Source: Pseudoalteromonas sp. DL-6 (GTDB lineage Bacteria; Pseudomonadota; Gammaproteobacteria; Enterobacterales; Alteromonadaceae). Taken from it: DNA of 64,000 bases. The notes under the pieces were generated by a model. It was not told the origin of the DNA, ran no database searches, and worked only from the letters and a program-made list of their open reading frames with translations. Below, one piece after another: positions 1 through 64,000 of this stretch. How positions within the stretch are numbered: position 1 is the stretch's first letter; each line of letters opens with the position of its first letter. The stretch covers positions 310,001 to 374,000 of the forward strand of contig NZ_CP019770.1 of assembly GCF_004328665.1 (NCBI RefSeq), in the 5' to 3' direction. Position numbers and translations under genes: made by a program.

Positions 1-155
1 TGCAGGTACACGATGAATTGGTATTTGAGATTAAAACAGAGTGCACTGAGCAATACACTCAGCAAATTTGTGAGCTGATGTCACAAGCGGCACAGCTAGA
101 TGTACCACTTATAGTTGAAGCTGACGAAGGTGATAACTGGGAACAAGCGCACTAA
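1..155 (+). CDS. polA: DNA polymerase I, C-terminal end (partial)
   Basis: Only the last 51 codons lie in the window, with the first complete codon at base 3. The visible start QVHDELVFEI is polymerase motif C of family A DNA polymerases, which carries the catalytic His-Asp pair of the palm. The protein fills gaps and removes RNA primers during replication and repair. It ends in NWEQAH, and a clear hairpin terminator follows about 60 bp later. The identification rests on motif C, its distance from the stop codon, and the downstream synteny (small RNA, then engB), which matches other gamma-proteobacteria. Confidence 0.93.
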   Translation, partial: QVHDELVFEIKTECTEQYTQQICELMSQAAQLDVPLIVEADEGDNWEQAH

Positions 156-213
156 TTTAGTATGCCAAGGATGCCTTGTCTTAGGTAAACACAACAGTTA
201 AAAAGAATTATTT

Positions 214-239
214 AAAAGCGCCAATAGGCGCTTTCTTTT
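214..239 (+). terminator. Rho-independent terminator of polA
   Basis: An 8-bp stem, AAAGCGCC with GGCGCTTT around the loop AATA, is followed by CTTTTA. It is correctly placed to end the polA transcript. Confidence 0.85.
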
Positions 240-365
240 AGCTTGCAGGTTAAAAAAAAGTTAAATTAAACAGCAGTTTGTATTAAATCGTTAGAGGTTC
301 GTCAATTCGCTTCGAATATCGATAATATGCTTGTATTTTTACGCTTGCTTTTGGTAAAGTGCCGC

Positions 366-480
366 CCGTCCTCATCCTGTAGGACATCCTGTTGATGATG
401 CATCGTAAGATGCAACGTATTGATAGCTTCTCCCCAGTTTGCTATATCGGCCTATCATATATTTGATGGGCCGTTTTTTT
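366..480 (+). ncRNA. Small RNA gene, possible Spot 42 counterpart
   Basis: No reading frame occupies this space, but it has the build of a free sRNA. A possible promoter, TTGTAT (331-336) with TAAAGT 18 bp further on (355-360), puts the start near 366. A hairpin GTCCT/AGGAC (368-385) and a hairpin GCATC-GTAA-GATGC (400-413) come next. A single-stranded CU-rich stretch follows. A 9-bp stem GGCCTATCA/TGATGGGCC (449-472) then runs into seven T. The predicted length is about 115 nt. Spot 42 (spf, 109 nt in E. coli) lies in the same polA-engB interval, and the octamer GTAAGATG is shared with it. Overall sequence identity is low, so the name rests mainly on position. Confidence 0.5.
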
Positions 481-649
481 AGCTTTACTCCAAAGCGTTA
501 AATTTATTCTCTAATTGCACTTAGCATTTCAAGTGATACCATCAGTTTACTGGGCGTTTTCTTTTTACCTCAGCGTACTAGTGATTTTCAATTTGACTGA
601 TCAAAGTATTATTTTTTCGGGTATAAATCTTTTATTTTAGGAGTGCATT

Positions 650-1237
650 ATGTTTAAAACGTTAGCCATAGCAGGTTTATCTTTATCATGTTTACTAGTT
701 TCAAGTGTTGCATCGGCAAACTGGCAGCTACTCAACGACAAAAGCCAATTAAGTTTTGTCTCAATTAAAAAAAATAGCATTGCTGAGGCAAGCCATTTTA
801 CTCAGTTAACAGGCCAACTGAGTGAACAAGGCCAGTTTAGCGTAAACGTTGATTTAACCTCAGCTGAAACGTTTATTCCTATTCGTAACGAGCGCCTCAG
901 CAAGATTTTGTTTGAATCTGACACTTTTGCAAATGCAGTATTAACCGCTGACTTATCTGATAAAGTGTCACTTATTAAGCAGCCTGGGCAGTACGTATTA
1001 AAAGGTGTTAGCGCCGAGCTAGACTTTCACGGTCATAAAAAGCCACTTGCAGTTGATGTACTTGTTAGTAGTGCGGCAAACGGTGATTTAAGCGTAGCAT
1101 CATTCACTCCTATTATTATTAATAGCGATGACTTTAAAGTCACCGAAGGGATAATGCAGTTACAAAAATTAGCCGGCTTACCTTCTATTGCCACTGCAGT
1201 ACCGGTTACGTTTGCACTGACCTTTAAAAAACAGTGA
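650..1237 (+). CDS. YceI family periplasmic protein
   Basis: The 195-aa product has a Sec signal peptide (hydrophobic residues 5-20, cleavage likely after ASA at about 23) and then a single YceI-like domain, a lipocalin-like beta-barrel that binds amphiphilic or isoprenoid lipids in characterised members. The sequence WQLLNDKSQLSFVSIKK and the later FHGHKKPLAVDV stretch fit the family. The start is set by TAGGAGTG seven bases upstream. The stop overlaps the GTG start of the next gene, so the two are probably cotranscribed. The ligand is unknown. Confidence 0.82.
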   Translation: MFKTLAIAGLSLSCLLVSSVASANWQLLNDKSQLSFVSIKKNSIAEASHFTQLTGQLSEQGQFSVNVDLTSAETFIPIRNERLSKILFESDTFANAVLTADLSDKVSLIKQPGQYVLKGVSAELDFHGHKKPLAVDVLVSSAANGDLSVASFTPIIINSDDFKVTEGIMQLQKLAGLPSIATAVPVTFALTFKKQ

Positions 1238-1752
1238 TTTCACTTAACGAACTTAGCAAGCAACTAAGCGAGCCAAGCAAACCTTTTGAACAATGGCAGC
1301 CTGCTCATTGCGGGCAATTGCCACTGTTGGTTGATGAGCAAGGCAAATGGTTTTATGCGGGTAGTGAAATTACCCGCCAGGCTATGGTAAAGCTGTTTGC
1401 TAGTGTGTTGTGTCGCGAAGATGGGCAGTTTTATTTAAAAACGCCAGTAGAGAAAATTGCGATTGAGGTTAAGGATGCGCCATTTATTATTGTAAGTTGG
1501 CATCGTGAGTCGACATCTGACGGCGATGTTATTTGTTGTATTGATAACCTACAACGTACCTGGTTATTAAGTCATGCAGAACCACTTTATATCAATGACT
1601 ACAAAGGCGGCGCAGTGCCTTATATGCAATTACCCCATGGCTGTTTTGCACGAATTGCCAGAAATGTGTTTTATCAGTGGGCTGAAATAGCCGAAGCAGA
1701 TGAGCTCGGCTATTTTATTACTTCCGCGAATGAGCGGTTTTATTTAGGGTAA
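1234..1752 (+). CDS. DUF1285 domain-containing protein
   Basis: The 172-aa cytosolic protein matches the DUF1285 family, with no signal peptide or membrane segment. A characteristic stretch is GQLPLLVDEQGKWFYAGSEI near residues 27-46, followed by a second half containing WLLSHAEPLYINDYKGG. The start is GTG, overlapping the preceding stop by four bases, which suggests translational coupling to the YceI gene. Its stop abuts the stop of engB on the other strand. The function of DUF1285 proteins is not established; the assignment is from recognition of the domain pattern. Confidence 0.78.
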   Translation: MISLNELSKQLSEPSKPFEQWQPAHCGQLPLLVDEQGKWFYAGSEITRQAMVKLFASVLCREDGQFYLKTPVEKIAIEVKDAPFIIVSWHRESTSDGDVICCIDNLQRTWLLSHAEPLYINDYKGGAVPYMQLPHGCFARIARNVFYQWAEIAEADELGYFITSANERFYLG

Positions 1753-2394
1753 TTACTCTGCGTCGGCGGGTGGAATTGCTACGATAGGGCCTAAGTACCA
1801 CTCATCTAACTTTTTAGCGACTTCTGGTAAACCAGTGCCTTTAAGCGATGAAAAGGCATGAACTGTTATATCGCCATCTAATTCACTCAATTCACGACGA
1901 ACACTAAGTACCTGTGATTTACGTGGACCTTGCTTTAACTTATCAGCTTTAGTTAATAATGCTAATACTGGAATTTCACTACCTACAGCCCAATTAATTA
2001 AATCGCGGTCTAAATCTTTCAATGGGTGACGAATATCCATTAATACCACAATGCCTTTTAAGCTTTGACGCTTTTGTAGGTATTCGCCTAACGATTTTTG
2101 CCATTTCTTTTTCATTTCAATAGGCACTTTGGCAAAGCCATAACCTGGTAAGTCAATTAGGCGCATGTCATCTACATCGGCAAGTTCAAACGTGTTGATC
2201 AGCTGAGTACGACCCGGTGTTTTACTAGTGCGGGCCAATTTTTGATCGGTTAGAGCATTAAGCGCACTTGACTTACCTGCATTAGAGCGACCGGCAAACG
2301 CGACTTCAATTCCCGTATCAGCAGGTAATTTAGTGATGTCTGGCGCGCTTGTAACAAAAGACGCAGTGTTATACTTGATACGAGATTTGAGCAC
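1753..2394 (-). CDS. engB: Ribosome biogenesis GTPase EngB/YihA/YsxC
   Basis: The 213-aa TRAFAC-class GTPase has G1 GRSNAGKSS near residue 35, G3 DLPGYG near 80, and G4 TKAD near 148. It acts in late assembly of the 50S ribosomal subunit and is normally essential. Length and motif spacing are typical. It lies between the polA-linked region and cytochrome c4, as in Pseudomonas and Shewanella relatives. It is divergent from cytochrome c4 across a 281-bp interval. Confidence 0.95.
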
Positions 2395-2675
2395 AGGCTC
2401 TCCTAAAACTTAAAAAAATAACATTGGGTAAACCAAATTCACCCTTGGCGCGTATTTTATACTATAAAGTAGCTATTAAAAAGTGTATTTGAGCATGTAA
2501 AATCATTGCTGATGGTACATTTTAACTGGCTTGGCGATTAATTTTACTCAAAACCCTATAATTTATAGGTTTAATGTGTGTAGAAAACGTGCCAGAGAAT
2601 TTAATATCGTGTAGAATATAAAAATCACAACATCCATATTGTAGATGATACAGGGTCGGAAACAGAGAATTCACC

Positions 2676-3308
2676 ATGAAAAAAATAGCACTATCTTTAA
2701 CTATATTGCTTGGTGCGTTGTCAGCAAGCAACGCAACAGCATTTGATGGCGATGTAAACGCAGGTAAAGAAAAATCAGCAACGTGTGCGGCTTGTCACGG
2801 CCCAGACGGTAATGCGCCGGTTAACATCTACCCAAAAATTGCAGGCCAACACGCAGATTACATATACAAGCAACTTACTGAATTTAAATTAGGTATGACC
2901 TCAGGCGGTAAAGAAGGTCGTATGAATCCAGTAATGAGCGGTATGGCAATGCCATTGAGCGATCAAGATATGAAAGACTTATCTGCTTACTTTGCTTCTT
3001 TGAATATGTCTGAAGGTGCTACACCTAAAGATGTTCAAGAAACAGGCGCTATGTTGTACAAAGCGGGTGACGCTGAACGCGGAATTCCATCATGTGCGGC
3101 TTGTCATGGTCCACGTGGTAATGGATCTTCATTAGCTAAATTCCCAAAAATTTCTTTTCAACATCCAGAATACATCAAGTCACAACTTGAACAGTTCAGA
3201 GATGGTACTCGTAATAACGACCTAAACGGTGTTATGCAAGACATTGCTAAGAAACTAACTGATAAAGACATTGAAACATTATCTAAATACCTTGGTGGTC
3301 TACACTAA
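2676..3308 (+). CDS. Cytochrome c4 (dihaem)
   Basis: The product of 210 aa begins with a signal peptide (cleavage near ATA at residue 22), then carries two cytochrome c domains of about 90 residues, each with the haem site CAACH (Cys37-His41 and Cys140-His144). Axial Met ligands are likely in GMAMPLSD and GVMQD. Cytochrome c4 is a periplasmic electron carrier feeding terminal oxidases, in particular cbb3 type. A 15-bp palindromic element CCTATAATTTATAGG (2556-2570) lies in the upstream region and contains a TATAAT. The gene ends with a strong terminator. Confidence 0.93.
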   Translation: MKKIALSLTILLGALSASNATAFDGDVNAGKEKSATCAACHGPDGNAPVNIYPKIAGQHADYIYKQLTEFKLGMTSGGKEGRMNPVMSGMAMPLSDQDMKDLSAYFASLNMSEGATPKDVQETGAMLYKAGDAERGIPSCAACHGPRGNGSSLAKFPKISFQHPEYIKSQLEQFRDGTRNNDLNGVMQDIAKKLTDKDIETLSKYLGGLH

Positions 3309-3354
3309 AGTCGTATTTATTTAGATATTGTTAACATAATACAATGTTAATTAG

Positions 3355-3382
3355 AAAAAAAGCAGCTTTAGCTGCTTTTTTT
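3355..3382 (+). terminator. Rho-independent terminator of the cytochrome c4 gene
   Basis: AGCAGC-TTTA-GCTGCT is preceded by a run of A and followed by a run of T. It is about 50 bp after the stop codon, and the A/T flanks could let it work in both directions. Confidence 0.85.
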
Positions 3383-3522
3383 GTTTCTGCTATGACCGAT
3401 AAAGCCCCCTCACTTGTAAGACATTGACCATGCTTTGGTGTAAGAAAAGTCTCATTTTATTTTTTTTATTTAAGTTAACCTGCTGTAATTTATATATTTT
3501 AGCCTTTTTCCTTATGTTTAGC

Positions 3523-3834
3523 TTAAGAAAAAAGATATAAATTAGTTGTAACAAAATTATTAACGAGTAAATTAACCCCTGTCGCAACAACAATAACAAA
3601 TAGGAAAACGTTATAAGGATAGTAGCGCGGCACGACTAAATAGCACATTGAGAGTGCTACTAAAGGAAATAACAATAAAGTGTCAGGAAAGACCGAAAAT
3701 AATAAAAAAACGCATGGAAGTTTAATAATAAAAACAAAATGGAATGCTACACGGAAGATAAATAATAAAAATACGGATAGATAAATAATAATAAAAATAA
3801 TAAAGACTAAAAAGTCGAAGGGAGAAGTGTCCAT
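3523..3834 (-). CDS. Doubtful small hydrophobic protein
   Basis: This 103-codon frame encodes an almost wholly hydrophobic peptide with three or four possible membrane segments and few charged residues. It could be a small membrane protein. It could also be a chance product of A-rich plus-strand DNA, which reads as Phe, Ile and Leu codons on this strand. No good ribosome binding site precedes the ATG (the nearest GAG is 11 bases away) and I recognise no family. The later part (PRYYPYNVFLF) is less repetitive than the start. Confidence 0.2.
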   Translation of the reverse strand: MDTSPFDFLVFIIFIIIYLSVFLLFIFRVAFHFVFIIKLPCVFLLFSVFPDTLLLFPLVALSMCYLVVPRYYPYNVFLFVIVVATGVNLLVNNFVTTNLYLFS

Positions 3835-3855
3835 ATAATGGCGCTCAGATTAGCA

Positions 3856-3888
3856 GGCGGTAGAGATGTTTTCTCTACCGCCTTTTTA
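3856..3888 (+). terminator. Strong terminator with no assigned gene
   Basis: A perfect 11-bp stem, GGCGGTAGAGA with TCTCTACCGCC around a 5-nt loop, is followed by TTTTTA. A TATAAT box lies 17 bp before the stem (3834-3839). Either a very short RNA is made or a longer unrecognised transcript ends here. Confidence 0.75.
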
Positions 3889-3985
3889 TTTGTCCTGTTA
3901 CAATACCTCCCGTTTAAAAAAAGCATCTAAATATGCTTTGGCGTATATAGAGAAGCCCAACCTCTAAAACGCAAACCGAATTCTT

Positions 3986-4032
3986 CTGGCTAGGCCAGCA
4001 TCGCGATGCCCATTGAGTTGCGCCTCGCTCAA
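3986..4032 (+). promoter_or_regulatory. Hairpin-rich leader before yihI
   Basis: Three dyads follow one another: CTGGC-TAG-GCCAG (3986-3998), the perfect 12-bp palindrome GCATCGCGATGC (3998-4009), and TTGAG with CTCAA around 10 nt (4013-4032). They end 27 bp before the yihI start. An RNA-level control element or a protein-binding site is possible. I do not recognise a known family. Confidence 0.35.
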
Positions 4033-4058
4033 AACCTCTTAAGTGAGACGATCAAGAT

Positions 4059-4643
4059 ATGAGTAGAAAGAAAAAGTCACGTAAAATTCCATCAAATGGG
4101 CCAGTTCGTTTAAGCCAAGATAAGCTTAAAGAGATGCGCGCATTGAAAGAGCAACGTGTAAAGAAAACCAAAGGCGCTAAGCCAGGTTCACGTAATGCAC
4201 CTGATGCATTGAGTAATGACACTCAAAAAACAGGTTCGGCTGCTAAAGACAAGCGTGTTGGTAGTAAAAAAGCAGTACCATTAGTTGCCCCAGCCGCTGA
4301 ACCAAAAGTCGAAATGAAACGTAATCTTAAACCTGTAGCAGAGCTTAAAAAGGCGATTGAGCCTGAGTTAACGCCTGAGCAAGAGCTAGAAGCGCTTGAA
4401 AACGATGAGCGCTTGCTTAAATTAGTTGAGCGTCATGAGCAAGGTGAAATGCTAACGGGTAAAGATGCAAAATACTTTAATAGCCGTATAGCGCGTCACC
4501 AAGTACTGTGTAAGTTATTAGGCATTGAAGATGAAGAAGAGTTTGAAGATGACTTCAGTGATGAAGAAAGCAATTCAGATTTTGATCAATACCTATCAAA
4601 CGATCTAGCTAATGAATGGCTAGATGACGACGAAGATAAGTAA
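4059..4643 (+). CDS. yihI: Der GTPase-activating protein YihI
   Basis: The 194-aa protein starts with the very basic MSRKKKSRKIPSNGPVRLS and ends with a very acidic tail (EDEEEFEDDFSDEESN). This charge layout and the central EQELEALENDERLLKLVERHEQGE segment are typical of YihI, which stimulates the ribosome assembly GTPase Der. Homologues sit next to hemN in enterobacteria and vibrios, as here. A DUF2489 gene follows 12 bp later, so the two probably form one unit. No clear ribosome binding site is seen before the ATG. Confidence 0.88.
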   Translation: MSRKKKSRKIPSNGPVRLSQDKLKEMRALKEQRVKKTKGAKPGSRNAPDALSNDTQKTGSAAKDKRVGSKKAVPLVAPAAEPKVEMKRNLKPVAELKKAIEPELTPEQELEALENDERLLKLVERHEQGEMLTGKDAKYFNSRIARHQVLCKLLGIEDEEEFEDDFSDEESNSDFDQYLSNDLANEWLDDDEDK

Positions 4644-4655
4644 TAAGGATACATA

Positions 4656-5171
4656 ATGAGTACAGCAGTGATCTTAGCCTTAGTTGTAGGTGCTGCTATT
4701 ATAGCGGGCTTAGCATTTTATGCGGGTCAGTTGCTCTACAAGCTAAATGTGCAAAAAAAGCTAATTAGCAAACAGCAGGCAGAGCAACAGCAAAAGCTTA
4801 AGCAGTCGCGTTTAAAACGTAATGCAAAGCTAGCCGATAGTATTCATTTAATTGCACGTGCGATGAACGAAAAGCAGTGTGATTACTCTGAGGGCTGTTT
4901 ACGTATTTGGGTGCTGATGTCGCAATATAGTTTTGATACTGAGCGCGACTTAACAACTGCGTACCCAGGCATTTATAAAATGTACGACGTGGTTAAAGAA
5001 ATGCCAACTCACGATTCGCGAAAAAAATACGCTAAAAAAGAGATTTTTAAGCAAGATACCGCTCGTTGGCGTGCGGAAGAATCACTGAGTGACGAAATTA
5101 AAGCCGACTGTGAAAAAATCATTATTGAGTTTAAAGCAGCACAAGGCAGCGAAAACGTAGTTTTTAATTAA
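4656..5171 (+). CDS. DUF2489 domain-containing membrane protein
   Basis: The 171-aa product has one N-terminal membrane segment (about residues 5-24). A basic, Gln-rich helical stretch follows, then a cytosolic domain containing AMNEKQCDYSEGCLRIWVLM, the conserved core of DUF2489. The start has AAGGAT nine bases upstream. It follows yihI closely and is convergent with hemN across a shared terminator, the usual arrangement in related genera. Its function is not known to me; membrane anchoring and partnership with YihI are inferences from sequence and context. Confidence 0.78.
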   Translation: MSTAVILALVVGAAIIAGLAFYAGQLLYKLNVQKKLISKQQAEQQQKLKQSRLKRNAKLADSIHLIARAMNEKQCDYSEGCLRIWVLMSQYSFDTERDLTTAYPGIYKMYDVVKEMPTHDSRKKYAKKEIFKQDTARWRAEESLSDEIKADCEKIIIEFKAAQGSENVVFN

Positions 5172-5182
5172 TTTTACAGCAT

Positions 5183-5210
5183 AAAAAAGCAGACCTAGGT
5201 CTGCTTTTTT
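5183..5210. terminator. Bidirectional terminator between DUF2489 gene and hemN
   Basis: The palindrome GCAGACCTAGGTCTGC has six A before it and six T after it, so it can end transcripts from both converging genes. Confidence 0.85.
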
Positions 5211-5229
5211 TATGCGCGCTAGTTTTAAA

Positions 5230-6603
5230 TTATATAACCCGTGAAAAGCGCGTCGCATTCAGTTGTTTTTGTAAATGCGCATCAAAACACATACAAATAA
5301 TACGAATAAATAAATTCCCTTTTGGCGTCACCTTAATGATGTCATCTTCTATTGTTACCATCTCATCGGCAATTAATGGTGCTAGCGCCTCTAAGGCATC
5401 TTTAAAGTAATCGCTAAAGTCTATCTTATGTTGGTTAGCAAATTGGCCCATATCAAGCTCAAACTGGCAAATAAGCTGCTTAATTGCATCCGCACGAATA
5501 AGGTCATCTAGTGTTAAATGCATCCCTTTATTAATGGCACTGCCAGCTTGCTCGTCGACTGCTTGGTAATAGTGTTTTAGCTCTTTTTTATTTTGTAATA
5601 TGGCCGTACCTATTTGCGAAATAGACGAGACCCCTAAGCCGAGTAAATCACATTCTCCATGGGTAGTGTAACCTTGAAAGTTACGATGCAGTTGGCCGCT
5701 ATTTTGAGCAATGGCCAATTCATTATCAACTTTTGCAAAGTGGTCCATACCTATAAACTGATAGCCCGCTTGGGTCATTTGCTCTAGGGTATTTTTGAAC
5801 ATAGTGAGCTTATTATGGGCACTAGGTAAATCAGCATCTTTTATTTTACGTTGAGCGGCAAAGCGCTCAGGTAAATGAGCATAGTTAAATACTGAAACAC
5901 GGTCGGGGTCTAACGCAATCAGTTGCTCAATAGTTTGCTTAAAACTCTCAGGTGTTTGCAGTGGGAGCCCATAAATCATATCTGCATTAATTGATTTAAA
6001 GCCCAATTGTTTTGCTTGGGTAATTAACTGCTTTACCTCATCAACATGTTGAGGGCGGTTAACAGCTAGCTGAACCTGATCATTAAAGTCTTGAATACCA
6101 AACGACACACGATTAAATCCCATTTCACTTAAGTCAATCAGCATATTGTCAGCCAGTGAGCGAGGGTCTATTTCTATACCGCGCTCACAGGTATCGCTAA
6201 AGTTAAAGTGTTGCTCTAGTAGCTTTACTAAGCGAGTCATTTGGGCTGCGGTTAAAAAGGTTGGAGTACCGCCACCTAAATGTAATTGTTCGACCCGATA
6301 ATCTTGAAATAGTGGTGCTTGTGCCGCGATTTCTTTAGCTAAAAAATCTAAGTAGGTATCGGCTTTAGATTGATGGCGAGTAATAACTTTATGACAGCCA
6401 CAGTAATAGCAAAGCTGGCTACAAAAAGGGATGTGAATATATAAAGACAAAGCACGAGTTTGCGATGATTCAATAGCGCTGATCAAATCTTGTTGCTGGT
6501 AGCCGTCAGCTAATGAAAGTGCTGTCGGGTAAGACGTGTAACGCGGGCCCGATACATTGTATTTGTTTATTAAAGTTTGATCCCATTGAGGAAGTTTAAT
6601 CAT
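5230..6603 (-). CDS. hemN: Oxygen-independent coproporphyrinogen III oxidase HemN
   Basis: The radical SAM enzyme of 457 aa, exactly the length of E. coli HemN, decarboxylates coproporphyrinogen III for haem synthesis without oxygen. The iron-sulfur site CSQLCYYCGC lies near residues 60-70, preceded by YIHIPF and followed by LHLGGGTPTFL. The N-terminal KYNVSGPRYTSYPTA is diagnostic. I take the ATG at 6603, which has AAGGTG at good distance; a longer frame begins with GTG at 6612. An FNR-type promoter with a 25-nt leader lies upstream, so anaerobic induction is expected. Confidence 0.95.
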   Translation of the reverse strand: MIKLPQWDQTLINKYNVSGPRYTSYPTALSLADGYQQQDLISAIESSQTRALSLYIHIPFCSQLCYYCGCHKVITRHQSKADTYLDFLAKEIAAQAPLFQDYRVEQLHLGGGTPTFLTAAQMTRLVKLLEQHFNFSDTCERGIEIDPRSLADNMLIDLSEMGFNRVSFGIQDFNDQVQLAVNRPQHVDEVKQLITQAKQLGFKSINADMIYGLPLQTPESFKQTIEQLIALDPDRVSVFNYAHLPERFAAQRKIKDADLPSAHNKLTMFKNTLEQMTQAGYQFIGMDHFAKVDNELAIAQNSGQLHRNFQGYTTHGECDLLGLGVSSISQIGTAILQNKKELKHYYQAVDEQAGSAINKGMHLTLDDLIRADAIKQLICQFELDMGQFANQHKIDFSDYFKDALEALAPLIADEMVTIEDDIIKVTPKGNLFIRIICMCFDAHLQKQLNATRFSRVI

Positions 6604-6634
6604 CACGCGCACCTTATCTTTTAAGTTGCTGCGT

Positions 6635-6676
6635 ATTGTAAAAAAGGAAAGGGGAGGAGGTTTTGATCTACAACAA
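6635..6676 (-). promoter_or_regulatory. FNR-type class II promoter of hemN
   Basis: On the minus strand TTGTT-GTAG-ATCAA (6676-6663) differs from the FNR consensus TTGAT-N4-ATCAA at one base. A TACAAT -10 box lies at 6640-6635. With a start at 6628 the FNR site is centred at -41.5 and the -10 box at -12 to -7, the exact class II geometry. Confidence 0.75.
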
Positions 6677-6700
6677 AAAAAGGTGCCGCAGCACCTTTTT
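6677..6700 (-). terminator. Terminator of darP (yjgA)
   Basis: AAAAAGGTGC and GCACCTTTTT pair around CGCA. On the minus strand the hairpin is followed by a T run that overlaps the FNR site of hemN, so terminator and regulator site are nested. Confidence 0.85.
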
Positions 6701-6719
6701 AGTATATAACGCGGCTGCG

Positions 6720-7244
6720 TTACATAATGGCGTCTTTTAAATACTGAAATAGCTCTTTGTAGCCTTTGGCTGGTTTTTCTGCTTTTACTTCTTTAGCCGC
6801 ATTTCGCACCATTTGGCGCATTTTTTGGCGCTCTAGGGCAGGGTATTGTTCAATGGTTTCGTTGATCAAGTCATCGCCTTGCTCAATTAAATCACTGCGC
6901 AGCTGCTCAATTTTTTTGATCATAACCTCTGCTTGGTTATTTTTATTCAGCATTACATCAATGATCGCTTTAATTTCTTCAATGTTTTCTACGGTACGAA
7001 GGGTTTTTGCAATGTAATTTAAGTGGCGGCGGTAGGCATCACTTTTGTTACTAATTTTATCGGCAACTACCATTGCTTCTTTTAAGTCATCATTGAGCGG
7101 CAAGCGTTCGCGCTGCTTTTTACCCATTTTGGCAATTTCAGATCCTAACTGATGAAACTCTTGCGCTTCACGCTTAAGTTCACTTTTTGATACATATATA
7201 ATTTCTTCTTCAATTTCAGCAGGCTTGCCTTTTTTCTTCGCCAT
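6720..7244 (-). CDS. darP: Ribosome biogenesis factor DarP/YjgA (DUF615)
   Basis: The 174-aa, mainly helical, charged protein carries the family signature KSELKREAQEFHQLGSEI near residues 20-37 and LPLNDDLKEAM near 49. YjgA associates with 50S precursors and was renamed DarP for its role in assembly of the dimeric subunit region. It is divergent from pmbA as in E. coli. Length is normal for the family (E. coli 183 aa). A terminator follows directly. Confidence 0.92.
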   Translation of the reverse strand: MAKKKGKPAEIEEEIIYVSKSELKREAQEFHQLGSEIAKMGKKQRERLPLNDDLKEAMVVADKISNKSDAYRRHLNYIAKTLRTVENIEEIKAIIDVMLNKNNQAEVMIKKIEQLRSDLIEQGDDLINETIEQYPALERQKMRQMVRNAAKEVKAEKPAKGYKELFQYLKDAIM

Positions 7245-7389
7245 GGGGTGCTCTTAAATAAAAATAACTTCATCTATTATACGCGATTCTTTTAGTGATT
7301 AATATTAGCTGATGTGGTGCAGTGAGTGTGTTAGCATTTAAATATAAAAAATGTGTGCAACATGGCCTTCAGGGCTCAGGACAGAATTT

Positions 7390-8739
7390 ATGAAAAGCCA
7401 ACACCAAGATCCAATTTATTCGCAAATTTCTCAAGTAAAAGACGCCGTTTCAGAAGTACTCGAACATGCTAAAAAGCTAGGCGCTACCGCTGCAGAAGCT
7501 GCTATGTCGAGCACTTCAGGACTATCGGTAAGCACGCGCATGGGCGAAGTAGAAACCATTGAGTTTAACCAAGACGGTGGTTTAGGCATTAGTGTGTATG
7601 TTGGTAATAACAAAGGCTCTGCTTCAACGGCTGATTTAAATCCAAAAACATTGCGCTCTGTGGTCGAAAAAGCCATAGATATTGCTAAATTCACCTCAGA
7701 TGATCCGTGTAATGGTATTGCTGATAAAGAATTGCTTGAGTTTTCGCCTAAAGATTTAGACTTATTTCACCCTTGGGATGTAAGCCCTGAGCAAGGAATC
7801 GACTTATGTCATGCTGCAGAGCAAGCCGCATTAAATGCGGATGAGCGAATTGTGAACTCTGATGGTGCTAGCTTTTCTTCGCACCAAGGGCTGCGCGTGT
7901 ATGGTAATAGTCATGGTTTAATCGCCGGTTATCCGCGTACACGTCATAGCATAAGCACTATGGTAATAGGCAAAGAGGGCGAGCATATGCAGCGCGACTC
8001 AGCCTATACGATTTCCCGCGATCAAGCAGGGCTAAAAGACGCTGCAAGTGTTGGGTTTGAAGCAGCGGCAGAAACACTAGCAAAACTAAACAGCCAAAAA
8101 CTAGGTACCATGAAAGTACCGGTTATTTTTAGAGCCGATATTGCTAACTCATTATTTGGTCATTTAGTATCAGCGATTGGTGGTGGCGCACTGTACCGTA
8201 AATCCAGCTTTTTACTGGACAGCTTAGGTACGCAAGTTTTTAGCAAAACCGTTAATATTTCAGAGCGCCCACACCTACTAAAAGGGTTAGCATCATCACC
8301 ATTTGATAGTGAAGGGGTTAAAACCTTCGACAGAGAAATAATACACGGTGGTGAGTTGCAAACGTATTTACTAGCGAGCTACGCAGCGCGTAAAATGAAT
8401 ATGACGCCAACAGGTCATGCCGGTGGTATCCACAACTGGTTAGTTGAACAAACCCATCAAGATTTAGCCGCACTATTAAAAACGATGGGCACAGGTTTAT
8501 TAGTCACTGAACTTATGGGGCAGGGTGTAAATACCGTGACCGGTGACTACTCTCGCGGTGCTGCGGGTTTTTGGGTTGAAAATGGTGAAATACAGTACCC
8601 AGTAAGTGAAATTACCATTGCTGGTAATTTAAAAGATATGTTTAAAGGTATTTCAGCCATTGGTGGCGATATAGAGCGACGTGGTGGTATTCAAACGGGC
8701 TCGGTACTGATTGAACAAATGCAAGTCGCGGGTGCTTAA
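7390..8739 (+). CDS. pmbA: Metalloprotease PmbA (TldE)
   Basis: The product, 449 aa from this start (E. coli 450 aa), belongs to the TldD/PmbA family. PmbA forms a heterodimer with TldD that proteolyses unfolded or leader peptides (microcin B17 maturation, CcdA turnover). Typical stretches are GLSVSTRMGEVETIEF near 50 and VTGDYSRGAAGFWVENGE near 390. The frame is open further upstream to 7351, but the ATG at 7390 has AGGACA upstream and matches family length. TldD itself is not in the window. The gene ends in a 32-bp palindrome. Confidence 0.93.
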   Translation: MKSQHQDPIYSQISQVKDAVSEVLEHAKKLGATAAEAAMSSTSGLSVSTRMGEVETIEFNQDGGLGISVYVGNNKGSASTADLNPKTLRSVVEKAIDIAKFTSDDPCNGIADKELLEFSPKDLDLFHPWDVSPEQGIDLCHAAEQAALNADERIVNSDGASFSSHQGLRVYGNSHGLIAGYPRTRHSISTMVIGKEGEHMQRDSAYTISRDQAGLKDAASVGFEAAAETLAKLNSQKLGTMKVPVIFRADIANSLFGHLVSAIGGGALYRKSSFLLDSLGTQVFSKTVNISERPHLLKGLASSPFDSEGVKTFDREIIHGGELQTYLLASYAARKMNMTPTGHAGGIHNWLVEQTHQDLAALLKTMGTGLLVTELMGQGVNTVTGDYSRGAAGFWVENGEIQYPVSEITIAGNLKDMFKGISAIGGDIERRGGIQTGSVLIEQMQVAGA

Positions 8740-8789
8740 TACCGAACTGCAATAGTACTTAATTTAGCGAATTGGTATAACCCCACTTT

Positions 8790-8829
8790 GTTTGCTTAAA
8801 TTAAGCTTAATTTAAGCAAACTTTCTTTT
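8790..8829 (+). terminator. Perfect 32-bp palindrome, likely pmbA terminator
   Basis: Arms GTTTGCTTAAATTAAG and CTTAATTTAAGCAAAC meet with no spacer (8790-8821) and are followed by TTTCTTTT. The stem is AT-rich for a terminator, and a role as a protein-binding site for the following dciA promoter is also possible. Confidence 0.55.
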
Positions 8830-8848
8830 GATGTTTTTAAGGTGTGAT

Positions 8849-9328
8849 ATGGCTAAAGATAGATATGCGCCAAAACCATTAACCGACATTATGGCCGGGC
8901 TGAATAACCGTTTAGCAGCCTATGCGGGGAAAAGCCAAGCACTGGATACACAGCAACAGTTGTTACGCGATTTCTTAGGCCCTAAGCTAGGCGATAAATG
9001 CCGAGTAAGTAATTATCGTGATGGTACGCTGATGATCGAGGCTGTTTCTGCTCCTATTGCACTTCGACTTAACTATTTAAAAATGGATATGCAGTCTCAT
9101 TTTAGAGCAGCTGGTATGGCAGAGCTTGGGCAAATAAAAATTACCGCCAATCCACAAGCAACTCAACGATTAAGCACCCGACCTAAAGCGGCTGATGGCA
9201 AACCAACGAACTCCCTTACAATGAGTGAACAAACGGCTGATTATTTAAATGCTATCGCCGATTCTGCGCCTCCGTCATTAAAAGAAAAGCTTCAGCGCTT
9301 GGCTTTACATGGTAAAAATAAACCTTAA
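8849..9328 (+). CDS. dciA: DciA family replicative helicase loader (DUF721)
   Basis: The 159-aa protein has an N-terminal KH-like DUF721 domain, with KCRVSNYRDGTLMIEAVSAP near residues 50-70 and LRLNYLKMDM next. DciA recruits the DnaB helicase at the origin in bacteria lacking DnaC. The poorly conserved C-terminal tail, here with Pro and Ser, is typical. I choose the ATG at 8849 with AAGGTG upstream; a longer frame begins at 8828. It lies close to secA, as in many gamma-proteobacteria, though an M13 peptidase gene has come between. Confidence 0.8.
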   Translation: MAKDRYAPKPLTDIMAGLNNRLAAYAGKSQALDTQQQLLRDFLGPKLGDKCRVSNYRDGTLMIEAVSAPIALRLNYLKMDMQSHFRAAGMAELGQIKITANPQATQRLSTRPKAADGKPTNSLTMSEQTADYLNAIADSAPPSLKEKLQRLALHGKNKP

Positions 9329-9460
9329 TTAAATACCATTTAACACCTTGCTCGGTTTGTTTTGCTGGCTTTAAAATACTTTGTTACATATTCGATTTTA
9401 TTGTTATTTAAATCAGGTTTATGATGCCTAGTTAGTACTTCCTAAATTAGGTTGTAGCTG

Positions 9461-9540
9461 ATGCGTATTTCATTAAGCAGATAATAGACTGCATCCTATT
9501 GTTGTTTTTTTGAGTTATCAAACCTTAATGAAATGCGTAT
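9461..9540 (+). repeat. 17-bp inverted repeat in the M13 peptidase leader
   Basis: ATGCGTATTTCATTAAG (9461-9477) can pair over its full length with CTTAATGAAATGCGTAT (9524-9540), counting two G-U pairs, with 46 nt between. The right arm ends 27 bp before the start codon. The perfect short dyad CCTAAATTAGG lies just upstream at 9441-9451. Confidence 0.6.
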
Positions 9541-9567
9541 TTATATTAATTAATATACGGAATCCTT

Positions 9568-11640
9568 ATGCAAAAAATAACCTTAACTGCCGCTAGTATT
9601 GCACTGGCGTTAGGTTTAGTTGGCTGCGGTGAAAAGCCACAACAAATGAAAGCAGAAGCAACAACAGTGACTGCACCAGTTGCAACTCCTGGTGCGCTAG
9701 GTGTTGATTTACAAAATATGGATGAAAGTGTTCGTGCACAGGATGATTTTTATTATCATGTTAATGGTCAATGGTTAGCAAAAACCGAAATTCCAGGTGA
9801 TAAGTCTAACTATGGATCCTTCTCTCAGTTATATGATGAATCACAAAAAGCAATGAAGACGGTACTTGAGCGCGCTGCGACTAATGCAGATGCAGAAGTG
9901 GGCAGCGATGAGTATAAGTTGGGGGCTTTTTATACCAGTTATATGGCCAAAAATGCGCGTGAAGAGCTTGGTATTACTCCGCTTAAAGAGTCATTGTCGG
10001 ACATTGATAAAGTGACTAATAAAGCTGACTTAGTGACGTTAATGGCGCAGTTACAAGTAAAAGGCGGGGACTTACCGTTTGGTTGGTATGTAAATAATGA
10101 TGCTAAAAACTCTAGTGAAAATGCTTTATATGCGTATCAAGCTGGCTTAGGGTTACCGGATCGCGATTATTACTTAAAAGATGATGAAAAATTCACAAAA
10201 ATTCGTGCTGCGTATCAAACTTATATTGGTGACATTTTAGCAAAGGCGGGTGTTACAAGCGCTGAAAATGCCGCTAATGCGATTATAGAGCTTGAGAAAA
10301 CTATTGCCCAAGCGCAGTGGAGTCGAGTACAAAGCCGCGATGCAACTAAGTCATATAATAAAATGACGGTAGCTGAAGCTAACGAGTTAATGGGTGAGTT
10401 TGATTTAAGCGCTTATTTTGAAGCGGTCGGTGTTGATGCTCAAGAGTTGATTGTGCGCCAACCAAGTTACTTTGAAGCGTTTGCAGGTATTTTCAAAAAT
10501 ACCGACTTAACTGTGTGGCAAAATTATTTAAAATTCCATTTTGTTAGTAATTACGCGCAGTTGCTTAATAAAGATTTAGTAGACTTGAAGTTTAATTTTT
10601 ATAGCACTACCTTGCGCGGTGTTGAAGAGCAAGCACCACTTTGGAAGCAAGCTGTTGATGCATCAAACAGTGTGCTGGGTGAAATTTTAGGCAAAGTGTA
10701 CGTTAAAGAAAACTTCCCACCAGAAGCCAAAGCGCGTATGGAAGAGTTAGTTGATAACGTAATCAAAGGTTATTCAGTGGCAATTGAAAACCTTGAATGG
10801 ATGAGCCCTGAAACAAAAGTGGCGGCACAAGAAAAGCTTAATAAGTTTACCCCTAAAATTGGTTATCCAGATAAATGGAAAGATTACTCAGATTTAGCGA
10901 TTAACCCTGATGAACTTGTCGGCAACTATATTCGATACAGTGAATGGGCTTATGCAGATATGATTGCTAAATTAGGTAAGCCAGTTGATCGATCTGAGTG
11001 GCATATGACGCCACAAACAGTAAATGCTTACTACAACCCAGTGAATAACGAAATAGTATTCCCTGCGGCGATTTTGCAGCCTCCTTTCTTTAATTTAGAA
11101 GCGGATGATGCGGTTAACTATGGTGCTATTGGTGCAGTTATTGGCCATGAGTTAGGCCATGGCTTTGATGACCAAGGTGCAAAATACGACGGTGATGGCA
11201 ATTTACGTAATTGGTGGAGCGAGTCAGACCTTAAGCAGTTTGAACAGCGAAGTGCTGCCTTAGTTGCGCAGTATAATCAGTATAAACCGTTTGAAGATGC
11301 CAGCGTTAATGGTGAGCTGACACTGGGTGAAAATATTGGTGATTTAGGTGGCTTAACCGTCGCTTATAAAGCATATCAGTTATCGCTGGGTGATTCGAAA
11401 GCGCCAATTATTGAAGGCTATACGGGCGATCAACGCTTCTTTATGGGCTGGTCGCAAATTTGGCGTCGTAAATACCGTGATGAAGCATTGCGTAATCGTT
11501 TAATGACCGATTCACATTCACCGAGTCATTATCGCGTGATTGGTATTTTGTCGAACATGCCAGAATTTTACCAAGCGTTTGATGTGAAAGAGGGCGATAA
11601 AATGTATATCAAGCCTGAAGATCGCGTAAAAATTTGGTAA
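9568..11640 (+). CDS. M13 family metallopeptidase, lipoprotein
   Basis: The 690-aa zinc peptidase is of the neprilysin/PepO family. The signal peptide ends in the lipobox LVGC (Cys at about 20), so the enzyme is lipid-anchored, probably at the outer membrane facing the periplasm. The N-terminal domain (about 50-430) contains DDFYYHVNGQWL. The catalytic domain has the zinc site HELGH near 527-531, the downstream third ligand in ENIGDLGG, and NAYYNP for substrate binding. Such proteins cut small peptides. The gene stands alone between dciA and a bidirectional terminator, with a long structured leader. Confidence 0.93.
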   Translation: MQKITLTAASIALALGLVGCGEKPQQMKAEATTVTAPVATPGALGVDLQNMDESVRAQDDFYYHVNGQWLAKTEIPGDKSNYGSFSQLYDESQKAMKTVLERAATNADAEVGSDEYKLGAFYTSYMAKNAREELGITPLKESLSDIDKVTNKADLVTLMAQLQVKGGDLPFGWYVNNDAKNSSENALYAYQAGLGLPDRDYYLKDDEKFTKIRAAYQTYIGDILAKAGVTSAENAANAIIELEKTIAQAQWSRVQSRDATKSYNKMTVAEANELMGEFDLSAYFEAVGVDAQELIVRQPSYFEAFAGIFKNTDLTVWQNYLKFHFVSNYAQLLNKDLVDLKFNFYSTTLRGVEEQAPLWKQAVDASNSVLGEILGKVYVKENFPPEAKARMEELVDNVIKGYSVAIENLEWMSPETKVAAQEKLNKFTPKIGYPDKWKDYSDLAINPDELVGNYIRYSEWAYADMIAKLGKPVDRSEWHMTPQTVNAYYNPVNNEIVFPAAILQPPFFNLEADDAVNYGAIGAVIGHELGHGFDDQGAKYDGDGNLRNWWSESDLKQFEQRSAALVAQYNQYKPFEDASVNGELTLGENIGDLGGLTVAYKAYQLSLGDSKAPIIEGYTGDQRFFMGWSQIWRRKYRDEALRNRLMTDSHSPSHYRVIGILSNMPEFYQAFDVKEGDKMYIKPEDRVKIW

Positions 11641-11680
11641 TTTGAGCTGAAATTAGCTTAGAGCCATTAATCGCAAAATT

Positions 11681-11714
11681 AAAAGCCAGTGAGCATCATG
11701 CTCACTGGCTTTTT
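11681..11714. terminator. Bidirectional terminator between M13 peptidase gene and mutT
   Basis: A perfect 15-bp stem with a 3-nt loop (TCA) is flanked by A on the left and T on the right, placed between two converging genes. Confidence 0.9.
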
Positions 11715-11725
11715 AGTTACTTTTA

Positions 11726-12124
11726 CTAGCTATATTTCGTTTTTATGGCGCTGATTATCTCAACATTAGCAGCAGGAAAATCATAGTTATCAAGTTCGTC
11801 AATGCCTACCCATTCGCTTGGTTGCCCTTCTGCGCCATGGGCTTGGCCATTAAAGTTACTCACCACGTGTACATTAAGTCGTACGCATTTATCGCCATAG
11901 TCATGCTCAATGGTGATAAGCTCGCTTGAACTATGAATAGTTAACCCTACTTCTTCCAGAAGCTCACGTTTTAGGGCTTGAAACACGGTTTCTCCGGCTT
12001 CAACTTTGCCACCAGGAAATTCCCATAATCCACCTTGATGTTGCTTATCTGCTCGTTTACAAATAAACAATGCGTTATTTTTTTTAATAACACCGACTGC
12101 GACATTGATGATTACCTTAGTCAT
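11726..12124 (-). CDS. mutT: 8-oxo-dGTP diphosphatase MutT
   Basis: The 132-aa Nudix hydrolase removes oxidised dGTP from the nucleotide pool. The Nudix box GX5EX7REUXEEXGU is complete (GGKVEAGE ... RELLEEVGL, about residues 37-60), preceded by GLWEFP. The ATG at 12124 has GGGAGA upstream. The frame stays open further upstream to 12181, but that stretch would include the secA terminator hairpin, so I reject the longer form. It follows secA on the same strand, as in E. coli (secA-mutT). Confidence 0.93.
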   Translation of the reverse strand: MTKVIINVAVGVIKKNNALFICKRADKQHQGGLWEFPGGKVEAGETVFQALKRELLEEVGLTIHSSSELITIEHDYGDKCVRLNVHVVSNFNGQAHGAEGQPSEWVGIDELDNYDFPAANVEIISAIKTKYS

Positions 12125-12148
12125 TACTTCTCCCTTTAATAGCATAAA

Positions 12149-12173
12149 AAAAGCGACGCAAGCGTCGCTTTTT
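12149..12173 (-). terminator. Terminator between secA and mutT
   Basis: GCGACG-CAAG-CGTCGC has A before it and T after it on both strands, directly behind the secA stop. It may attenuate rather than fully block read-through into mutT. Confidence 0.8.
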
Positions 12174-12188
12174 ATTTTCAAAGTTGTG

Positions 12189-14897
12189 TTATTTTAATTT
12201 GCCACAACATTGCTTGTATTTTTGACCTGAGCCACACGGACATGGATCGTTACGGCCAACTTTTGGCTCGCTACGCGCCATAACCTGAGCGCTTTGTGGT
12301 GCTTCACCACCTACGTGCTCTGCTTGTTCATGTTGATATTCGCGAGGGGCATTTTCACTTTTACGGTGTTGCTCTTCTACTTTTTCAACATCTTCTTCAG
12401 CCCGAACTTGCACTTTACTTAAAATACCGACCACATCGACTTTTAAGTTTTCTAGCATTTCAGAGAACAATTCAAACGACTCACGTTTGTATTCTTGCTT
12501 AGGATTCTTTTGTGCATAACCACGTAAGTGAATACCTTGGCGTAAGTGATCCATTGCAGCAAGGTGATCTTTCCAATGTTGGTCAAGACTTTGAAGCATA
12601 ATTGCTTTTTCAAACTGACGCAGTACAGAGTCGCCGACCATTTCCTCTTTTTGCTTGTAGGCTTGTTCAACCGCTTCTTCAATACGCTCACGAAGTTTTT
12701 CTTCGTATAGCTTATTGTCATCAGCTAACCACTGAGTAATTGGTAACTCAATTAAGAAATCTTGCTTTAAACGTTCTTCAAGCCCTGGTATATCCCACAT
12801 CTCAGCTAAGCTTTGTGGGGCAATGTATTGATCAATTACACCAGCGAGCACATCACCACGGATAGCAGTAATCGTTTCTGAAATATCACCCTCTTCCAGC
12901 AATTCATTACGTTGAGAGTAAACAACACGACGTTGGTCGTTTGCTACATCATCGTACTCAAGTAGCTGTTTACGCACATCAAAGTTACGTGCTTCTACTT
13001 TACGCTGAGCGTTTTCGATTGCGCGGTTAACCCATGGGTGTTCAATCGCTTCGCCACGTTGCATACCTAGTTTACGCATCATGTTAGTCATGCGCTCACC
13101 AGCAAAAATACGCATCAGCGCATCATCCATCGATAGGTAGAAACGGCTTGAACCAGCATCACCTTGACGGCCAGAACGACCACGTAATTGGTTATCAATA
13201 CGACGTGACTCATGGCGCTCTGTACCAATAATATGTAAACCGCCGGCATCAATTACTGCGTCATGGCGAATCTTCCATGCCGCCTTAATTTCAGCAATTT
13301 GATCGGCCGTTGGGTTTTCAAGCTTTTCAACTTCGCTGTTCCAGTTACCACCCAGTACGATATCGGTACCACGACCGGCCATGTTAGTGGCAATGGTAAC
13401 AGTCCCTGGTAAGCCCGCATCAGAAACAATGTCAGCTTCTTGTGCGTGGAATTTAGCGTTCAGTACATTGTGCTTAATTTTTTCTTTACGTAAAAACTGC
13501 GATAAGTACTCAGAGCTTTCAATTGAGATAGTACCAACAAGTACCGGCTGACCACGTTCTTGACAGTCTTTAATATCTGCTAGAATGGCTTCGTACTTCT
13601 CTTCTTGTGTTAAGTACACTAAATCAGCACGATCATCACGGATCATTGGTTTATTGGTTGGCATAACCACAGTGTCTAAACCGTAGATAGACTGAAACTC
13701 AAATGCTTCCGTATCGGCTGTGCCTGTCATACCTGCTAGCGTTTCGTACAAGCGGAAGTAATTTTGGAACGTAATAGAGGCTAACGTTTGGTTCTCGTTT
13801 TGAATTTTCACACCTTCTTTTGCTTCTACAGCTTGGTGTAAACCTTCTGACCAACGACGTCCTTCCATAGAACGACCCGTGTGCTCGTCGATGATGATAA
13901 CTTCGTTTTCTTTAATAACGTAGTCAACATCTTTTTGATAAAGCTTGTGCGCACGAAGGGCTGCATAAACGTGACTAAGTAGCGTGATGCTCGCTGCTGA
14001 ATACAGTGAATCACCTTCTTCAATTAGGCCGCGCTCTGTAAGTAGCTCTTCAACTTTTATTTGCCCACGCTCAGTTAGGTGAACTTGCTTAGATTTTTCA
14101 TCGATAGTGAAATCGCCATCACCTTCAATCCCTTCCTCATCTTCTTTTTCTTGTAGTTCAAGTAAAGGAACAATGGTATTTATTTCAGTGTAAAGCTCTG
14201 AGCTGTCTTCAGCTGGGCCTGAAATAATAAGCGGCGTTCGCGCTTCATCAATTAGGATTGAATCCACTTCATCCACTACGGCATAGAATAATGGGCGTTG
14301 TACGCGTTCATCAATGCTAAATGCCATGTTGTCACGTAGGTAGTCAAAACCAAATTCGTTGTTGGTACCGTATGTGATGTCGGCTTCATAAGCTTGTTTT
14401 TTCTGTTGTGGCATCATGCCCGGAACATTACAACCAACGGTTAAGCCTAAAAACTCAAATAGTGGACGGTTGGTTTCAGCATCACGCTTAGCCAAGTAGT
14501 CATTTACGGTAATGACATGAACGCCTTTACCTGTTAAGCCATTTAAATATGCTGGAAGTGTCGCGGTTAGGGTTTTACCTTCACCAGTACGCATTTCTGC
14601 AATACGGCCTTGTTGTAAAACCATACCACCTAATAATTGCACGTCGAAGTGACGCATACCGTTTACACGCTTTGACGCCTCACGTACCACCGCAAATGCT
14701 TCTGGTAGAATATCGCTTAGGCTTTGTCCGTTATCGTAACGTTCTCTAAACTCAGCTGTTTTAGCTTTTAAATCTTCATCTGAAAGCGCTTCTAGTTGCG
14801 TTTCAAGTGCATTGATCAGTGCGACCGTCTTTCTTAGGTTTTTAATAGTGCGGTCATTGCGACTACCAAAAATCTTGGTAAATAAATTAGATATCAT
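12189..14897 (-). CDS. secA: Preprotein translocase ATPase SecA
   Basis: The 902-aa motor drives proteins through SecYEG. Walker A is MRTGEGKT near residues 102-109, Walker B is [17 protein letters not shown] near 207-223, and motif VI is RGRSGRQGD. The C-terminal zinc motif [13 protein letters not shown], which binds SecB and ribosomes, is intact. Length equals E. coli SecA (901). No SecM-like arrest peptide is evident upstream. The ATG is weakly supported by AACGG, and mutT follows. Confidence 0.97.
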
Positions 14898-15272
14898 GAT
14901 AAAACCGTTACAATGTGTTTTTTTGCTAGCCGTGCATCGGCTAACCCATTTTTTACAATTGATAATTAATGTATTCTTTGAATTAACCTTTAGGACACAT
15001 TAATTAGCAATTTTGTATTAAGCTGCTTTAAAAGCACTGTTTATTACCTGCGCTACTATACCAGACTCTGCTAAACATCAAACTACCTCAAGAAAAAGAT
15101 CTTCATTTAAAACAGAAAAATTAGATCGTGCTCATAAAAATAGTGTTCTATTGCTAAATTTGATTAAAACTGCAGATAAACAGACCCTAAGGATATGGTG
15201 CTGAATAAATTAAAAACAAGGGTAAAACGCTTAAATTTCACCCTTAAATTCTTTGTTTACAGGCATCGATTT
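14898..15272. other. 375-bp interval between secA and a chemoreceptor gene
   Basis: It contains a 6-bp hairpin TAGCCG-TGCAT-CGGCTA (14929-14945 region) in the secA leader and a weak stem AAGGGT/ACCCTT (about 15218-15246) that may end the chemoreceptor transcript. No reading frame with a ribosome binding site is seen, and no SecM-like gene. Confidence 0.5.
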
Positions 15273-17300
15273 TTAAAGCTTAAATTGAGCAACTGTTTTA
15301 TTGAGCGCCCCAGCTAAGTCACTTAAATCATGTGCTTCATCGGCTAGAGTGTGTGCATGGTGAGCGGTGCTATTAACTAAGTTATTAATAGCAGTAAGGC
15401 TCGTGTTAATATCTTCTGCAACCACTGTTTGTTGCTCGGTAGAGGTGGCAATTTGATGGCTTTGATCTTGCACTTTAGTGACCGACTGTTTGATGCTTTG
15501 TAATGAGCCCAGTACTTCCTTGGTTTGAGTAACAGAGCTTTGCGCTTGATCTTGCCCTTGCTGCATCATAACGGCAGCTTTTTGCGCAATTTGTTGTAAA
15601 CGAGAAATCATATTACGAATATCGTCGGTTGACTCTTGAGTACGACTTGCAAGTGAGCGTACTTCATCAGCTACTACAGCAAAGCCTCGCCCATGCTCAC
15701 CTGCACGAGCCGCTTCAATGGCAGCATTAAGGGCTAAAAGGTTAGTTTGCTCAGCAATAGAATTGATGACATCAATGAGTGCACCAATATTGGTACTTTC
15801 TTGTTCTAGACCTGTAACAACCTTAGATGCTTCCCCTATATGAAGTGCCAATGCGCTCATTACATCTTGTGCCTGCGTTGAACGCTCGGTACCTTGTGTA
15901 GTTATTATTTGTACTTCTTCGGCAGCGGTATTGGTATATTGTGCATTGCGAGAAATTTCAAGCACGGTACTGGCCATTTCGGTTACTGCGGCGCTGACAC
16001 TATCTACTTGTTGTTTCTCTTGTTGAATTTCCGAGTTGGTTTTCCTAGAGACTATTTTTAATTGATTGGCAGCCTCATTGAGTTGCTCTGCTTGGGTAGC
16101 GGTTTGACGCATCATCAAGCGTAATTTATCAATAAAGGTATTCATGTGATTGGCTAATTGACCGACTTCATCACGGCTATTGATATCAATTTTTTGGGTT
16201 AAATCGCCATCACCTGAGGCTATATCGCGCATAATATGCGTTAGCTTTACAATTGGTTTAGAGATCAGCTGCGTTGCCCAAATGATCATAACAATCACAA
16301 TAAACAACATAATAACTACTGTGGTGACGGTGCTTTTAACGGCATCGTTTACTGGGGCCTCAATTAAGCTTGTTGGAATTAATAGCCCAACATACCAATC
16401 TAAGAAGGGTTGCTCCAATTGTAGGCGACTATAAACAACATAGTATTGTTCTCCTTTAAAAGTAACCGTGTGACTACCTTGTAGGTTTTTTTGCATCTGT
16501 TGATTAAGTGTCTCAAAGCCAGAAGTGTTTTCAAACTGTTGCTCTAGCCCATCTAAACCTTGCTTTTTCTTAGTGCCGTCATCAGTAATTGACAAGTCGT
16601 GTTTGGTTGCTTTCGAAAGGTGAACCACTTTTTGGTTGCTGTCTAATAAGAAGCCGTAGCCTTGATTATTAAAGCGAATGCTTTCTACCATGGCATTAAT
16701 TTTATTTAACTGCAGGTCTACGCCACCAATACCAATTAGTTTTTTTTGCTCATTATAAACAGGTTGCTGTACTACGGCTGAGGCATCGCCTGTTGTTAAA
16801 TCAACTGAAATAGGGCCTACGTATAGTTTGTTTAGTTGCATGGCTTCTTGCCACCAACCACGCTTATATGCGTAATAAGGTTGGCCGTTATAATCCGACG
16901 TGCGTTCGTTTTCTTTAAAGTATTCGCCTGTAATTGCTGAGGCAAAAAATGCTGAGAGAATATTTTCATCATGGGCGCTAATGCGCACAAAGTCTTGATT
17001 TATTTCACTGTAACCGGGAGCGTTTGCCACAGGTTGATCACGTTGTTCCCATGCCTCGAAAAAATTAACTAAGTGTGGGTTATTTACAAAAGTAGATACC
17101 ACTTTTCCGTACCTAGCAAAGTAACCTTGCATTGATAACTGCTCACTTTGCAGGTAACTTTGTGCTTCGCGTTCAATATTAACGCGTGATAGGTCGGCGA
17201 TATGTTTGATAAAAAATGTGGAGGCGAGAATCAGCAGCACGGTAATCGTACCACCAATTAGTAATAATATTTTTTTTCGTAAAGAGAGATTATTCAGCAT
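15273..17300 (-). CDS. Methyl-accepting chemotaxis protein with dCache-like sensor
   Basis: The 675-aa transmembrane receptor has TM1 at about residues 10-30. A periplasmic region of about 300 residues has a Cache fold signature ([38 protein letters not shown]). TM2 follows near 325-345 ([15 protein letters not shown]), then a HAMP domain and the cytoplasmic signalling domain with the hairpin tip [19 protein letters not shown]. The ATG at 17300 ([10 protein letters not shown]) fits the family; the frame is open upstream to 17486 but that stretch is not receptor-like. Ligand unknown. It is divergent from the epimerase-like gene. Confidence 0.92.
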
Positions 17301-17413
17301 AAGTGTACGTATTGTTATTATTTTTAGTATCGTATATCTAATCATATTTTGTTTTTTATCGCTATAAAACGCGTTAATAAGTGTGATTATGCTTTTAATA
17401 AAGGGTAAATAAA

Positions 17414-18184
17414 GTGCAAACCAACAAAGATAACTTAGTAGTTCTTGGCGCAGGTTGGCTTGGCCAAGCCTTATGTATTGATGCACAAAAACAAGGTTGG
17501 CAAGTGCAAGGGACTCATCGTAGTGACACCCATCAATTTGATTTTGAGCGTCAGTTTGTTTTACAAAACGGCGAGCTGCAGCACCAAGTGGATTTACAAA
17601 ATGCGTATTGGGTGTGTGCTATACCGCCGCGCAGTCGTGACAGCGAAAGTGATTATGCACAGGTGCTGGAACAGGGATTAAAGCTGGCAACTAAGCTTAA
17701 TTGTAAAGGTTTTTTATTGTGCTCATCGACTGGGGTGTATGATCAAGAGCCCGGAGTTTATAGTGAAAGTAGCGATATATCAGGCACTAACGAGCGACAA
17801 ATAAAGCTCTATGATGCAGAAGAGCAAGTGCTAGAGCAGCAAGGTAAAGTGCTTAGGTTAGCCGGGTTGTTGGGGCCAAATCGAGAGCCAGGTCGGTTTG
17901 TGGCAGGTAAAGAGCTCAAAACCTCTAGTCAGCAAGTGGTGAACATGGTGCATCAACAAGATGTGATCAATGCCATTTATGCGGTACTTAACAATTGGTC
18001 ACAAGGGCAAAGTATTTATAATGTAGTTAACCCTGCGCACCCGAGCAAAGCAGATTATTATGCACAAAAGTGTGAGCTGTATGGCACACAAATGCCAAGC
18101 TTTAGTAGTGATGAAGTCGCTGAGCGCAAAGTTATTGGCTCAGCGATAGAAGCGCTGGGTTTTAGTTATCAGTATGGTATTTAA
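17414..18184 (+). CDS. NAD(P)-binding epimerase-like protein (YeeZ type)
   Basis: The 256-aa extended-SDR-like protein has the N-terminal nucleotide-binding loop [10 protein letters not shown] near residues 11-20, a central [12 protein letters not shown] with Ser-Thr and Tyr in the place of the catalytic residues, and [15 protein letters not shown]. Proteins of this YeeZ-like group have no firmly established substrate. The start is GTG at 17414, preceded by AGGGTAAATAA. Its stop overlaps the end of hutH on the other strand by four bases. Confidence 0.78.
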
Positions 18185-19713
18185 TAAGAAGGTAAGGGCG
18201 AGTTTTTTATAAAGTCGCACAACTTACCTTCACTTAGTAGTGTGTTGGCCGCTTCAATATCGGGGGCAAAGTAGCGGTCTTTGTCGTAATAGCTAACATG
18301 TTGGCGTAGCAGCGCCTTAGCATGCTCCACCTGTTCACACGCATGTAGCGGCTTTCTAAACTCTAGCCCTTGAGAAGCACTTAGCCACTCAACGGCTAAC
18401 ACGCCTTGCGTATTATTAGCCATATCAACTAAGCGCCTAGCGGCAAAGGTTGCCATAGAGACATGGTCTTCTTGGTTAGCTGAGGTCGGTAAGCTATCTA
18501 CCGAGGCCGGGTGTGCTAGTGACTTGTTCTCAGAGGCGAGCGCAGCTGCGGTCACTTGAGCAATCATAAATCCTGAATTTACCCCACCGTTTTCAACTAA
18601 AAATGGCGGCAATTTTGATAAATTAGAGTCAATCAGTAGGGCAATACGTCGCTCAGCTAAGGCGCCAATTTCGGCAATGGCAATCGCAAGATTATCAGCG
18701 GCCATAGCAACGGGCTCAGCATGAAAGTTTCCGCCTGAAATAATATCCCCTACATCGGCAAAAACGAGCGGGTTATCGGTTACCCCGTTTGACTCACACA
18801 GTAATACCTCGGCGGCTTGGCGTATTTGGGTTAAACACGCACCAAGTACTTGCGGTTGGCAGCGCAGGCAATAAGGGTCTTGTACTTTTTCACAATTAAT
18901 ATGTGAGTCACTAATTTGTGAGTGGGTGCTTAATAGCTCTCTAAATACCTGCGCTGTATCAATTTGCCCTTGTTGACCACGAACCTCATGAATACGTGCA
19001 TCAAATGGTGCGCGACTGCCCATGGCGGCTTCTATACTAATAGAGCCAATTACACAGCTTTGTGCATACAAGTCTTCGGCTCTAAATAATCCCTGCAGTG
19101 CAAATGCAGTAGAGGCTTGTGTGCCATTTAATAAAGCTAAGCCTTCTTTTGCAGCTAATGTCAGTGGCTCAAGCCCTGCAATTTTTAACCCCTGTTCTGC
19201 GCTTATTAGCTCTCCTTGATAGCGCATTTTCCCTTCACCTAATAAAGGCAGGCACATATGAGCAAGGGGGGCTAAATCGCCCGATGCGCCCACTGAGCCT
19301 TTTTTAGGCACGCATGGGTATACTTCATTTTTAAGTAGCTGTATAAAAAACTCAATCACTGCTAGACGAATACCAGAATAACCCCGTGATAAAGAATTTA
19401 CTTTTAGGGTGATCATTAATCTGACCGTGCTGTCATCCATTAATTCGCCAATGCCCGCAGCGTGTGAAAGCACAATACTGCGTTGTAATAGTTCTAGCTC
19501 ATCATTCGCTATTTTTGTATTGGCTAATAAGCCAAAGCCGGTATTAATACCATAGACAGTACGCTGCTCGTTTATTACGTTTTGAACGGTTTGTGCGCTG
19601 GCTGCTATTTGCGTGGCGGCCTCAGTTGCCAAAGTTAAATTTATAGGTGATTGATTAATTTTTCTTAAGGTATTTAATTCAAGCTGACCTGGTGTGAGAG
19701 TGTATGAAATCAT
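18181..19713 (-). CDS. hutH: Histidine ammonia-lyase HutH
   Basis: The 510-aa enzyme removes ammonia from L-histidine to give urocanate, the first step of the hut pathway. The motif [15 protein letters not shown] near residues 138-152 contains the Ala-Ser-Gly that cyclises to the MIO cofactor. The N-terminal YGINTGFG and the later [17 protein letters not shown] are typical. The start overlaps the stop of hutU by four bases (ATGA), with AAGGAT upstream, so hutH is the last gene of hutC-hutU-hutH. Confidence 0.97.
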
Positions 19714-21389
19714 GACTTATCCTTGTTAAGCATAGGTAGGTCTAGGTTTTGTTGTTGTGCACAGTTTTTTGCAATGTCATAACCAGCATCGGCATGGCGC
19801 ATTACACCGGTAGCAGGATCGTTCCACAGCACTCTTGCAAGGCGTTGCTCTGCTTCATCGGTACCATCGGCAACAATAACCACACCTGAATGTTGACTAA
19901 AGCCCATACCTACACCACCGCCATGGTGAAGCGATACCCAAGTAGCACCGCCAGCGGTATTGAGCAGGGCATTTAATAAAGGCCAATCAGAGACTGCATC
20001 GGAGCCATCTTGCATGCTTTCTGTTTCACGGTTAGGACTGGCAACTGAGCCTGAGTCAAGATGATCACGGCCAATAACCACCGGTGCTTTAAGCTCACCG
20101 TTTTTAACCATTTCATTAAAGGCAACCGCTAGACGCGCGCGGTCTTTTAAGCCAACCCAACAAATACGTGCAGGCAAGCCTTGAAATTGAATTCGCTCAC
20201 GCGCCATATCAAGCCAGTTATGCAAATGCTTATCATCAGGGATTAGTTCTTTTACTTTTGCGTCTGTTTTGTAAATATCTTCGGGATCGCCTGAGAGTGC
20301 TACCCATCTAAATGGACCAATACCTTCACAAAATAATGGACGAATATAAGCAGGTACAAACCCAGGGAAATCAAATGCATTAGTGACGCCTTCTTCGAGC
20401 GCCATTTGACGAATATTATTGCCGTAATCAGTCGTTGCCGCGCCCGCATCTTGCAGTGCCAGCATCGCCGTTACTTGAACAGCCATTGATTGTTTGGCTG
20501 CTTTGACCACTGCTTGTGGATTATCGATTCGCATTTTTGCTGCATGCTCCATACTCCAACCTTGTGGCAGGTAGCCGTTAAGCGGATCATGGGCTGAGGT
20601 TTGATCGGTGACTATATCGGGAGTAATACCACTTTTTACTAAGGTACTAAAAACATCAGCCGCGTTACCCAGTAAACCCACAGAAAGCGCTTCACCCTTT
20701 ACACAGGCATCGGTTATTAATTTTAATGCGTGCTCAAGGTCTGTGGCTTTTACATCGACGTACCCTGTTTTTATTCGAAAATCGATACGGCTTTCATCAC
20801 ATTCCACTACTAAGGCACTAAAGCCTGCCATGGTTGCTGCTAATGGTTGTGCACCGCCCATTCCTCCTAGGCCACCTGTTAATACCCACTTACCTTTAGC
20901 ATTGCCTGAGAAGTGTTGTTTTGCCATAGCCACAAAGGTTTCGTAGGTGCCTTGAACAATCCCTTGAGAACCAATATAAATCCAAGAGCCTGCGGTCATT
21001 TGGCCGTACATCATCAAGCCTTTTTTATCTAACTCGTTAAAATGTTCCCAGTTAGCCCAGTGCGGAACAAGGTTAGAATTTGCAATTAATACCCGTGGTG
21101 CATTGCTATGAGTTTTAAATACACCCACCGGTTTGCCAGATTGCACTAATAGGGTTTCGTCATCTTCTAGGCGCTCAAGCGTTTCAATTATTTTGTCGTA
21201 GCTTGGCCAGTCACGCGCAGCACGGCCAATCCCGCCATACACCACCAAAGCTTGAGGGTGCTCGGCAACATCAGGGTCTAAATTATTCATTAGCATGCGT
21301 TTAGCTGCTTCAGTTTGCCAGCTTTTTGTGGTTATTTGATTACCATGCTGTGCGCGTATTGTGCGCTGTGTGTCCAGTCGATGATTCAT
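19710..21389 (-). CDS. hutU: Urocanate hydratase HutU
   Basis: The 559-aa NAD-dependent enzyme converts urocanate to imidazolonepropionate, the second step of histidine breakdown. Signatures include [10 protein letters not shown] near residue 82, [18 protein letters not shown] near 170, and [17 protein letters not shown] near 480. Length is as expected (E. coli-type HutU about 557). AGGAGTG precedes the ATG. It lies 29 bp behind hutC and overlaps hutH, so one transcript from the HutC operator is likely. Confidence 0.97.
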
Positions 21390-21418
21390 TTTTCACTCCT
21401 GTTAAATAGTGTTAAGCG

Positions 21419-22141
21419 TTATGCGCTTTTATTATTATTTTTAAATGTTAATTGTCCGCCTAAGCGATACTTACTGCCCGGCGATATAAGTCGTGCAAAG
21501 CTTACAATTCCGTTTACCGACCAAGTACGGCGTATTACTTGTAAACAGGGCTCTTCATTATATAAGTTAAGCCATTGGCACATTTCACTGCTTGGTGTAA
21601 TAGCCTCTACCGTGTGCCTTGCTTGTGTTAAAGGGGCAACTGTTGATAAGTATTCGTGTGGGGTAAGGGCGGTAAAATCTTGTTGTAAATAATCTTTTGC
21701 AAGGGGCGGATTTACAAAGCGCTCTTCGACTTGTAAGGGGCTGTCGTTTTCGTTATGAATAATGACACTGCGATATACCACGCTATCTACCTCCACACCT
21801 AAAGCAATTGCAATTGGCGCGACGGCATTAATTGATTCCAATACTTGCACTGTGCAGCTGTAGTTTCCGTTTCGCTCTTTTACTTCATTGGCGATGTTTT
21901 TAATTTCAAGTAATGACGACTGTGATTTGAAGCTTGCTACAAACGTGCCTAACCCTTGGCTACGAGTTAAAATGCCCGCATCAGTGAGCTCACTGAGAGC
22001 TCGACGTGCGGTCATTCTGCTTACCGTAAACTGTTTTGCTAGTTCATTTTCTGAGGGTACGCGTTGGTTTTCAAGCCAAAGTCCGCTGCGTATTTTGTCC
22101 ACAATAAACTGCTTTATTTGCGTAAACTTAGGTGTTGGCAT
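21419..22141 (-). CDS. hutC: Histidine utilisation repressor HutC (GntR family)
   Basis: The 240-aa regulator has an N-terminal winged helix of GntR type (about residues 5-70; VPSENELAKQFTVSRMTARRAL) and a C-terminal UTRA ligand domain, where urocanate is the inducer in known HutC proteins. The ATG at 22141 gives MPTPKFTQIK, the usual start; a TTG at 22171 would add 10 residues. It heads the hutC-hutU-hutH unit, 51 bp from a perfect operator, which implies repression of itself, hutUH and hutI. Confidence 0.93.
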   Translation of the reverse strand: MPTPKFTQIKQFIVDKIRSGLWLENQRVPSENELAKQFTVSRMTARRALSELTDAGILTRSQGLGTFVASFKSQSSLLEIKNIANEVKERNGNYSCTVQVLESINAVAPIAIALGVEVDSVVYRSVIIHNENDSPLQVEERFVNPPLAKDYLQQDFTALTPHEYLSTVAPLTQARHTVEAITPSSEMCQWLNLYNEEPCLQVIRRTWSVNGIVSFARLISPGSKYRLGGQLTFKNNNKSA

Positions 22142-22192
22142 AAATACTTTTAGTATATTAAAAATAAACAATACCTAGTAAGATGGCACAAT

Positions 22193-22212
22193 CATCTTGT
22201 ATATACAAGATG
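22193..22212. promoter_or_regulatory. HutC operator between hutC and hutI
   Basis: CATCTTGTATATACAAGATG is a perfect 20-bp palindrome. Its core CTTGTATATACAAG matches the TTGTATATACAA type of site used by HutC in Pseudomonas. It lies in the divergent hutC-hutI intergenic region, 39 bp before hutI. Confidence 0.88.
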
Positions 22213-22251
22213 TGTTGTTAAACTCGTTTGAACACTATCGCGGAGAAATTT

Positions 22252-23499
22252 ATGCAAGCTACAGAATCCACAGAGCAATTAAATGATATCGATTTACTGC
22301 TCACCGATGCCAATATTGCCACTATGGATAGCAACATTGATGCGCCTTATGGAGCGATAGAAAATGCGGCTTTAGCAATTAAAAATGGCAAAATAGTATG
22401 GCTAGGTGAACAAACTGAGTTACCTGATTTTGATGTGTTAGCCACTCCGATATTAAGTGTCAAAGGGCAGTGGTTAACGCCTGGCTTAATTGATTGTCAT
22501 ACTCACTTAGTGTTTGCCGGTTCTCGTGCACAGGAGTTTGAGCAGCGTTTGCAGGGAGTGAGTTATCAGCAAATTGCTGCGCAAGGGGGCGGAATTGCAA
22601 GTACCGTAAAAGCAACCCGAGAGGCTGATCATGAACAACTGTTTGTAGCCGCAAAAGAACGTTTAAATGCACTGTTAGCAGAAGGCGTAACTACAGTTGA
22701 AATTAAGTCAGGGTATGGGCTTGATATCGAAAATGAGAAAAAAATATTAGAGGTGGCTAGGCTGTTAAACCAACATCATCCAATTGAAATAATTAACACC
22801 TTTTTAGGCGCGCATGCATTACCTTTAGAGTTTAAAAATCGCAGTGACGATTATATAGATTTAGTGTGTAATGAAATGCTTAACACCCTTGTCAAACATC
22901 ACTTAGTGGATGCGGTTGACGTGTTTTGTGAGGATATTGGCTTTAGTTATGCGCAAACGCAGCGAGTATTTGATGCGGCTAAAAAGCTGGGGTTAGCAAT
23001 TAAGTGTCATGCTGAGCAGTTATCCAATCAACAAGGTGCTGCGCTGGTGGCGCAATATAATGGTTTGTCGGCCGATCATTTGGAATATCTTGATGAAGCC
23101 GGTGTTAAAGCTATGGCAAATGCAGGTACTGTGGCGGTATTACTGCCCGGTGCTTTTTATTTTTTAAAAGAAACGAAATACCCTCCGATTGAACTGTTAA
23201 ATAAATACAAGGTTCCCATCGCAATTGCCAGTGATTTTAACCCCGGCACATCACCGTTATGTTCTTTGCAATTAATGATGAATATGGCTTGTACATTATT
23301 TAATTTTACTCCAGAGCAAGCATTAATGGGAGTCACTGCACACGGAGCTCAGGCTCTTGGTTTTACTGATAGAGGCGTATTAAAAGTAGGTGCTCGCGCT
23401 GATATAGCACATTGGCAAATTGAGCATCCAGCACAATTAAGTTATCAGTTTGGGGTAAATAAACTGTTAAATCTATGGATATTGGGTAAACTTAGCTAA
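22252..23499 (+). CDS. hutI: Imidazolonepropionase HutI
   Basis: The 415-aa amidohydrolase opens imidazolonepropionate to formimidoylglutamate, the third hut step. The metal site [10 protein letters not shown] near residues 80-89 and the second-half [11 protein letters not shown] with the catalytic Asp are intact. The ATG at 22252 has GGAGA at the right distance; the frame is open from a TTG at 22228. It is transcribed away from hutC, with the operator between. The next gene, an EAL protein, begins 24 bp after its stop and could be cotranscribed. Confidence 0.96.
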
Positions 23500-23523
23500 T
23501 TATAAGACTTAACTCTTAAACCT

Positions 23524-25281
23524 ATGTTTTATTTAATGTCAGTGAGTACCTCAGCTATGGATGGAACGCTATTGAGCTACAGCAATTTAGCTATTTTTTT
23601 AAGTGGTGCACTTTTAATGGCAATGGTTGCTGCGTTGTTAACCGTTAAAAGTAACGTAATGAGGCTCAGCTTTTTATGCACTGGGCTGATTGGTTTAGCT
23701 ATGGTGAGTACTGCGATACCTTGGTTTGCTGTGCTATTGGCCCTAGGTTTTGGCTTTCATTTATATCAAGCGAATTTGCTAAAACAAAAAGCACCGTTAC
23801 TTATCAGTGCCTGTGCCACAGGATTACTTGTTTTATTATTGGCAGGTCATCTCTTTTTTGCGCTGCACTTGGCATGGCTACTCATTCCAATTTTACTGCT
23901 TAGTAGCAGTGATTTTTTAATAGATAATACGCTGCAGGTTGCTCCATCTTTAAAGCCACAAACTGAGCCTGAGGTGTATGTTGAAAACTCACCTTTAGCC
24001 AGCTTCCCTGATAAACAACAGTTACGTCAAAAATATAATGAACTAAGCAATGAAGATTCATTAGTCGCAGCACTTATAGTATTAAGGCTCGAAGGCTTTG
24101 CCCAAGTTAATCAACATATTGGTCGAGATTTTGGTGATTTATTATTATCGCAGTCAGCAAATAGAATAAAAGATTTATTAGATAGCGATGAAGTGTTTTA
24201 TCTTGCTGAGCACGCTAAATTAGCGCATTTGGGTGGGTTAAACTTTGCATTTATTTGTGATTTACAGAGCCATAATCATTTACATCAACAGCTTATAAAG
24301 CAAATTATTGGTGCTACTTTAAAGCCCTTTAATGTAGCTAATTGCACAATTGAAGTAAAAGTAAGAGCCAGTTATGTACACTGTGATCAACAAAGCAGCA
24401 GCTTTGATGATCTAATTAGTCATGCTTACCTAGCACTTGATAGTCAGCCAGCTAAACAAATAGTAGCTTATCATCAGCAAATGACGATTGAGCATTTAGA
24501 GCAGCAATCGCGATTAACTGAGTTGGCGAATATCAACTTTGCTGATGAGTTCGAACTGTTTTTTCAACCGGTTATTCGAAATGACGATGGTCAAATTGAA
24601 TTTTTAGAGTTGTTGTTACGTTGGCAGCATCCAACCCAAGGGACTTTATCGGCGAGTCGGTTTATTAACGATATTAGAATTGCAGGGCTTGGTTATTCTC
24701 TCGCGACCTTTGTTATTGAACGAGCAGGTGAATTGGCCATGGCACTTCGTATGGAAGGAATGTCGGTGCCTTTAAGTGTTAACTTATTTGGCCCAGAAAT
24801 GCTCAACGAAGAGTTTGTTGATTTTGTTTATGGAATTATCGGTGAACATCAACTCAGGCCAGGTGATTTAATTCTAGAGTGCCCGCTACACATTTTTACT
24901 AGCCTAGATGATAAAGGTAGAGCCATGATTGCAAGGCTTAACAGTTTAGGCTTAAAAGTGTGCGTTGATGGTTTGGGTGATAATCCCGTATTGCTTTCTA
25001 AGTTACCTAGTTTAGCGGTGGAGTATATTAAAGTATCGCCTGCATTAACTGCAGACTTTAGTAATCAAAATAATATACGTAGTTTAGTAAGTGGTATGGT
25101 TGAAATGCATAACCAGCAACAAACGAAAGTTATTTTTGAAGGGGTCGAGACACTGGATCAACTAAAATTTGTGAAAAGCCTAAAAGCCTATGCTTCACAG
25201 GGTTACTATTTTGGACATCCATTGAGCAGTTTAGGGTTAATGAGTTGGTTTAAGCAATGGTTAGAAGCACAAGAACTTTAA
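23524..25281 (+). CDS. Membrane protein with degenerate GGDEF and EAL domains
   Basis: The 585-aa protein has four or five N-terminal membrane segments (about residues 15-140). A GGDEF-like domain follows (about 165-330) in which the active motif reads GGLNF, so it cannot make c-di-GMP. The EAL domain (about 345-585) keeps the first Glu (ELLLRW), Asn (SVNLF), Lys (YIKVS) and late Glu and Gln (FEGVET ... QGY). The DDFGTG metal loop reads VDGLGD, with one Asp lost, and the Asp after the Lys is also missing. Hydrolysis is therefore doubtful, and a c-di-GMP receptor or protein-binding role is inferred. No clear ribosome binding site; starts at 23536 or 23557 are possible. Confidence 0.85.
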   Translation: MFYLMSVSTSAMDGTLLSYSNLAIFLSGALLMAMVAALLTVKSNVMRLSFLCTGLIGLAMVSTAIPWFAVLLALGFGFHLYQANLLKQKAPLLISACATGLLVLLLAGHLFFALHLAWLLIPILLLSSSDFLIDNTLQVAPSLKPQTEPEVYVENSPLASFPDKQQLRQKYNELSNEDSLVAALIVLRLEGFAQVNQHIGRDFGDLLLSQSANRIKDLLDSDEVFYLAEHAKLAHLGGLNFAFICDLQSHNHLHQQLIKQIIGATLKPFNVANCTIEVKVRASYVHCDQQSSSFDDLISHAYLALDSQPAKQIVAYHQQMTIEHLEQQSRLTELANINFADEFELFFQPVIRNDDGQIEFLELLLRWQHPTQGTLSASRFINDIRIAGLGYSLATFVIERAGELAMALRMEGMSVPLSVNLFGPEMLNEEFVDFVYGIIGEHQLRPGDLILECPLHIFTSLDDKGRAMIARLNSLGLKVCVDGLGDNPVLLSKLPSLAVEYIKVSPALTADFSNQNNIRSLVSGMVEMHNQQQTKVIFEGVETLDQLKFVKSLKAYASQGYYFGHPLSSLGLMSWFKQWLEAQEL

Positions 25282-25285
25282 GCAT

Positions 25286-26335
25286 TTACAGGCTCAGTTT
25301 TGTCTGTAAATAGGTGTTGACTAAAGCGCTGATCACTTGGCCACACTGTAAGTTACCCGCGGCTATAGAGTGGGGGTGTTGTGGTGGCGCTGCTTCGCAT
25401 AAGTGTAAATAAGCACTACGGGGATCACTTGCAGCTAAGTAAACATAATGCTCACCATCGCTGACATCAAAACCACAATAATTAAATGCACTTGCAGGCA
25501 TATTGGTTAAGCTATCTAAATCAACTTCTATTCCTAACGGTGCGTTATCAAATCCACGGAGTGCATGGGTGGTTGCCTCCGTTAAGTTTATTTCGCGCTT
25601 CACATTAATTGTCTGATAGCTGGTGTAGCTAAAATTAGCACTCTGCATGGCATTAAAAATAGGTTGATTGTTTTTTAGCTCATGTAAGCCAATAACATGG
25701 TAATTATTGAGCAGCTGCTCTTGGTAAGCATAGCTAAACCCGTTACCACTGTGCCTACCTTCACACTCGCGAAAGTCGGCATGGGGATCTAAATTAATCG
25801 CGTTAATTGCGTTTTGGTTATGTTTGGCAAGTGCGCGAATAATACCTAAACAGTTATTATGCCCGCCGCCAATAATAATAGGTTCAAGGCCCGCTTTAAA
25901 AATCATGTTTAAAATTGCTTCAACTCGCCCATCTATTTCAGCGCACAGCTTACGCAATTGAGCTAAGTCATCTGGATTATGATTATCAAGCGGTTGTGCT
26001 TGTTGCATTAAATCATCGAGGTTGACTTCACCAAGCAGCAAAACTTTTTGCATGGCGATAGCGTCATTGTGAGGTTGGTTTAAAAAACGTTGTAAAAAAG
26101 CAGGCCACGCATACTGTGCACCGCCTTTTCCTAAGTTGGCTCTCGGTCCAATATCTTCACAAATACCAAGTAAAACAAAACGCATACCAAATTGTACGGC
26201 ATCAGCAAGCGCTTGTTGAATATTATCGCGGGCATCAAGTAATGCCATCGACTGCCACGCTTTTAACTCTCCAGCACGGCCAGAGCAAAGTTCCTTTACC
26301 GTGCTTTCGTTATATATTTTAAGGGGTACGGCCAC
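25286..26335 (-). CDS. hutG: Formimidoylglutamase HutG (arginase/ureohydrolase family)
   Basis: The 349-aa binuclear manganese enzyme hydrolyses formimidoylglutamate to glutamate and formamide, the last hut step. Metal ligands are seen in GGGHNN near residue 157, DPHADFR near 188, and EVDLDSLT near 272. The start is GTG, one base after the rraA stop codon, with no separate ribosome binding site, so translation is likely coupled to rraA. Its separation from the hutC operator means regulation may differ from hutUHI. A dyad ATTTACAG/CTGTAAAT (25284-25311) covers its 3' end. Confidence 0.9.
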   Translation of the reverse strand: MAVPLKIYNESTVKELCSGRAGELKAWQSMALLDARDNIQQALADAVQFGMRFVLLGICEDIGPRANLGKGGAQYAWPAFLQRFLNQPHNDAIAMQKVLLLGEVNLDDLMQQAQPLDNHNPDDLAQLRKLCAEIDGRVEAILNMIFKAGLEPIIIGGGHNNCLGIIRALAKHNQNAINAINLDPHADFRECEGRHSGNGFSYAYQEQLLNNYHVIGLHELKNNQPIFNAMQSANFSYTSYQTINVKREINLTEATTHALRGFDNAPLGIEVDLDSLTNMPASAFNYCGFDVSDGEHYVYLAASDPRSAYLHLCEAAPPQHPHSIAAGNLQCGQVISALVNTYLQTKLSL

Positions 26336-26336
26336 G

Positions 26337-26834
26337 CTACAGTTCTATAATTTCTAGTTCTAACTCTTCAGCAGAAAGCACAATACCTGTACTGTCAGCA
26401 TAAACAAAGTCATCATCAAAAAATGATACGCCAGCAAAATTAACACCTATACCGCTTTCGCCCGCACCTTCACTGTCTGCTGCAACAGGAATTGATGCAA
26501 TAGCTTGAATTCCTAAATCAAGTTCTTCAAGCTCATCAACGTGACGTAATGCACCATATACAATAATGCCTTGCCAATTGTTTTCAAGTGCCAGCTCAGC
26601 CAGCTCAATATCAATTAATGCTCTGCGAGTTGAGCCGCCACCATCAATAAGTAAAATCTGATCAGTACCATCTTGAGAAAGTAATTGGCGGATCAGTTCA
26701 TTGTTTTCAAAACATTTTACCGTTTTAATGCGGCCACCAAAGCTGTGTCGACCACCAAAGTTGATGAACATAGGTTCAAGCACGTCAACCACATCAGCAA
26801 AGTGGTCGCATAAATCAGAAGTGCTGTAATCCAT
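26337..26834 (-). CDS. rraA: Regulator of RNase E activity RraA
   Basis: The 165-aa protein forms a trimer that binds RNase E and the RhlB helicase and lowers mRNA decay. Family marks are [17 protein letters not shown] near residues 29-45 and [10 protein letters not shown] near 74. A good GAGGAT precedes the ATG. It is followed by hutG with only one base between, an arrangement that joins an RNA-decay regulator to a catabolic gene. The same RraA fold occurs in aldolases, but the motifs here are those of true RraA. Confidence 0.94.
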
Positions 26835-27237
26835 TATTTTATCCTCAAAAGATACATAAGTTAGAAACTCAGTATACCCTCCTTATATGCAATAACAACG
26901 ACTTAATCGCAGTAAATTTAGCCATAATTAGAACTAAATCAATTATAAGAATAATAATTCTTTCATAAACTTGTCATTTATTCACAACAAGATTATAAAC
27001 AGGTGTATTGCTTGCTGATACGGTTGAAGATTTTCCTTAGTCAGTGGCAAGAGTCGTAAAATTGAGCAATACTGTTGTTAGGCCAATGGTTTTTATATTG
27101 TCCATTTGTTTAAAAGGAGTTTGTTAATGGTTAAATTTTACCGGCGACCCTTTTTATTTTTTATTCAAAATTAATGATTTAAATGAAAGGAAGCACCACG
27201 TTATACTGCGCTGGCAAATTTAATATAGGTATTTACA
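26835..27237. other. 403-bp AT-rich divergent interval
   Basis: It must hold the promoters of rraA (leftward) and of the chemoreceptor gene (rightward). A TATACT at 27203-27208 is a possible -10 box for the latter. One short reading frame with a good ribosome binding site is listed separately. No other gene or repeat was seen. Confidence 0.5.
27127..27174 (+). CDS. Possible 15-aa leader peptide
   Basis: ATG with AAAAGGAG upstream opens a short frame, MVKFYRRPFLFFIQN, ending in TAA 63 bp before the chemoreceptor start. The ribosome binding site is better than that of many real genes in the window. The peptide is basic then hydrophobic. It may be a translated leader or a small membrane peptide; it may also be chance. 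Confidence 0.3.
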   Translation: MVKFYRRPFLFFIQN

Positions 27238-29118
27238 ATGAATTTTTTACAAAATCTGACGATAAAACGCCGTTTGCAACTAAACGCCCTTGTTGTAGGC
27301 TTAGCAATGATTGTCATGCTATGCATCATCATTTATGAAGCACGTATTATGCTTAAATTAAATGAAACAATTCAGTACGCTGAAGAGCTAGATATACATG
27401 AGCTTTCGATGCGCAAATATGAGAAAGATTTTTTATTTTATAAAGATGAAAGTAGCTTAGATTTATTCACTAAAGAATACAAACAACTGCAGCTTAAATT
27501 AGAAAAGCTATCTGTTTTATCAACAGACTTAAATATTGCCACGGCCCAGGTAAGCCAATTCTCGGCGCTTGCAAAACAATACTATGATGACTTTCAGGTT
27601 GTTGTAAAACTGCAACGTAAGATAGGCTTACATCCCAAAGATGCACTTTACGGCGAACTTCGTGAAGCTGTTCACAGTATTGAAACGTTACTCAATGAGC
27701 AAAATAATTATCAGCTACTTACTACCATGCTGCAGCTACGCCGTGCTGAAAAAGATTTTATGTTACGCTTGGATACAAAATACCTAGACCGATTTAATAA
27801 ATTAGCAGTGGAGTTAAAACAGCAAGTAAGCGCCGCCGATTTACCCAATCAGACCCGCAGTCAATTAGCATCGTTAATGAGTAATTACCAAGGTAAATTT
27901 ACCGCGTTAGTAGAGGCACAGGTAGCACTGGGTGTCGATTTAAATTCGGGCGCCTTGGGTAAAATGAGGATAAGTGTTAAAAAGAGTGATGAAGTGGTTT
28001 CTTACATTACAGCTGCCACTAAAGAGCAAGTAAGTGAAACAGCCAATCAAGCACAATTATTAGCAATAGTGATTTTTGTGATTGCCAGTGTGATTGTTAT
28101 GGCGCTTGTGTACTTAACTAGTCGTTCAATTATTCAGCCTATTGAAAGGGTGTATCAAGCAATAGATGAAATTAGGCGCAATAACGATTTAAGTTTATTT
28201 ATAGAGCATAAAGGAAAAGATGAAGTAACCAGAATGACCATAGACTTTAATAGTTTAATTGGTGACTTCAAAAAACTAATTTATGAAGTAAATACCGCAT
28301 TGAAAACGTTAAACATTGCGACTGAAGATTTATCTAACACAACGGCAGCAACTAGCTCAGGAATGCAAGAGCAGTTACATGAAGCCGACATGGTAGCCAC
28401 CGCTGCGACAGAGATGCAGGCGACAATTCAAGATATTTCACATAATACTGAAGCTGCGGCTAAAAAGGCAGAGTCGACTAACGAGAGTGCCTTACAAGGT
28501 CAGGTTGAGGTTGAGTCAACCATTAAGCACATTAATGCGCTATCTGATTCTTTGGTTAATGCTTCAGGAGTGGTGTCACAGCTTGAAAAAGATGGTGAAA
28601 CTATTGGCTCAGTGCTTGATGTAATTCGTGCTATTGCTGAACAAACTAATTTACTGGCTTTAAATGCGGCTATTGAAGCGGCGAGAGCCGGTGAGCAAGG
28701 TCGCGGCTTTGCGGTTGTTGCCGATGAAGTACGTTCACTGGCCCAGCGTACGCAAGAGTCTACTAGCGAGATAGAAGGTATTATTAATACCTTGCAACAG
28801 CGCACTCAAGAGGTAGTAAGTATTATGCATCAATGTCGAGCTCAAGGTGGCGAAAGTGCAACACAAGCAACTAAAGCGGGTGAGCTGCTAGGATCTATTA
28901 CACTTGATGTGCAAACAATTATGGAAATGAGTACACAAATTGCTGTGGCGATTGATGAGCAAAGCCAAGTTGCATCAGAAGTGAATAAAAATGTAGTGCG
29001 AATTCGTGATATCGCTCAAAGCGCGTCAGAACATGCGGCTAATAACGCACAAACCAGTGAAGAGGTTTCAGCCCAAGCACGCGTGCTACATAGTGCGATA
29101 GATAAATATAAAGTTTAA
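27238..29118 (+). CDS. Methyl-accepting chemotaxis protein, HBM-like sensor
   Basis: The 626-aa receptor has TM1 at about residues 14-34. A helical periplasmic domain with two copies of an E-K-D-F motif follows (MRKYEKDFLFYKDE and LRRAEKDFMLRLD), the mark of helical bimodular (HBM) sensors, some of which bind organic acids. TM2 (about 275-295), HAMP and the signalling domain come next, with the tip [19 protein letters not shown]. The signalling part differs from the other receptor in the window. Ligand unknown. A 13-bp inverted repeat follows the stop. Confidence 0.92.
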   Translation: MNFLQNLTIKRRLQLNALVVGLAMIVMLCIIIYEARIMLKLNETIQYAEELDIHELSMRKYEKDFLFYKDESSLDLFTKEYKQLQLKLEKLSVLSTDLNIATAQVSQFSALAKQYYDDFQVVVKLQRKIGLHPKDALYGELREAVHSIETLLNEQNNYQLLTTMLQLRRAEKDFMLRLDTKYLDRFNKLAVELKQQVSAADLPNQTRSQLASLMSNYQGKFTALVEAQVALGVDLNSGALGKMRISVKKSDEVVSYITAATKEQVSETANQAQLLAIVIFVIASVIVMALVYLTSRSIIQPIERVYQAIDEIRRNNDLSLFIEHKGKDEVTRMTIDFNSLIGDFKKLIYEVNTALKTLNIATEDLSNTTAATSSGMQEQLHEADMVATAATEMQATIQDISHNTEAAAKKAESTNESALQGQVEVESTIKHINALSDSLVNASGVVSQLEKDGETIGSVLDVIRAIAEQTNLLALNAAIEAARAGEQGRGFAVVADEVRSLAQRTQESTSEIEGIINTLQQRTQEVVSIMHQCRAQGGESATQATKAGELLGSITLDVQTIMEMSTQIAVAIDEQSQVASEVNKNVVRIRDIAQSASEHAANNAQTSEEVSAQARVLHSAIDKYKV

Positions 29119-29131
29119 GCTTTGCTATACA

Positions 29132-29164
29132 ACCAATAAAGTTTAAGGAACAAACTTTATTGGT
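29132..29164. repeat. 13-bp inverted repeat between convergent genes
   Basis: ACCAATAAAGTTT and AAACTTTATTGGT pair around AAGGAAC. It covers the 3' end of the DUF971 gene. It has no T run after it on either strand, so it may be a weak or Rho-assisted terminator or an mRNA 3' stabiliser. Confidence 0.5.
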
Positions 29165-29517
29165 ACGCTGTCTTTGTTATTTTCATGTTGTTTAACACGT
29201 TCTAAATAAGTGTCCCACAACTTAGTATGTTCGGCTTGTAATTTAGCCAAATATTGCCAGCTAAACAACCCGCTGTTATGCCCGTCGTCAAACTCTAAAC
29301 GCAACGCATAATGTCCTACGGGTGTAATGCTTTTCATGCCCACTGTTTGTTTATTAAGTACTAACTTCATAGGCTCAGAGCCATGGCCTTGCACCTCGGC
29401 TGAGGGAGAGTGAACCCGTAAAAACTCAGTACTGAAGGTTGCCTCTGAATGATCATCAAAGAACACATCTAAATTTTTACTCACACTATGATAGTGCACT
29501 TTAGTTACTTGTTTCAT
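29143..29517 (-). CDS. DUF971 (gamma-butyrobetaine hydroxylase-like N-terminal domain) protein
   Basis: The 124-aa protein consists of a single DUF971 domain (DFFDD ... LRVHSPSAEVQGHG, and YALRLEFDDGHNSGLFSW near residue 85), related to the N-terminal zinc domain of gamma-butyrobetaine hydroxylase. Stand-alone forms downstream of hslVU are common in gamma-proteobacteria; their role is not settled. The frame is open to 29568, but that extension contains the hslU terminator, so I take ATG at 29517 (29523 is also possible). Confidence 0.82.
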   Translation of the reverse strand: MKQVTKVHYHSVSKNLDVFFDDHSEATFSTEFLRVHSPSAEVQGHGSEPMKLVLNKQTVGMKSITPVGHYALRLEFDDGHNSGLFSWQYLAKLQAEHTKLWDTYLERVKQHENNKDSVPIKFVP

Positions 29518-29533
29518 CGTCATCTCACTTACA

Positions 29534-29559
29534 AAAAAGCCTCCATGCTGGAGGCTTTT
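29534..29559 (-). terminator. Terminator of hslVU
   Basis: AAAAGCCTCC and GGAGGCTTTT pair around a 5-nt loop and are followed on the minus strand by a T run. It lies just before the DUF971 gene, 20 bp after hslU. Confidence 0.85.
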
Positions 29560-29578
29560 AGTATACATTAAACGGCTG

Positions 29579-30907
29579 TTAAAGAATAAAGCGGCTTAAG
29601 TCTTCATCTTCAACCAGTGCACCTAAGTGTTTTTCAACATAGGCGGCGTCAATAACAAGGCTTGAACCGGCTTTTTCAGAAGCATCATATGAAATTTCTT
29701 CCATTAGCCTTTCCATAACGGTATGTAAACGACGCGCACCGATGTTTTCGGTTTTCTCATTAACCTGCCATGCTGCTTTAGCAATACGCTCAATTGCATC
29801 GTCGCTAAATTCAATAGCGACTTGCTCTGTTTTGAGTAGCTCGCGTTGTTGCTCCGTAAGTGACGCGTGTGGCTCAGTTAAAATGCGTTTAAAGTCATCG
29901 GCTGTGAGTGCTTCAAGTTCAACACGAATAGGTAAGCGGCCTTGTAACTCCGGGATCATGTCTGATGGTTTAGACATTTGGAATGCACCTGAGGCAATAA
30001 ATAACATGTGATCAGTTTTAACCATGCCATGCTTAGTGTTAACTGTAGAGCCTTCAATAAGCGGTAGTAAATCACGCTGCACACCTTCACGGCTTACATC
30101 TGGGCCTGAGGCTTCGCCGCGCTTACAGATTTTGTCGATTTCGTCAATAAACACAATGCCGTTTTGCTCTACCGCAAAAATTGCCTGCTCTTTTAATTCT
30201 TCAGGATTAACTAATTTACCGGCTTCTTCTTCGGTAAGTAATTTAAACGCTTCTTTAATTTTAAGCTTACGTTTAGTTCGTTTATCACCACCCATATTTT
30301 GAAACATGCCCTGTAACTGGTTGGTCATTTCTTCCATACCAGGAGGAGCCATAATTTCAACATTCGGTTGAGCTTGCGCTAAATCAATATCAATTTCTTT
30401 GTCATCTAGCTGGCCTTCGCGTAATTTTTTACGAAACGATTGGCGTGTCGATGAGCTTTCATCGCGCTGAACTTCACCATACTGATCTTTCACTGGAGGC
30501 AGTAATACATCTAAAATGCGCTCTTCAGCCGCTTCTTCTGCACGGTGTTTAAACTTTTTGGTTTGTTGTTCACGGGTCATTTTGATTGAAACGTCGACTA
30601 AATCACGAATGATAGTTTCAACTTCTTTGCCTACATAACCCACTTCGGTAAATTTAGTGGCTTCCACTTTAATAAAGGGGGCATTAGCTAGTTTTGCTAA
30701 ACGACGCGCAATTTCCGTTTTACCTACGCCTGTAGGGCCAATCATTAAAATATTCTTTGGTGTTACTTCGGCACGTAAATCTTCGTTTAACTGCATACGG
30801 CGCCAGCGATTACGAAGGGCAATAGCAACCGCTTTTTTTGCTTTTGCTTGACCAATAATATGCTGGTCAAGCTCATGAACAATTTCTCTTGGGGTCATAT
30901 CAGACAT
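29579..30907 (-). CDS. hslU: HslU, ATPase subunit of the HslVU protease
   Basis: The 442-aa AAA+ unfoldase feeds substrates to the HslV peptidase. Walker [10 protein letters not shown] lies near residues 55-63 and Walker [10 protein letters not shown] near 252. The intermediate I domain lies between (about 110-240, [18 protein letters not shown]), and the C-terminal LSRFIL that docks into HslV is intact. It lies 12 bp behind hslV in one heat-shock operon. Confidence 0.97.
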
Positions 30908-30919
30908 GGCGGGTTCCTA

Positions 30920-31438
30920 TTACAATTCTTCGATAGTTTGGAAGTTATTCGTAAATACACAGATGTTGCCAGCAATTGTTAGGCTTTTCTCTACAATTTC
31001 ACGAGCACTTAAGTCGGTGTTTTCTAATAAGGCGGTTGCAGCAGATTGTGCAAAATTTCCGCCGCTGCCAATCGCGATCAGGTCGTTTTCAGGTTGTACG
31101 ACGTCACCATTACCAGTGATGATCAATGATGCAGTTTCATCAGCAACAGCTAGCAGGGCTTCAAGTTTGCGTAAGGCACGATCGCTACGCCAATCTTTAG
31201 CCATTTCTACAGCCGCTTTAGTTAGATTGCCTTGGTGCATTTCTAATTTGCTTTCAAAACGTTCGAAAAGGGTGAAGGCATCAGCAGTACCGCCAGCAAA
31301 CCCAGCGATTACTTTGCCATTATAAAGGCGTCGAACTTTTCGGGCGTTGCCCTTCATTACTGTGTTACCAAGAGATACTTGGCCGTCACCACCAATAACA
31401 ACTTTGTCATCACGGCGTACACTTACGATTGTAGTCAT
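30920..31438 (-). CDS. hslV: HslV, peptidase subunit of the HslVU protease
   Basis: The 172-aa threonine peptidase resembles the proteasome beta subunit. After removal of Met the N-terminal Thr-Thr ([19 protein letters not shown]) is the nucleophile. The ATG at 31438 has GAGGAAT upstream; a longer frame from 31456 would bury the catalytic Thr and is rejected. The leader carries a hairpin and a sigma-32 type promoter lies upstream, so heat-shock induction is expected. Confidence 0.97.
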
Positions 31439-31455
31439 GTTATTCCTCATCATCA

Positions 31456-31472
31456 CGCTGCAAGGGGCAGCG
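31456..31472 (-). promoter_or_regulatory. Hairpin in the hslV 5' leader
   Basis: On the minus strand CGCTGC-CCCTT-GCAGCG lies between the predicted transcription start and the ribosome binding site. E. coli hslVU mRNA also has a leader stem-loop that raises its stability, so a similar role is inferred. Confidence 0.6.
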
Positions 31473-31497
31473 CGTAAAAAACGATTATGAAGAGGTT

Positions 31498-31523
31498 ATA
31501 TGGGTGAATGGTTTAAATTCAAG
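31498..31523 (-). promoter_or_regulatory. Sigma-32 (heat-shock) promoter of hslVU
   Basis: On the minus strand CTTGAA (31523-31518), 13 bases, then CCCATAT (31504-31498) match the sigma-32 consensus CTTGAA-N13/14-CCCATnT almost fully. The -35 element overlaps the last codons of ftsN. The start would be near 31491, giving a leader of about 50 nt. Confidence 0.82.
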
Positions 31524-32046
31524 TCCAGCCCCAAATTCCGCAGCCAACGATATTAATTCGTTTCAGTTTGTTCTTATCACTTTCTGCTTGGCGCTTGGTT
31601 TCATAAGGTCCTAAACGGACTTTATACCAAATACCATTGGTACCTGTGGTTTTTTTGATCTCTGAAATTAGCCCTGCAAAGGCTATTTTAGCCTTTAAGG
31701 TTTCTGCTTGTTGATGCGTTTTAAATGAGCCACATTGCATAACATACGGGCCTTTTTGTTCAAGTTCTTTTACTTCAACTTGAATTTCATGTTCTTTAAT
31801 TTCTTTAATAAATTTAGGTGGCCGCGGTTTAGCTATTTCTACTTGCTTTTCAGGTGTTGGATTTGCCTGTTTTTCAACAAGATCAGGATCGGCATTATTT
31901 TTAACAAACCAGAGTCCGTATGCGAAACCACCGACGAGCAATAGTGCAATTAGGGTTAATAACAGCGGAAAGGGTTTTTTAGCCGGTTCTTGTTTGGTGT
32001 TTTTTCTATTTTTTGGTTTTTTATTAATATAATCGTGCTGTGCCAT
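31519..32046 (-). CDS. ftsN: FtsN-like SPOR-domain cell division protein
   Basis: The 175-aa bitopic membrane protein has a basic cytoplasmic tail (KKPKNRKNTKQEPAKK), one membrane segment (about residues 27-46), a Pro/Lys-rich periplasmic linker and a C-terminal SPOR domain (about 98-175; YVMQCGSFKTHQQAETLKAK) that binds denuded glycan at the septum. Its position between priA and hslVU is that of ftsN in E. coli. It is much shorter than E. coli FtsN (319 aa), mainly in the linker. The C-terminal VGCGIWGWT is atypical but keeps the fold pattern. Confidence 0.83.
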   Translation of the reverse strand: MAQHDYINKKPKNRKNTKQEPAKKPFPLLLTLIALLLVGGFAYGLWFVKNNADPDLVEKQANPTPEKQVEIAKPRPPKFIKEIKEHEIQVEVKELEQKGPYVMQCGSFKTHQQAETLKAKIAFAGLISEIKKTTGTNGIWYKVRLGPYETKRQAESDKNKLKRINIVGCGIWGWT

Positions 32047-32066
32047 GGTGTTATGTGTGGCCTTAC

Positions 32067-34250
32067 CTAAATCATGTCTGTAGGGTCTACGTCTAAACTC
32101 CAGCGAACTTTTTGAGCAAGTTTGCTGGTGCTGAGATAATCAACCATTTGTGCAAGATACGGGTGTAAAATGCGTCGATCTTGCGCTTGAATATGTAATT
32201 GAAAACGATACATCCCTGCAATTTTCTCTAAAGGCGCAGGGATTGGTCCAAGCAATTGTATACCAGATACCCCATTGACAGGAACCAAATCCGTTAGAAA
32301 GTCGACGACTTGCTTAATGTTATGTCCTTGTGCACGAACTATCGCCATACTGGTGATGGGCGGCAATTGCGCGTCACTGCGCTCAGTAAGTGCAAAGCGG
32401 GCAAAATCTTGATAGCCATTATTAACTAAATCCTGTAATAACGGATGCTCAGGAAAGTGCGTTTGTAATAATACCTCACCGGGCTCACCGGAACGCCCTG
32501 CTCGCCCAGCAACCTGAGTCACTAATTGCGCAAGGTGTTCTGTTGCCCTAAAGTCACACGAATATAAACCACTATCTACATCTAAAATGAGTACTAAGCT
32601 TACATCCGCAAAGTGGTGGCCTTTGGCCAGCATTTGCGTACCGACTAAAATGCGTGCGCCACCTTGGTTTATTTCATCCAATGCTTTTTCAAGGCTGCCT
32701 TTGCGCCTCGTAGAGTCGCGGTCTATTCGGCTAATCGGGATATCTTTAAATTCAGTACTCAAAAATTCTTCTATTTGTTCAGTGCCTTTACCGTTAGGAA
32801 ATATCTGCGTGCTACCACAATCAGGGCATTGATGCGGTACTTGATATTGGTCACCACAGTGATGGCAAATCATCTGACCGATGGCTTTATGAAAGGTTGC
32901 ACTCGTGCTGCAGCGATTACATTCACTTAACCAACCACACTCATGACATATTAAAGTAGGCGAAAAACCACGGCGGTTTAAAAATACCATTACCTGCTTA
33001 CTTTTATTCAGGTGCTGGCGCATTATCGCTAGGCTCGCATGGGCAATACCTGCTTGATCAGGCTGACCTTTCATGTCGAGAAGCTTAAATTGGTTATCGG
33101 TGGCAGTTTGTGCTCGCTCACTTAATGTGAGTAACTGGTATTTGTTATTAATTGCTTTGTGCAGTGTTTCTAAAGCGGGGGTAGCACTGCCTAAAATAAG
33201 CGGAATGTTATGCTGATATGCGCGATACGCTGCTAAATCGCGTGCATGATAGCGTAAAGTATCTTGTTGTTTAAATGAAGCATCATGTTCTTCATCAACC
33301 ACAATCATCCCGAGTTTTAAAAAGGGCAGAAAAATACTCGAACGAGTACCTATAACGATGGCACAACTGCCTTTTTCACAAAACCGCCATGTTTGCAGAC
33401 GCTCGTTATCGGTGAGCGCTGAATGCCATAGCATAATTGGCGTATCGGGGAAGCGGCGCCTAAAACGATTAACGGTTTGTGGGGTTAAACCTATCTCGGG
33501 AACCAGCACTAACGCTTGCTCTCCACGCTTTAACACCTCTTCAAGACACTGTAGGTAAACTTCTGTTTTACCACTACCCGTGACACCTTCAAGTAAAAAG
33601 CTATTGAAACCGGTGCTTTGATTAATCGCTGTGCAAGCAATCGCTTGTTCTTTATTTAAGCGAGGCTTAGTGCCCACAGTAGGAGAGGCATGTTGCCATT
33701 GATTGTCATGTTCAATGGTTTGCACTATCAACTCTTTTGCCAACAGGCTATCAATAGTCTTTTTATTAAACCCGAGTGCTTTTAGTTCCGTTAATGATGA
33801 TTTACCCGATGCAGATAATTGCTTAAGCAAGTTAAGCTGTGTTTTAGCTTTTAAAGATGGTAAAAGCGCCCCTTTATCAGTTAACGTCAGCATATTTATA
33901 CTGGTTTTATCAGGGCATTCACCTTGGCGCAATGCACTGGGTAGTGCAATATGAATAGTTTCACCTAGTGGATAACAATAATAACGTGCAGTAAACTTCA
34001 GCAGCTCTAAATGTTGCGCAGATAACACCGGCGAGTCGTCAATAACTTCAATAATAGATTTGATTTTGCCTTCGGGAACTTCTGTATCGGCTTTTAAGTT
34101 AAGGATAACCGCTACTTTTCGTTGATTACCAAAAGGGACGAGTACGCGCATGCCTGGCTGTAATTGAGTCAGCGGTAGTAATTGCTCATCCACTTTATAA
34201 TCAAAGGTGCGAGGTAAGGGGACTTTTATTGCAACTTCAGCAAAACGCAT
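32067..34250 (-). CDS. priA: Primosomal protein N' (replication restart helicase PriA)
   Basis: The 727-aa superfamily 2 helicase reloads the replisome at stalled forks. The N-terminal DNA-binding domain begins MRFAEVAIKVPLPRTFDYKV. Walker A GVTGSGKTEVY lies near residues 222-232 and Walker B VVDEEHDASFKQ near 319. The zinc-binding cysteine clusters (CHECGWLSECNRCS, CHHCGDQYQVPHQCPDCG) lie near 440-490. Length matches E. coli (732). The gene order rpmE, priA, ftsN, hslV, hslU is conserved. Confidence 0.96.
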   Translation of the reverse strand: MRFAEVAIKVPLPRTFDYKVDEQLLPLTQLQPGMRVLVPFGNQRKVAVILNLKADTEVPEGKIKSIIEVIDDSPVLSAQHLELLKFTARYYCYPLGETIHIALPSALRQGECPDKTSINMLTLTDKGALLPSLKAKTQLNLLKQLSASGKSSLTELKALGFNKKTIDSLLAKELIVQTIEHDNQWQHASPTVGTKPRLNKEQAIACTAINQSTGFNSFLLEGVTGSGKTEVYLQCLEEVLKRGEQALVLVPEIGLTPQTVNRFRRRFPDTPIMLWHSALTDNERLQTWRFCEKGSCAIVIGTRSSIFLPFLKLGMIVVDEEHDASFKQQDTLRYHARDLAAYRAYQHNIPLILGSATPALETLHKAINNKYQLLTLSERAQTATDNQFKLLDMKGQPDQAGIAHASLAIMRQHLNKSKQVMVFLNRRGFSPTLICHECGWLSECNRCSTSATFHKAIGQMICHHCGDQYQVPHQCPDCGSTQIFPNGKGTEQIEEFLSTEFKDIPISRIDRDSTRRKGSLEKALDEINQGGARILVGTQMLAKGHHFADVSLVLILDVDSGLYSCDFRATEHLAQLVTQVAGRAGRSGEPGEVLLQTHFPEHPLLQDLVNNGYQDFARFALTERSDAQLPPITSMAIVRAQGHNIKQVVDFLTDLVPVNGVSGIQLLGPIPAPLEKIAGMYRFQLHIQAQDRRILHPYLAQMVDYLSTSKLAQKVRWSLDVDPTDMI

Positions 34251-34424
34251 AACAACTCAACTAAGAAACCGAATGGCTTAATGTACTAAAAATAGTATTA
34301 AAAGCCCACCAACAAATCCATAATGGCTAGCCGTTTGCCGACTTTTTAGCAAAAAGAATAATTAAAGCTTGTGTGCGTGCGGGTTGTTGGATAAAATTCG
34401 CGACCAATAAATTTGTTTTAACGA

Positions 34425-34470
34425 CGTATGGTGCCAGACTTCGGGTTTGGAGAGCGATGCGGCCTTAACT
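34425..34470 (+). promoter_or_regulatory. Candidate ribosomal protein L31 leader
   Basis: Just before rpmE the RNA can form CCAGAC-TTCGG-GTTTGG (34434-34450), followed by a G-rich segment and AGAGG as the ribosome binding site. Autoregulatory L31 leaders are known in gamma-proteobacteria; the match here is by position and hairpin only. Confidence 0.45.
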
Positions 34471-34480
34471 AGAGGTTCCT

Positions 34481-34696
34481 ATGAAAGAAGGTATTCACCC
34501 TAAGTACGAAGTAATTTCTGCAACTTGTTCATGCGGAAACAAATTCGAAACTCGTTCTACTTTGTGTAAAGACATTCACTTAGACGTATGTTCTGCGTGT
34601 CACCCGTTTTACACTGGTAAGCAAAAGATTTTAGACACTGGCGGCCGTGTTGATCGCTTCAACAAGCGCTTCGGTGCACTTAGCAGCAAAAAATAA
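34481..34696 (+). CDS. rpmE: 50S ribosomal protein L31, zinc-binding form
   Basis: The 71-aa protein carries the zinc ligands of the C+ type (CSCGNKF near residue 17, then [10 protein letters not shown] near 38-47). L31 bridges the ribosomal subunits at the central protuberance. AGAGG precedes the ATG. It is divergent from priA and followed by a strong terminator. A zinc-free paralogue, often present elsewhere as a substitute under zinc limitation, is not in the window. Confidence 0.97.
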
Positions 34697-34712
34697 TTTT
34701 TTGTTTCTATGT

Positions 34713-34739
34713 AAAAAAGCACCTTAGGGTGCTTTTTTT
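34713..34739 (+). terminator. Terminator of rpmE
   Basis: GCACC-TTAG-GGTGC sits inside six A and seven T. Confidence 0.9.
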
Positions 34740-35219
34740 GTGCCTAAAATTCACTTCTCCCTCCATTTTTATAACAGTTTTGTATTTATTATTTTTGCAT
34801 AACTATTTCCTGTTCTTATTCTGAATATGCATAAACATTTACAGACAAAATAGCCAATACTCTCTATATTTTTATTTGTTACATTTTAAATATGCTACTT
34901 AAATGTAGGTAACGTGAAGTTATTTGTATTTAAAATTAAATAAAGTTCGATATTTCTCTATTTTAATTTGAGACTGAAAAATACGCTTCATCAAAATTGA
35001 TTAAGGGCAGAAATTACCTGTAATTTTAATTTTTATGACGAATTAATATTTTAAAATTGTCAGGATAATCTAGGGAAGTTGCTGATAAATCACTTAAAAT
35101 TAACAGTTCTAGCATATAACAGGATAGACCTGATATTGCTTGGAATTTAAAAATAATAAAGGTATCGTAGAATAAAACTACCTCTCACTTTAACTTAAAT
35201 TGCAGGATATAATCGCGTT
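34740..35219. other. 480-bp very AT-rich interval before the malic enzyme gene
   Basis: No reading frame with a ribosome binding site, no strong hairpin and no direct repeat was seen. Several TGCATAA / ATTTA stretches (34795-34855) recall weak ArgR half-sites but none is convincing. The length suggests a regulated malic enzyme promoter. Confidence 0.5.
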
Positions 35220-36461
35220 ATGTCAGATTTTCGTGAACAAGCACTACATTACCATGCCCATCCCGTTCCAGGTAAAATCAGTATTGAGCTGACTAAGCCC
35301 GCTGAGACGGTTAAAGACCTCGCGCTCGCATACAGCCCAGGTGTTGCAGAACCTGTTCGTGAAATTGCCGCTGATCCAGCAAATGCTTACAAGTATACTG
35401 GTAAAGGAAATATGGTTGCGGTTATTACTAACGGCACCGCAATTTTAGGCTTAGGGAATTTAGGCCCACTTGCCTCAAAACCAGTAATGGAAGGCAAAGC
35501 ATTATTATTTAAACGTTTTGCAGGACTAGACTCAATTGACATTGAAGTTAAGCATCGCACAACCGAAGACTTTATCAACACGGTTGCGAATATTGCAGAC
35601 ACGTTTGGTGGTATCAATTTAGAAGATATTAAAGCACCAGAATGTTTTGAAATAGAAAAAGCACTTATAGAACGTTGCAGCATTCCTGTGTTTCATGATG
35701 ATCAACATGGTACGGCAATTGTTACGGCTGCGGGTATGCTAAATGCATTAGAAGTACAAGGCAAAGCAATTGAAGATGCGATTATCGTATGTTTAGGTGC
35801 TGGTGCCGCAGCTGTTGCCTGTATGGAGCTTTTAATTAAGTGTGGCGCCTTACGTGAACATATTTATATGTTAGACCGTAAAGGGGTTATTCATACACGT
35901 CGTGATGACTTAAATGAATATAAGCAATTATTTGCAAACAATACGGATAAACGTACTTTACAAGATGTAATTGAAGATGCCGATGTGTTTGTTGGTGTAT
36001 CAGGCCCAAATTTATTAGCCGCCGATGATTTAAAATTAATGGCTGACCGCCCAGTTGTATTTGCATGTTCAAACCCCGATCCTGAAATTGATCCGCAATT
36101 AGCACATGCTGCACGCAACGATCTTATTATGGCGACCGGCCGCTCTGATTATCCGAACCAAGTTAACAACGTACTTTGTTTTCCATTTATTTTCCGTGGT
36201 GCATTAGATGTACGCGCAAGTGAAATAAACGATGAAATGAAAATAGCTGCTGTAGAGGCAATTCGCAGTATTGCTAAAGAGCCAGTACCGGCTGAAGTAC
36301 TGACTGCTGCTGGCATCGATAAATTAGAGTTTGGTGCAAAATATATTATACCAAAACCTATGGATCCGCGCTTATTGCCTCGTATCGCCAAAGCGGTTGC
36401 TCAAGCTGCAGTTGATTCGGGTGTGGCACAAATTGATATGCCAGAGAACTACATGGCGTAA
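35220..36461 (+). CDS. Malic enzyme (oxaloacetate-decarboxylating), short form
   Basis: The 413-aa enzyme oxidises malate to pyruvate and CO2 with NAD(P). The N-terminal catalytic domain has LALAYSPGVAEP near residue 33, LGLGNLG near 74 and FHDDQHGTA near 158 with the metal and catalytic acids. The C-terminal NAD(P)-binding domain has VCLGAGAAAVAC near 193. It lacks the phosphotransacetylase-like tail of E. coli MaeB (759 aa). Cofactor choice cannot be read with certainty. AGGAT precedes the ATG. It shares a bidirectional terminator with metJ. Confidence 0.93.
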   Translation: MSDFREQALHYHAHPVPGKISIELTKPAETVKDLALAYSPGVAEPVREIAADPANAYKYTGKGNMVAVITNGTAILGLGNLGPLASKPVMEGKALLFKRFAGLDSIDIEVKHRTTEDFINTVANIADTFGGINLEDIKAPECFEIEKALIERCSIPVFHDDQHGTAIVTAAGMLNALEVQGKAIEDAIIVCLGAGAAAVACMELLIKCGALREHIYMLDRKGVIHTRRDDLNEYKQLFANNTDKRTLQDVIEDADVFVGVSGPNLLAADDLKLMADRPVVFACSNPDPEIDPQLAHAARNDLIMATGRSDYPNQVNNVLCFPFIFRGALDVRASEINDEMKIAAVEAIRSIAKEPVPAEVLTAAGIDKLEFGAKYIIPKPMDPRLLPRIAKAVAQAAVDSGVAQIDMPENYMA

Positions 36462-36482
36462 TTTTAAGTGTGAATTAACGCA

Positions 36483-36514
36483 AAAAAAACCTCAGCATTT
36501 GCTGAGGTTTTTTT
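36483..36514. terminator. Bidirectional terminator between malic enzyme gene and metJ
   Basis: AACCTCAGC-ATTT-GCTGAGGTT is flanked by A on the left and T on the right, between converging genes. Confidence 0.9.
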
Positions 36515-36533
36515 ATAACACAGATAAAGAAAT

Positions 36534-36854
36534 TTAGTCTTCATTTAAAATAGGCACTTCTAGTCCCATTTCTTGCATTATCTTCTTCACCTCTTCAGGT
36601 ACTTTTTCTGCATTGTCTTTACGTAGATCATCATCATTAGGCAGCGGTTGCCCTGTAAACGCATGCAAAAATGCTTCGCATAAAAGCTCACTATTTGTTG
36701 CATGGCGCAAGTTGTTTATTTGACGACGAGTACGTTCATCAGTTAATACCTTTAATACATTTAGCGGGATCGAAACGGTGATCTTTTTTACTTGTTCGGA
36801 TTTTTTCCCGTGTTCTGCATATGGGTGAATATATTCACCATTCCATTTAGCCAT
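36534..36854 (-). CDS. metJ: Methionine repressor MetJ
   Basis: The 106-aa ribbon-helix-helix repressor uses S-adenosylmethionine as corepressor. The beta ribbon that contacts DNA is KKITVSIPL near residues 23-31, followed by [19 protein letters not shown], nearly as in E. coli (105 aa). It is divergent from metB across two groups of met boxes, so it should repress itself and the metBL operon. Confidence 0.97.
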
Positions 36855-36961
36855 AAGATGTATCGTTGCCTCAGATTATAAATTGCTCACACAGCATCAA
36901 AGCGTGTAAATATGCGTGAAATTCTATCGGTTTAAAAAAGATAGTCAAATACTAGTTATTT

Positions 36962-36993
36962 AGCTATCTAGACATTTAAATGTTTTGACATCT
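36962..36993. promoter_or_regulatory. Tandem met boxes, group 1 (four)
   Basis: Four contiguous 8-bp units read AGCTATCT, AGACATTT, AAATGTTT, TGACATCT against the MetJ consensus AGACGTCT. Each is imperfect, but the phased array is the form MetJ binds cooperatively. Confidence 0.85.
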
Positions 36994-37015
36994 CAAACTG
37001 CATGCGCTACCTTTT

Positions 37016-37031
37016 AGACGTCTAAACATCC
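37016..37031. promoter_or_regulatory. Met boxes, group 2 (one perfect)
   Basis: AGACGTCT is a perfect consensus met box, followed at once by AAACATCC. It lies 22 bp before the metB start, where bound MetJ would block RNA polymerase or early transcription. Confidence 0.85.
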
Positions 37032-37052
37032 AAAATGGTAAAGGTGGCGAAA

Positions 37053-38300
37053 ATGAGTGAAAAAAATAAGGCAACAATTGCTGTTCGTAGTGGAATAGAA
37101 GCCGACAAACAGCATGGTGCGGTTGTTCCACCGCTTTATTTATCAACAACTTACTCATTTGCTGACTTTGATACCAAGCGTCAATATGATTATGGCCGCA
37201 GTGGTAATCCTAATCGTGACATTTTGGCTGATGCGCTCACCGAGCTTGAAGGTGGCGCTAAAGGCATTATTACTGCCACAGGCATGGCGGCAGTTCACTT
37301 AACCACTCAGTTATTAAATAGTGACGATACGTTAGTGATCCCCCACGATTGTTATGGTGGCAGTTATCGTTTATTTACTTCACTAGAAAAACGCGGCTTG
37401 TTGAAACTTGAAGTGGTCGATTTCACTAAAAGCGAAAGCTTATCGCATATTCTTGCTATTAAACCTAAGCAGATCTGGATTGAAACACCGAGTAATCCAA
37501 TTTTACGATTAACTGATATTAAAGCAGTTACCGATATTGCTAAGCAGTGTGGTGCACTCGTTGCTGCCGATAACACATTTTTATCGCCAGCTTTGCAAAA
37601 CCCGATTAAATTTGGTGCAGATATTGTGGTTCACTCAACCACTAAATATATCAATGGTCATTCAGATGTTGTTGGTGGTGCAGTTATTGCGGCGAGCGCT
37701 GAGCTTGGTGAAGAACTGGCCTGGTGGGCAAATAATATTGGCATTACTGGGGCGCCATTTGATAGCTATTTAACACTCAGAGGCTTACGTACGTTAAATG
37801 TGCGTTTGAGACAACACCAAGAAAACGCATTCGCTATTGCACAGTATTTAGAAAGCTCCCCGTTTGTTGCTCAGGTTTACTATCCAGGTCTTGAATCACA
37901 CCCGCAACATGCGCTTGCTAAGGCGCAGCAGCTTGGCTTCGGTGCTATGGTCAGTTTTGATATAAAAGGCGATATAAACGATGCGGCCGCGTTTTTAACG
38001 CGCTTAAATGAGTTTAGTTTAGCGGAATCATTAGGTGGAGTGGAAAGTTTGATTTGTCACCCTGCAACTATGACCCATGCAGGCATGGAAGCGACTGCAC
38101 GTGCAGAAGCTGGAGTAGGCGACACGCTTATTCGTATTTCGGTGGGTATTGAAGATGTAAAAGACTTACTTACTGATTTAGACAGAGTATTTAATTTAGT
38201 ACGCCCAGGACAAGCAGATAACGCGCTAGCTGCAAAAAAGGGTGCTAGTGAGTCATTTGGTTCAGCAAAATTAAACGCGGCGCATCCGGCGTTATGGTAG
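37053..38300 (+). CDS. metB: Cystathionine gamma-synthase MetB
   Basis: The 415-aa PLP enzyme joins an activated homoserine ester with cysteine to give cystathionine. The N-terminal KATIAVRSGI matches E. coli MetB. The PLP lysine lies in VHSTTKYINGHSDVVGG near residues 195-211, and YDYGRSGNPNRD near 49-60 contributes to phosphate binding. AAGGTGG precedes the ATG at 37053; the frame is open from 37035 but that start lacks such a site. metL follows 51 bp later. Confidence 0.95.
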   Translation: MSEKNKATIAVRSGIEADKQHGAVVPPLYLSTTYSFADFDTKRQYDYGRSGNPNRDILADALTELEGGAKGIITATGMAAVHLTTQLLNSDDTLVIPHDCYGGSYRLFTSLEKRGLLKLEVVDFTKSESLSHILAIKPKQIWIETPSNPILRLTDIKAVTDIAKQCGALVAADNTFLSPALQNPIKFGADIVVHSTTKYINGHSDVVGGAVIAASAELGEELAWWANNIGITGAPFDSYLTLRGLRTLNVRLRQHQENAFAIAQYLESSPFVAQVYYPGLESHPQHALAKAQQLGFGAMVSFDIKGDINDAAAFLTRLNEFSLAESLGGVESLICHPATMTHAGMEATARAEAGVGDTLIRISVGIEDVKDLLTDLDRVFNLVRPGQADNALAAKKGASESFGSAKLNAAHPALW

Positions 38301-38351
38301 TACCTACCAATTTTGAAAATATAAAAAACATGAAGTCGAGTGGGTATTAAC

Positions 38352-40697
38352 ATGGTAAATCAGGTTCATAAATTTGGTGGTTCGAGTTTAAGCTCAGCGG
38401 ATCGCTTTAAAAGTGTAGCAAATATTATTTTAACTCATGCTCAAGCAGGAGATTGTGTGGTGGTATCGGCTGCCGGGAAAACCACCGATACCTTGGTTAA
38501 ATTGTGGCAAAGCTATCAACAGCAAGATCCCCAAGCGATTGCTGATATAATTTTGTTATTAAGTAATCATCAATCTGTGCTTATTGAGCAATTGCTTATA
38601 TCCAGTGCCAAGCATGAAGCTCTCGGTATACTTGCCACTGAGCTAAGCACGATTACCCAGCAGGCCAAGCAAGGTACTTTAGCTGAAGCTTGGCTATTAG
38701 CCCATGGCGAATTATGGTCTGCAAGGCTATTAAGTGCTTACTTAGAGCAGCTTAACGTTAGTGCTTGCGCTCATGACGCTAGGCAGTTATTTACTATAGA
38801 CGCAGGCCAGTTGCAGCATGCTAATAATCAGCAGCAGTGCTTAAAAGCCATAGATACGAGTAAAATTAATGTCGTTACAGGGTTTATTGCGGCTAATTTA
38901 CTACATGAAACCGTGACCCTGGGACGAAACGGCAGTGATTACAGTGCTACTTTATTAGCGCGATATTGCAATGCTAAAAAAGTGTCTATTTGGACTGACA
39001 CTCAAGGTGTTTTTAGTACTGATCCACGTAAGGTAGCTAATGCGGTTAAGTATGCGCGGGTGTGCCGCGAACAAGCCAATTTATTAGCGAGACTAGGGAA
39101 CCCTGTATTACATGCTAAGACATTATCGCCATTAAAAGGGACCGACATAGAGTTAATTGTTCGCAGCAGCTACGATCTGCAAGGCAGTCACACTGAAATA
39201 GTTAAACCCGGAATGAGTAAACAAAAGCGTTTTTTAACTACGATTAATAATGTGGATTTACTCACTGTTGATGATTTGAGTGAAGGCGAGGTAGCGCATG
39301 CTAGTCAGCTTATTCAGCATAGTTTACATCACTTTGAACAAGCGGGTGAAATCTACTTGGTAGTCCCTGCGTCGGCGACATATCAGCTGGTTAATTATTT
39401 TGCTGGCCGAGCCAACATTAGCGAGTCTAACTTAAATGGGGTTGCAATTATTGCATCAAAGCAAGACATAGCGACGCTTGGTAAGCATAGTGCCGCTTTA
39501 CTTCAAGGGCAATCAATCCAACCTCGTTTTACTCATTTTGATGAAGATTATACGTTATTACTAACCGATCAAGTGCTTGAGAGTGATGTGCTGAGCTTGT
39601 TGCATGATAAATTGATTAATAAAGCGCAAGAAATAGCTTTAATTATTGCAGGACTCGGTAATGTAGGTGCTGAATTTATGCGCCAACTACCAGCTCAACT
39701 AGCTCGTTTATCATCTGATTTTAACGTTAAGTTAGTGGCATTACTGCGCTCAGAGCAGATGCTGGTTAATGCCAATGGGTTAGACTGTGAAAACTGGCAG
39801 CAGCAATGGGAAAACCATGCCAGCCCCTATCAGCAAGCTGATTTATTGTCATACATTGATACGCTTGAATATGAACATAAGGTAGTGATTGATATCACCG
39901 CCAGTGAATGTTTTAGCCACCTTTATAGCCAATTTGTGGAATTAAATTGTCACTTAATTAGTGCCAATAAATACGCAGGCACTGCCCCGCTGAGCTGGTA
40001 TCAAACATTACGTGAAGATTTGGCGCAGCGAGGCTTACATTGGCGTTATAATGCCAGTGTGGGAGCCGGATTACCGATTAACTTTGCACTGGCCGATTTA
40101 CAAAACAGTGGTGATAAAATAACGCGTATAGAAGGCGTGTTTTCTGGTACGTTGTCGTGGCTATGCAGTAGTTACGATGGCAGCAAGGCATTTTCAGATT
40201 TGGTGCTTGAAGCACAAGCTTTAGGGTTTACCGAGCCTGATCCGCGAGAAGATTTATCTGGGCGAGATATGCAACGCAAATTGCTTATTTTGGCGCGTGA
40301 GTTAGGTATTGAATTAGAACTTAATGATATTTCGTTATCTGCGTTAATGCCCGATGAACTAAGTAAAGGCAGTTGGAGTGACTTCCTTGATAACAAGGCA
40401 AGCTTAGATGCGTTTATTCAGCAGCATGCACAAGCGGCTCAGCAACAAAATGCATCCCTGTGTTACACCGGACTATTAGAGTTTAAAAACAATAAGCTAA
40501 ACGCTAAGGTAGGGATTGCTTATGTACCAAAAAGCGAAGCGGTTGCTAATTTAACACCTGGCGATAATATTTTTGTGATTAATACTCAATGGTATAACCA
40601 AAACGCATTAGTTATCCAAGGCCCCGGCGCGGGTAAAGAAGTAACAGCTGCAGGTGTTCATTCAGATTTATATTGGCTAGTAAAAAATATTAGTTAG
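38352..40697 (+). CDS. metL: Bifunctional aspartokinase / homoserine dehydrogenase II
   Basis: The 781-aa fusion has an aspartokinase part (VHKFGGSSLSSADRFK at the start, SDYSATLLARY near 200, about 1-290), a linker with degenerate ACT-like repeats, and a homoserine dehydrogenase part (IAGLGNVGAEFMRQL near 430, then GTLSWL and GFTEPDPREDLSGRDMQRKL near 610-650). It starts and completes the aspartate-to-homoserine route for methionine. It follows metB, as metBL in E. coli. The ATG at 38352 is preferred over a GTG at 38340. Confidence 0.94.
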   Translation: MVNQVHKFGGSSLSSADRFKSVANIILTHAQAGDCVVVSAAGKTTDTLVKLWQSYQQQDPQAIADIILLLSNHQSVLIEQLLISSAKHEALGILATELSTITQQAKQGTLAEAWLLAHGELWSARLLSAYLEQLNVSACAHDARQLFTIDAGQLQHANNQQQCLKAIDTSKINVVTGFIAANLLHETVTLGRNGSDYSATLLARYCNAKKVSIWTDTQGVFSTDPRKVANAVKYARVCREQANLLARLGNPVLHAKTLSPLKGTDIELIVRSSYDLQGSHTEIVKPGMSKQKRFLTTINNVDLLTVDDLSEGEVAHASQLIQHSLHHFEQAGEIYLVVPASATYQLVNYFAGRANISESNLNGVAIIASKQDIATLGKHSAALLQGQSIQPRFTHFDEDYTLLLTDQVLESDVLSLLHDKLINKAQEIALIIAGLGNVGAEFMRQLPAQLARLSSDFNVKLVALLRSEQMLVNANGLDCENWQQQWENHASPYQQADLLSYIDTLEYEHKVVIDITASECFSHLYSQFVELNCHLISANKYAGTAPLSWYQTLREDLAQRGLHWRYNASVGAGLPINFALADLQNSGDKITRIEGVFSGTLSWLCSSYDGSKAFSDLVLEAQALGFTEPDPREDLSGRDMQRKLLILARELGIELELNDISLSALMPDELSKGSWSDFLDNKASLDAFIQQHAQAAQQQNASLCYTGLLEFKNNKLNAKVGIAYVPKSEAVANLTPGDNIFVINTQWYNQNALVIQGPGAGKEVTAAGVHSDLYWLVKNIS

Positions 40698-40704
40698 ACT
40701 ATCA

Positions 40705-40730
40705 AAAAGGCCGCTAATCAGCGGCCTTTT
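40705..40730. terminator. Bidirectional terminator between metL and mrcA
   Basis: AAAAGGCCGCT-AATC-AGCGGCCTTTT is a perfect 11-bp stem between converging genes. Confidence 0.92.
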
Positions 40731-40745
40731 AAGCATAAGTAGCAT

Positions 40746-43220
40746 TTAAAAGAGATCTTCTTCGGTTTTAGTACTTTCTTCAAATACATCATTTGGCTGT
40801 GATAGCACATACTTTGTAGGTGCCGTGCCTTTCTCAAAGTATTCAAAGCGGCTGGTATAATCATTTTTATGACTTAATAGCCCCGTTTCTAGGTCGATAC
40901 GAATTGAAACTAACCCTTCAGGGGGTTCAATTGGCGCAGCGGGTTTACCATCAAGTGCGACTCTCATAAAATCAACCCATGCAGGCTGAGCTGTTTTAGC
41001 ACCTGACTCTGCACCTGATATTTGGCCACTTGCTAAATTATTATTATAGGTTGAACGTCCCAGTGTATTTCCTGGGTTATCAAAGCCAACCCAAACAGAG
41101 GTCATCACATCGCGATTAAAGCCGCTAAACCAAGTATCTACAGAGTCATTGGTGGTGCCTGTTTTACCCGAAAGGTCACGACGTTTTAGTGCTTGTGCAC
41201 GCCATCCTGTACCACTCCAACCTGTTTTATGAGACCAGCTACCACCCCCCCAAATTGCGCTGTTCATAGCACTGGCAATTAAAAATGCATTTTGTTTAGA
41301 TATAATCTGCGGCGCGCAATTTGGTGCTACTTGCTCACTTAGCATTAGCGAGCTAGGTGTTGTCGCTTCATCATCACAAATTACAGTCGGGTTAGTTTTA
41401 AATAAGGTGTTGCCCATGGCATCTTGAATTTCTGAAATAAAGTAAGGTTCGATTAAGTGGCCGCCATTGGCAAAAGTACTCATACCACGAGCTAGCTCTA
41501 TTGGAGTGATAGATGCGCTACCTAAAGCCAGTGATTCACTGCGATTTATATCTTCATTTGCAAAGCCAAATTTAAGTAAATGATCGGCTGTACGTTGCAA
41601 GCCAACACCACGTAATAAACGTACCGAAATCACATTTTTTGATTGTGCTAAAGCACGGCGAATGCGAATAGGGCCATTATAAATGGCAGGGCTATTTTTA
41701 GGTCGCCATGCAACGCCTTGGCTTTTATCCCATTGATTTATAGGAGCATCATTTAAAATTGACGCTAAGGTGTAGCCTTTTTCAAGTGCAGCAGAGTATA
41801 TAAATGGCTTAATATTAGAGCCAACTTGGCGTTTAGCTTGCACTGCACGGTTATATTGGCTTTGTTCAAAGCTGTAACCGCCTACAATGGCTTTTATACG
41901 CCCGTCTTGTGGGTCTAAAGACACAATGGCGCTTGCAGCTTCAGGGATTTGACTCAAAATATAGCTGTTGTCATCATTTTTACGCAGCCATATTTGCATG
42001 CCAGGCGTTAATATATCGCTTGCTGCTTCAGGAGCAAAGCTTTGGCGATAACGGGTGATAAACTTACGTGCCCACTTTAGATTATCCCAAGTTAATGTTG
42101 TACGTTCACCGCTTTTAAGTATTACTTCTGCGCTTTTGTCGTATACATTTAAAACGGCAGCAGTTTTTAAAGGTCCTAGTTCATTCACTTCTTTTAATAT
42201 GTTTAATAGCTTAGGCTCAGAAGGTGCAGGCTCTGTTTGTGGATCCCATAAAGTGGCTTCAGGCCCTCTAAATCCATGACGCATATCATAGGCATGTAAA
42301 TTATTGACTAACGCTGTTTGTGCCGCCTGTTGAACATGAGATTCAACAGAAGTAAATACTTTGTATCCCGAGTTATAGGCTTTATCTATTCCGTAGCGCG
42401 ACACCATTTCAGCACGTACCATTTCTGAAATATACGGCGCATACAAATCAATTTCAGCACCATGAAAATACGCGGTAATAGGTTGGTTTATTGCTTCGTT
42501 ATATTGTGCTTTAGAAATATATTTTTCGTCTAACATTCGGCCCAATACCACATTTCTTCTGGCTTTGGCTCGCTCTGGATTACGAATCGGGTTAAGTGCT
42601 GAAGGCGCTTTTGGTAAACCTGCAATCATTGCCATTTGTGCAAGAGTAAGTTCTTTTAACTCTTTACCATAATAAACCTGAGCGGCTGCACCAATACCAA
42701 AGGCGCGGTTTCCTAGCTCTATTTTATTTAGGTAAAGTTCAAAGATTTCATCTTTTGAAAGTAAGTTTTCGATATGGATGGCAATAAATATTTCTTTTAC
42801 TTTACGAATATAGGCTTTTTCTCGTGTTAGGAAAAAGTTACGAGCCAACTGCATTGTGATTGTACTGGCACCTTGCTTCTTTTCACCGGTAGAAATAAGC
42901 ACTAGCGCTGAGCGAACAATACCAATTGGATCAATACCAATGTGGTCATAAAAGCGATTATCTTCAGTTGCTAAGAAAGCGTGTAACAAAGGCTCAGGAA
43001 TTTGGTCTATAGTTACAGGAATTCGCCTTTTTTCACCAAATTGGTTGATTAAAAGCCCATCTTTGGTAAATACTTGCATAGGCGTTTGTAATTGCACGTT
43101 TTTTAAAACCTGCACGCTGGGAATATCGGATTTAACGTAGTAATAAAGGCTGAGCAATGTAATTAGTGCAAGTAATGCACAAATGATCAAAAATTGTAAA
43201 GTTCTTTTTAATAAAATCAC
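40746..43220 (-). CDS. mrcA: Penicillin-binding protein 1A
   Basis: The 824-aa class A PBP polymerises and cross-links peptidoglycan. It has one N-terminal membrane segment (about residues 8-28). The glycosyltransferase domain has EDNRFYDHIGID near 86 and GASTITMQLARNFF near 118. The transpeptidase domain has the nucleophile in GSNIKPF near 466, SKN near 528, and KTGTTN near 690. The start is GTG with AGGGAAAT upstream. It is divergent from pilM, the common gamma-proteobacterial arrangement. Confidence 0.95.
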   Translation of the reverse strand: MILLKRTLQFLIICALLALITLLSLYYYVKSDIPSVQVLKNVQLQTPMQVFTKDGLLINQFGEKRRIPVTIDQIPEPLLHAFLATEDNRFYDHIGIDPIGIVRSALVLISTGEKKQGASTITMQLARNFFLTREKAYIRKVKEIFIAIHIENLLSKDEIFELYLNKIELGNRAFGIGAAAQVYYGKELKELTLAQMAMIAGLPKAPSALNPIRNPERAKARRNVVLGRMLDEKYISKAQYNEAINQPITAYFHGAEIDLYAPYISEMVRAEMVSRYGIDKAYNSGYKVFTSVESHVQQAAQTALVNNLHAYDMRHGFRGPEATLWDPQTEPAPSEPKLLNILKEVNELGPLKTAAVLNVYDKSAEVILKSGERTTLTWDNLKWARKFITRYRQSFAPEAASDILTPGMQIWLRKNDDNSYILSQIPEAASAIVSLDPQDGRIKAIVGGYSFEQSQYNRAVQAKRQVGSNIKPFIYSAALEKGYTLASILNDAPINQWDKSQGVAWRPKNSPAIYNGPIRIRRALAQSKNVISVRLLRGVGLQRTADHLLKFGFANEDINRSESLALGSASITPIELARGMSTFANGGHLIEPYFISEIQDAMGNTLFKTNPTVICDDEATTPSSLMLSEQVAPNCAPQIISKQNAFLIASAMNSAIWGGGSWSHKTGWSGTGWRAQALKRRDLSGKTGTTNDSVDTWFSGFNRDVMTSVWVGFDNPGNTLGRSTYNNNLASGQISGAESGAKTAQPAWVDFMRVALDGKPAAPIEPPEGLVSIRIDLETGLLSHKNDYTSRFEYFEKGTAPTKYVLSQPNDVFEESTKTEEDLF

Positions 43221-43351
43221 TGATATTTCCCTAAACGGACTCCCAATTACAGGTTGAGACTGCTAGTATATATTGATTAAAAATTGAATAATATTTTTTA
43301 AGATATAAATTATAACTTGTTTATTATTAAAACAAAGGCAAAGTTGCAAAC

Positions 43352-44431
43352 ATGCTAAGTCAATTAATAAAAAAACCATCGCCTATGATGGTGGGTATTG
43401 ATATAGGATCGCACTCTATCAAGGCCGTGCTTTTAAGTGAAACAGAAACTGGGCTTCGACTAGAAGCACTTGCAATTGAACCTATGCCAAAAGGCGCTAT
43501 GAGCGAGCGTAACATTCAAGATATTGAAGCAATTGGCAATGTGATAACCAAGTTAAAACGAAAGTTACCAAAGTCACTCAAATTTGCTGCTGTTGCTGTT
43601 TCAGGGCAAACAGTGATTACCAAAGTTATTTTCATGGATGTTTCCTTAAGCGACGCTGAATTAGAGTCACAGATTGAAATTGAAGCCGACAGCTTGATCC
43701 CCTATCCGTTAGATGAAGTTAGTCTTGATTTCGAAAAACTCTCAACTAACAGCGCCGATCCGAGCAAAATTAATGTCTTACTTTCTGCAGCGAGAACGGA
43801 AAGTGTGGAAGCGAGAGTAGGCGCGCTAAGCGCAGCAAACTTAACGGCAAAAGTTGTCGATGTTGAAAGTTATGCGCTAAGCCGGGCTATGAATGTCTAT
43901 TATCAACAACTTCCATCAGATGCGTTTGATAAAACGGTGGCAGTGGTCGATATTGGTGCTGTGCTCACATCAGTGAGTGTGGTGCAATCAGGTGAAACAA
44001 TTTATACCCGTGACCAAGTATTTGGCGGCGACCAATACACAAACAGTATTGTTGCTTACTACAATAAAGGTTTTGATGAGGCCGAAATTGGTAAAACAAC
44101 GGGTGATTTACCGCCTAATTACACATTTGAAGTGTTAGCACCTTTTCAAACCTCGTTATTACAGCAAGTTCGTCGTGCTGTGCAAATGTTTTTAACCACA
44201 ACAGGTAAAGAGCAGTTAGATTATATTGTACTGACGGGCGGTTCAGCCATGATTAAAGGCATTGATAGACTGTTAATTGAAGAATTAGGGATACATACGG
44301 TTGTTGTAGAACCATTTGATAAAATAGAAATATCACCTAGAGTTGATCGTAATATAATACAGCGTCACCGCACTCAATTTGCAATTGCGACTGGCCTGGC
44401 GTTGAGGAGTTTTTCATCATGCCACATATAA
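43352..44431 (+). CDS. pilM: Type IV pilus assembly protein PilM
   Basis: The 359-aa actin-like cytoplasmic ATPase fold protein anchors the inner-membrane alignment complex by binding the PilN N-terminus. The nucleotide-binding segments VGIDIGSHSIKAV (near residue 14), VVDIGAVLTSVSV (near 196) and TGGSAMIKG (near 297) are visible. It is the first gene of pilMNOPQ and overlaps pilN by 13 bp. Type IV pili serve twitching, adhesion and DNA uptake. Confidence 0.95.
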   Translation: MLSQLIKKPSPMMVGIDIGSHSIKAVLLSETETGLRLEALAIEPMPKGAMSERNIQDIEAIGNVITKLKRKLPKSLKFAAVAVSGQTVITKVIFMDVSLSDAELESQIEIEADSLIPYPLDEVSLDFEKLSTNSADPSKINVLLSAARTESVEARVGALSAANLTAKVVDVESYALSRAMNVYYQQLPSDAFDKTVAVVDIGAVLTSVSVVQSGETIYTRDQVFGGDQYTNSIVAYYNKGFDEAEIGKTTGDLPPNYTFEVLAPFQTSLLQQVRRAVQMFLTTTGKEQLDYIVLTGGSAMIKGIDRLLIEELGIHTVVVEPFDKIEISPRVDRNIIQRHRTQFAIATGLALRSFSSCHI

Positions 44432-44991
44432 ATCTATTACCTTGGCGTGAATTACAGCGTGAGCAGTCTAAAAAGAAATTTATAACACTGCTGATGGCAG
44501 TCGTTATTGTTTGCTTTGTGACTATGTATGCGCTGAGTGCATTTTATAGCGGCCTCAAAGAAGGGCAAATGCTAAAAAATAATTACCTTAGCTCAGAAAT
44601 TACAATGCTCGATCAAAAAATTCGCGATATACGTGATTTAGACAAGAAAAAAGAAAACCTACAACAACGTATGCGATTAATTGAGGAGTTACAAAGCAGT
44701 CGTAACTTAGGTACGCAAATAATGGATGAAGTGGCTAAAATAGTACCTGCTGGTGTTTATTTAACCAAGCTTGAGCGCAAGGGCAGTCAAATTCATGTAT
44801 TAGGAAAAAGCGAATCTAACAACCGCTTATCTACTATGCTTCGACAAGTGCAAAGTTCTTACCTATTAGAACGCCCAATTATGCAAGGTATTGTTGCAGG
44901 CGACCAATCCTCTCGTTTACTCAGCGATTTTAATATGGAATTTTACGTAAAGCCATTTGGCCAAATAGGTGAGGTGCGTAATGAACCTTAA
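44419..44991 (+). CDS. pilN: Type IV pilus assembly protein PilN
   Basis: The 190-aa bitopic inner-membrane protein begins MPHINLLPWRE, the conserved PilM-binding INLLPWR motif, followed by a membrane segment (about residues 20-42), a coiled-coil stretch (about 55-90) and a ferredoxin-like periplasmic domain. It pairs with PilO. It overlaps pilM and pilO. Confidence 0.95.
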   Translation: MPHINLLPWRELQREQSKKKFITLLMAVVIVCFVTMYALSAFYSGLKEGQMLKNNYLSSEITMLDQKIRDIRDLDKKKENLQQRMRLIEELQSSRNLGTQIMDEVAKIVPAGVYLTKLERKGSQIHVLGKSESNNRLSTMLRQVQSSYLLERPIMQGIVAGDQSSRLLSDFNMEFYVKPFGQIGEVRNEP

Positions 44992-45583
44992 TCTTAAATC
45001 GTTTACAGAGATAGATTGGAATGAAATAGAGCTAGATAATATAGGCGAGTGGCCAGTTATTGTAAAAGCAATATGCGGCGCTTTTGTTGCTTGTCTCATA
45101 TTGTTTTTTAGCTACAGCTTATTAGTGTCGGATGAAATTGAAAGTTACCATAATGCGGTAGCCAAAGAGATAGAATTACGCACAACCTACCGAACTAAAT
45201 ATGCAGTTGCCAGTAAGCTTGATATTTATCGTGAACAAATGATTGAGATGGAAGACAAATTTTCTCAGCTATTAAAGCGCCTACCTACCTCAAACGAGAC
45301 GCCAGGATTATTAGACGATCTTTCCTATGTGGGTACAACCAGTGGTTTAACATTTTTAAAAATTGGTTGGTTACCAGAAGTTGAAAAAGAGTTTTATACC
45401 GAGCTACCCATTAAAATTGAAGTGGTAGGCACTTATCATGAGTTTGGTGAATTTGTAGGAAAAGTAGCTCAGTTACCAAGAATTGTAAGTTTACATGACT
45501 TTTCTATTTTATCATCTGGCGAAAAGCAGCTAACATTCAGTGTAGTAGCAAAAACTTATCGTTATGAAGAGGGGGTGAGATGA
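44981..45583 (+). CDS. pilO: Type IV pilus assembly protein PilO
   Basis: The 200-aa bitopic inner-membrane protein has a cytoplasmic N-terminus (LKSFTEIDWNEIELDNIG), a membrane segment (about residues 27-47), a coiled coil and a periplasmic ferredoxin-like domain with LPTSNETPGLLDDL. The ATG at 44981 has GAGGTG upstream and lies within the end of pilN (11-bp overlap). The frame is open a little further, to 44969. Confidence 0.94.
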   Translation: MNLNLKSFTEIDWNEIELDNIGEWPVIVKAICGAFVACLILFFSYSLLVSDEIESYHNAVAKEIELRTTYRTKYAVASKLDIYREQMIEMEDKFSQLLKRLPTSNETPGLLDDLSYVGTTSGLTFLKIGWLPEVEKEFYTELPIKIEVVGTYHEFGEFVGKVAQLPRIVSLHDFSILSSGEKQLTFSVVAKTYRYEEGVR

Positions 45584-46119
45584 TGAAGCAACTTCTCTTT
45601 TTAACTACCGCAATATTGTTGCTCAGTGGCTGTAATGAAGATACATCTGAGCAAAAAGAATTTATTGATCAGGTTAAAGCAAACACTACTGCGCGTGTCG
45701 AAAAGATACCTGAGTTGGTTAAGTTTGAACACTTTGCATATAACGCTAAAGATTTACGTAGCCCTTTTGTAGCACCAGAACCAGAAATTATACAAAATAA
45801 GCTAACACAAGTTAAAAACTGTCTTCACCCAGACCCAGAACGTGTTCGTCAGCCTCTGGAAAAGTACCCATTAGATAATTTAGCAATGAAGGGCACAATA
45901 GGATCGAACGGCAAAACATGGGCGCTCATTACAGCTGCTGATAACACCTTACATCGAGTATCTATAGGGAGCTATTTGGGCACCTATGATGGAAAAGTAA
46001 GCAGTGTTAATAGTGACTATATTGAATTAGTAGAATTAATCCCTGATGGGTCAGGTTGTTGGAAAGAACGTTTGACCAAATTAGAAATGTTAGAGGCGGC
46101 AACCAATGGCGCAAGTTAA
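45580..46119 (+). CDS. pilP: Type IV pilus lipoprotein PilP
   Basis: The 179-aa lipoprotein has the lipobox LLSGC (Cys at about 18). An extended segment that binds PilN/PilO follows (FEHFAYNAKDLRSPF), then a small beta domain (about 95-170; LAMKGTIGSNGKTWALI) that binds the secretin PilQ. It overlaps pilO by four bases; two adjacent ATG codons make 45583 equally possible. GGGGGT is the ribosome binding site. Confidence 0.94.
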   Translation: MMKQLLFLTTAILLLSGCNEDTSEQKEFIDQVKANTTARVEKIPELVKFEHFAYNAKDLRSPFVAPEPEIIQNKLTQVKNCLHPDPERVRQPLEKYPLDNLAMKGTIGSNGKTWALITAADNTLHRVSIGSYLGTYDGKVSSVNSDYIELVELIPDGSGCWKERLTKLEMLEAATNGAS

Positions 46120-48196
46120 TAAGAAAAATGGTATTCCCTATATGCACAAAGATGAGTGTTCACACCACCGTATTTTAACGATTTTGTTATTTGTATTTTT
46201 ATTACTCATGACTAAAACGGTTAGTGCAGCCCCTTTACTCTATGACGTCCGATATAACCCATTACTTAAAGGTGAAACCGAGTTACAACTGGTCTTCGAT
46301 GAAGAATTACAGCAGCAACCTGATGTACAAGTTTTTAATAGTCCGGCACGTATAGAGCTTTTATTTAATGCAGTTGAGCTAGATGAAGGGTTGGCAAATA
46401 TTGCGATTAACCAAGCAGGAATAAGTAACATCAGTAGCATGATGACCAGTGCGGGTTTAAAGGTAACCATTAACCTAGAGCGATTAAAAATTTATGAGAC
46501 TGAGGTTAACAACAACTTAGTTTCAATAAGAATATCTGATAACCCACTGACAGAACAAATAGTAACAACCAGTGAAGATGGACCTGCTTATACCTCTAGT
46601 TATATTAATGGCATTCAAGCTATTGATTTTCGCCGTGGTGAAAAAGGTGAGGCTAAAGTGCTTGTTTACCTGCAAGATACTCAGGCGGCTATTGAGGTTC
46701 ATGAAAGTGGTGGGAAGATAATTGCAGAGTTTCATCATACCGATATTTTAGATGACTTATTGTATGAATTAGATGTTCTTGATTTTGGTACTGTCGTGAG
46801 CAGTATTGAAACATTTAAGGAAGATAACCTTACACGTATTGTGATTGAACCTAATACTGCCTTTGCTTACACGTATCAGCAAATTGAAAATATTTTTACC
46901 TTAACGGTTGAGAAAGATGAGACTCAAAATGCATTCTTAGATGGGGGGAAAGAATACTTAGGTCGCCCTATGACGCTTAACTTTCAAGACATCCCTGTTC
47001 GCTCCGTGTTGCAGATTATTGCAGGCTACAATGACTTTAACTTGGTAACCAGTGACTCTGTAACAGGTAACATTACCCTTCGTTTAGATGGCGTTCCATG
47101 GGACCAAGCGTTAGACGTAGTGCTAAGAATAAAAGGCTTAGACAAACGTATGGATGGCTCTATTTTAATGGTAGCGCCATCTGAAGAACTTGCTGCCCGT
47201 GAAGCGAAAGAGTTAAAAGCTAAGCAACAAGTTGAGGATTTAGAGCCACTCTACAGTGAATATATCCGTTTAAATTACGCAAAAGCAGAAGATTTTGCCG
47301 ACTTATTAAAAACAGACACCAATAGCATTATTACAGCTCGAGGTAGTGTTTCTGTTGATCAACGTACCAATACGTTATTAATGAAAGACACTGCAAAAAG
47401 TATTGAAAGTGTTCGCCGAATGGTCGAAACCTTAGACATCCCAGTCAAACAAGTGGTCATTGAAGCGCGAATGGTAACCGTGCGTGACAACGTAACAGAA
47501 GACTTAGGGGTTCGTTGGGGGTTCAGTGATCAACAAGGTTCTGATGGTATTTCGGGTACCTTAGAAGGGGCTGAAACGATTTCTAACGGCATTATTCCTA
47601 GCCTTTCAGATCGACTTAACGTTAATTTACCGGTAGCGAATCCATCGGCAAGTATTGGTATGCATATAGCCAAACTAGCAAATGGAACATTGATTGATTT
47701 AGAGCTAACTGCGCTCGAAGAAGAAAATAAGGGTGAAATTATTGCGAGTCCGCGTATCACTGCTGCCAACCAGCAAAAAGCGCGTATAGAGCAAGGTACT
47801 GAGATCCCCTATGTGGAATCTGCTTCAAGTGGTGCAACAACCGTGAGCTTTAAAAAAGCAGTGTTGAGTCTAGAAGTGACACCTCACATCACGCCAGACA
47901 ACAAAGTTATTTTAAACTTAATAATTACTCAAGATACCCGTGGAGATACCGTTCAAACAGGAACTGGCCCTGCAGTTGCCATTGATACGCAACAAATTGA
48001 GACTCAAGTTCTCGTTGAGAATGGACAAACGGTAGTGTTGGGTGGTATTTTCCAACAGCAAATTATTAATTCGACCAAAAAAGTACCTTTATTGGGCGAC
48101 CTTCCTTATGTAGGAAGACTATTTAAAAGCACAAGCGAGTTTAATGAAAAGCGCGAACTGCTGATTTTTGTCACACCTAAAATCCAAATAGACTAA
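46106..48196 (+). CDS. pilQ: Type IV pilus secretin PilQ
   Basis: The 696-aa outer-membrane secretin forms the pilus pore. It has an N-terminal signal region (hydrophobic about residues 24-38, cleavage near VSAAP), AMIN domains (about 45-265) that bind peptidoglycan, a secretin/STN N domain (LNFQDIPVRSVLQIIAGYND near 291-310), and the C-terminal secretin barrel with VEARMVTVRDNV near 451 and VPLLGDLPYVGRLFK near 655. It overlaps pilP by 14 bp. A second ATG at 46142 would still keep the signal sequence. Confidence 0.95.
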   Translation: MAQVNKKNGIPYMHKDECSHHRILTILLFVFLLLMTKTVSAAPLLYDVRYNPLLKGETELQLVFDEELQQQPDVQVFNSPARIELLFNAVELDEGLANIAINQAGISNISSMMTSAGLKVTINLERLKIYETEVNNNLVSIRISDNPLTEQIVTTSEDGPAYTSSYINGIQAIDFRRGEKGEAKVLVYLQDTQAAIEVHESGGKIIAEFHHTDILDDLLYELDVLDFGTVVSSIETFKEDNLTRIVIEPNTAFAYTYQQIENIFTLTVEKDETQNAFLDGGKEYLGRPMTLNFQDIPVRSVLQIIAGYNDFNLVTSDSVTGNITLRLDGVPWDQALDVVLRIKGLDKRMDGSILMVAPSEELAAREAKELKAKQQVEDLEPLYSEYIRLNYAKAEDFADLLKTDTNSIITARGSVSVDQRTNTLLMKDTAKSIESVRRMVETLDIPVKQVVIEARMVTVRDNVTEDLGVRWGFSDQQGSDGISGTLEGAETISNGIIPSLSDRLNVNLPVANPSASIGMHIAKLANGTLIDLELTALEEENKGEIIASPRITAANQQKARIEQGTEIPYVESASSGATTVSFKKAVLSLEVTPHITPDNKVILNLIITQDTRGDTVQTGTGPAVAIDTQQIETQVLVENGQTVVLGGIFQQQIINSTKKVPLLGDLPYVGRLFKSTSEFNEKRELLIFVTPKIQID

Positions 48197-48692
48197 TTAC
48201 CTAACCTGAGCTCTGCTTGAGATAGATTACTATTCAGGGCTCAGGTTATTCAAACTATCTAGGTTGCACAACAAACCAGACGGTATTGGCATGTCATTTA
48301 GTTATCTTGGTGTGAACACTCCCTGTAAATGTACAATTAGGCAGTATATAGTTTTTTATGTACTGTACTGCGGATGCATTTTAAGGCTGCGTTTATGTTG
48401 TTTGTAACTGAGTTTTTTGTGAAAATTACCATACAAAAGCGTTTACGAAGTAACACGTAGTAACCTTAAGTTGCATAAATTTTAACCCTAGAAGATAAAC
48501 TTGCCTATAATAAGGTGCTTTTTTGTTAACCAATGGGTAATTATTTAGTTTAATTGCTCGTTATATGGCTTTTTATCCTAATTGACTTGAAATACCCGAC
48601 CGATTACTGAGATAATCCCTTTCTTAATTTTGGGGCCAGGTCGTTAGGCGGGGTTTTATTTCAAATTTTAGAGTTCGTTTGTACTAAAAGAT
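48197..48692 (+). other. 496-bp pilQ-aroK interval
   Basis: It starts with a perfect 10-bp inverted repeat, TAACCTGAGC and GCTCAGGTTA (48202-48211 and 48239-48248), which may close the pil operon, though no T run follows. A TATAAT (48512 region) may serve aroK. The part nearest aroK (48597-48650) contains complementary CGACC and GGTCG segments and CCC/GGGG runs, suggesting a folded leader. No gene is seen. Confidence 0.5.
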
Positions 48693-49211
48693 ATGGCTGA
48701 GAAACGTAATATATTTCTAGTTGGCCCCATGGGGGCTGGCAAAAGCACGATTGGTCGTCACATCGCTGACCAATTACACCTTGAATTTGTTGATTCTGAT
48801 CAAGAAATCGAACGTCGCACGGGCGCAGATATTGCCTGGGTATTCGATCTTGAAGGTGAAGAAGGCTTTAGACTTCGTGAAGAATCTGTTATTGGTGACT
48901 TAACCGAAATGCAAGGTATTGTACTTGCAACCGGTGGTGGCTCAGTAATGAGTAAAGAAGTTCGAAACAAGCTTTCGGCTCGCGGTATTGTTGTATACCT
49001 AGAGACACCGATTGAAAAGCAAGTTGCACGTACGCAACGCGACAAGCGTCGCCCATTACTGCAAACAGAAGAAGCACCTCGTGATGTACTTGAGCGCTTA
49101 GCAGAAGAGCGTGAACCATTATATAAAGAAGTAGCTGATTTTGTTGTACGCACTGATGAGCAGAGCGCGAAAGTTGTTGCTAACCAAATCATCGAGAAAT
49201 TGGATTTTTAA
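48693..49211 (+). CDS. aroK: Shikimate kinase I
   Basis: The 172-aa P-loop kinase phosphorylates shikimate in the chorismate pathway. Walker [13 protein letters not shown] lies near residues 11-22, [18 protein letters not shown] follows with the substrate and metal Asp, and ATGGGS lies near 78. Length fits AroK (173). It heads aroK-aroB-damX, with a 29-bp gap to aroB. Confidence 0.96.
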
Positions 49212-49240
49212 AAGCCAGTATTAAAAAGGATTAACCCAGC

Positions 49241-50311
49241 ATGCTTGAATTAACTGTTAATTTAGACGAGCGAAGTTATCCTATTTATATTGGTCAATCT
49301 GCACTTCAAGATACAGGCCGTCTAATACACCATATTGGTGATTGTCGGCCTATCATCATTACTAATGAAACGATTGCACCGTTGTACCTTCAACAGTTGC
49401 TTGATTCACTAGCACAGCAAAACCCACTGCATTTTATTATTCCAGATGGTGAGCAATATAAATCACTCACTTGGTTTGAAAAAATATCGGCATTTCTACT
49501 TGAGAATAATTGCGGCCGTGACACCTGCTTAATTGCATTAGGTGGTGGCGTTGTAGGTGATTTAACCGGATTTGTTGCTGCTTGTTATCAGCGTGGCGTC
49601 CCTTTTATCCAAATACCAACCACTTTATTATCTCAAGTTGATTCTTCAGTTGGCGGCAAAACAGCAGTTAATCACCCGCTGGGTAAAAATATGATAGGGG
49701 CTTTTTACCAACCCCAAGCTGTGTTTATAGATACGCGTTCGTTACATACTTTACCTACCCGTGAATTTGCTGCTGGCATGGCTGAAGTTATTAAGTACGG
49801 CCTCATTTACGATACTGAGTTGTTTGCTTATTTAGAGCAAAATATCATTCAATTACAACAGTTAGATGAAGCCTGTTTACAGCATGTTATTTTCAGATGC
49901 TGTGAAATTAAAGCGCTCATCGTTGCACAAGATGAGAAAGAGCAGGGCCTGCGTGCGCTATTGAATTTAGGGCACACGTTTGCCCATGCTATAGAAGCAC
50001 AAATGGGTTATGGGGTGTGGCTGCATGGTGAAGCCGTAGCTACAGGTATGGTGCTTGCTGCCAAACTTGCTCATACTCGTAACGACTTAACACTGCAAGA
50101 TGTAGAGCGTATTACCACACTAATAGCAGCGTATAAATTACCAATCGAAATCCCTAGCAATATGACTAGTGAGCAATTTTTACTGCATATGCGCAAAGAT
50201 AAAAAGAATAAAAAGGGGACTATCCGATTTATTTTACCCACCGAATTTGGTCAGTGTGCATTAGTTGACAATGTATCTGATGATCAAGTTAGAGCATTGA
50301 TCGAGCAATAA
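49241..50311 (+). CDS. aroB: 3-dehydroquinate synthase
   Basis: The 356-aa NAD- and zinc-dependent enzyme makes 3-dehydroquinate from DAHP. Signatures are PDGEQYKS near residue 69, ALGGGVVGDLTGFVAA near 95-110, and the metal ligand segment HGEAVATGM near 265. AAAAGGA precedes the ATG. It is followed directly by damX, as in E. coli. Confidence 0.96.
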   Translation: MLELTVNLDERSYPIYIGQSALQDTGRLIHHIGDCRPIIITNETIAPLYLQQLLDSLAQQNPLHFIIPDGEQYKSLTWFEKISAFLLENNCGRDTCLIALGGGVVGDLTGFVAACYQRGVPFIQIPTTLLSQVDSSVGGKTAVNHPLGKNMIGAFYQPQAVFIDTRSLHTLPTREFAAGMAEVIKYGLIYDTELFAYLEQNIIQLQQLDEACLQHVIFRCCEIKALIVAQDEKEQGLRALLNLGHTFAHAIEAQMGYGVWLHGEAVATGMVLAAKLAHTRNDLTLQDVERITTLIAAYKLPIEIPSNMTSEQFLLHMRKDKKNKKGTIRFILPTEFGQCALVDNVSDDQVRALIEQ

Positions 50312-51628
50312 ATGCAGTCACAAATTTTACCAAGCCGTGCGGCTTTGGTGGATAGAATCGCATTGCAATTTGAATATGGTCAAAACCTAATTGTTTTATT
50401 GGGTACCTCTGGTCTAGGTAAAAGCTATTTGCTTGAAACCTTCATTACTGATAAATATAACGATTTTAATAAAGCGTTTGTGCAAGTTGGTGCACAGATG
50501 ACTGATGTGCAATTAATGACTCAGTTATTAGAACAAAGCTTTAATGCCCCTTTAATTGACCACAATCTAAGCTTATCGCAAAACTATTATCAATTAGCGC
50601 AACAACAACAATGTGGCGCGTGTTTATGGGTGATTGATGGCGGTAGGCACCTATCTGAAGAACTCATTGCAGAGCTTGAGCTGTTATCAAAAAATGCGCC
50701 TAATGTGTTGTATGTTATGATTGCATCACAGTCTAAATTAGCATTCAAAGATGCAGTTAATATTCATTTAGAGCCATTAAATATAGTTGAAAGTAAGCAG
50801 CTCATGGGATGGTATTTTACGAGCTTACCTTATGATGAAGATCCTGTCTTTCAAACCTTTTTAGTTGAAGCTCAAGGTAATCCGAGTTTGTTATTAGCCT
50901 GGCAGCCTAGCGAGCAGGTTGCTGATATTGTAGTTAAAGATAAGGTTTCTTGGCGCTTACAGCTGCTAACACTATTACTAATAATTATGTTGTTGATCAT
51001 TGGTCTTGTGTACAAAGCTGATATGACCCAGTGGTGGGAAAGTGCCAATCGCCAAATTGATGAGCAAGTGCTATCAACCGCTATTACAACTGAACAAGCA
51101 ATTGAAAATAAACCACAGCAGTTCATAGCGCCTAAAACTATTGAGCCGCCAGCAGCTGTCATTCAAAAGCCCACTCAAGACAACACCATTAATAATGTTC
51201 CAGCGATAGTCGGCAGCTTAACGGAAGCAACGAGCGTTGTTGAACAGGAAAAGCCGGCATCAAAACCCGTTGAAGAAAAACCTATTACTAAACCTGAAAA
51301 AACAAAGTCGCAAAACCCAATAGTAAAAATACCCAGTAATTGGTACTTACAACAACCTGAAGATAATTTTGTTATTCAGCTCTTAGCGGTAACTCAGCAG
51401 CAGGTAGGTAATGAGTTTATTGTTAAACATAAGCTAGAAAATATCGCTAATACCTACCAAACTAAACGAAATGGTAAAATGTGGTGGGTGGTAACTACAG
51501 GCAGCTTTGCTAACTTAAATGAAGCAAAACAAGCACTGCAAGCACTTCCTGCTGAGGTTAGAAAAAATAAACCTTTCTATAAAAAAATTAGTAAAATAAA
51601 ACAAGAAATTGCACGAGTTGATCAGTAA
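50312..51628 (+). CDS. damX: DamX-like protein with AAA and SPOR domains
   Basis: The 438-aa protein starts right after the aroB stop. It has an N-terminal AAA-like domain with Walker A LLGTSGLGKSY near residues 29-39 and a VIDGG segment near 107. One membrane segment (about 212-232) and a Pro/Glu/Lys-rich linker follow. A C-terminal SPOR domain (about 350-430; NFVIQLLAVTQQQ, WWVVTTGSF) targets septal peptidoglycan. DamX affects division and lies between aroB and dam. It is the last intact gene of the conserved cluster before the break in dam. Confidence 0.88.
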   Translation: MQSQILPSRAALVDRIALQFEYGQNLIVLLGTSGLGKSYLLETFITDKYNDFNKAFVQVGAQMTDVQLMTQLLEQSFNAPLIDHNLSLSQNYYQLAQQQQCGACLWVIDGGRHLSEELIAELELLSKNAPNVLYVMIASQSKLAFKDAVNIHLEPLNIVESKQLMGWYFTSLPYDEDPVFQTFLVEAQGNPSLLLAWQPSEQVADIVVKDKVSWRLQLLTLLLIIMLLIIGLVYKADMTQWWESANRQIDEQVLSTAITTEQAIENKPQQFIAPKTIEPPAAVIQKPTQDNTINNVPAIVGSLTEATSVVEQEKPASKPVEEKPITKPEKTKSQNPIVKIPSNWYLQQPEDNFVIQLLAVTQQQVGNEFIVKHKLENIANTYQTKRNGKMWWVVTTGSFANLNEAKQALQALPAEVRKNKPFYKKISKIKQEIARVDQ

Positions 51629-51681
51629 ACTCAGTAACTTTAGTGTAAAATCGCGCAACACCGAATTGAAGTAAAGAGCCA

Positions 51682-51837
51682 ATGCAGCAAAAGAGTAGAG
51701 CCTTCCTTAAATGGGCTGGCTACCGATACGAAAATATTATGAAATGCTACCGCTACGATTTATGCTTTTTAGAAAAGTATGAAATTCTTTTTGGGAATGT
51801 ATATAACAAGACTACAGTGAAAATAAATGACCAATGA
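51682..51837 (+). pseudogene. dam: 5' stub of the native dam gene fused to foreign sequence
   Basis: After damX, at the normal dam position and behind AAAGAG, an ATG opens MQQKSRAFLKWAG, which is the start of the usual gamma-proteobacterial Dam (E. coli MKKNRAFLKWAGGKY). After 13 codons (to 51720) similarity stops: YRYENIMKCYRYDL and on is unlike any Dam. The hybrid frame runs 51 codons and its stop lies inside the start of the next gene (11-bp overlap). The native gene is therefore broken at its first conserved motif, and this is the left edge of a large insertion or replacement. Confidence 0.85.
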
Positions 51838-52672
51838 GAGTTTGAGCCAAGGTGTGCGATCCCCCCTGAAATGGCCGGGCGGGAAAAAAAGAGTTCTTCA
51901 CCATATCAAAGCAGTATTGCCCCGTGTTGGCAAAACAAGATTAGTTGAACCTTTTGTAGGAGGCGGCTCCGTATTCCTAAATCTAGATTTTGATGAATAC
52001 TTGTTATGTGATACTAACAGCGATCTAATTTCACTATTTAAAGCAGTTAAGAAAGCTCCTCTTAAGTTTGAGAGAGATGCTCGCCAATATTTCACTGAAC
52101 AAAATAATACAGCCGAACAATACTACCTATTAAGACAAGAATTTAACGATACTAGTGATTCGTATCATCGAGCTTTATTGTTTTTATATCTAAATAGGCA
52201 TGGGTACAATGGTCTCTGTCGTTACAATCAGTCAGGTGGTTACAACGTACCGTTTGGTAGATATAAAAAGCCATATTTCCCAGAGTTAGAAATTGAACAT
52301 CTGTCTCATAAACTAAAAAAAGCTGAGTTTATAGTAGGTGATTTTTCACAAGCTTTTGAATGTGTAAAGTCAGGTGATGTTGTTTATTGTGATCCTCCTT
52401 ATTCTCCTATAAACAGAACTTCAAACTTTACAGCATACACTGGTGCCGAATTTTCGGATGAAGATCAAAGAAGGCTGGTTCAGTGTGCACTTAAAGCAAA
52501 AGGTAAAGGTGTTTCAACATTAATATCTAATCATGTTACTGAGTTTACAGATGATCTCTATTCGTCAGCGGATGTGCATAAGCTATTTTCTGTTCAGCGT
52601 TCAATTAGCCAAAATGGTAAAAAGCGCAATAAAGTTGAAGAAGTACTGGCGCTGTATGCAAATAAAGGATAG
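51827..52672 (+). CDS. dam: DNA adenine methyltransferase, acquired Dam type
   Basis: The complete D12-class N6-adenine methyltransferase of 281 aa has the SAM-binding motif LKWPGGKKRVLHHI near residues 14-27, FVGGGSVFLNL near 43, and the catalytic DPPY (VVYCDPPYSPI) near 185-195. The central YLNRHGYNGLCRYNQSGGYN is typical of GATC-specific Dam proteins, so GATC is the likely target. It begins with PLKWPGG rather than the FLKWAGG of the broken native copy, so it is not that gene restored. Its start lies within the end of the hybrid stub, with no good ribosome binding site of its own, so translation from the native dam signal may be coupled. Confidence 0.88.
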   Translation: MTNESLSQGVRSPLKWPGGKKRVLHHIKAVLPRVGKTRLVEPFVGGGSVFLNLDFDEYLLCDTNSDLISLFKAVKKAPLKFERDARQYFTEQNNTAEQYYLLRQEFNDTSDSYHRALLFLYLNRHGYNGLCRYNQSGGYNVPFGRYKKPYFPELEIEHLSHKLKKAEFIVGDFSQAFECVKSGDVVYCDPPYSPINRTSNFTAYTGAEFSDEDQRRLVQCALKAKGKGVSTLISNHVTEFTDDLYSSADVHKLFSVQRSISQNGKKRNKVEEVLALYANKG

Positions 52673-52725
52673 GCGGAGCCTTATTCTGATTTATCCTATT
52701 GCTCGAATAGTGGTTGGCTTTTGTT

Positions 52726-53067
52726 TTAATTCTCCAGATCTGAAATCGGTAAACGGTTGAGTAATAATAGAACCAATTCTTTTTGAAAGTATTGATAGTT
52801 GTCGTCTATGCGTAGGTTAGTAACTTTATCAATATATTTGATGCCAGTATGATGCTGCAAACGGTCAATATGACTTTGCTCAAATACGTAAACTTTATCA
52901 GACCAATTCAACATTTCTTCAGTACACAATGTTGTGCCTGCCTTACTCACGTACTTCTCACTTAAACCTGCTGATCTATATATATTGTTTTTGTTAATTG
53001 CCCTAAATAGCTCTTCTGCTGTGCGGCTTCTCTGGACATTTGCGGTGCATAGAAATAAAACTTTCAT
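52726..53067 (-). CDS. Small predicted protein tyrosine phosphatase
   Basis: The 113-aa protein begins MKVLFLCTANVQRSRTAEEL, with the CX5RS phosphatase loop CTANVQRS at residues 7-14. The end, RIDDNYQYFQKELVLLL, recalls the DIPDxYxYMDPEL ending of the COG4551 group of short low-molecular-weight phosphatases. There the Asp is the general acid; here the IDD pair would serve. It is the last of four minus-strand genes with gaps of 27-46 bp. Substrate unknown, and RNA- or nucleotide-phosphate targets are possible. Confidence 0.78.
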   Translation of the reverse strand: MKVLFLCTANVQRSRTAEELFRAINKNNIYRSAGLSEKYVSKAGTTLCTEEMLNWSDKVYVFEQSHIDRLQHHTGIKYIDKVTNLRIDDNYQYFQKELVLLLLNRLPISDLEN

Positions 53068-53113
53068 TATTTTTAGCTCTTATAAAACGGCTGGCGAGTA
53101 ATTTAGAAAAGCA

Positions 53114-53395
53114 TCATTTATCAAGGTGTTCGATAATGCGAGAGTAGCGTTCAATAAACTCATCATAATCAATTCCTAATTCACTAATATAGCTTACTCG
53201 TAACTCGTTGAGCTTGTATTTAATGTCTGTGATTTGGACAAAATCGTCATTTTTATTGATTTCCGAATCTAGCCGCCTTTTGAACCACTCTTCAACATAA
53301 TACGCCCAGCCTCTAAAGATATTAATAGACTTAAATCCTTTGGTTGGTTTTAACTTTTTGAATTCACTATCAGCTTCGTAAAATAGCTTATGCAT
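53114..53395 (-). CDS. Unknown 93-aa protein
   Basis: I do not recognise this protein. It is charged and probably all helical, with an aromatic centre (INIFRGWAYYVEEWFKRRLD), and has no signal peptide or membrane segment. It lies between the HEPN-motif gene (43 bp gap) and the phosphatase gene (46 bp gap) on the same strand, which supports it as real. No clear ribosome binding site precedes the ATG. A small partner or antitoxin-like role for the neighbouring nuclease candidate is only a guess. Confidence 0.55.
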   Translation of the reverse strand: MHKLFYEADSEFKKLKPTKGFKSINIFRGWAYYVEEWFKRRLDSEINKNDDFVQITDIKYKLNELRVSYISELGIDYDEFIERYSRIIEHLDK

Positions 53396-53438
53396 GGCTT
53401 TTTTTGTTGTAAAAATTTAAGATTATCAATTTTCATAT

Positions 53439-54704
53439 TTATTGCGCTTGCTGTTTGACTGCTTTCATTTTGTCTTCATTTTGAAGCTCTGATATTAAAA
53501 ATTTCACCCAGTTTTGACTGTATAAGTATCCATCAAACCCTTCCATGTATGATGCATATTCGCCTTTGAAGGCTTTGTCAATTCCCTTTGGGCGAGCTTC
53601 GTAATACTTCCAACACTTAGTATGCAAAGGCATGTTAAAACCTTTTATTTTTTTTAATACTAGCTCAACAATCCTTTTGGGTTTTAGCCGAAATGGATTT
53701 TCGACGCCTTTTATAAATGCGACAGCTTGTTCATAATCTTTTAATTCTTCTTCAGTTAATGCATTCACATTTATAAACTCTACAGCCATGTCTGCTGATT
53801 TTGCATGATTGCCAAGTTTAGGAACCAAAAAGGCCCTTACACGGTACTTTTGGCTTTCAACTACCTCATCGTTTAAGTCATTCCTGTAAGTTTCCATATA
53901 TTCACGGACAACTTTGTAGTTATCTTTTTGCATTTGCTTTAAGGCATCTAACTGAGATTGCTCAGAAATTCTTGTAAGCTGCATTGAAAAGGCTAAGTTG
54001 GCTGTTAATGCATGTTCATCACCAAATTCTTCAACCAGTAATGACTCAAAGTTGCTTAAAGCAGATTGACATTCTCCCGCTACAGCCAAATCAATAGCGG
54101 GTAAGCTTCTATGCTCGATTTTGTTTCTTAGGCCAATTAAGAAATTCAAATTAGCCAGCTCAGGAGATGCACCACTCTGCCAGTATTCACTAGCACATGT
54201 GCTTAACTCCCAAGCTTTCTCCTCACCATCTATTACTTTTGGAGTTCCATTATCGTTAAGATAGAAATATGCAGTGCCTTTCTTTTCAAATATGGCATGA
54301 AAGAGCGATGTGTAAGCAATGATAATATTGACTATATATCCGTAGGTTTTAAATTCGGTATACGGGTTGTTGTATACCGAAACAGCGAGTAGGGCGAATT
54401 CTTTAGCTTTGTGCAGCAAAATGCCTTTTGTGGAGTGATCTGCAACTTGTTGGAGTTTTTGGCTGTGAACGGCACGAAACTCAGCCTTACTTAAATACGA
54501 TATTCCCGATGTGGTGTATTGGGCACCATCTTTTTCAATGTATTGGTGCCAGCGTTTTGATGGGTAAGTTTTACAAGCCCCTTCAGTCCAGCCTGTAGCA
54601 TCTGCCAATTGTTTAATTGTGAAGGACTCACTGAGAGATTCTTTTTCTTTAAAAAATTCGTATGCTAAGTCAACTTTGTCGTATCTACTCATTGGAGCAT
54701 CCAT
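53439..54704 (-). CDS. DUF3644-like protein with HEPN nuclease motif
   Basis: The 421-aa protein opens with a winged-helix-like part (about residues 8-60; FTIKQLADATGWTEGACKTY). A helical core follows, with NFLIGLRNKIEHRS at 187-200. RNKIEH (Arg193-His198) fits the RN-x3-H catalytic signature of HEPN ribonucleases, and the surrounding LxFLIGLRNKIEHR is how DUF3644 proteins look. The C-terminal part (about 290-400) is basic and may bind nucleic acid. It lies 27 bp behind the ParA-like gene. An RNA-cutting defence effector is inferred; activity is unproven. A start at 54692 is possible. Confidence 0.7.
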   Translation of the reverse strand: MDAPMSRYDKVDLAYEFFKEKESLSESFTIKQLADATGWTEGACKTYPSKRWHQYIEKDGAQYTTSGISYLSKAEFRAVHSQKLQQVADHSTKGILLHKAKEFALLAVSVYNNPYTEFKTYGYIVNIIIAYTSLFHAIFEKKGTAYFYLNDNGTPKVIDGEEKAWELSTCASEYWQSGASPELANLNFLIGLRNKIEHRSLPAIDLAVAGECQSALSNFESLLVEEFGDEHALTANLAFSMQLTRISEQSQLDALKQMQKDNYKVVREYMETYRNDLNDEVVESQKYRVRAFLVPKLGNHAKSADMAVEFINVNALTEEELKDYEQAVAFIKGVENPFRLKPKRIVELVLKKIKGFNMPLHTKCWKYYEARPKGIDKAFKGEYASYMEGFDGYLYSQNWVKFLISELQNEDKMKAVKQQAQ

Positions 54705-54731
54705 TCCATTTTTATTCCTATTACCAGCAAG

Positions 54732-55532
54732 TTAACACAAATCTAAATTGGTTAGAAATGGTACTAAACTATCGTTGTTTTGTTCGTTAGTTTTATTTTT
54801 CACGTATTCTATGATCATTCTCTCATTTTCCTTCGAAACATCAGAAGCTGGAATAATTCCTAGTAAATGCTGTGTGTCACCTTTTACCCTTACTTTATGC
54901 CACCAACATGATATCAACTTTTCAGTGTTTAGATCTGAAGCCTCACAAATACCTATTGCAGGCTCGACGGAAAAATGAACGTGTGAATCGATTGGGATGA
55001 AAATTTTGTCGCATACTTTTTGCAGATGTCTAATGCGCTCATACATATAGCCAGCACTATCTGTTCCGCAGGTAAGTATTATGGTTGCACCTTTGATTTT
55101 CTTAATTTTTTGAAATACTTCAATTACACTATTGTTGTCCCACCAGTTCAAATTAATCACGCCACCGTTATCTTCAAGGGATATGTCTTGTGGATTTATA
55201 AGTACGCTAATTTCTTTTGGTAAAAAATGTTTGAGCAAGTAATCATCACTTTCTATCGTGTTCTTATAGCAGATGAAAACCTTTTTACCAGAGGCAATTA
55301 ACTCTTGAGATAATTTTTTTACAATATGCTTCTCGCCACTACCCCCTTTACTTCTTATAACTCCATATATTGTTAAGCTTTCAAATTCAGGAAGTGGGGG
55401 AGCTGACGTATTAATAGAATTGATGTAACTGTTTTTATCTATTCCAAGTAGATCTGTAAGATTTGTACCTAATTTTCTTTTTTTCATTTTTGCTATCTGT
55501 TGATGATCTTGTTGATAGCAATATAAGCTCAT
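54732..55532 (-). CDS. ParA/MinD-like protein with altered Walker A
   Basis: The 266-aa protein has a ParA-type core: beta strand and loop TIYGVIRSKGGSGEKHIVKK near residues 54-73, then LIASGKKVFICYKN, GATIILTCGTDSAGY near 150, and VCDKIFIPIDSH near 172. The deviant Walker A of this class is KGGxGKT/S, while here it reads KGGSGEKH, so the catalytic Lys is Glu. It may be a pseudo-ATPase or use an unusual site. It heads the four-gene minus-strand cassette. An ATG at 55487 (MKKRKLGTNL) is as likely a start; neither has a strong ribosome binding site. Confidence 0.6.
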   Translation of the reverse strand: MSLYCYQQDHQQIAKMKKRKLGTNLTDLLGIDKNSYINSINTSAPPLPEFESLTIYGVIRSKGGSGEKHIVKKLSQELIASGKKVFICYKNTIESDDYLLKHFLPKEISVLINPQDISLEDNGGVINLNWWDNNSVIEVFQKIKKIKGATIILTCGTDSAGYMYERIRHLQKVCDKIFIPIDSHVHFSVEPAIGICEASDLNTEKLISCWWHKVRVKGDTQHLLGIIPASDVSKENERMIIEYVKNKTNEQNNDSLVPFLTNLDLC

Positions 55533-55956
55533 TATAAGTTATTGAAAAGTGGTTATTTTTACAGTGCTCATTGTGTACTGCAACTGAATGCCAATCTGAA
55601 TTATTACTTCCATGATTTTTTTGAAAACATGACATGTTGGAACGTATTTACTGGTCTGTAGAGGAGCAAAGTTTCAATAAATTTAAAAACCGTGGAACTA
55701 ATAAGTATGGACGAAAAAGTTTTAGCAATCCTACTTCAATTGAGACAAAGTAAAAGCTCCCTTAAATTCATCTTCAAATCGTAGTCAATAAAGTCATTTA
55801 TTGGTCTTCTTAAAGAGTATTACCGCACAAGGAATAAATGCATCATTTAAAAACTGCAAATAATTTGACGTTAGATCAGAAATGAGTCAATATATTTTTC
55901 AAATTAATAATTAGTGGCCTTAACACATTTAAGGCCAAAATTAGAATGGTCAAACA
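55533..55956. other. 424-bp divergent interval in the island
   Basis: It separates the minus-strand cassette from the restriction operon and must hold both promoters. A perfect dyad GGCCTTAA-CACAT-TTAAGGCC (55916-55936) ends 20 bp before the half-specificity gene and is a candidate operator. A 25-codon frame MDEKVLAILLQLRQSK (55707-55784) could be the start of a decayed gene, but has no other support. Confidence 0.5.
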
Positions 55957-56568
55957 ATGAATGATTATTTTCGCCTATTCGATATTGCCAAAATACGGTT
56001 AGGCCACCCATTTAGAGGAACAATTGAATATGATCCTGATGGTCCTGTTCATGTTGTTCAAGTAAGAGATACACGCGTTACAGGTGAAATTGTTCAAGAC
56101 GAAATGATCAGAACGATTTTACCCACTAAAAAGGAGCCAGATTGGTTACAAGAAGGAGATATACTTTTTGTAGCTAAAGGATCTAAGCACTATGCCGTGA
56201 CGGTTAAAGGCATTCCTGAGCATAGTGTTTGCTCACCGCATTTTTATTTAATTCGATTATACGGTAAAGCAAAACAGAGCTTTATGCCGGAGTTTGTTGC
56301 ATGGCAACTTAATCAGCAATTAGCGCAAAGGTACTTTAAATCTACTGCTGAAGGGTCACTTCATTTAAGTGTCAGAAAGCAAGTGTTACAGGATGCTCCA
56401 ATAAGAAAGATTGACCTTGAAAAACAAGCTCAAATTGTTGCTTTAAACAATGCAGCTATAAAAGAAGAAAAAGTATTGAGACAGTTAATTGAGAATAGAA
56501 AAGCTCAACTTGAGAGCATTGCATATCAAGAATTAGAAACTACTAAATCGGCAAAAGTACAAGATTAA
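55957..56568 (+). CDS. Half-size type I specificity subunit (single TRD)
   Basis: The 203-aa protein resembles one half of an HsdS subunit. It has a target recognition domain of about 145 residues (FDIAKIRLGHPFRG at the start, WLQEGDILFVAKGSKHYAV, SVRKQVLQDAPIRKIDLEKQAQI at its end). A single helical spacer follows (about 150-200; LNNAAIKEEKVLRQLIENRKAQL). It lies 15 bp before hsdM, while a complete hsdS follows hsdM. It could pair as a homodimer to form a second specificity, modify assembly, or be the remnant of an older hsdS. Confidence 0.72.
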   Translation: MNDYFRLFDIAKIRLGHPFRGTIEYDPDGPVHVVQVRDTRVTGEIVQDEMIRTILPTKKEPDWLQEGDILFVAKGSKHYAVTVKGIPEHSVCSPHFYLIRLYGKAKQSFMPEFVAWQLNQQLAQRYFKSTAEGSLHLSVRKQVLQDAPIRKIDLEKQAQIVALNNAAIKEEKVLRQLIENRKAQLESIAYQELETTKSAKVQD

Positions 56569-56583
56569 AAAAGGAAAAACCTG

Positions 56584-58101
56584 ATGACAGAATCAAAAAT
56601 AAATCAAGATGATATCAACAAAGCTGTATGGGCTGCTTGTGAAACGTTCCGTGGTGTGATCAGTGCCGATACTTATAAAGATTTCATCCTGACCATGCTG
56701 TTCTTAAAGTACATCTCTGATATGTATAAAGACGAATACAACAAACTGGTAGCTCAGTACGGTGATAATCCAGATCTGATCCACGCCATGATGTCTAAGC
56801 AGCGTTTTGTATTACCAGAAGGTGCGAGCTTTTGGGATTTGTACGAAGTTCGTCATCAACCGGGCAACGGTGAACGTATTGATAAAGCACTTCACGCACT
56901 AGAAGAAGCCAACGGCAGTAAGCTTAAAAACGTATTCCAAGACATCAGCTTTAACACTGACCGCCTAGGCCAAGAAAAGCAAAAGAATGATTTGCTGCGC
57001 CACTTGTTGGAAGACTTTGGTAAAGATATTTTAAACCTAAGCACAGAGCGTGTGGGCAGTTTAGATATCATCGGTAATGCCTACGAATACCTTATAAAAC
57101 ACTTTGCTGCTGGCAGTGGTGCTAGCGCTGGTGAATACTATACCCCCCCCGAAGTTTCTGATCTGCTAGCAAGAGTTTTAGAGCCAGTTGAAGGCGACCA
57201 AATTTGCGATCCCTGTACTGGTAGTGGGTCGTTGCTTTTAAAATGTGGCGCTATGGTGCGTAAAAACTCTGGCTCAAAAAAATACGCATTATTTGGGCAA
57301 GAAGCGATTGGCTCAACTTGGGCGCTCGCCAAAATGAACATGTTCCTCCACGGGGAAGATAACCACCGCATTGAATGGGGCGACACCATTCGTAACCCTT
57401 TGTTATTAGACAAGGAAGGCACGGGGCTACTGCACTTTGACGTAGTTACAGCTAATCCGCCATTTTCTCTCGAAAAATGGGGGCATGATACTGCTGATAA
57501 CGATCCTTATGGGCGCTTTAGGCGAGGTATTCCACCAAAAACCAAAGGTGACTATGCATTCATCAGCCACATGATTGAAACGCTAAAACCGGAAACAGGT
57601 CGTATGGGCGTGGTTGTACCGCATGGTGTGTTATTTAGAGCATCAAGCGAAGGCAAAATCCGCCAACAACTGATTGAAGAAAACTTGCTAGATACCGTTA
57701 TTGGTTTGCCAGAAAAGTTGTTCTTCGGTACAGGTATTCCAGCAGCTATTTTAATATTTAAAAAGCACAAAACAGACAAAAAAGTATTGTTTATTGATGC
57801 CAGCCGTGAGTTTAAATCAAGTAAAAACCAAAATCAGCTAACTGACGATAACATTCAAAAGATTATCGATACCTACAAGGCTCGTGAAAGCGTAGATAAA
57901 TACGCATATCTAGCCAGTTTTGATGAAGTCAAAGTAAATGACTTTAACCTCAACATTCCTCGTTACGTTGATACATTTGAAGAAGAAGCTGAGATTGATT
58001 TAGTGGCAGTGCGCACTGAACGTGTGCAACTAAAAAATGAGCTGCAAACCCTTGAAGCAGAGATGGAAGGCTACTTAAAGGAGTTGGGTTATGGTGCCTA
58101 A
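56584..58101 (+). CDS. hsdM: Type I restriction-modification methyltransferase HsdM
   Basis: The 505-aa N6-adenine methyltransferase has an N-terminal helical domain (about residues 8-150; NKAVWAACETFRGVISADTY), then GEYYTPPEVSDLLARVLEP near 183, SAM motif I DPCTGSGSLLLK near 210 and catalytic NPPF near 285. The C-terminal tail is helical and meets HsdS. Its base composition and codon use look richer in G+C than the minus-strand cassette. Eight consecutive C (57143-57150) encode the TPP of the TPPE motif. hsdS overlaps its end by 11 bp. Confidence 0.95.
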   Translation: MTESKINQDDINKAVWAACETFRGVISADTYKDFILTMLFLKYISDMYKDEYNKLVAQYGDNPDLIHAMMSKQRFVLPEGASFWDLYEVRHQPGNGERIDKALHALEEANGSKLKNVFQDISFNTDRLGQEKQKNDLLRHLLEDFGKDILNLSTERVGSLDIIGNAYEYLIKHFAAGSGASAGEYYTPPEVSDLLARVLEPVEGDQICDPCTGSGSLLLKCGAMVRKNSGSKKYALFGQEAIGSTWALAKMNMFLHGEDNHRIEWGDTIRNPLLLDKEGTGLLHFDVVTANPPFSLEKWGHDTADNDPYGRFRRGIPPKTKGDYAFISHMIETLKPETGRMGVVVPHGVLFRASSEGKIRQQLIEENLLDTVIGLPEKLFFGTGIPAAILIFKKHKTDKKVLFIDASREFKSSKNQNQLTDDNIQKIIDTYKARESVDKYAYLASFDEVKVNDFNLNIPRYVDTFEEEAEIDLVAVRTERVQLKNELQTLEAEMEGYLKELGYGA

Positions 58102-59329
58102 TGGTTGGAAGCTCTGTTCATTAGTAGATGTCACTAGCTGGTCATCAGGAGGAACACCATCAAAGTCTAATCCTGACTATTGGGGAGGGGACGTACCTTG
58201 GATAAGTGCTGCATCAATGAGAGGCCATTACTATTCAAATTCAGATTTAAAAATCACAGAGTTAGCTGTAAATGAAAAGGCAAAAATGGCAAAGAAAGGA
58301 ACCATTTTGCTGTTAGTTCGTGGAAGTATGCTCTGGAATAAAATCCCCGTAGGCATAACATCCCGCAGAGTAGCTTTTAACCAAGATGTAAAATGTATAT
58401 CCCCGAAGCCGAAAGAATTAGATGTAACTTTTTTACTATATTGGTTTTTAGCCAAAGAAAATAAGTTAATGGGCATGGTTACTGGTACAGGTATTGGCGC
58501 AGGGAAACTTGATACAAATGACTTACAGAGCTTAGATGTTTTTCTACCCCCACTTTCAGAACAACGTAAAATCGCCAAAACCCTATCCACTTGGGATAAA
58601 GCGATTAACACCACAGAGCGCCTAATCGACAACAGTAAACAGCATAAAAAAGCCTTTATGCAACAACTGCTCACTGGCAAAAAGCGCCTACTTGATGATT
58701 CAGGGAAGTCGTTTGAGAGTGGGTGGGAAGAAAAACGCCTTTCAGAATTAGGGGATATATACTCTGGTGGAACACCGAGTACAGCAAAGCCAGAATACTG
58801 GGATGGTGATATTAATTGGGTTACACCTACCGATATTACTAAGCAAGATAGTATTTATATTGAGTCAACTGCTCGACTAGTTTCTATGGACGGTATTAAA
58901 AACAGCTCTGCAAAACTTCTCCCTAAGGGCACACTGCTTGTTTGTACTCGTGCAACGATAGGTGCAATGGCAATTGCAAGTCATGAAATGAGCACCAACC
59001 AAGGTTTTAAAAACATCGTTCCAAATGAGAAGACTAATATTGAGTTTGTGTATTACCTCTTAAATTTCTATAAGCATAAACTAATTAGCAAAGCGAGTGG
59101 TTCGACTTTCTTAGAGCTTTCTAAGAGTGCTTTTGAAGGAATGCATTTTCATATTCCCGATTATCAGGAGCAGAAAAAAATCGCAGCAGTATTACTGAAT
59201 GCAGACCGTGAAATCGATGTATTGCAACAACAGCTTACTGACCTGAAGCAAGAAAAGAAAGCGCTCATGCAGCAATTGTTAACGGGTAAGCGCAGGGTAA
59301 AAATCAACAATAAGGAGTGTGTTGCCTAA
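58091..59329 (+). CDS. hsdS: Type I restriction-modification specificity subunit HsdS
   Basis: The 412-aa protein carries two target recognition domains in tandem. TRD1 opens GWKLCSLVDVTSWSSGGTPS and TRD2 opens GWEEKRLSELGDIYSGGTPS (near residue 215). Each ends in a helical conserved region with near repeats (SEQRKIAKTLSTWDKAI ... MQQLLTGKKRLL and QEQKKIAAVLLNADREI ... MQQLLTGKRRV). The TRDs read the two halves of a split DNA site. The target cannot be read from sequence. Its stop overlaps the start of the next gene (TAATG). Confidence 0.95.
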   Translation: MVPNGWKLCSLVDVTSWSSGGTPSKSNPDYWGGDVPWISAASMRGHYYSNSDLKITELAVNEKAKMAKKGTILLLVRGSMLWNKIPVGITSRRVAFNQDVKCISPKPKELDVTFLLYWFLAKENKLMGMVTGTGIGAGKLDTNDLQSLDVFLPPLSEQRKIAKTLSTWDKAINTTERLIDNSKQHKKAFMQQLLTGKKRLLDDSGKSFESGWEEKRLSELGDIYSGGTPSTAKPEYWDGDINWVTPTDITKQDSIYIESTARLVSMDGIKNSSAKLLPKGTLLVCTRATIGAMAIASHEMSTNQGFKNIVPNEKTNIEFVYYLLNFYKHKLISKASGSTFLELSKSAFEGMHFHIPDYQEQKKIAAVLLNADREIDVLQQQLTDLKQEKKALMQQLLTGKRRVKINNKECVA

Positions 59330-61227
59330 TGGAAATTAGTAGTCCTTTAGTACAGTTAGCGCTATTAGAGTCTTTAAAAGCAAATGAAATTTCAGATGAA
59401 ATAGATTTATTTTTGCCATTTATTGCGGTCACTTTGTCTGAACTAGGAAAATTGGAGATTACTCCTGAAATTCTTCAAGATGAGCTAGCAAAATCCTTTG
59501 GATTTAAACCTCCAATTTCAGCAATTAAAGTCTTTATAACGCGAGCTAAAAAAAGAAAACTACTCCATAGGGAAAATCATGTCTTCATCCCTAATATTGA
59601 GAAGGTTAACCAGTGGAAAAATGGTTATCATGAAAAGAAAGAAGACATAGCGGTATCCTTAGAGTTACTTCGAAAAGACTTCATTGATTTCGCAAAAAGC
59701 AAATTCGAAAAGGATCTGTCGGCTAATGAGTGCGACATCTTAATTGAACAGTTCATTTATAAAAATATAGCCAGTGTTTCTAATGCTAAATCTTTTGAGA
59801 AGAATGAACTGAAAGAAAAATTAAAGAACACGGACCATGTTACCGCATCTTTCATAAGTCATATTCATAAAAACAAAACCTCTTCATTGGATCATTTTTC
59901 AAGGATCGTAAAAGGTATGTTACTGGCAAACTATTTATGTTTTGCGGATAAGATTGGCACCAAAAGTAACTATCAAAGCTTGACTGTTTATCTAGACACT
60001 CCAATTATTGTTGGTTTGCTAGGGTTTAGTGGTTTACAGAAGCAAAACTCTTTAAAAGAATTTGTCACATTACTTAAGAATGTAGGTATTAACCTTTGTG
60101 TTTTTGATAAAACCCTAGATGAGACAGAGCAATTACTTTCAGCATGGAAAGATGACCTTGCTCGAAAGAACTATAAACGATTTAATACCAAAACTTTAGA
60201 ACTACTGCGCTATTTAGGATATGACTCGGCTAGGTTAGACTCCGAGATTAAATTATTGAAATCTTCGTTAGAAAACATGGAGGTAAACTTAAAATATGGT
60301 TTTAAACCAAAACGTCAATTCCAGTGTGATGAAATAGCGCTTGAAAAAGCAATATCTAAAAACTTTAAAGAATCTAAAAATTTAGAACACGACACTGTTT
60401 GTATATCACGTGTCTACAACATGCGAGAGGGTAAATTAATTTCTGATTTAGATCAGTCTTTCTCGGTATTTGTAACTCCTAATACTGGACTAGTAACAAC
60501 AGCTAATAAATTCTTTGAAGAAGAAATTCCTAAAAAAACTATTCCCCTTGTTGTTTCGGAACAATGGATGACAGCTATGTTTTGGTTAAAAAAACCAGAG
60601 CTATTTGGCAATCTTCCAATGGATCAAATTATATCTTCAGCTTACGGTTTGCTATATACAGACGATAAGTTCTGGAATTGCTTTATAACTAAACTTGAAC
60701 ACTTGGAAAAGAGTAAAAAGATTACAGAAGCGGACTTAATTCAAGTGAGATGGGATTCAGATCTTCTTGGGATGGTTCATGATGTATCCGTGGATGTAGG
60801 TGAGAATTTTACAGATGAAGATGTCTTTGACATTGTTGAAGCAATCAAGAAAAAGCATATCGAAGAAAAAGAATTAGAAATATCCAAACTTCAAGAAGAC
60901 ATTGATGGCAAACATTCCAAGCTTGAAGAAACAAAACGCAGACATGGAAAGATCGCAAATATAGTTTCATGCATTCCCTCAATCCTTTTGTCGCTTACCC
61001 TCGGTGGCGTAATACTTTGGATCGCATTATTAGCACTACCGAAAGAGTTATTACCGCAGTACATCAATCCAGAATATCAAAAATTTAGCATTACTTCGTC
61101 AGCGGTAATAATTGTTTTTGTGCTTAATATATTAGGTAGCTTTTTTGGTATTAATTTATTAACTATTTACCGTTCCTCTAAAAGATTTATCTACCAAAAA
61201 ACATTCAGAATGTTACAAGGAGAGTAA
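59329..61227 (+). CDS. PIN-like nuclease candidate with C-terminal membrane anchor, in the hsd operon
   Basis: The 632-aa protein is of no family I can name. A helical N-terminal part (about residues 1-215) looks winged-helix-like near 45-90 (ITPEILQDELAKSFG). A region like a PIN nuclease follows: YLDTPIIVGLLG near 221-232, FDKTLDETEQLL near 259-270, EHDTVCISRVY near 353-363, and FSVFVTPNTGLVTTANKFF. The last position, usually Asp in PIN (VTxD), is Asn. A charged coiled coil (about 505-540) leads to two membrane segments (about 547-570 and 588-613). It overlaps hsdS (TAATG) and precedes hsdR by one base, so it belongs to the operon. Confidence 0.7.
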   Translation: MEISSPLVQLALLESLKANEISDEIDLFLPFIAVTLSELGKLEITPEILQDELAKSFGFKPPISAIKVFITRAKKRKLLHRENHVFIPNIEKVNQWKNGYHEKKEDIAVSLELLRKDFIDFAKSKFEKDLSANECDILIEQFIYKNIASVSNAKSFEKNELKEKLKNTDHVTASFISHIHKNKTSSLDHFSRIVKGMLLANYLCFADKIGTKSNYQSLTVYLDTPIIVGLLGFSGLQKQNSLKEFVTLLKNVGINLCVFDKTLDETEQLLSAWKDDLARKNYKRFNTKTLELLRYLGYDSARLDSEIKLLKSSLENMEVNLKYGFKPKRQFQCDEIALEKAISKNFKESKNLEHDTVCISRVYNMREGKLISDLDQSFSVFVTPNTGLVTTANKFFEEEIPKKTIPLVVSEQWMTAMFWLKKPELFGNLPMDQIISSAYGLLYTDDKFWNCFITKLEHLEKSKKITEADLIQVRWDSDLLGMVHDVSVDVGENFTDEDVFDIVEAIKKKHIEEKELEISKLQEDIDGKHSKLEETKRRHGKIANIVSCIPSILLSLTLGGVILWIALLALPKELLPQYINPEYQKFSITSSAVIIVFVLNILGSFFGINLLTIYRSSKRFIYQKTFRMLQGE

Positions 61228-61228
61228 T

Positions 61229-64000
61229 GTGAATAGGCAAATAAAATTTCAAGAAGAATTCAGCGCCAAGTTTCCTGCGTTAAGCCTTTTAAGCAACTTA
61301 GGCTACAGCTTTATTCCACCCATTGAATGTGAAGCTCTGCGTGGCAATACATTAGCAAGCGGTAAGAAAAGCACCCATCAGGTCATTTTGTTACCTATAT
61401 TGCGTGATTTTTTAGCGAAACAAATGTTTTCGTTTGCGGGTAAGCGACATACATTATCAGAAGCAGCTATTGATAAGGTGATGCATGAGCTTAACCCTGC
61501 CATGAACTTAGGGTTAAAAGGCGCTAATGAGAAAATTTATAATGCTCTAATGTATGGCGTTAGCGTTAACGAATTCATTGACGGGAAAAAAGCCTCCACC
61601 ACTATAAAACTCATTGATTGGCACAACATCGATTATAATCAATTCCACTTCACAGAAGAATTTGTTGTTCAAAATGCAGAAGGCACTGGTAATCGGATTC
61701 CAGATATTGTGTGTTTTGTGAATGGTTTACCGTTAGTGGTGATTGAGGCAAAACGCCCGGATTCAAATAAAGAAGGTAAATCGACCAACGCTGAGGCGAT
61801 TTCTCAGCATATTCGGAACCAAGGTCAGGCTGAAATTCCTCACTTGTATACCTATAGCCAATTGTTATTAGCTGTAAATGGGCATGAAGGTTTATATGCC
61901 ACATGCGGTACTCCAGAAAAATTCTGGGCTAAGTGGAAGGAAGAACAAATACCCGAAGCTGAATTTGTTAGGTTAAAAAATCATAAACTGAGCGATGAAC
62001 AATTAAATGGGCTGTTTAAGCATCGTCCTGCCAAAGCGAAAGATGATTACCTATCATTGGTTGCTGCGGGTGAGTTAACAGTTACCGATCAAGATAGGCT
62101 TATAGTCAGCTTGCTTCGGCCTGAGCGCCTGCTTGATATGACTCGCTTGTTTACCTTGTTTGATAAAAAAGCAGGCAAGATAGTTGCTCGATACCAGCAG
62201 GTATTTGGCATAAAAGCACTTATTGAGCGAATTAACACGTTTGATGATTCAGGCGCTCGTGAAGGTGGTGTTATTTGGCACACCACAGGCAGTGGCAAGT
62301 CATTTACTATGGTGTTTTTATCAAAAGCGCTTATATGGCTTGAAGAGCTTGCGCAGTGCCGCGTAATTATTGTGACTGACCGAGTGGATTTAGAAGACCA
62401 GCTAAGCCGTACGTTTGCCTCAGGTGGTGTACTCACCGACCGCGATAAAAAAGATGCAATGGCAACCACAGGTAAACGTTTAGCGGAGCAAATTGGTCAA
62501 AGTAACGAGCGGGTTATTTTTTCGATTGTTAATAAGTTTGGCTCTGCCATAAAACACAAAAACTGCTACAACGATAGCCCAAATATAATTGTGTTAGTGG
62601 ATGAAGGCCACCGCAGCCAGAACGGTGAAAATAATATCCGTATGCAGCAGACGCTGCCTAAAGCGGCCTATATTGCTTTTACGGGTACGCCACTGTTGAA
62701 GGACGACAAGACCGAGAACAAATTCGGTAAGATCATCCACTCCTATACTATGCAGCAAGCGGTTGAAGATAAAACTGTGACCCCTCTGTTGTATGAAGAG
62801 CGTATTCCAGAGCTGAACGTTAACGACAAAGCCATTGATGCATGGTTTGAACGCAGCACCAGTAAACTAACTGACAAACAAAAAACCGATCTGAAGAAGA
62901 AGTTTTCTCAAAAAGGTCAAATCTACCAAACCGAAGGTCGCATTGAATTAATCGCATACGATATTGCTGACCACTTCCAGAACTTTAAACAGCAAGGCTT
63001 AAAAGGTCAGCTAGCTTGTGATTCCAAAGCCTCTGCAATTCGTTATAAGAAGGCATTAGACAAAATTGGTACGGTGACATCGGTTGTGGCGATGTCGGCT
63101 CCAGATACTCGTGAGGGTCACGAGGCTGTTGATCAAGAAAGTAAGGATATTGTGCAAAATTGGTGGAAGGCTAACGTGAACAAAATGGACGAAAAAGCCT
63201 ACACTAAGGCCATTATTGAAGACTACGGCAGAGATGATGGCCCAGACATCATGATCGTAGTTGATAAGCTCCTGACAGGCTTTGACGAGCCAAAGAATAC
63301 GGTGCTTTATATCGATAAGCCTCTGAAAGAGCACAACCTAATACAAGCAATTGCCCGTGTTAACCGATTGCATAGTAAAAAGCAGTTTGGTTACTTAATC
63401 GATTACCGAGGCATATTAAAAGAACTTGATACCACAATAGAAAAGTATCAAGACCTTGCTGAGCGTACCCAAGGCGGTTTTGATATAGATGACCTAAAAG
63501 GTTTGTATAACCGCATGGACACGGAATACAAAAAGCTTACCAATCTGCACAGTGATTTGTGGGCGATATTTGATGGGGTTAAAAACAAGCAAGATGGCCC
63601 AGCACTTCGCCAAGCGTTAGCGCCAAAGGTGCAAGATGTAGATGGTAAGCTTGTTGATACCAATCTTAAAAAGCGTGATGACTTCTATTCAGCACTAACT
63701 GCATTTTCTAACTGTATGAAAGTAGCTTTGCAATCAGCAACCTACTTTGAGGATAAGTCTTTTGATAACAAGCGTGACTTGTACAAACGTGATCTAAAAG
63801 CCTTTGTCGATTTGCGCAAACAAGTGCGAGAAGATGCTGACGAAACCATTAATTATGATGAATACGCTGAAGATATTCGCAGCCTTCTAGACAAGCACAT
63901 TGCTGGTATTGAAGTTAAAGAGCCTGATGGTGCGTACTTGGTCGGCAATTTAGGGAAAGACGTTAAGCCACAGGATATGAGCGATGATGAGGCTCGAAAC
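61229..64000 (+). CDS. hsdR: Type I restriction endonuclease HsdR (3' end outside window)
   Basis: The frame is open from a GTG, with AAGGAG six bases upstream, to the window edge (924 codons). The N-terminal nuclease domain has IPDIVCFVNGLPLVVIEAKRP near residues 152-172, the PD-ExK site. The motor has Walker A HTTGSGKS near 351-358, DEGHR near 458 and TGTP near 485. A later helicase motif is ARVNRLHSKKQFGYLIDY near 710. HsdR with HsdM and HsdS translocates DNA and cuts unmodified targets. The C-terminal HsdM-contact part continues beyond the window. It follows the PIN-like gene directly. Confidence 0.93.
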   Translation, partial: MNRQIKFQEEFSAKFPALSLLSNLGYSFIPPIECEALRGNTLASGKKSTHQVILLPILRDFLAKQMFSFAGKRHTLSEAAIDKVMHELNPAMNLGLKGANEKIYNALMYGVSVNEFIDGKKASTTIKLIDWHNIDYNQFHFTEEFVVQNAEGTGNRIPDIVCFVNGLPLVVIEAKRPDSNKEGKSTNAEAISQHIRNQGQAEIPHLYTYSQLLLAVNGHEGLYATCGTPEKFWAKWKEEQIPEAEFVRLKNHKLSDEQLNGLFKHRPAKAKDDYLSLVAAGELTVTDQDRLIVSLLRPERLLDMTRLFTLFDKKAGKIVARYQQVFGIKALIERINTFDDSGAREGGVIWHTTGSGKSFTMVFLSKALIWLEELAQCRVIIVTDRVDLEDQLSRTFASGGVLTDRDKKDAMATTGKRLAEQIGQSNERVIFSIVNKFGSAIKHKNCYNDSPNIIVLVDEGHRSQNGENNIRMQQTLPKAAYIAFTGTPLLKDDKTENKFGKIIHSYTMQQAVEDKTVTPLLYEERIPELNVNDKAIDAWFERSTSKLTDKQKTDLKKKFSQKGQIYQTEGRIELIAYDIADHFQNFKQQGLKGQLACDSKASAIRYKKALDKIGTVTSVVAMSAPDTREGHEAVDQESKDIVQNWWKANVNKMDEKAYTKAIIEDYGRDDGPDIMIVVDKLLTGFDEPKNTVLYIDKPLKEHNLIQAIARVNRLHSKKQFGYLIDYRGILKELDTTIEKYQDLAERTQGGFDIDDLKGLYNRMDTEYKKLTNLHSDLWAIFDGVKNKQDGPALRQALAPKVQDVDGKLVDTNLKKRDDFYSALTAFSNCMKVALQSATYFEDKSFDNKRDLYKRDLKAFVDLRKQVREDADETINYDEYAEDIRSLLDKHIAGIEVKEPDGAYLVGNLGKDVKPQDMSDDEARN

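Follow-up and report, generated by a model that had tools for sequence, protein, structure and literature searches.

Gene X, a probable membrane-anchored PIN-like defence gene in an exchangeable cargo slot of a type I restriction operon

In a type I restriction operon of Pseudoalteromonas sp. DL-6, a gene of 632 codons, here called gene X, is lodged between hsdS and hsdR, which raises the question whether its product is a part of the restriction enzyme or an independent passenger of the operon. The window analyzed here, a stretch of 64,000 nucleotides, ends within hsdR; in the genome, this gene runs to window-relative position 64519 (the continuation is seen in locus L051) and is directly followed by a gene for a 274-aa YgjP-like peptidase (PF01863). 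Matches in Pfam, PADLOC and NCBIfam convincingly identify the hsdM, hsdS and hsdR genes around X as a genuine type I system (Table 1), and the half-HsdS gene upstream of hsdM recurs in many sister operons. As a preliminary description of this DNA had proposed, X overlaps hsdS and abuts hsdR: the A of the X start codon doubles as the final base of the hsdS stop, a one-base overlap, and hsdR begins with a GTG at 61229, one base past the end of the X stop codon. AAGGAG motifs are found 5' of X (59312-59317) and of hsdR (61217-61222). Over positions 58900-61400, a promoter scan returned 7 sites compared to 8.4 expected by chance, and no terminator was found, with 1.6 expected by chance. X is present in a single copy in its own genome and is not a chance ORF because it has 135 homologues at E <= 1e-3 and a dN/dS of about 0.03 against a 92% identical relative (L008), a rough figure because dS is near saturation.

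Table 1. Features of gene X, its product and the surrounding operon, in window coordinates
Feature	Position	Strand	Remarks
Half-HsdS, 203-aa single-domain HsdS-like gene upstream of hsdM	55957..56568	+	PADLOC Specificity_I, E 2.7e-10
hsdM	56584..58101	+	PF02384, E 1e-104; TIGR00497
hsdS, left border of the cargo slot	58091..59329	+	PF01420, E 1.1e-53
Gene X, 632-aa winged-helix/PIN/coiled-coil/2-TM protein	59329..61227	+	ATG at 59329, stop ends at 61227
Predicted N-terminal winged helix-turn-helix, residues 24-98	59398..59622	+	
PIN-like domain, residues 217-412	59977..60564	+	Holds D223, E265, D355, N385
D223	59995-59997	+	PIN-like domain
E265	60121-60123	+	PIN-like domain
D355	60391-60393	+	PIN-like domain
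N385	60481-60483	+	PIN-like domain
Long helix/coiled coil leading to the membrane, residues 496-551	60814..60981	+	DSSP helix 496-569 in model
Membrane helix 1, residues 552-570	60982..61038	+	Kyte-Doolittle mean 2.55; net charge +4 in the 17 preceding residues
Membrane helix 2, residues 593-611	61105..61161	+	Kyte-Doolittle mean 2.40; net charge +4 in the tail after the helix
hsdR, right border of the slot	61229..64000	+	TIGR00348, E 2e-140; PADLOC REase_I, E 0

The search that yielded these homologues covered about 5.8 billion proteins; the best 120 of the 135 are 35-92% identical to X, 43 of them (P0002-P0044) at 57% or above, and, save for an odd automatic name, are unnamed or annotated as 'hypothetical protein'. 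A search with profile A2 gave 133 matches at E <= 1e-8, with six ids (P0122-P0127) further to the first search. Comparison of X with Pfam and NCBIfam produced nothing worth naming (best E values of 0.18 and 0.35, respectively), no PADLOC 2.0.0 family matched at E <= 1, and the sole PADLOC match of seven relatives was LeoA (E 0.0031), in the coiled stretch of the relative in L005. No paper on this family was found in the open-licence literature, the accession numbers of six relatives included. The family is rare: profile A1 matched in 2 of 369 class-level and 3 of 295 order-level genomes (the genome of origin belongs to both counts), its one match in four genomes of a single family was already known, and a DNA search with the Klebsiella copy found a relative in 2 of 5,426 E. 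coli genomes. Among plasmids, tblastn retrieved 11 records with relatives, eight of which were opened; those of Pantoea and Klebsiella are at 49-50% identity, and those at 22-25% comprise six Enterococcus records and single ones from Hymenobacter, Sporosarcina and Arthrobacter. An Enterococcus protein aligns end to end with residues 23-614 of X at 26% identity. We rejected the identification of X as a general phage gene: 50,697 phage records gave no tblastn match, and the lone relative in viral contigs is a protein identical to the E. coli prophage copy in L022.

The build that the preliminary description had read from the protein, namely a D...E...D layout typical of PIN nucleases with the last Asp changed to Asn, a long coiled coil and two C-terminal membrane helices, was recovered in every part. 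Across 127 family proteins (X and fragments included), D223 is Asp in 126, with one gap, E265 and D355 are conserved in all 127, the motif threonine T383 is kept in 125, and position 385 is Asn in 122; the Asp-to-Asn change is therefore shared across the family and does not reflect decay of a single copy. The distant relatives in L018 and L020 also lack D355. Residues 496-569 form one continuous helix in the structure model, consistent with the predicted coiled coil, and at least two hydrophobic segments start within the last 160 residues in 104 of the 114 family proteins of at least 600 aa.

The model further predicts an alpha/beta fold of the PIN type with the three conserved acids in the active site. 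Because the whole-model Foldseek search against the PDB gave no match at E <= 0.001, the fold assignment rests on VIA and the conserved residues, which support it; the top Foldseek rows are mostly methyltransferases with poor TM-scores, and the best PIN chain, 1w8i, ranks 13th (E 0.62, prob 0.92). A profile search of PDB sequences with the X family returned seven matches up to E 1, the best of which (E 0.0075) is a phosphofructokinase, and no PIN chain. The Enterococcus relative has a weak match to PIN_3 (E 5.7e-4, 21.1 bits against a cut-off of 27). N385 is part of a T-x-N motif that resembles the L-x-S/T-x-N motif described for an active proteobacterial VapC (PMC4229260). According to the same source, H. 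influenzae VapC1 and others likewise have Asn at the position of the fourth acid but carry a Glu at N+3 (PMC4229260), whereas the N+3 residue in the X family is Leu388 in 125 of the 127 proteins, so that X lacks both the fourth acid and the compensating Glu. For this reason, the site could be weak or dead, which lowers the claim of catalysis and not that of fold.

To see what occupies the same place in related operons, we drew sister operons by the HsdM of the window, regardless of X. A search of 295 order-level genomes gave 26 additional loci with HsdM of at least 70% identity, all of which were retrieved, and another eight (L055-L062, HsdM 58-87%) came from 369 genomes of the class; L028 and L059 do not enter the slot count, as their contigs stop short of hsdR. 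All 25 complete order-level operons encode at least one ORF of at least 100 aa between hsdS and hsdR, for a total of 42 ORFs in 28 blastp families, and five of the seven complete class-level operons also carry cargo, L055 and L060 being empty. Altogether, 30 of the 32 complete sister operons have other genes in this slot, two have none, and X is found in 0 of the 32, which rules out X as a dedicated hsd subunit. Junctions of the slot cargo are generally tight, with many gaps between -13 and +20 bases, and a YgjP-like gene is on the hsdR strand in 35 of the 35 loci whose contig passes hsdR.

The slot is rich in defense genes. Pfam was run on all 28 order-level cargo representatives and PADLOC on 20 of them, the eight families outside the PADLOC scan being those of L029 (127 aa), L037 (227 aa), L046 (205 aa), L042 (342 and 172 aa) and L040 (139, 210 and 455 aa); the cargo of L055-L062 was counted only. 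The systems identified include CBASS, with an HNH-SAVED protein plus cyclase in L024 and a 2TM effector plus cyclase in L032 and, by cluster, L046, as well as Septu (L035), SIR2-HerA (L038), a dCTP deaminase (L047), McrBC by Pfam in L040 and, by cluster, L049, and the PADLOC candidates S02, S05, S14, S20 and S63. A strong PADLOC match, direct or by cluster, is present in 16 of the 25 order-level loci, to which McrBC adds two. The PDC labels are partly circular as evidence because they were themselves defined by embedding (PMC12988326); well-established systems independent of these labels occur in 8 of the 25 loci.

X itself was found between hsdS and hsdR in the window and in four other loci, L008, L009, L010 and L011, where it is 92, 72, 58 and 58% identical to the window copy, and HsdR 96, 71, 62 and 60%, respectively; all five opened loci of this closest clade have X in the slot. 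In the X tree, the five slot copies form a single clade (support 100/99), sister to seven copies from prophages, plasmids and chromosomes. In the HsdM tree, by comparison, these five loci are dispersed among operons that carry other genes in the slot, requiring four changes, and forcing them into one clade lowers the log-likelihood by 429 (p-AU 7e-56), so that this constraint is rejected. Therefore, cargo is exchanged, and the content of the slot, with other genes in 30 of 32 sister operons and polyphyletic X carriers, is exchangeable between close operons. Since the identity of X tracks that of HsdR in the four loci, there is no sign of a recent transfer of X alone; together with the scattered HsdM tree, this suggests either a long residence of X in the slot with replacement in the sister operons or an old move from slot to slot. 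In two of these four loci, L009 at codon 185 and L011 at codon 763, an in-frame stop breaks hsdR while X remains open; judging from its name, the L009 contig is of low coverage, and its end also truncates hsdR. L010 has two additional genes after X.

Homologues of X do not always lie in hsd operons, a check that the preliminary description had called for. Among 22 X loci, with the alike neighborhoods of the E. faecium loci L004, L053 and L054 counted once, five are in the slot, two (L014 and L016) have X beside unlike type I genes, and in the other 15 a tblastn search with the proteins of the window (E 1e-4) over the available 3.4-26 kb found no hsd match. Plasmids L002-L007 carry X, in two cases with defense-like neighborhoods, namely a methylase/helicase/AAA/TIR cluster in L005 and an NTase/ThiF/Mov34/SAVED cluster in L006. 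Chromosomal copies are found in L012, L013, L015 (a broken copy) and L019, with no defense neighbors seen by eye in L012 and L013, and distant copies lie on short stretches in L018 and L020. In L021, L022 and L023, X resides in prophages with P2-type genes and no hsd. The copy in L023 is located between the genes for the tail sheath and tail-fiber assembly, at what we take to be the fun(Z) site. This site differs from the cos-side A-Q hotspot described in PMC9122126.

These observations indicate that X is probably another undescribed anti-virus gene and not a part of the restriction enzyme, so the earlier interpretation is partly supported and needs changing. A role in defense is likely by association, and RNase activity is plausible. 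On balance, we favor the view of X as a PIN RNase of abortive defense that is autoinhibited, tethered to the membrane and acts autonomously, a single-gene system in the cargo slot. The two C-terminal helices would hold the protein at the inner membrane, with the winged helix and the PIN domain in the cytoplasm; the coiled coil probably brings several molecules together. Before infection, the PIN domain would be silent; a phage, sensed via the winged-helix/helical half or the membrane anchor, would switch it on, and the activated protein might then cut tRNA or rRNA, like VapC, stopping translation and with it the spread of the phage. Membership in the hsd operon would give X co-expression and a shared ride between genomes and not the status of a subunit.

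The position of X, which touches both hsdS and hsdR in the window, also fits a different account, in which the slot-clade proteins are PrrC-like guards silenced by HsdM/HsdS or HsdMSR and freed when a phage blocks restriction, upon which they would cut RNA and the infected cell would die. PrrC, the latent RNase in the EcoprrI hsd operon, is reported to work in this manner (PMC3874165, PMC2610378), and the single supported clade of slot copies and the parallel identities of X and HsdR agree with such a bond. However, tight junctions are general among the slot cargo, and X is open in both of the slot loci with a broken hsdR. Other occupants of the slot, Septu and SIR2-HerA among them, act on their own. 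Because the sister clade of X has no hsd genes within the stretches seen, the slot contents are interchangeable and two hsdR genes are interrupted, coupling to the restriction enzyme is less likely as a requirement, and we regard the guard account as unlikely. Still more doubtful is its extension to a new defense family whose membrane-tethered PIN RNase is kept inactive at the inner membrane and acts locally where phage DNA enters, with the slot clade silenced by HsdMS and released by anti-restriction proteins; this would be a second link of the PrrC type, one that evolved independently and with a nuclease of unrelated fold.

The missing fourth acid invites the alternative that the membrane helices are the effector, with X depolarizing the membrane once infection has been sensed by its winged helix and by the PIN-like domain, which would bind RNA but be catalytically dead; defense systems do employ two-helix membrane effectors, such as the 2TM effector in the L032 slot. 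We consider this improbable: the three acids and T383 are kept, whereas the membrane segments are poorly conserved in sequence, and dN/dS is 0.011 for the PIN domain versus 0.026 for the coil plus membrane part, both rough values with dS saturated. As for X serving as a membrane-bound regulator or structural helper of the restriction enzyme, for example by holding HsdMSR near the point of DNA entry, its absence from all 32 complete sister operons and the lack of an hsd match, over the stretches seen, in 15 of the 22 X loci make this a very remote prospect.

New here are the X family, its winged-helix/PIN/coil/2TM build, its lack of a library match and the slot occupancy count for this operon lineage. 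X adds a family without a profile in three libraries to the candidate single-gene defenses, one in which a PIN fold is joined to a membrane anchor. The 30 of 32 occupied slots indicate how often one type I operon lineage carries foreign cargo between hsdS and hsdR, so the slot is a ready source of new defense genes. Furthermore, X offers a testable case of whether embedding reflects functional coupling or shared transport only.

Among known nucleases, VapC toxins differ from X, which is nearly five times longer, anchored in the membrane and has no antitoxin gene adjoining; a VapC with its antitoxin is ruled out because no small gene adjoins X and hsdS and hsdR touch it directly. PrrC consists of an ABC-ATPase plus an anticodon nuclease, a build that differs from the winged helix, PIN domain, coil and membrane helices of X, and an identity of X with PrrC or RloC was rejected because no AAA/ABC or PrrC model of Pfam, NCBIfam or PADLOC matched it up to E 1. 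The resemblance of PrrC to ABC proteins is described in PMC2610378. Like X, a predicted RNase, PrrC of EcoprrI is a nuclease encoded within an hsd operon (PMC3874165), where it is sequestered by the restriction enzyme and released on T4 infection (PMC3874165, PMC2610378).

PIN nucleases have been validated in defense, as DS-3 and DS-5 (PMC13092281). DS-3 is described as a single gene that lacks a cognate antitoxin and depends on its catalytic residues; its PIN domain is split between the N and C termini, whereas that of X is central, a comparison made by description (PMC13092281). PDC-S70 is a further PIN defense candidate (PMC12988326), which X does not match by sequence given the lack of a PADLOC match up to E 1. 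Guilt-by-embedding is a known approach, cited in PMC12988326, and the hsdS-hsdR slot has already been published as a defense hotspot, with RptR/DarTG2 in the RRDM island (PMC12255303) and TgvAB in VPI-2 (PMC11411939). The cargoes described there, a DarTG2 toxin-antitoxin and a GmrSD-like TgvAB pair (PMC12255303, PMC11411939), are unrelated to X. In RRDM, DarTG2 lies between hsdS and hsdR, the same kind of position that X holds, and an M48-family peptidase gene lies downstream (PMC12255303), as the YgjP-like PF01863 gene does after hsdR here; the window differs from RRDM in the half-HsdS gene directly before hsdM.

The hsd operons related to that of the window have a constant companion in a gene for a YgjP-like peptidase: a relative of this gene lies on the hsdR strand in all 35 related loci whose contig extends beyond hsdR. 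At the other end of the operon, a single-domain HsdS-like gene is found upstream of hsdM in 15 of the 26 order-level and 7 of the 8 class-level sister loci drawn by HsdM, and also in the four other loci that carry the 632-aa winged-helix/PIN/coiled-coil gene (X) between hsdS and hsdR (L008-L011; the L009 copy is cut by the contig start). This half-HsdS may be a regulator or a spare half-subunit.

Features of the hsd operon of the window and its surroundings (window-relative coordinates)
Feature	Position	Strand	Remarks
DUF3644 protein	53439-54704	-	matches PADLOC candidate PDC-S19, E 3.5e-104
266-aa gene	54732-55532		adjoins DUF3644 gene
Single-domain HsdS-like gene, 203 aa	55957-56568	+	upstream of hsdM
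YgjP-like peptidase gene	64525-65349		directly 3' of hsdR, beyond the window (continuing stretch L051)

Extra genes also occur between hsdM and hsdS in the sister loci L055 (4497-5594), L028, L039, L044 and L061, making this gap a second insertion point in some sister operons. In L010 (11001-13999), two genes accompany X in the hsdS-hsdR slot; judged by eye, one encodes a MoxR-type ATPase and the other its partner. In L010, L011 and the order-level sister L024, the half-HsdS gene is preceded by genes with a resemblance, again by eye, to TniQ and other Tn7-like transposition genes, and these three operons may be carried in Tn7-like elements.

Comparison of X with its L008 counterpart suggests a recombination border within the gene, because silent-site divergence is far lower over the first 100 codons (59329-59628 in the window; pS 0.25) than over the remainder (0.53-0.74). 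In the chromosomal locus L015 (9001-11002), X of Pseudomonas sp. Kh13 is broken into two frames of 283 and 405 aa, and an integrase-like gene, again assigned by eye, lies nearby. Beside open copies of X, hsdR is interrupted by in-frame stops at codon 185 in L009 (5040-6452) and codon 763 in L011 (10947-14312), which may represent either genuine decay or sequencing errors.

Finally, the region of the window around the DUF3644 gene, with its match to a candidate defence family, may be part of a wider defence island.
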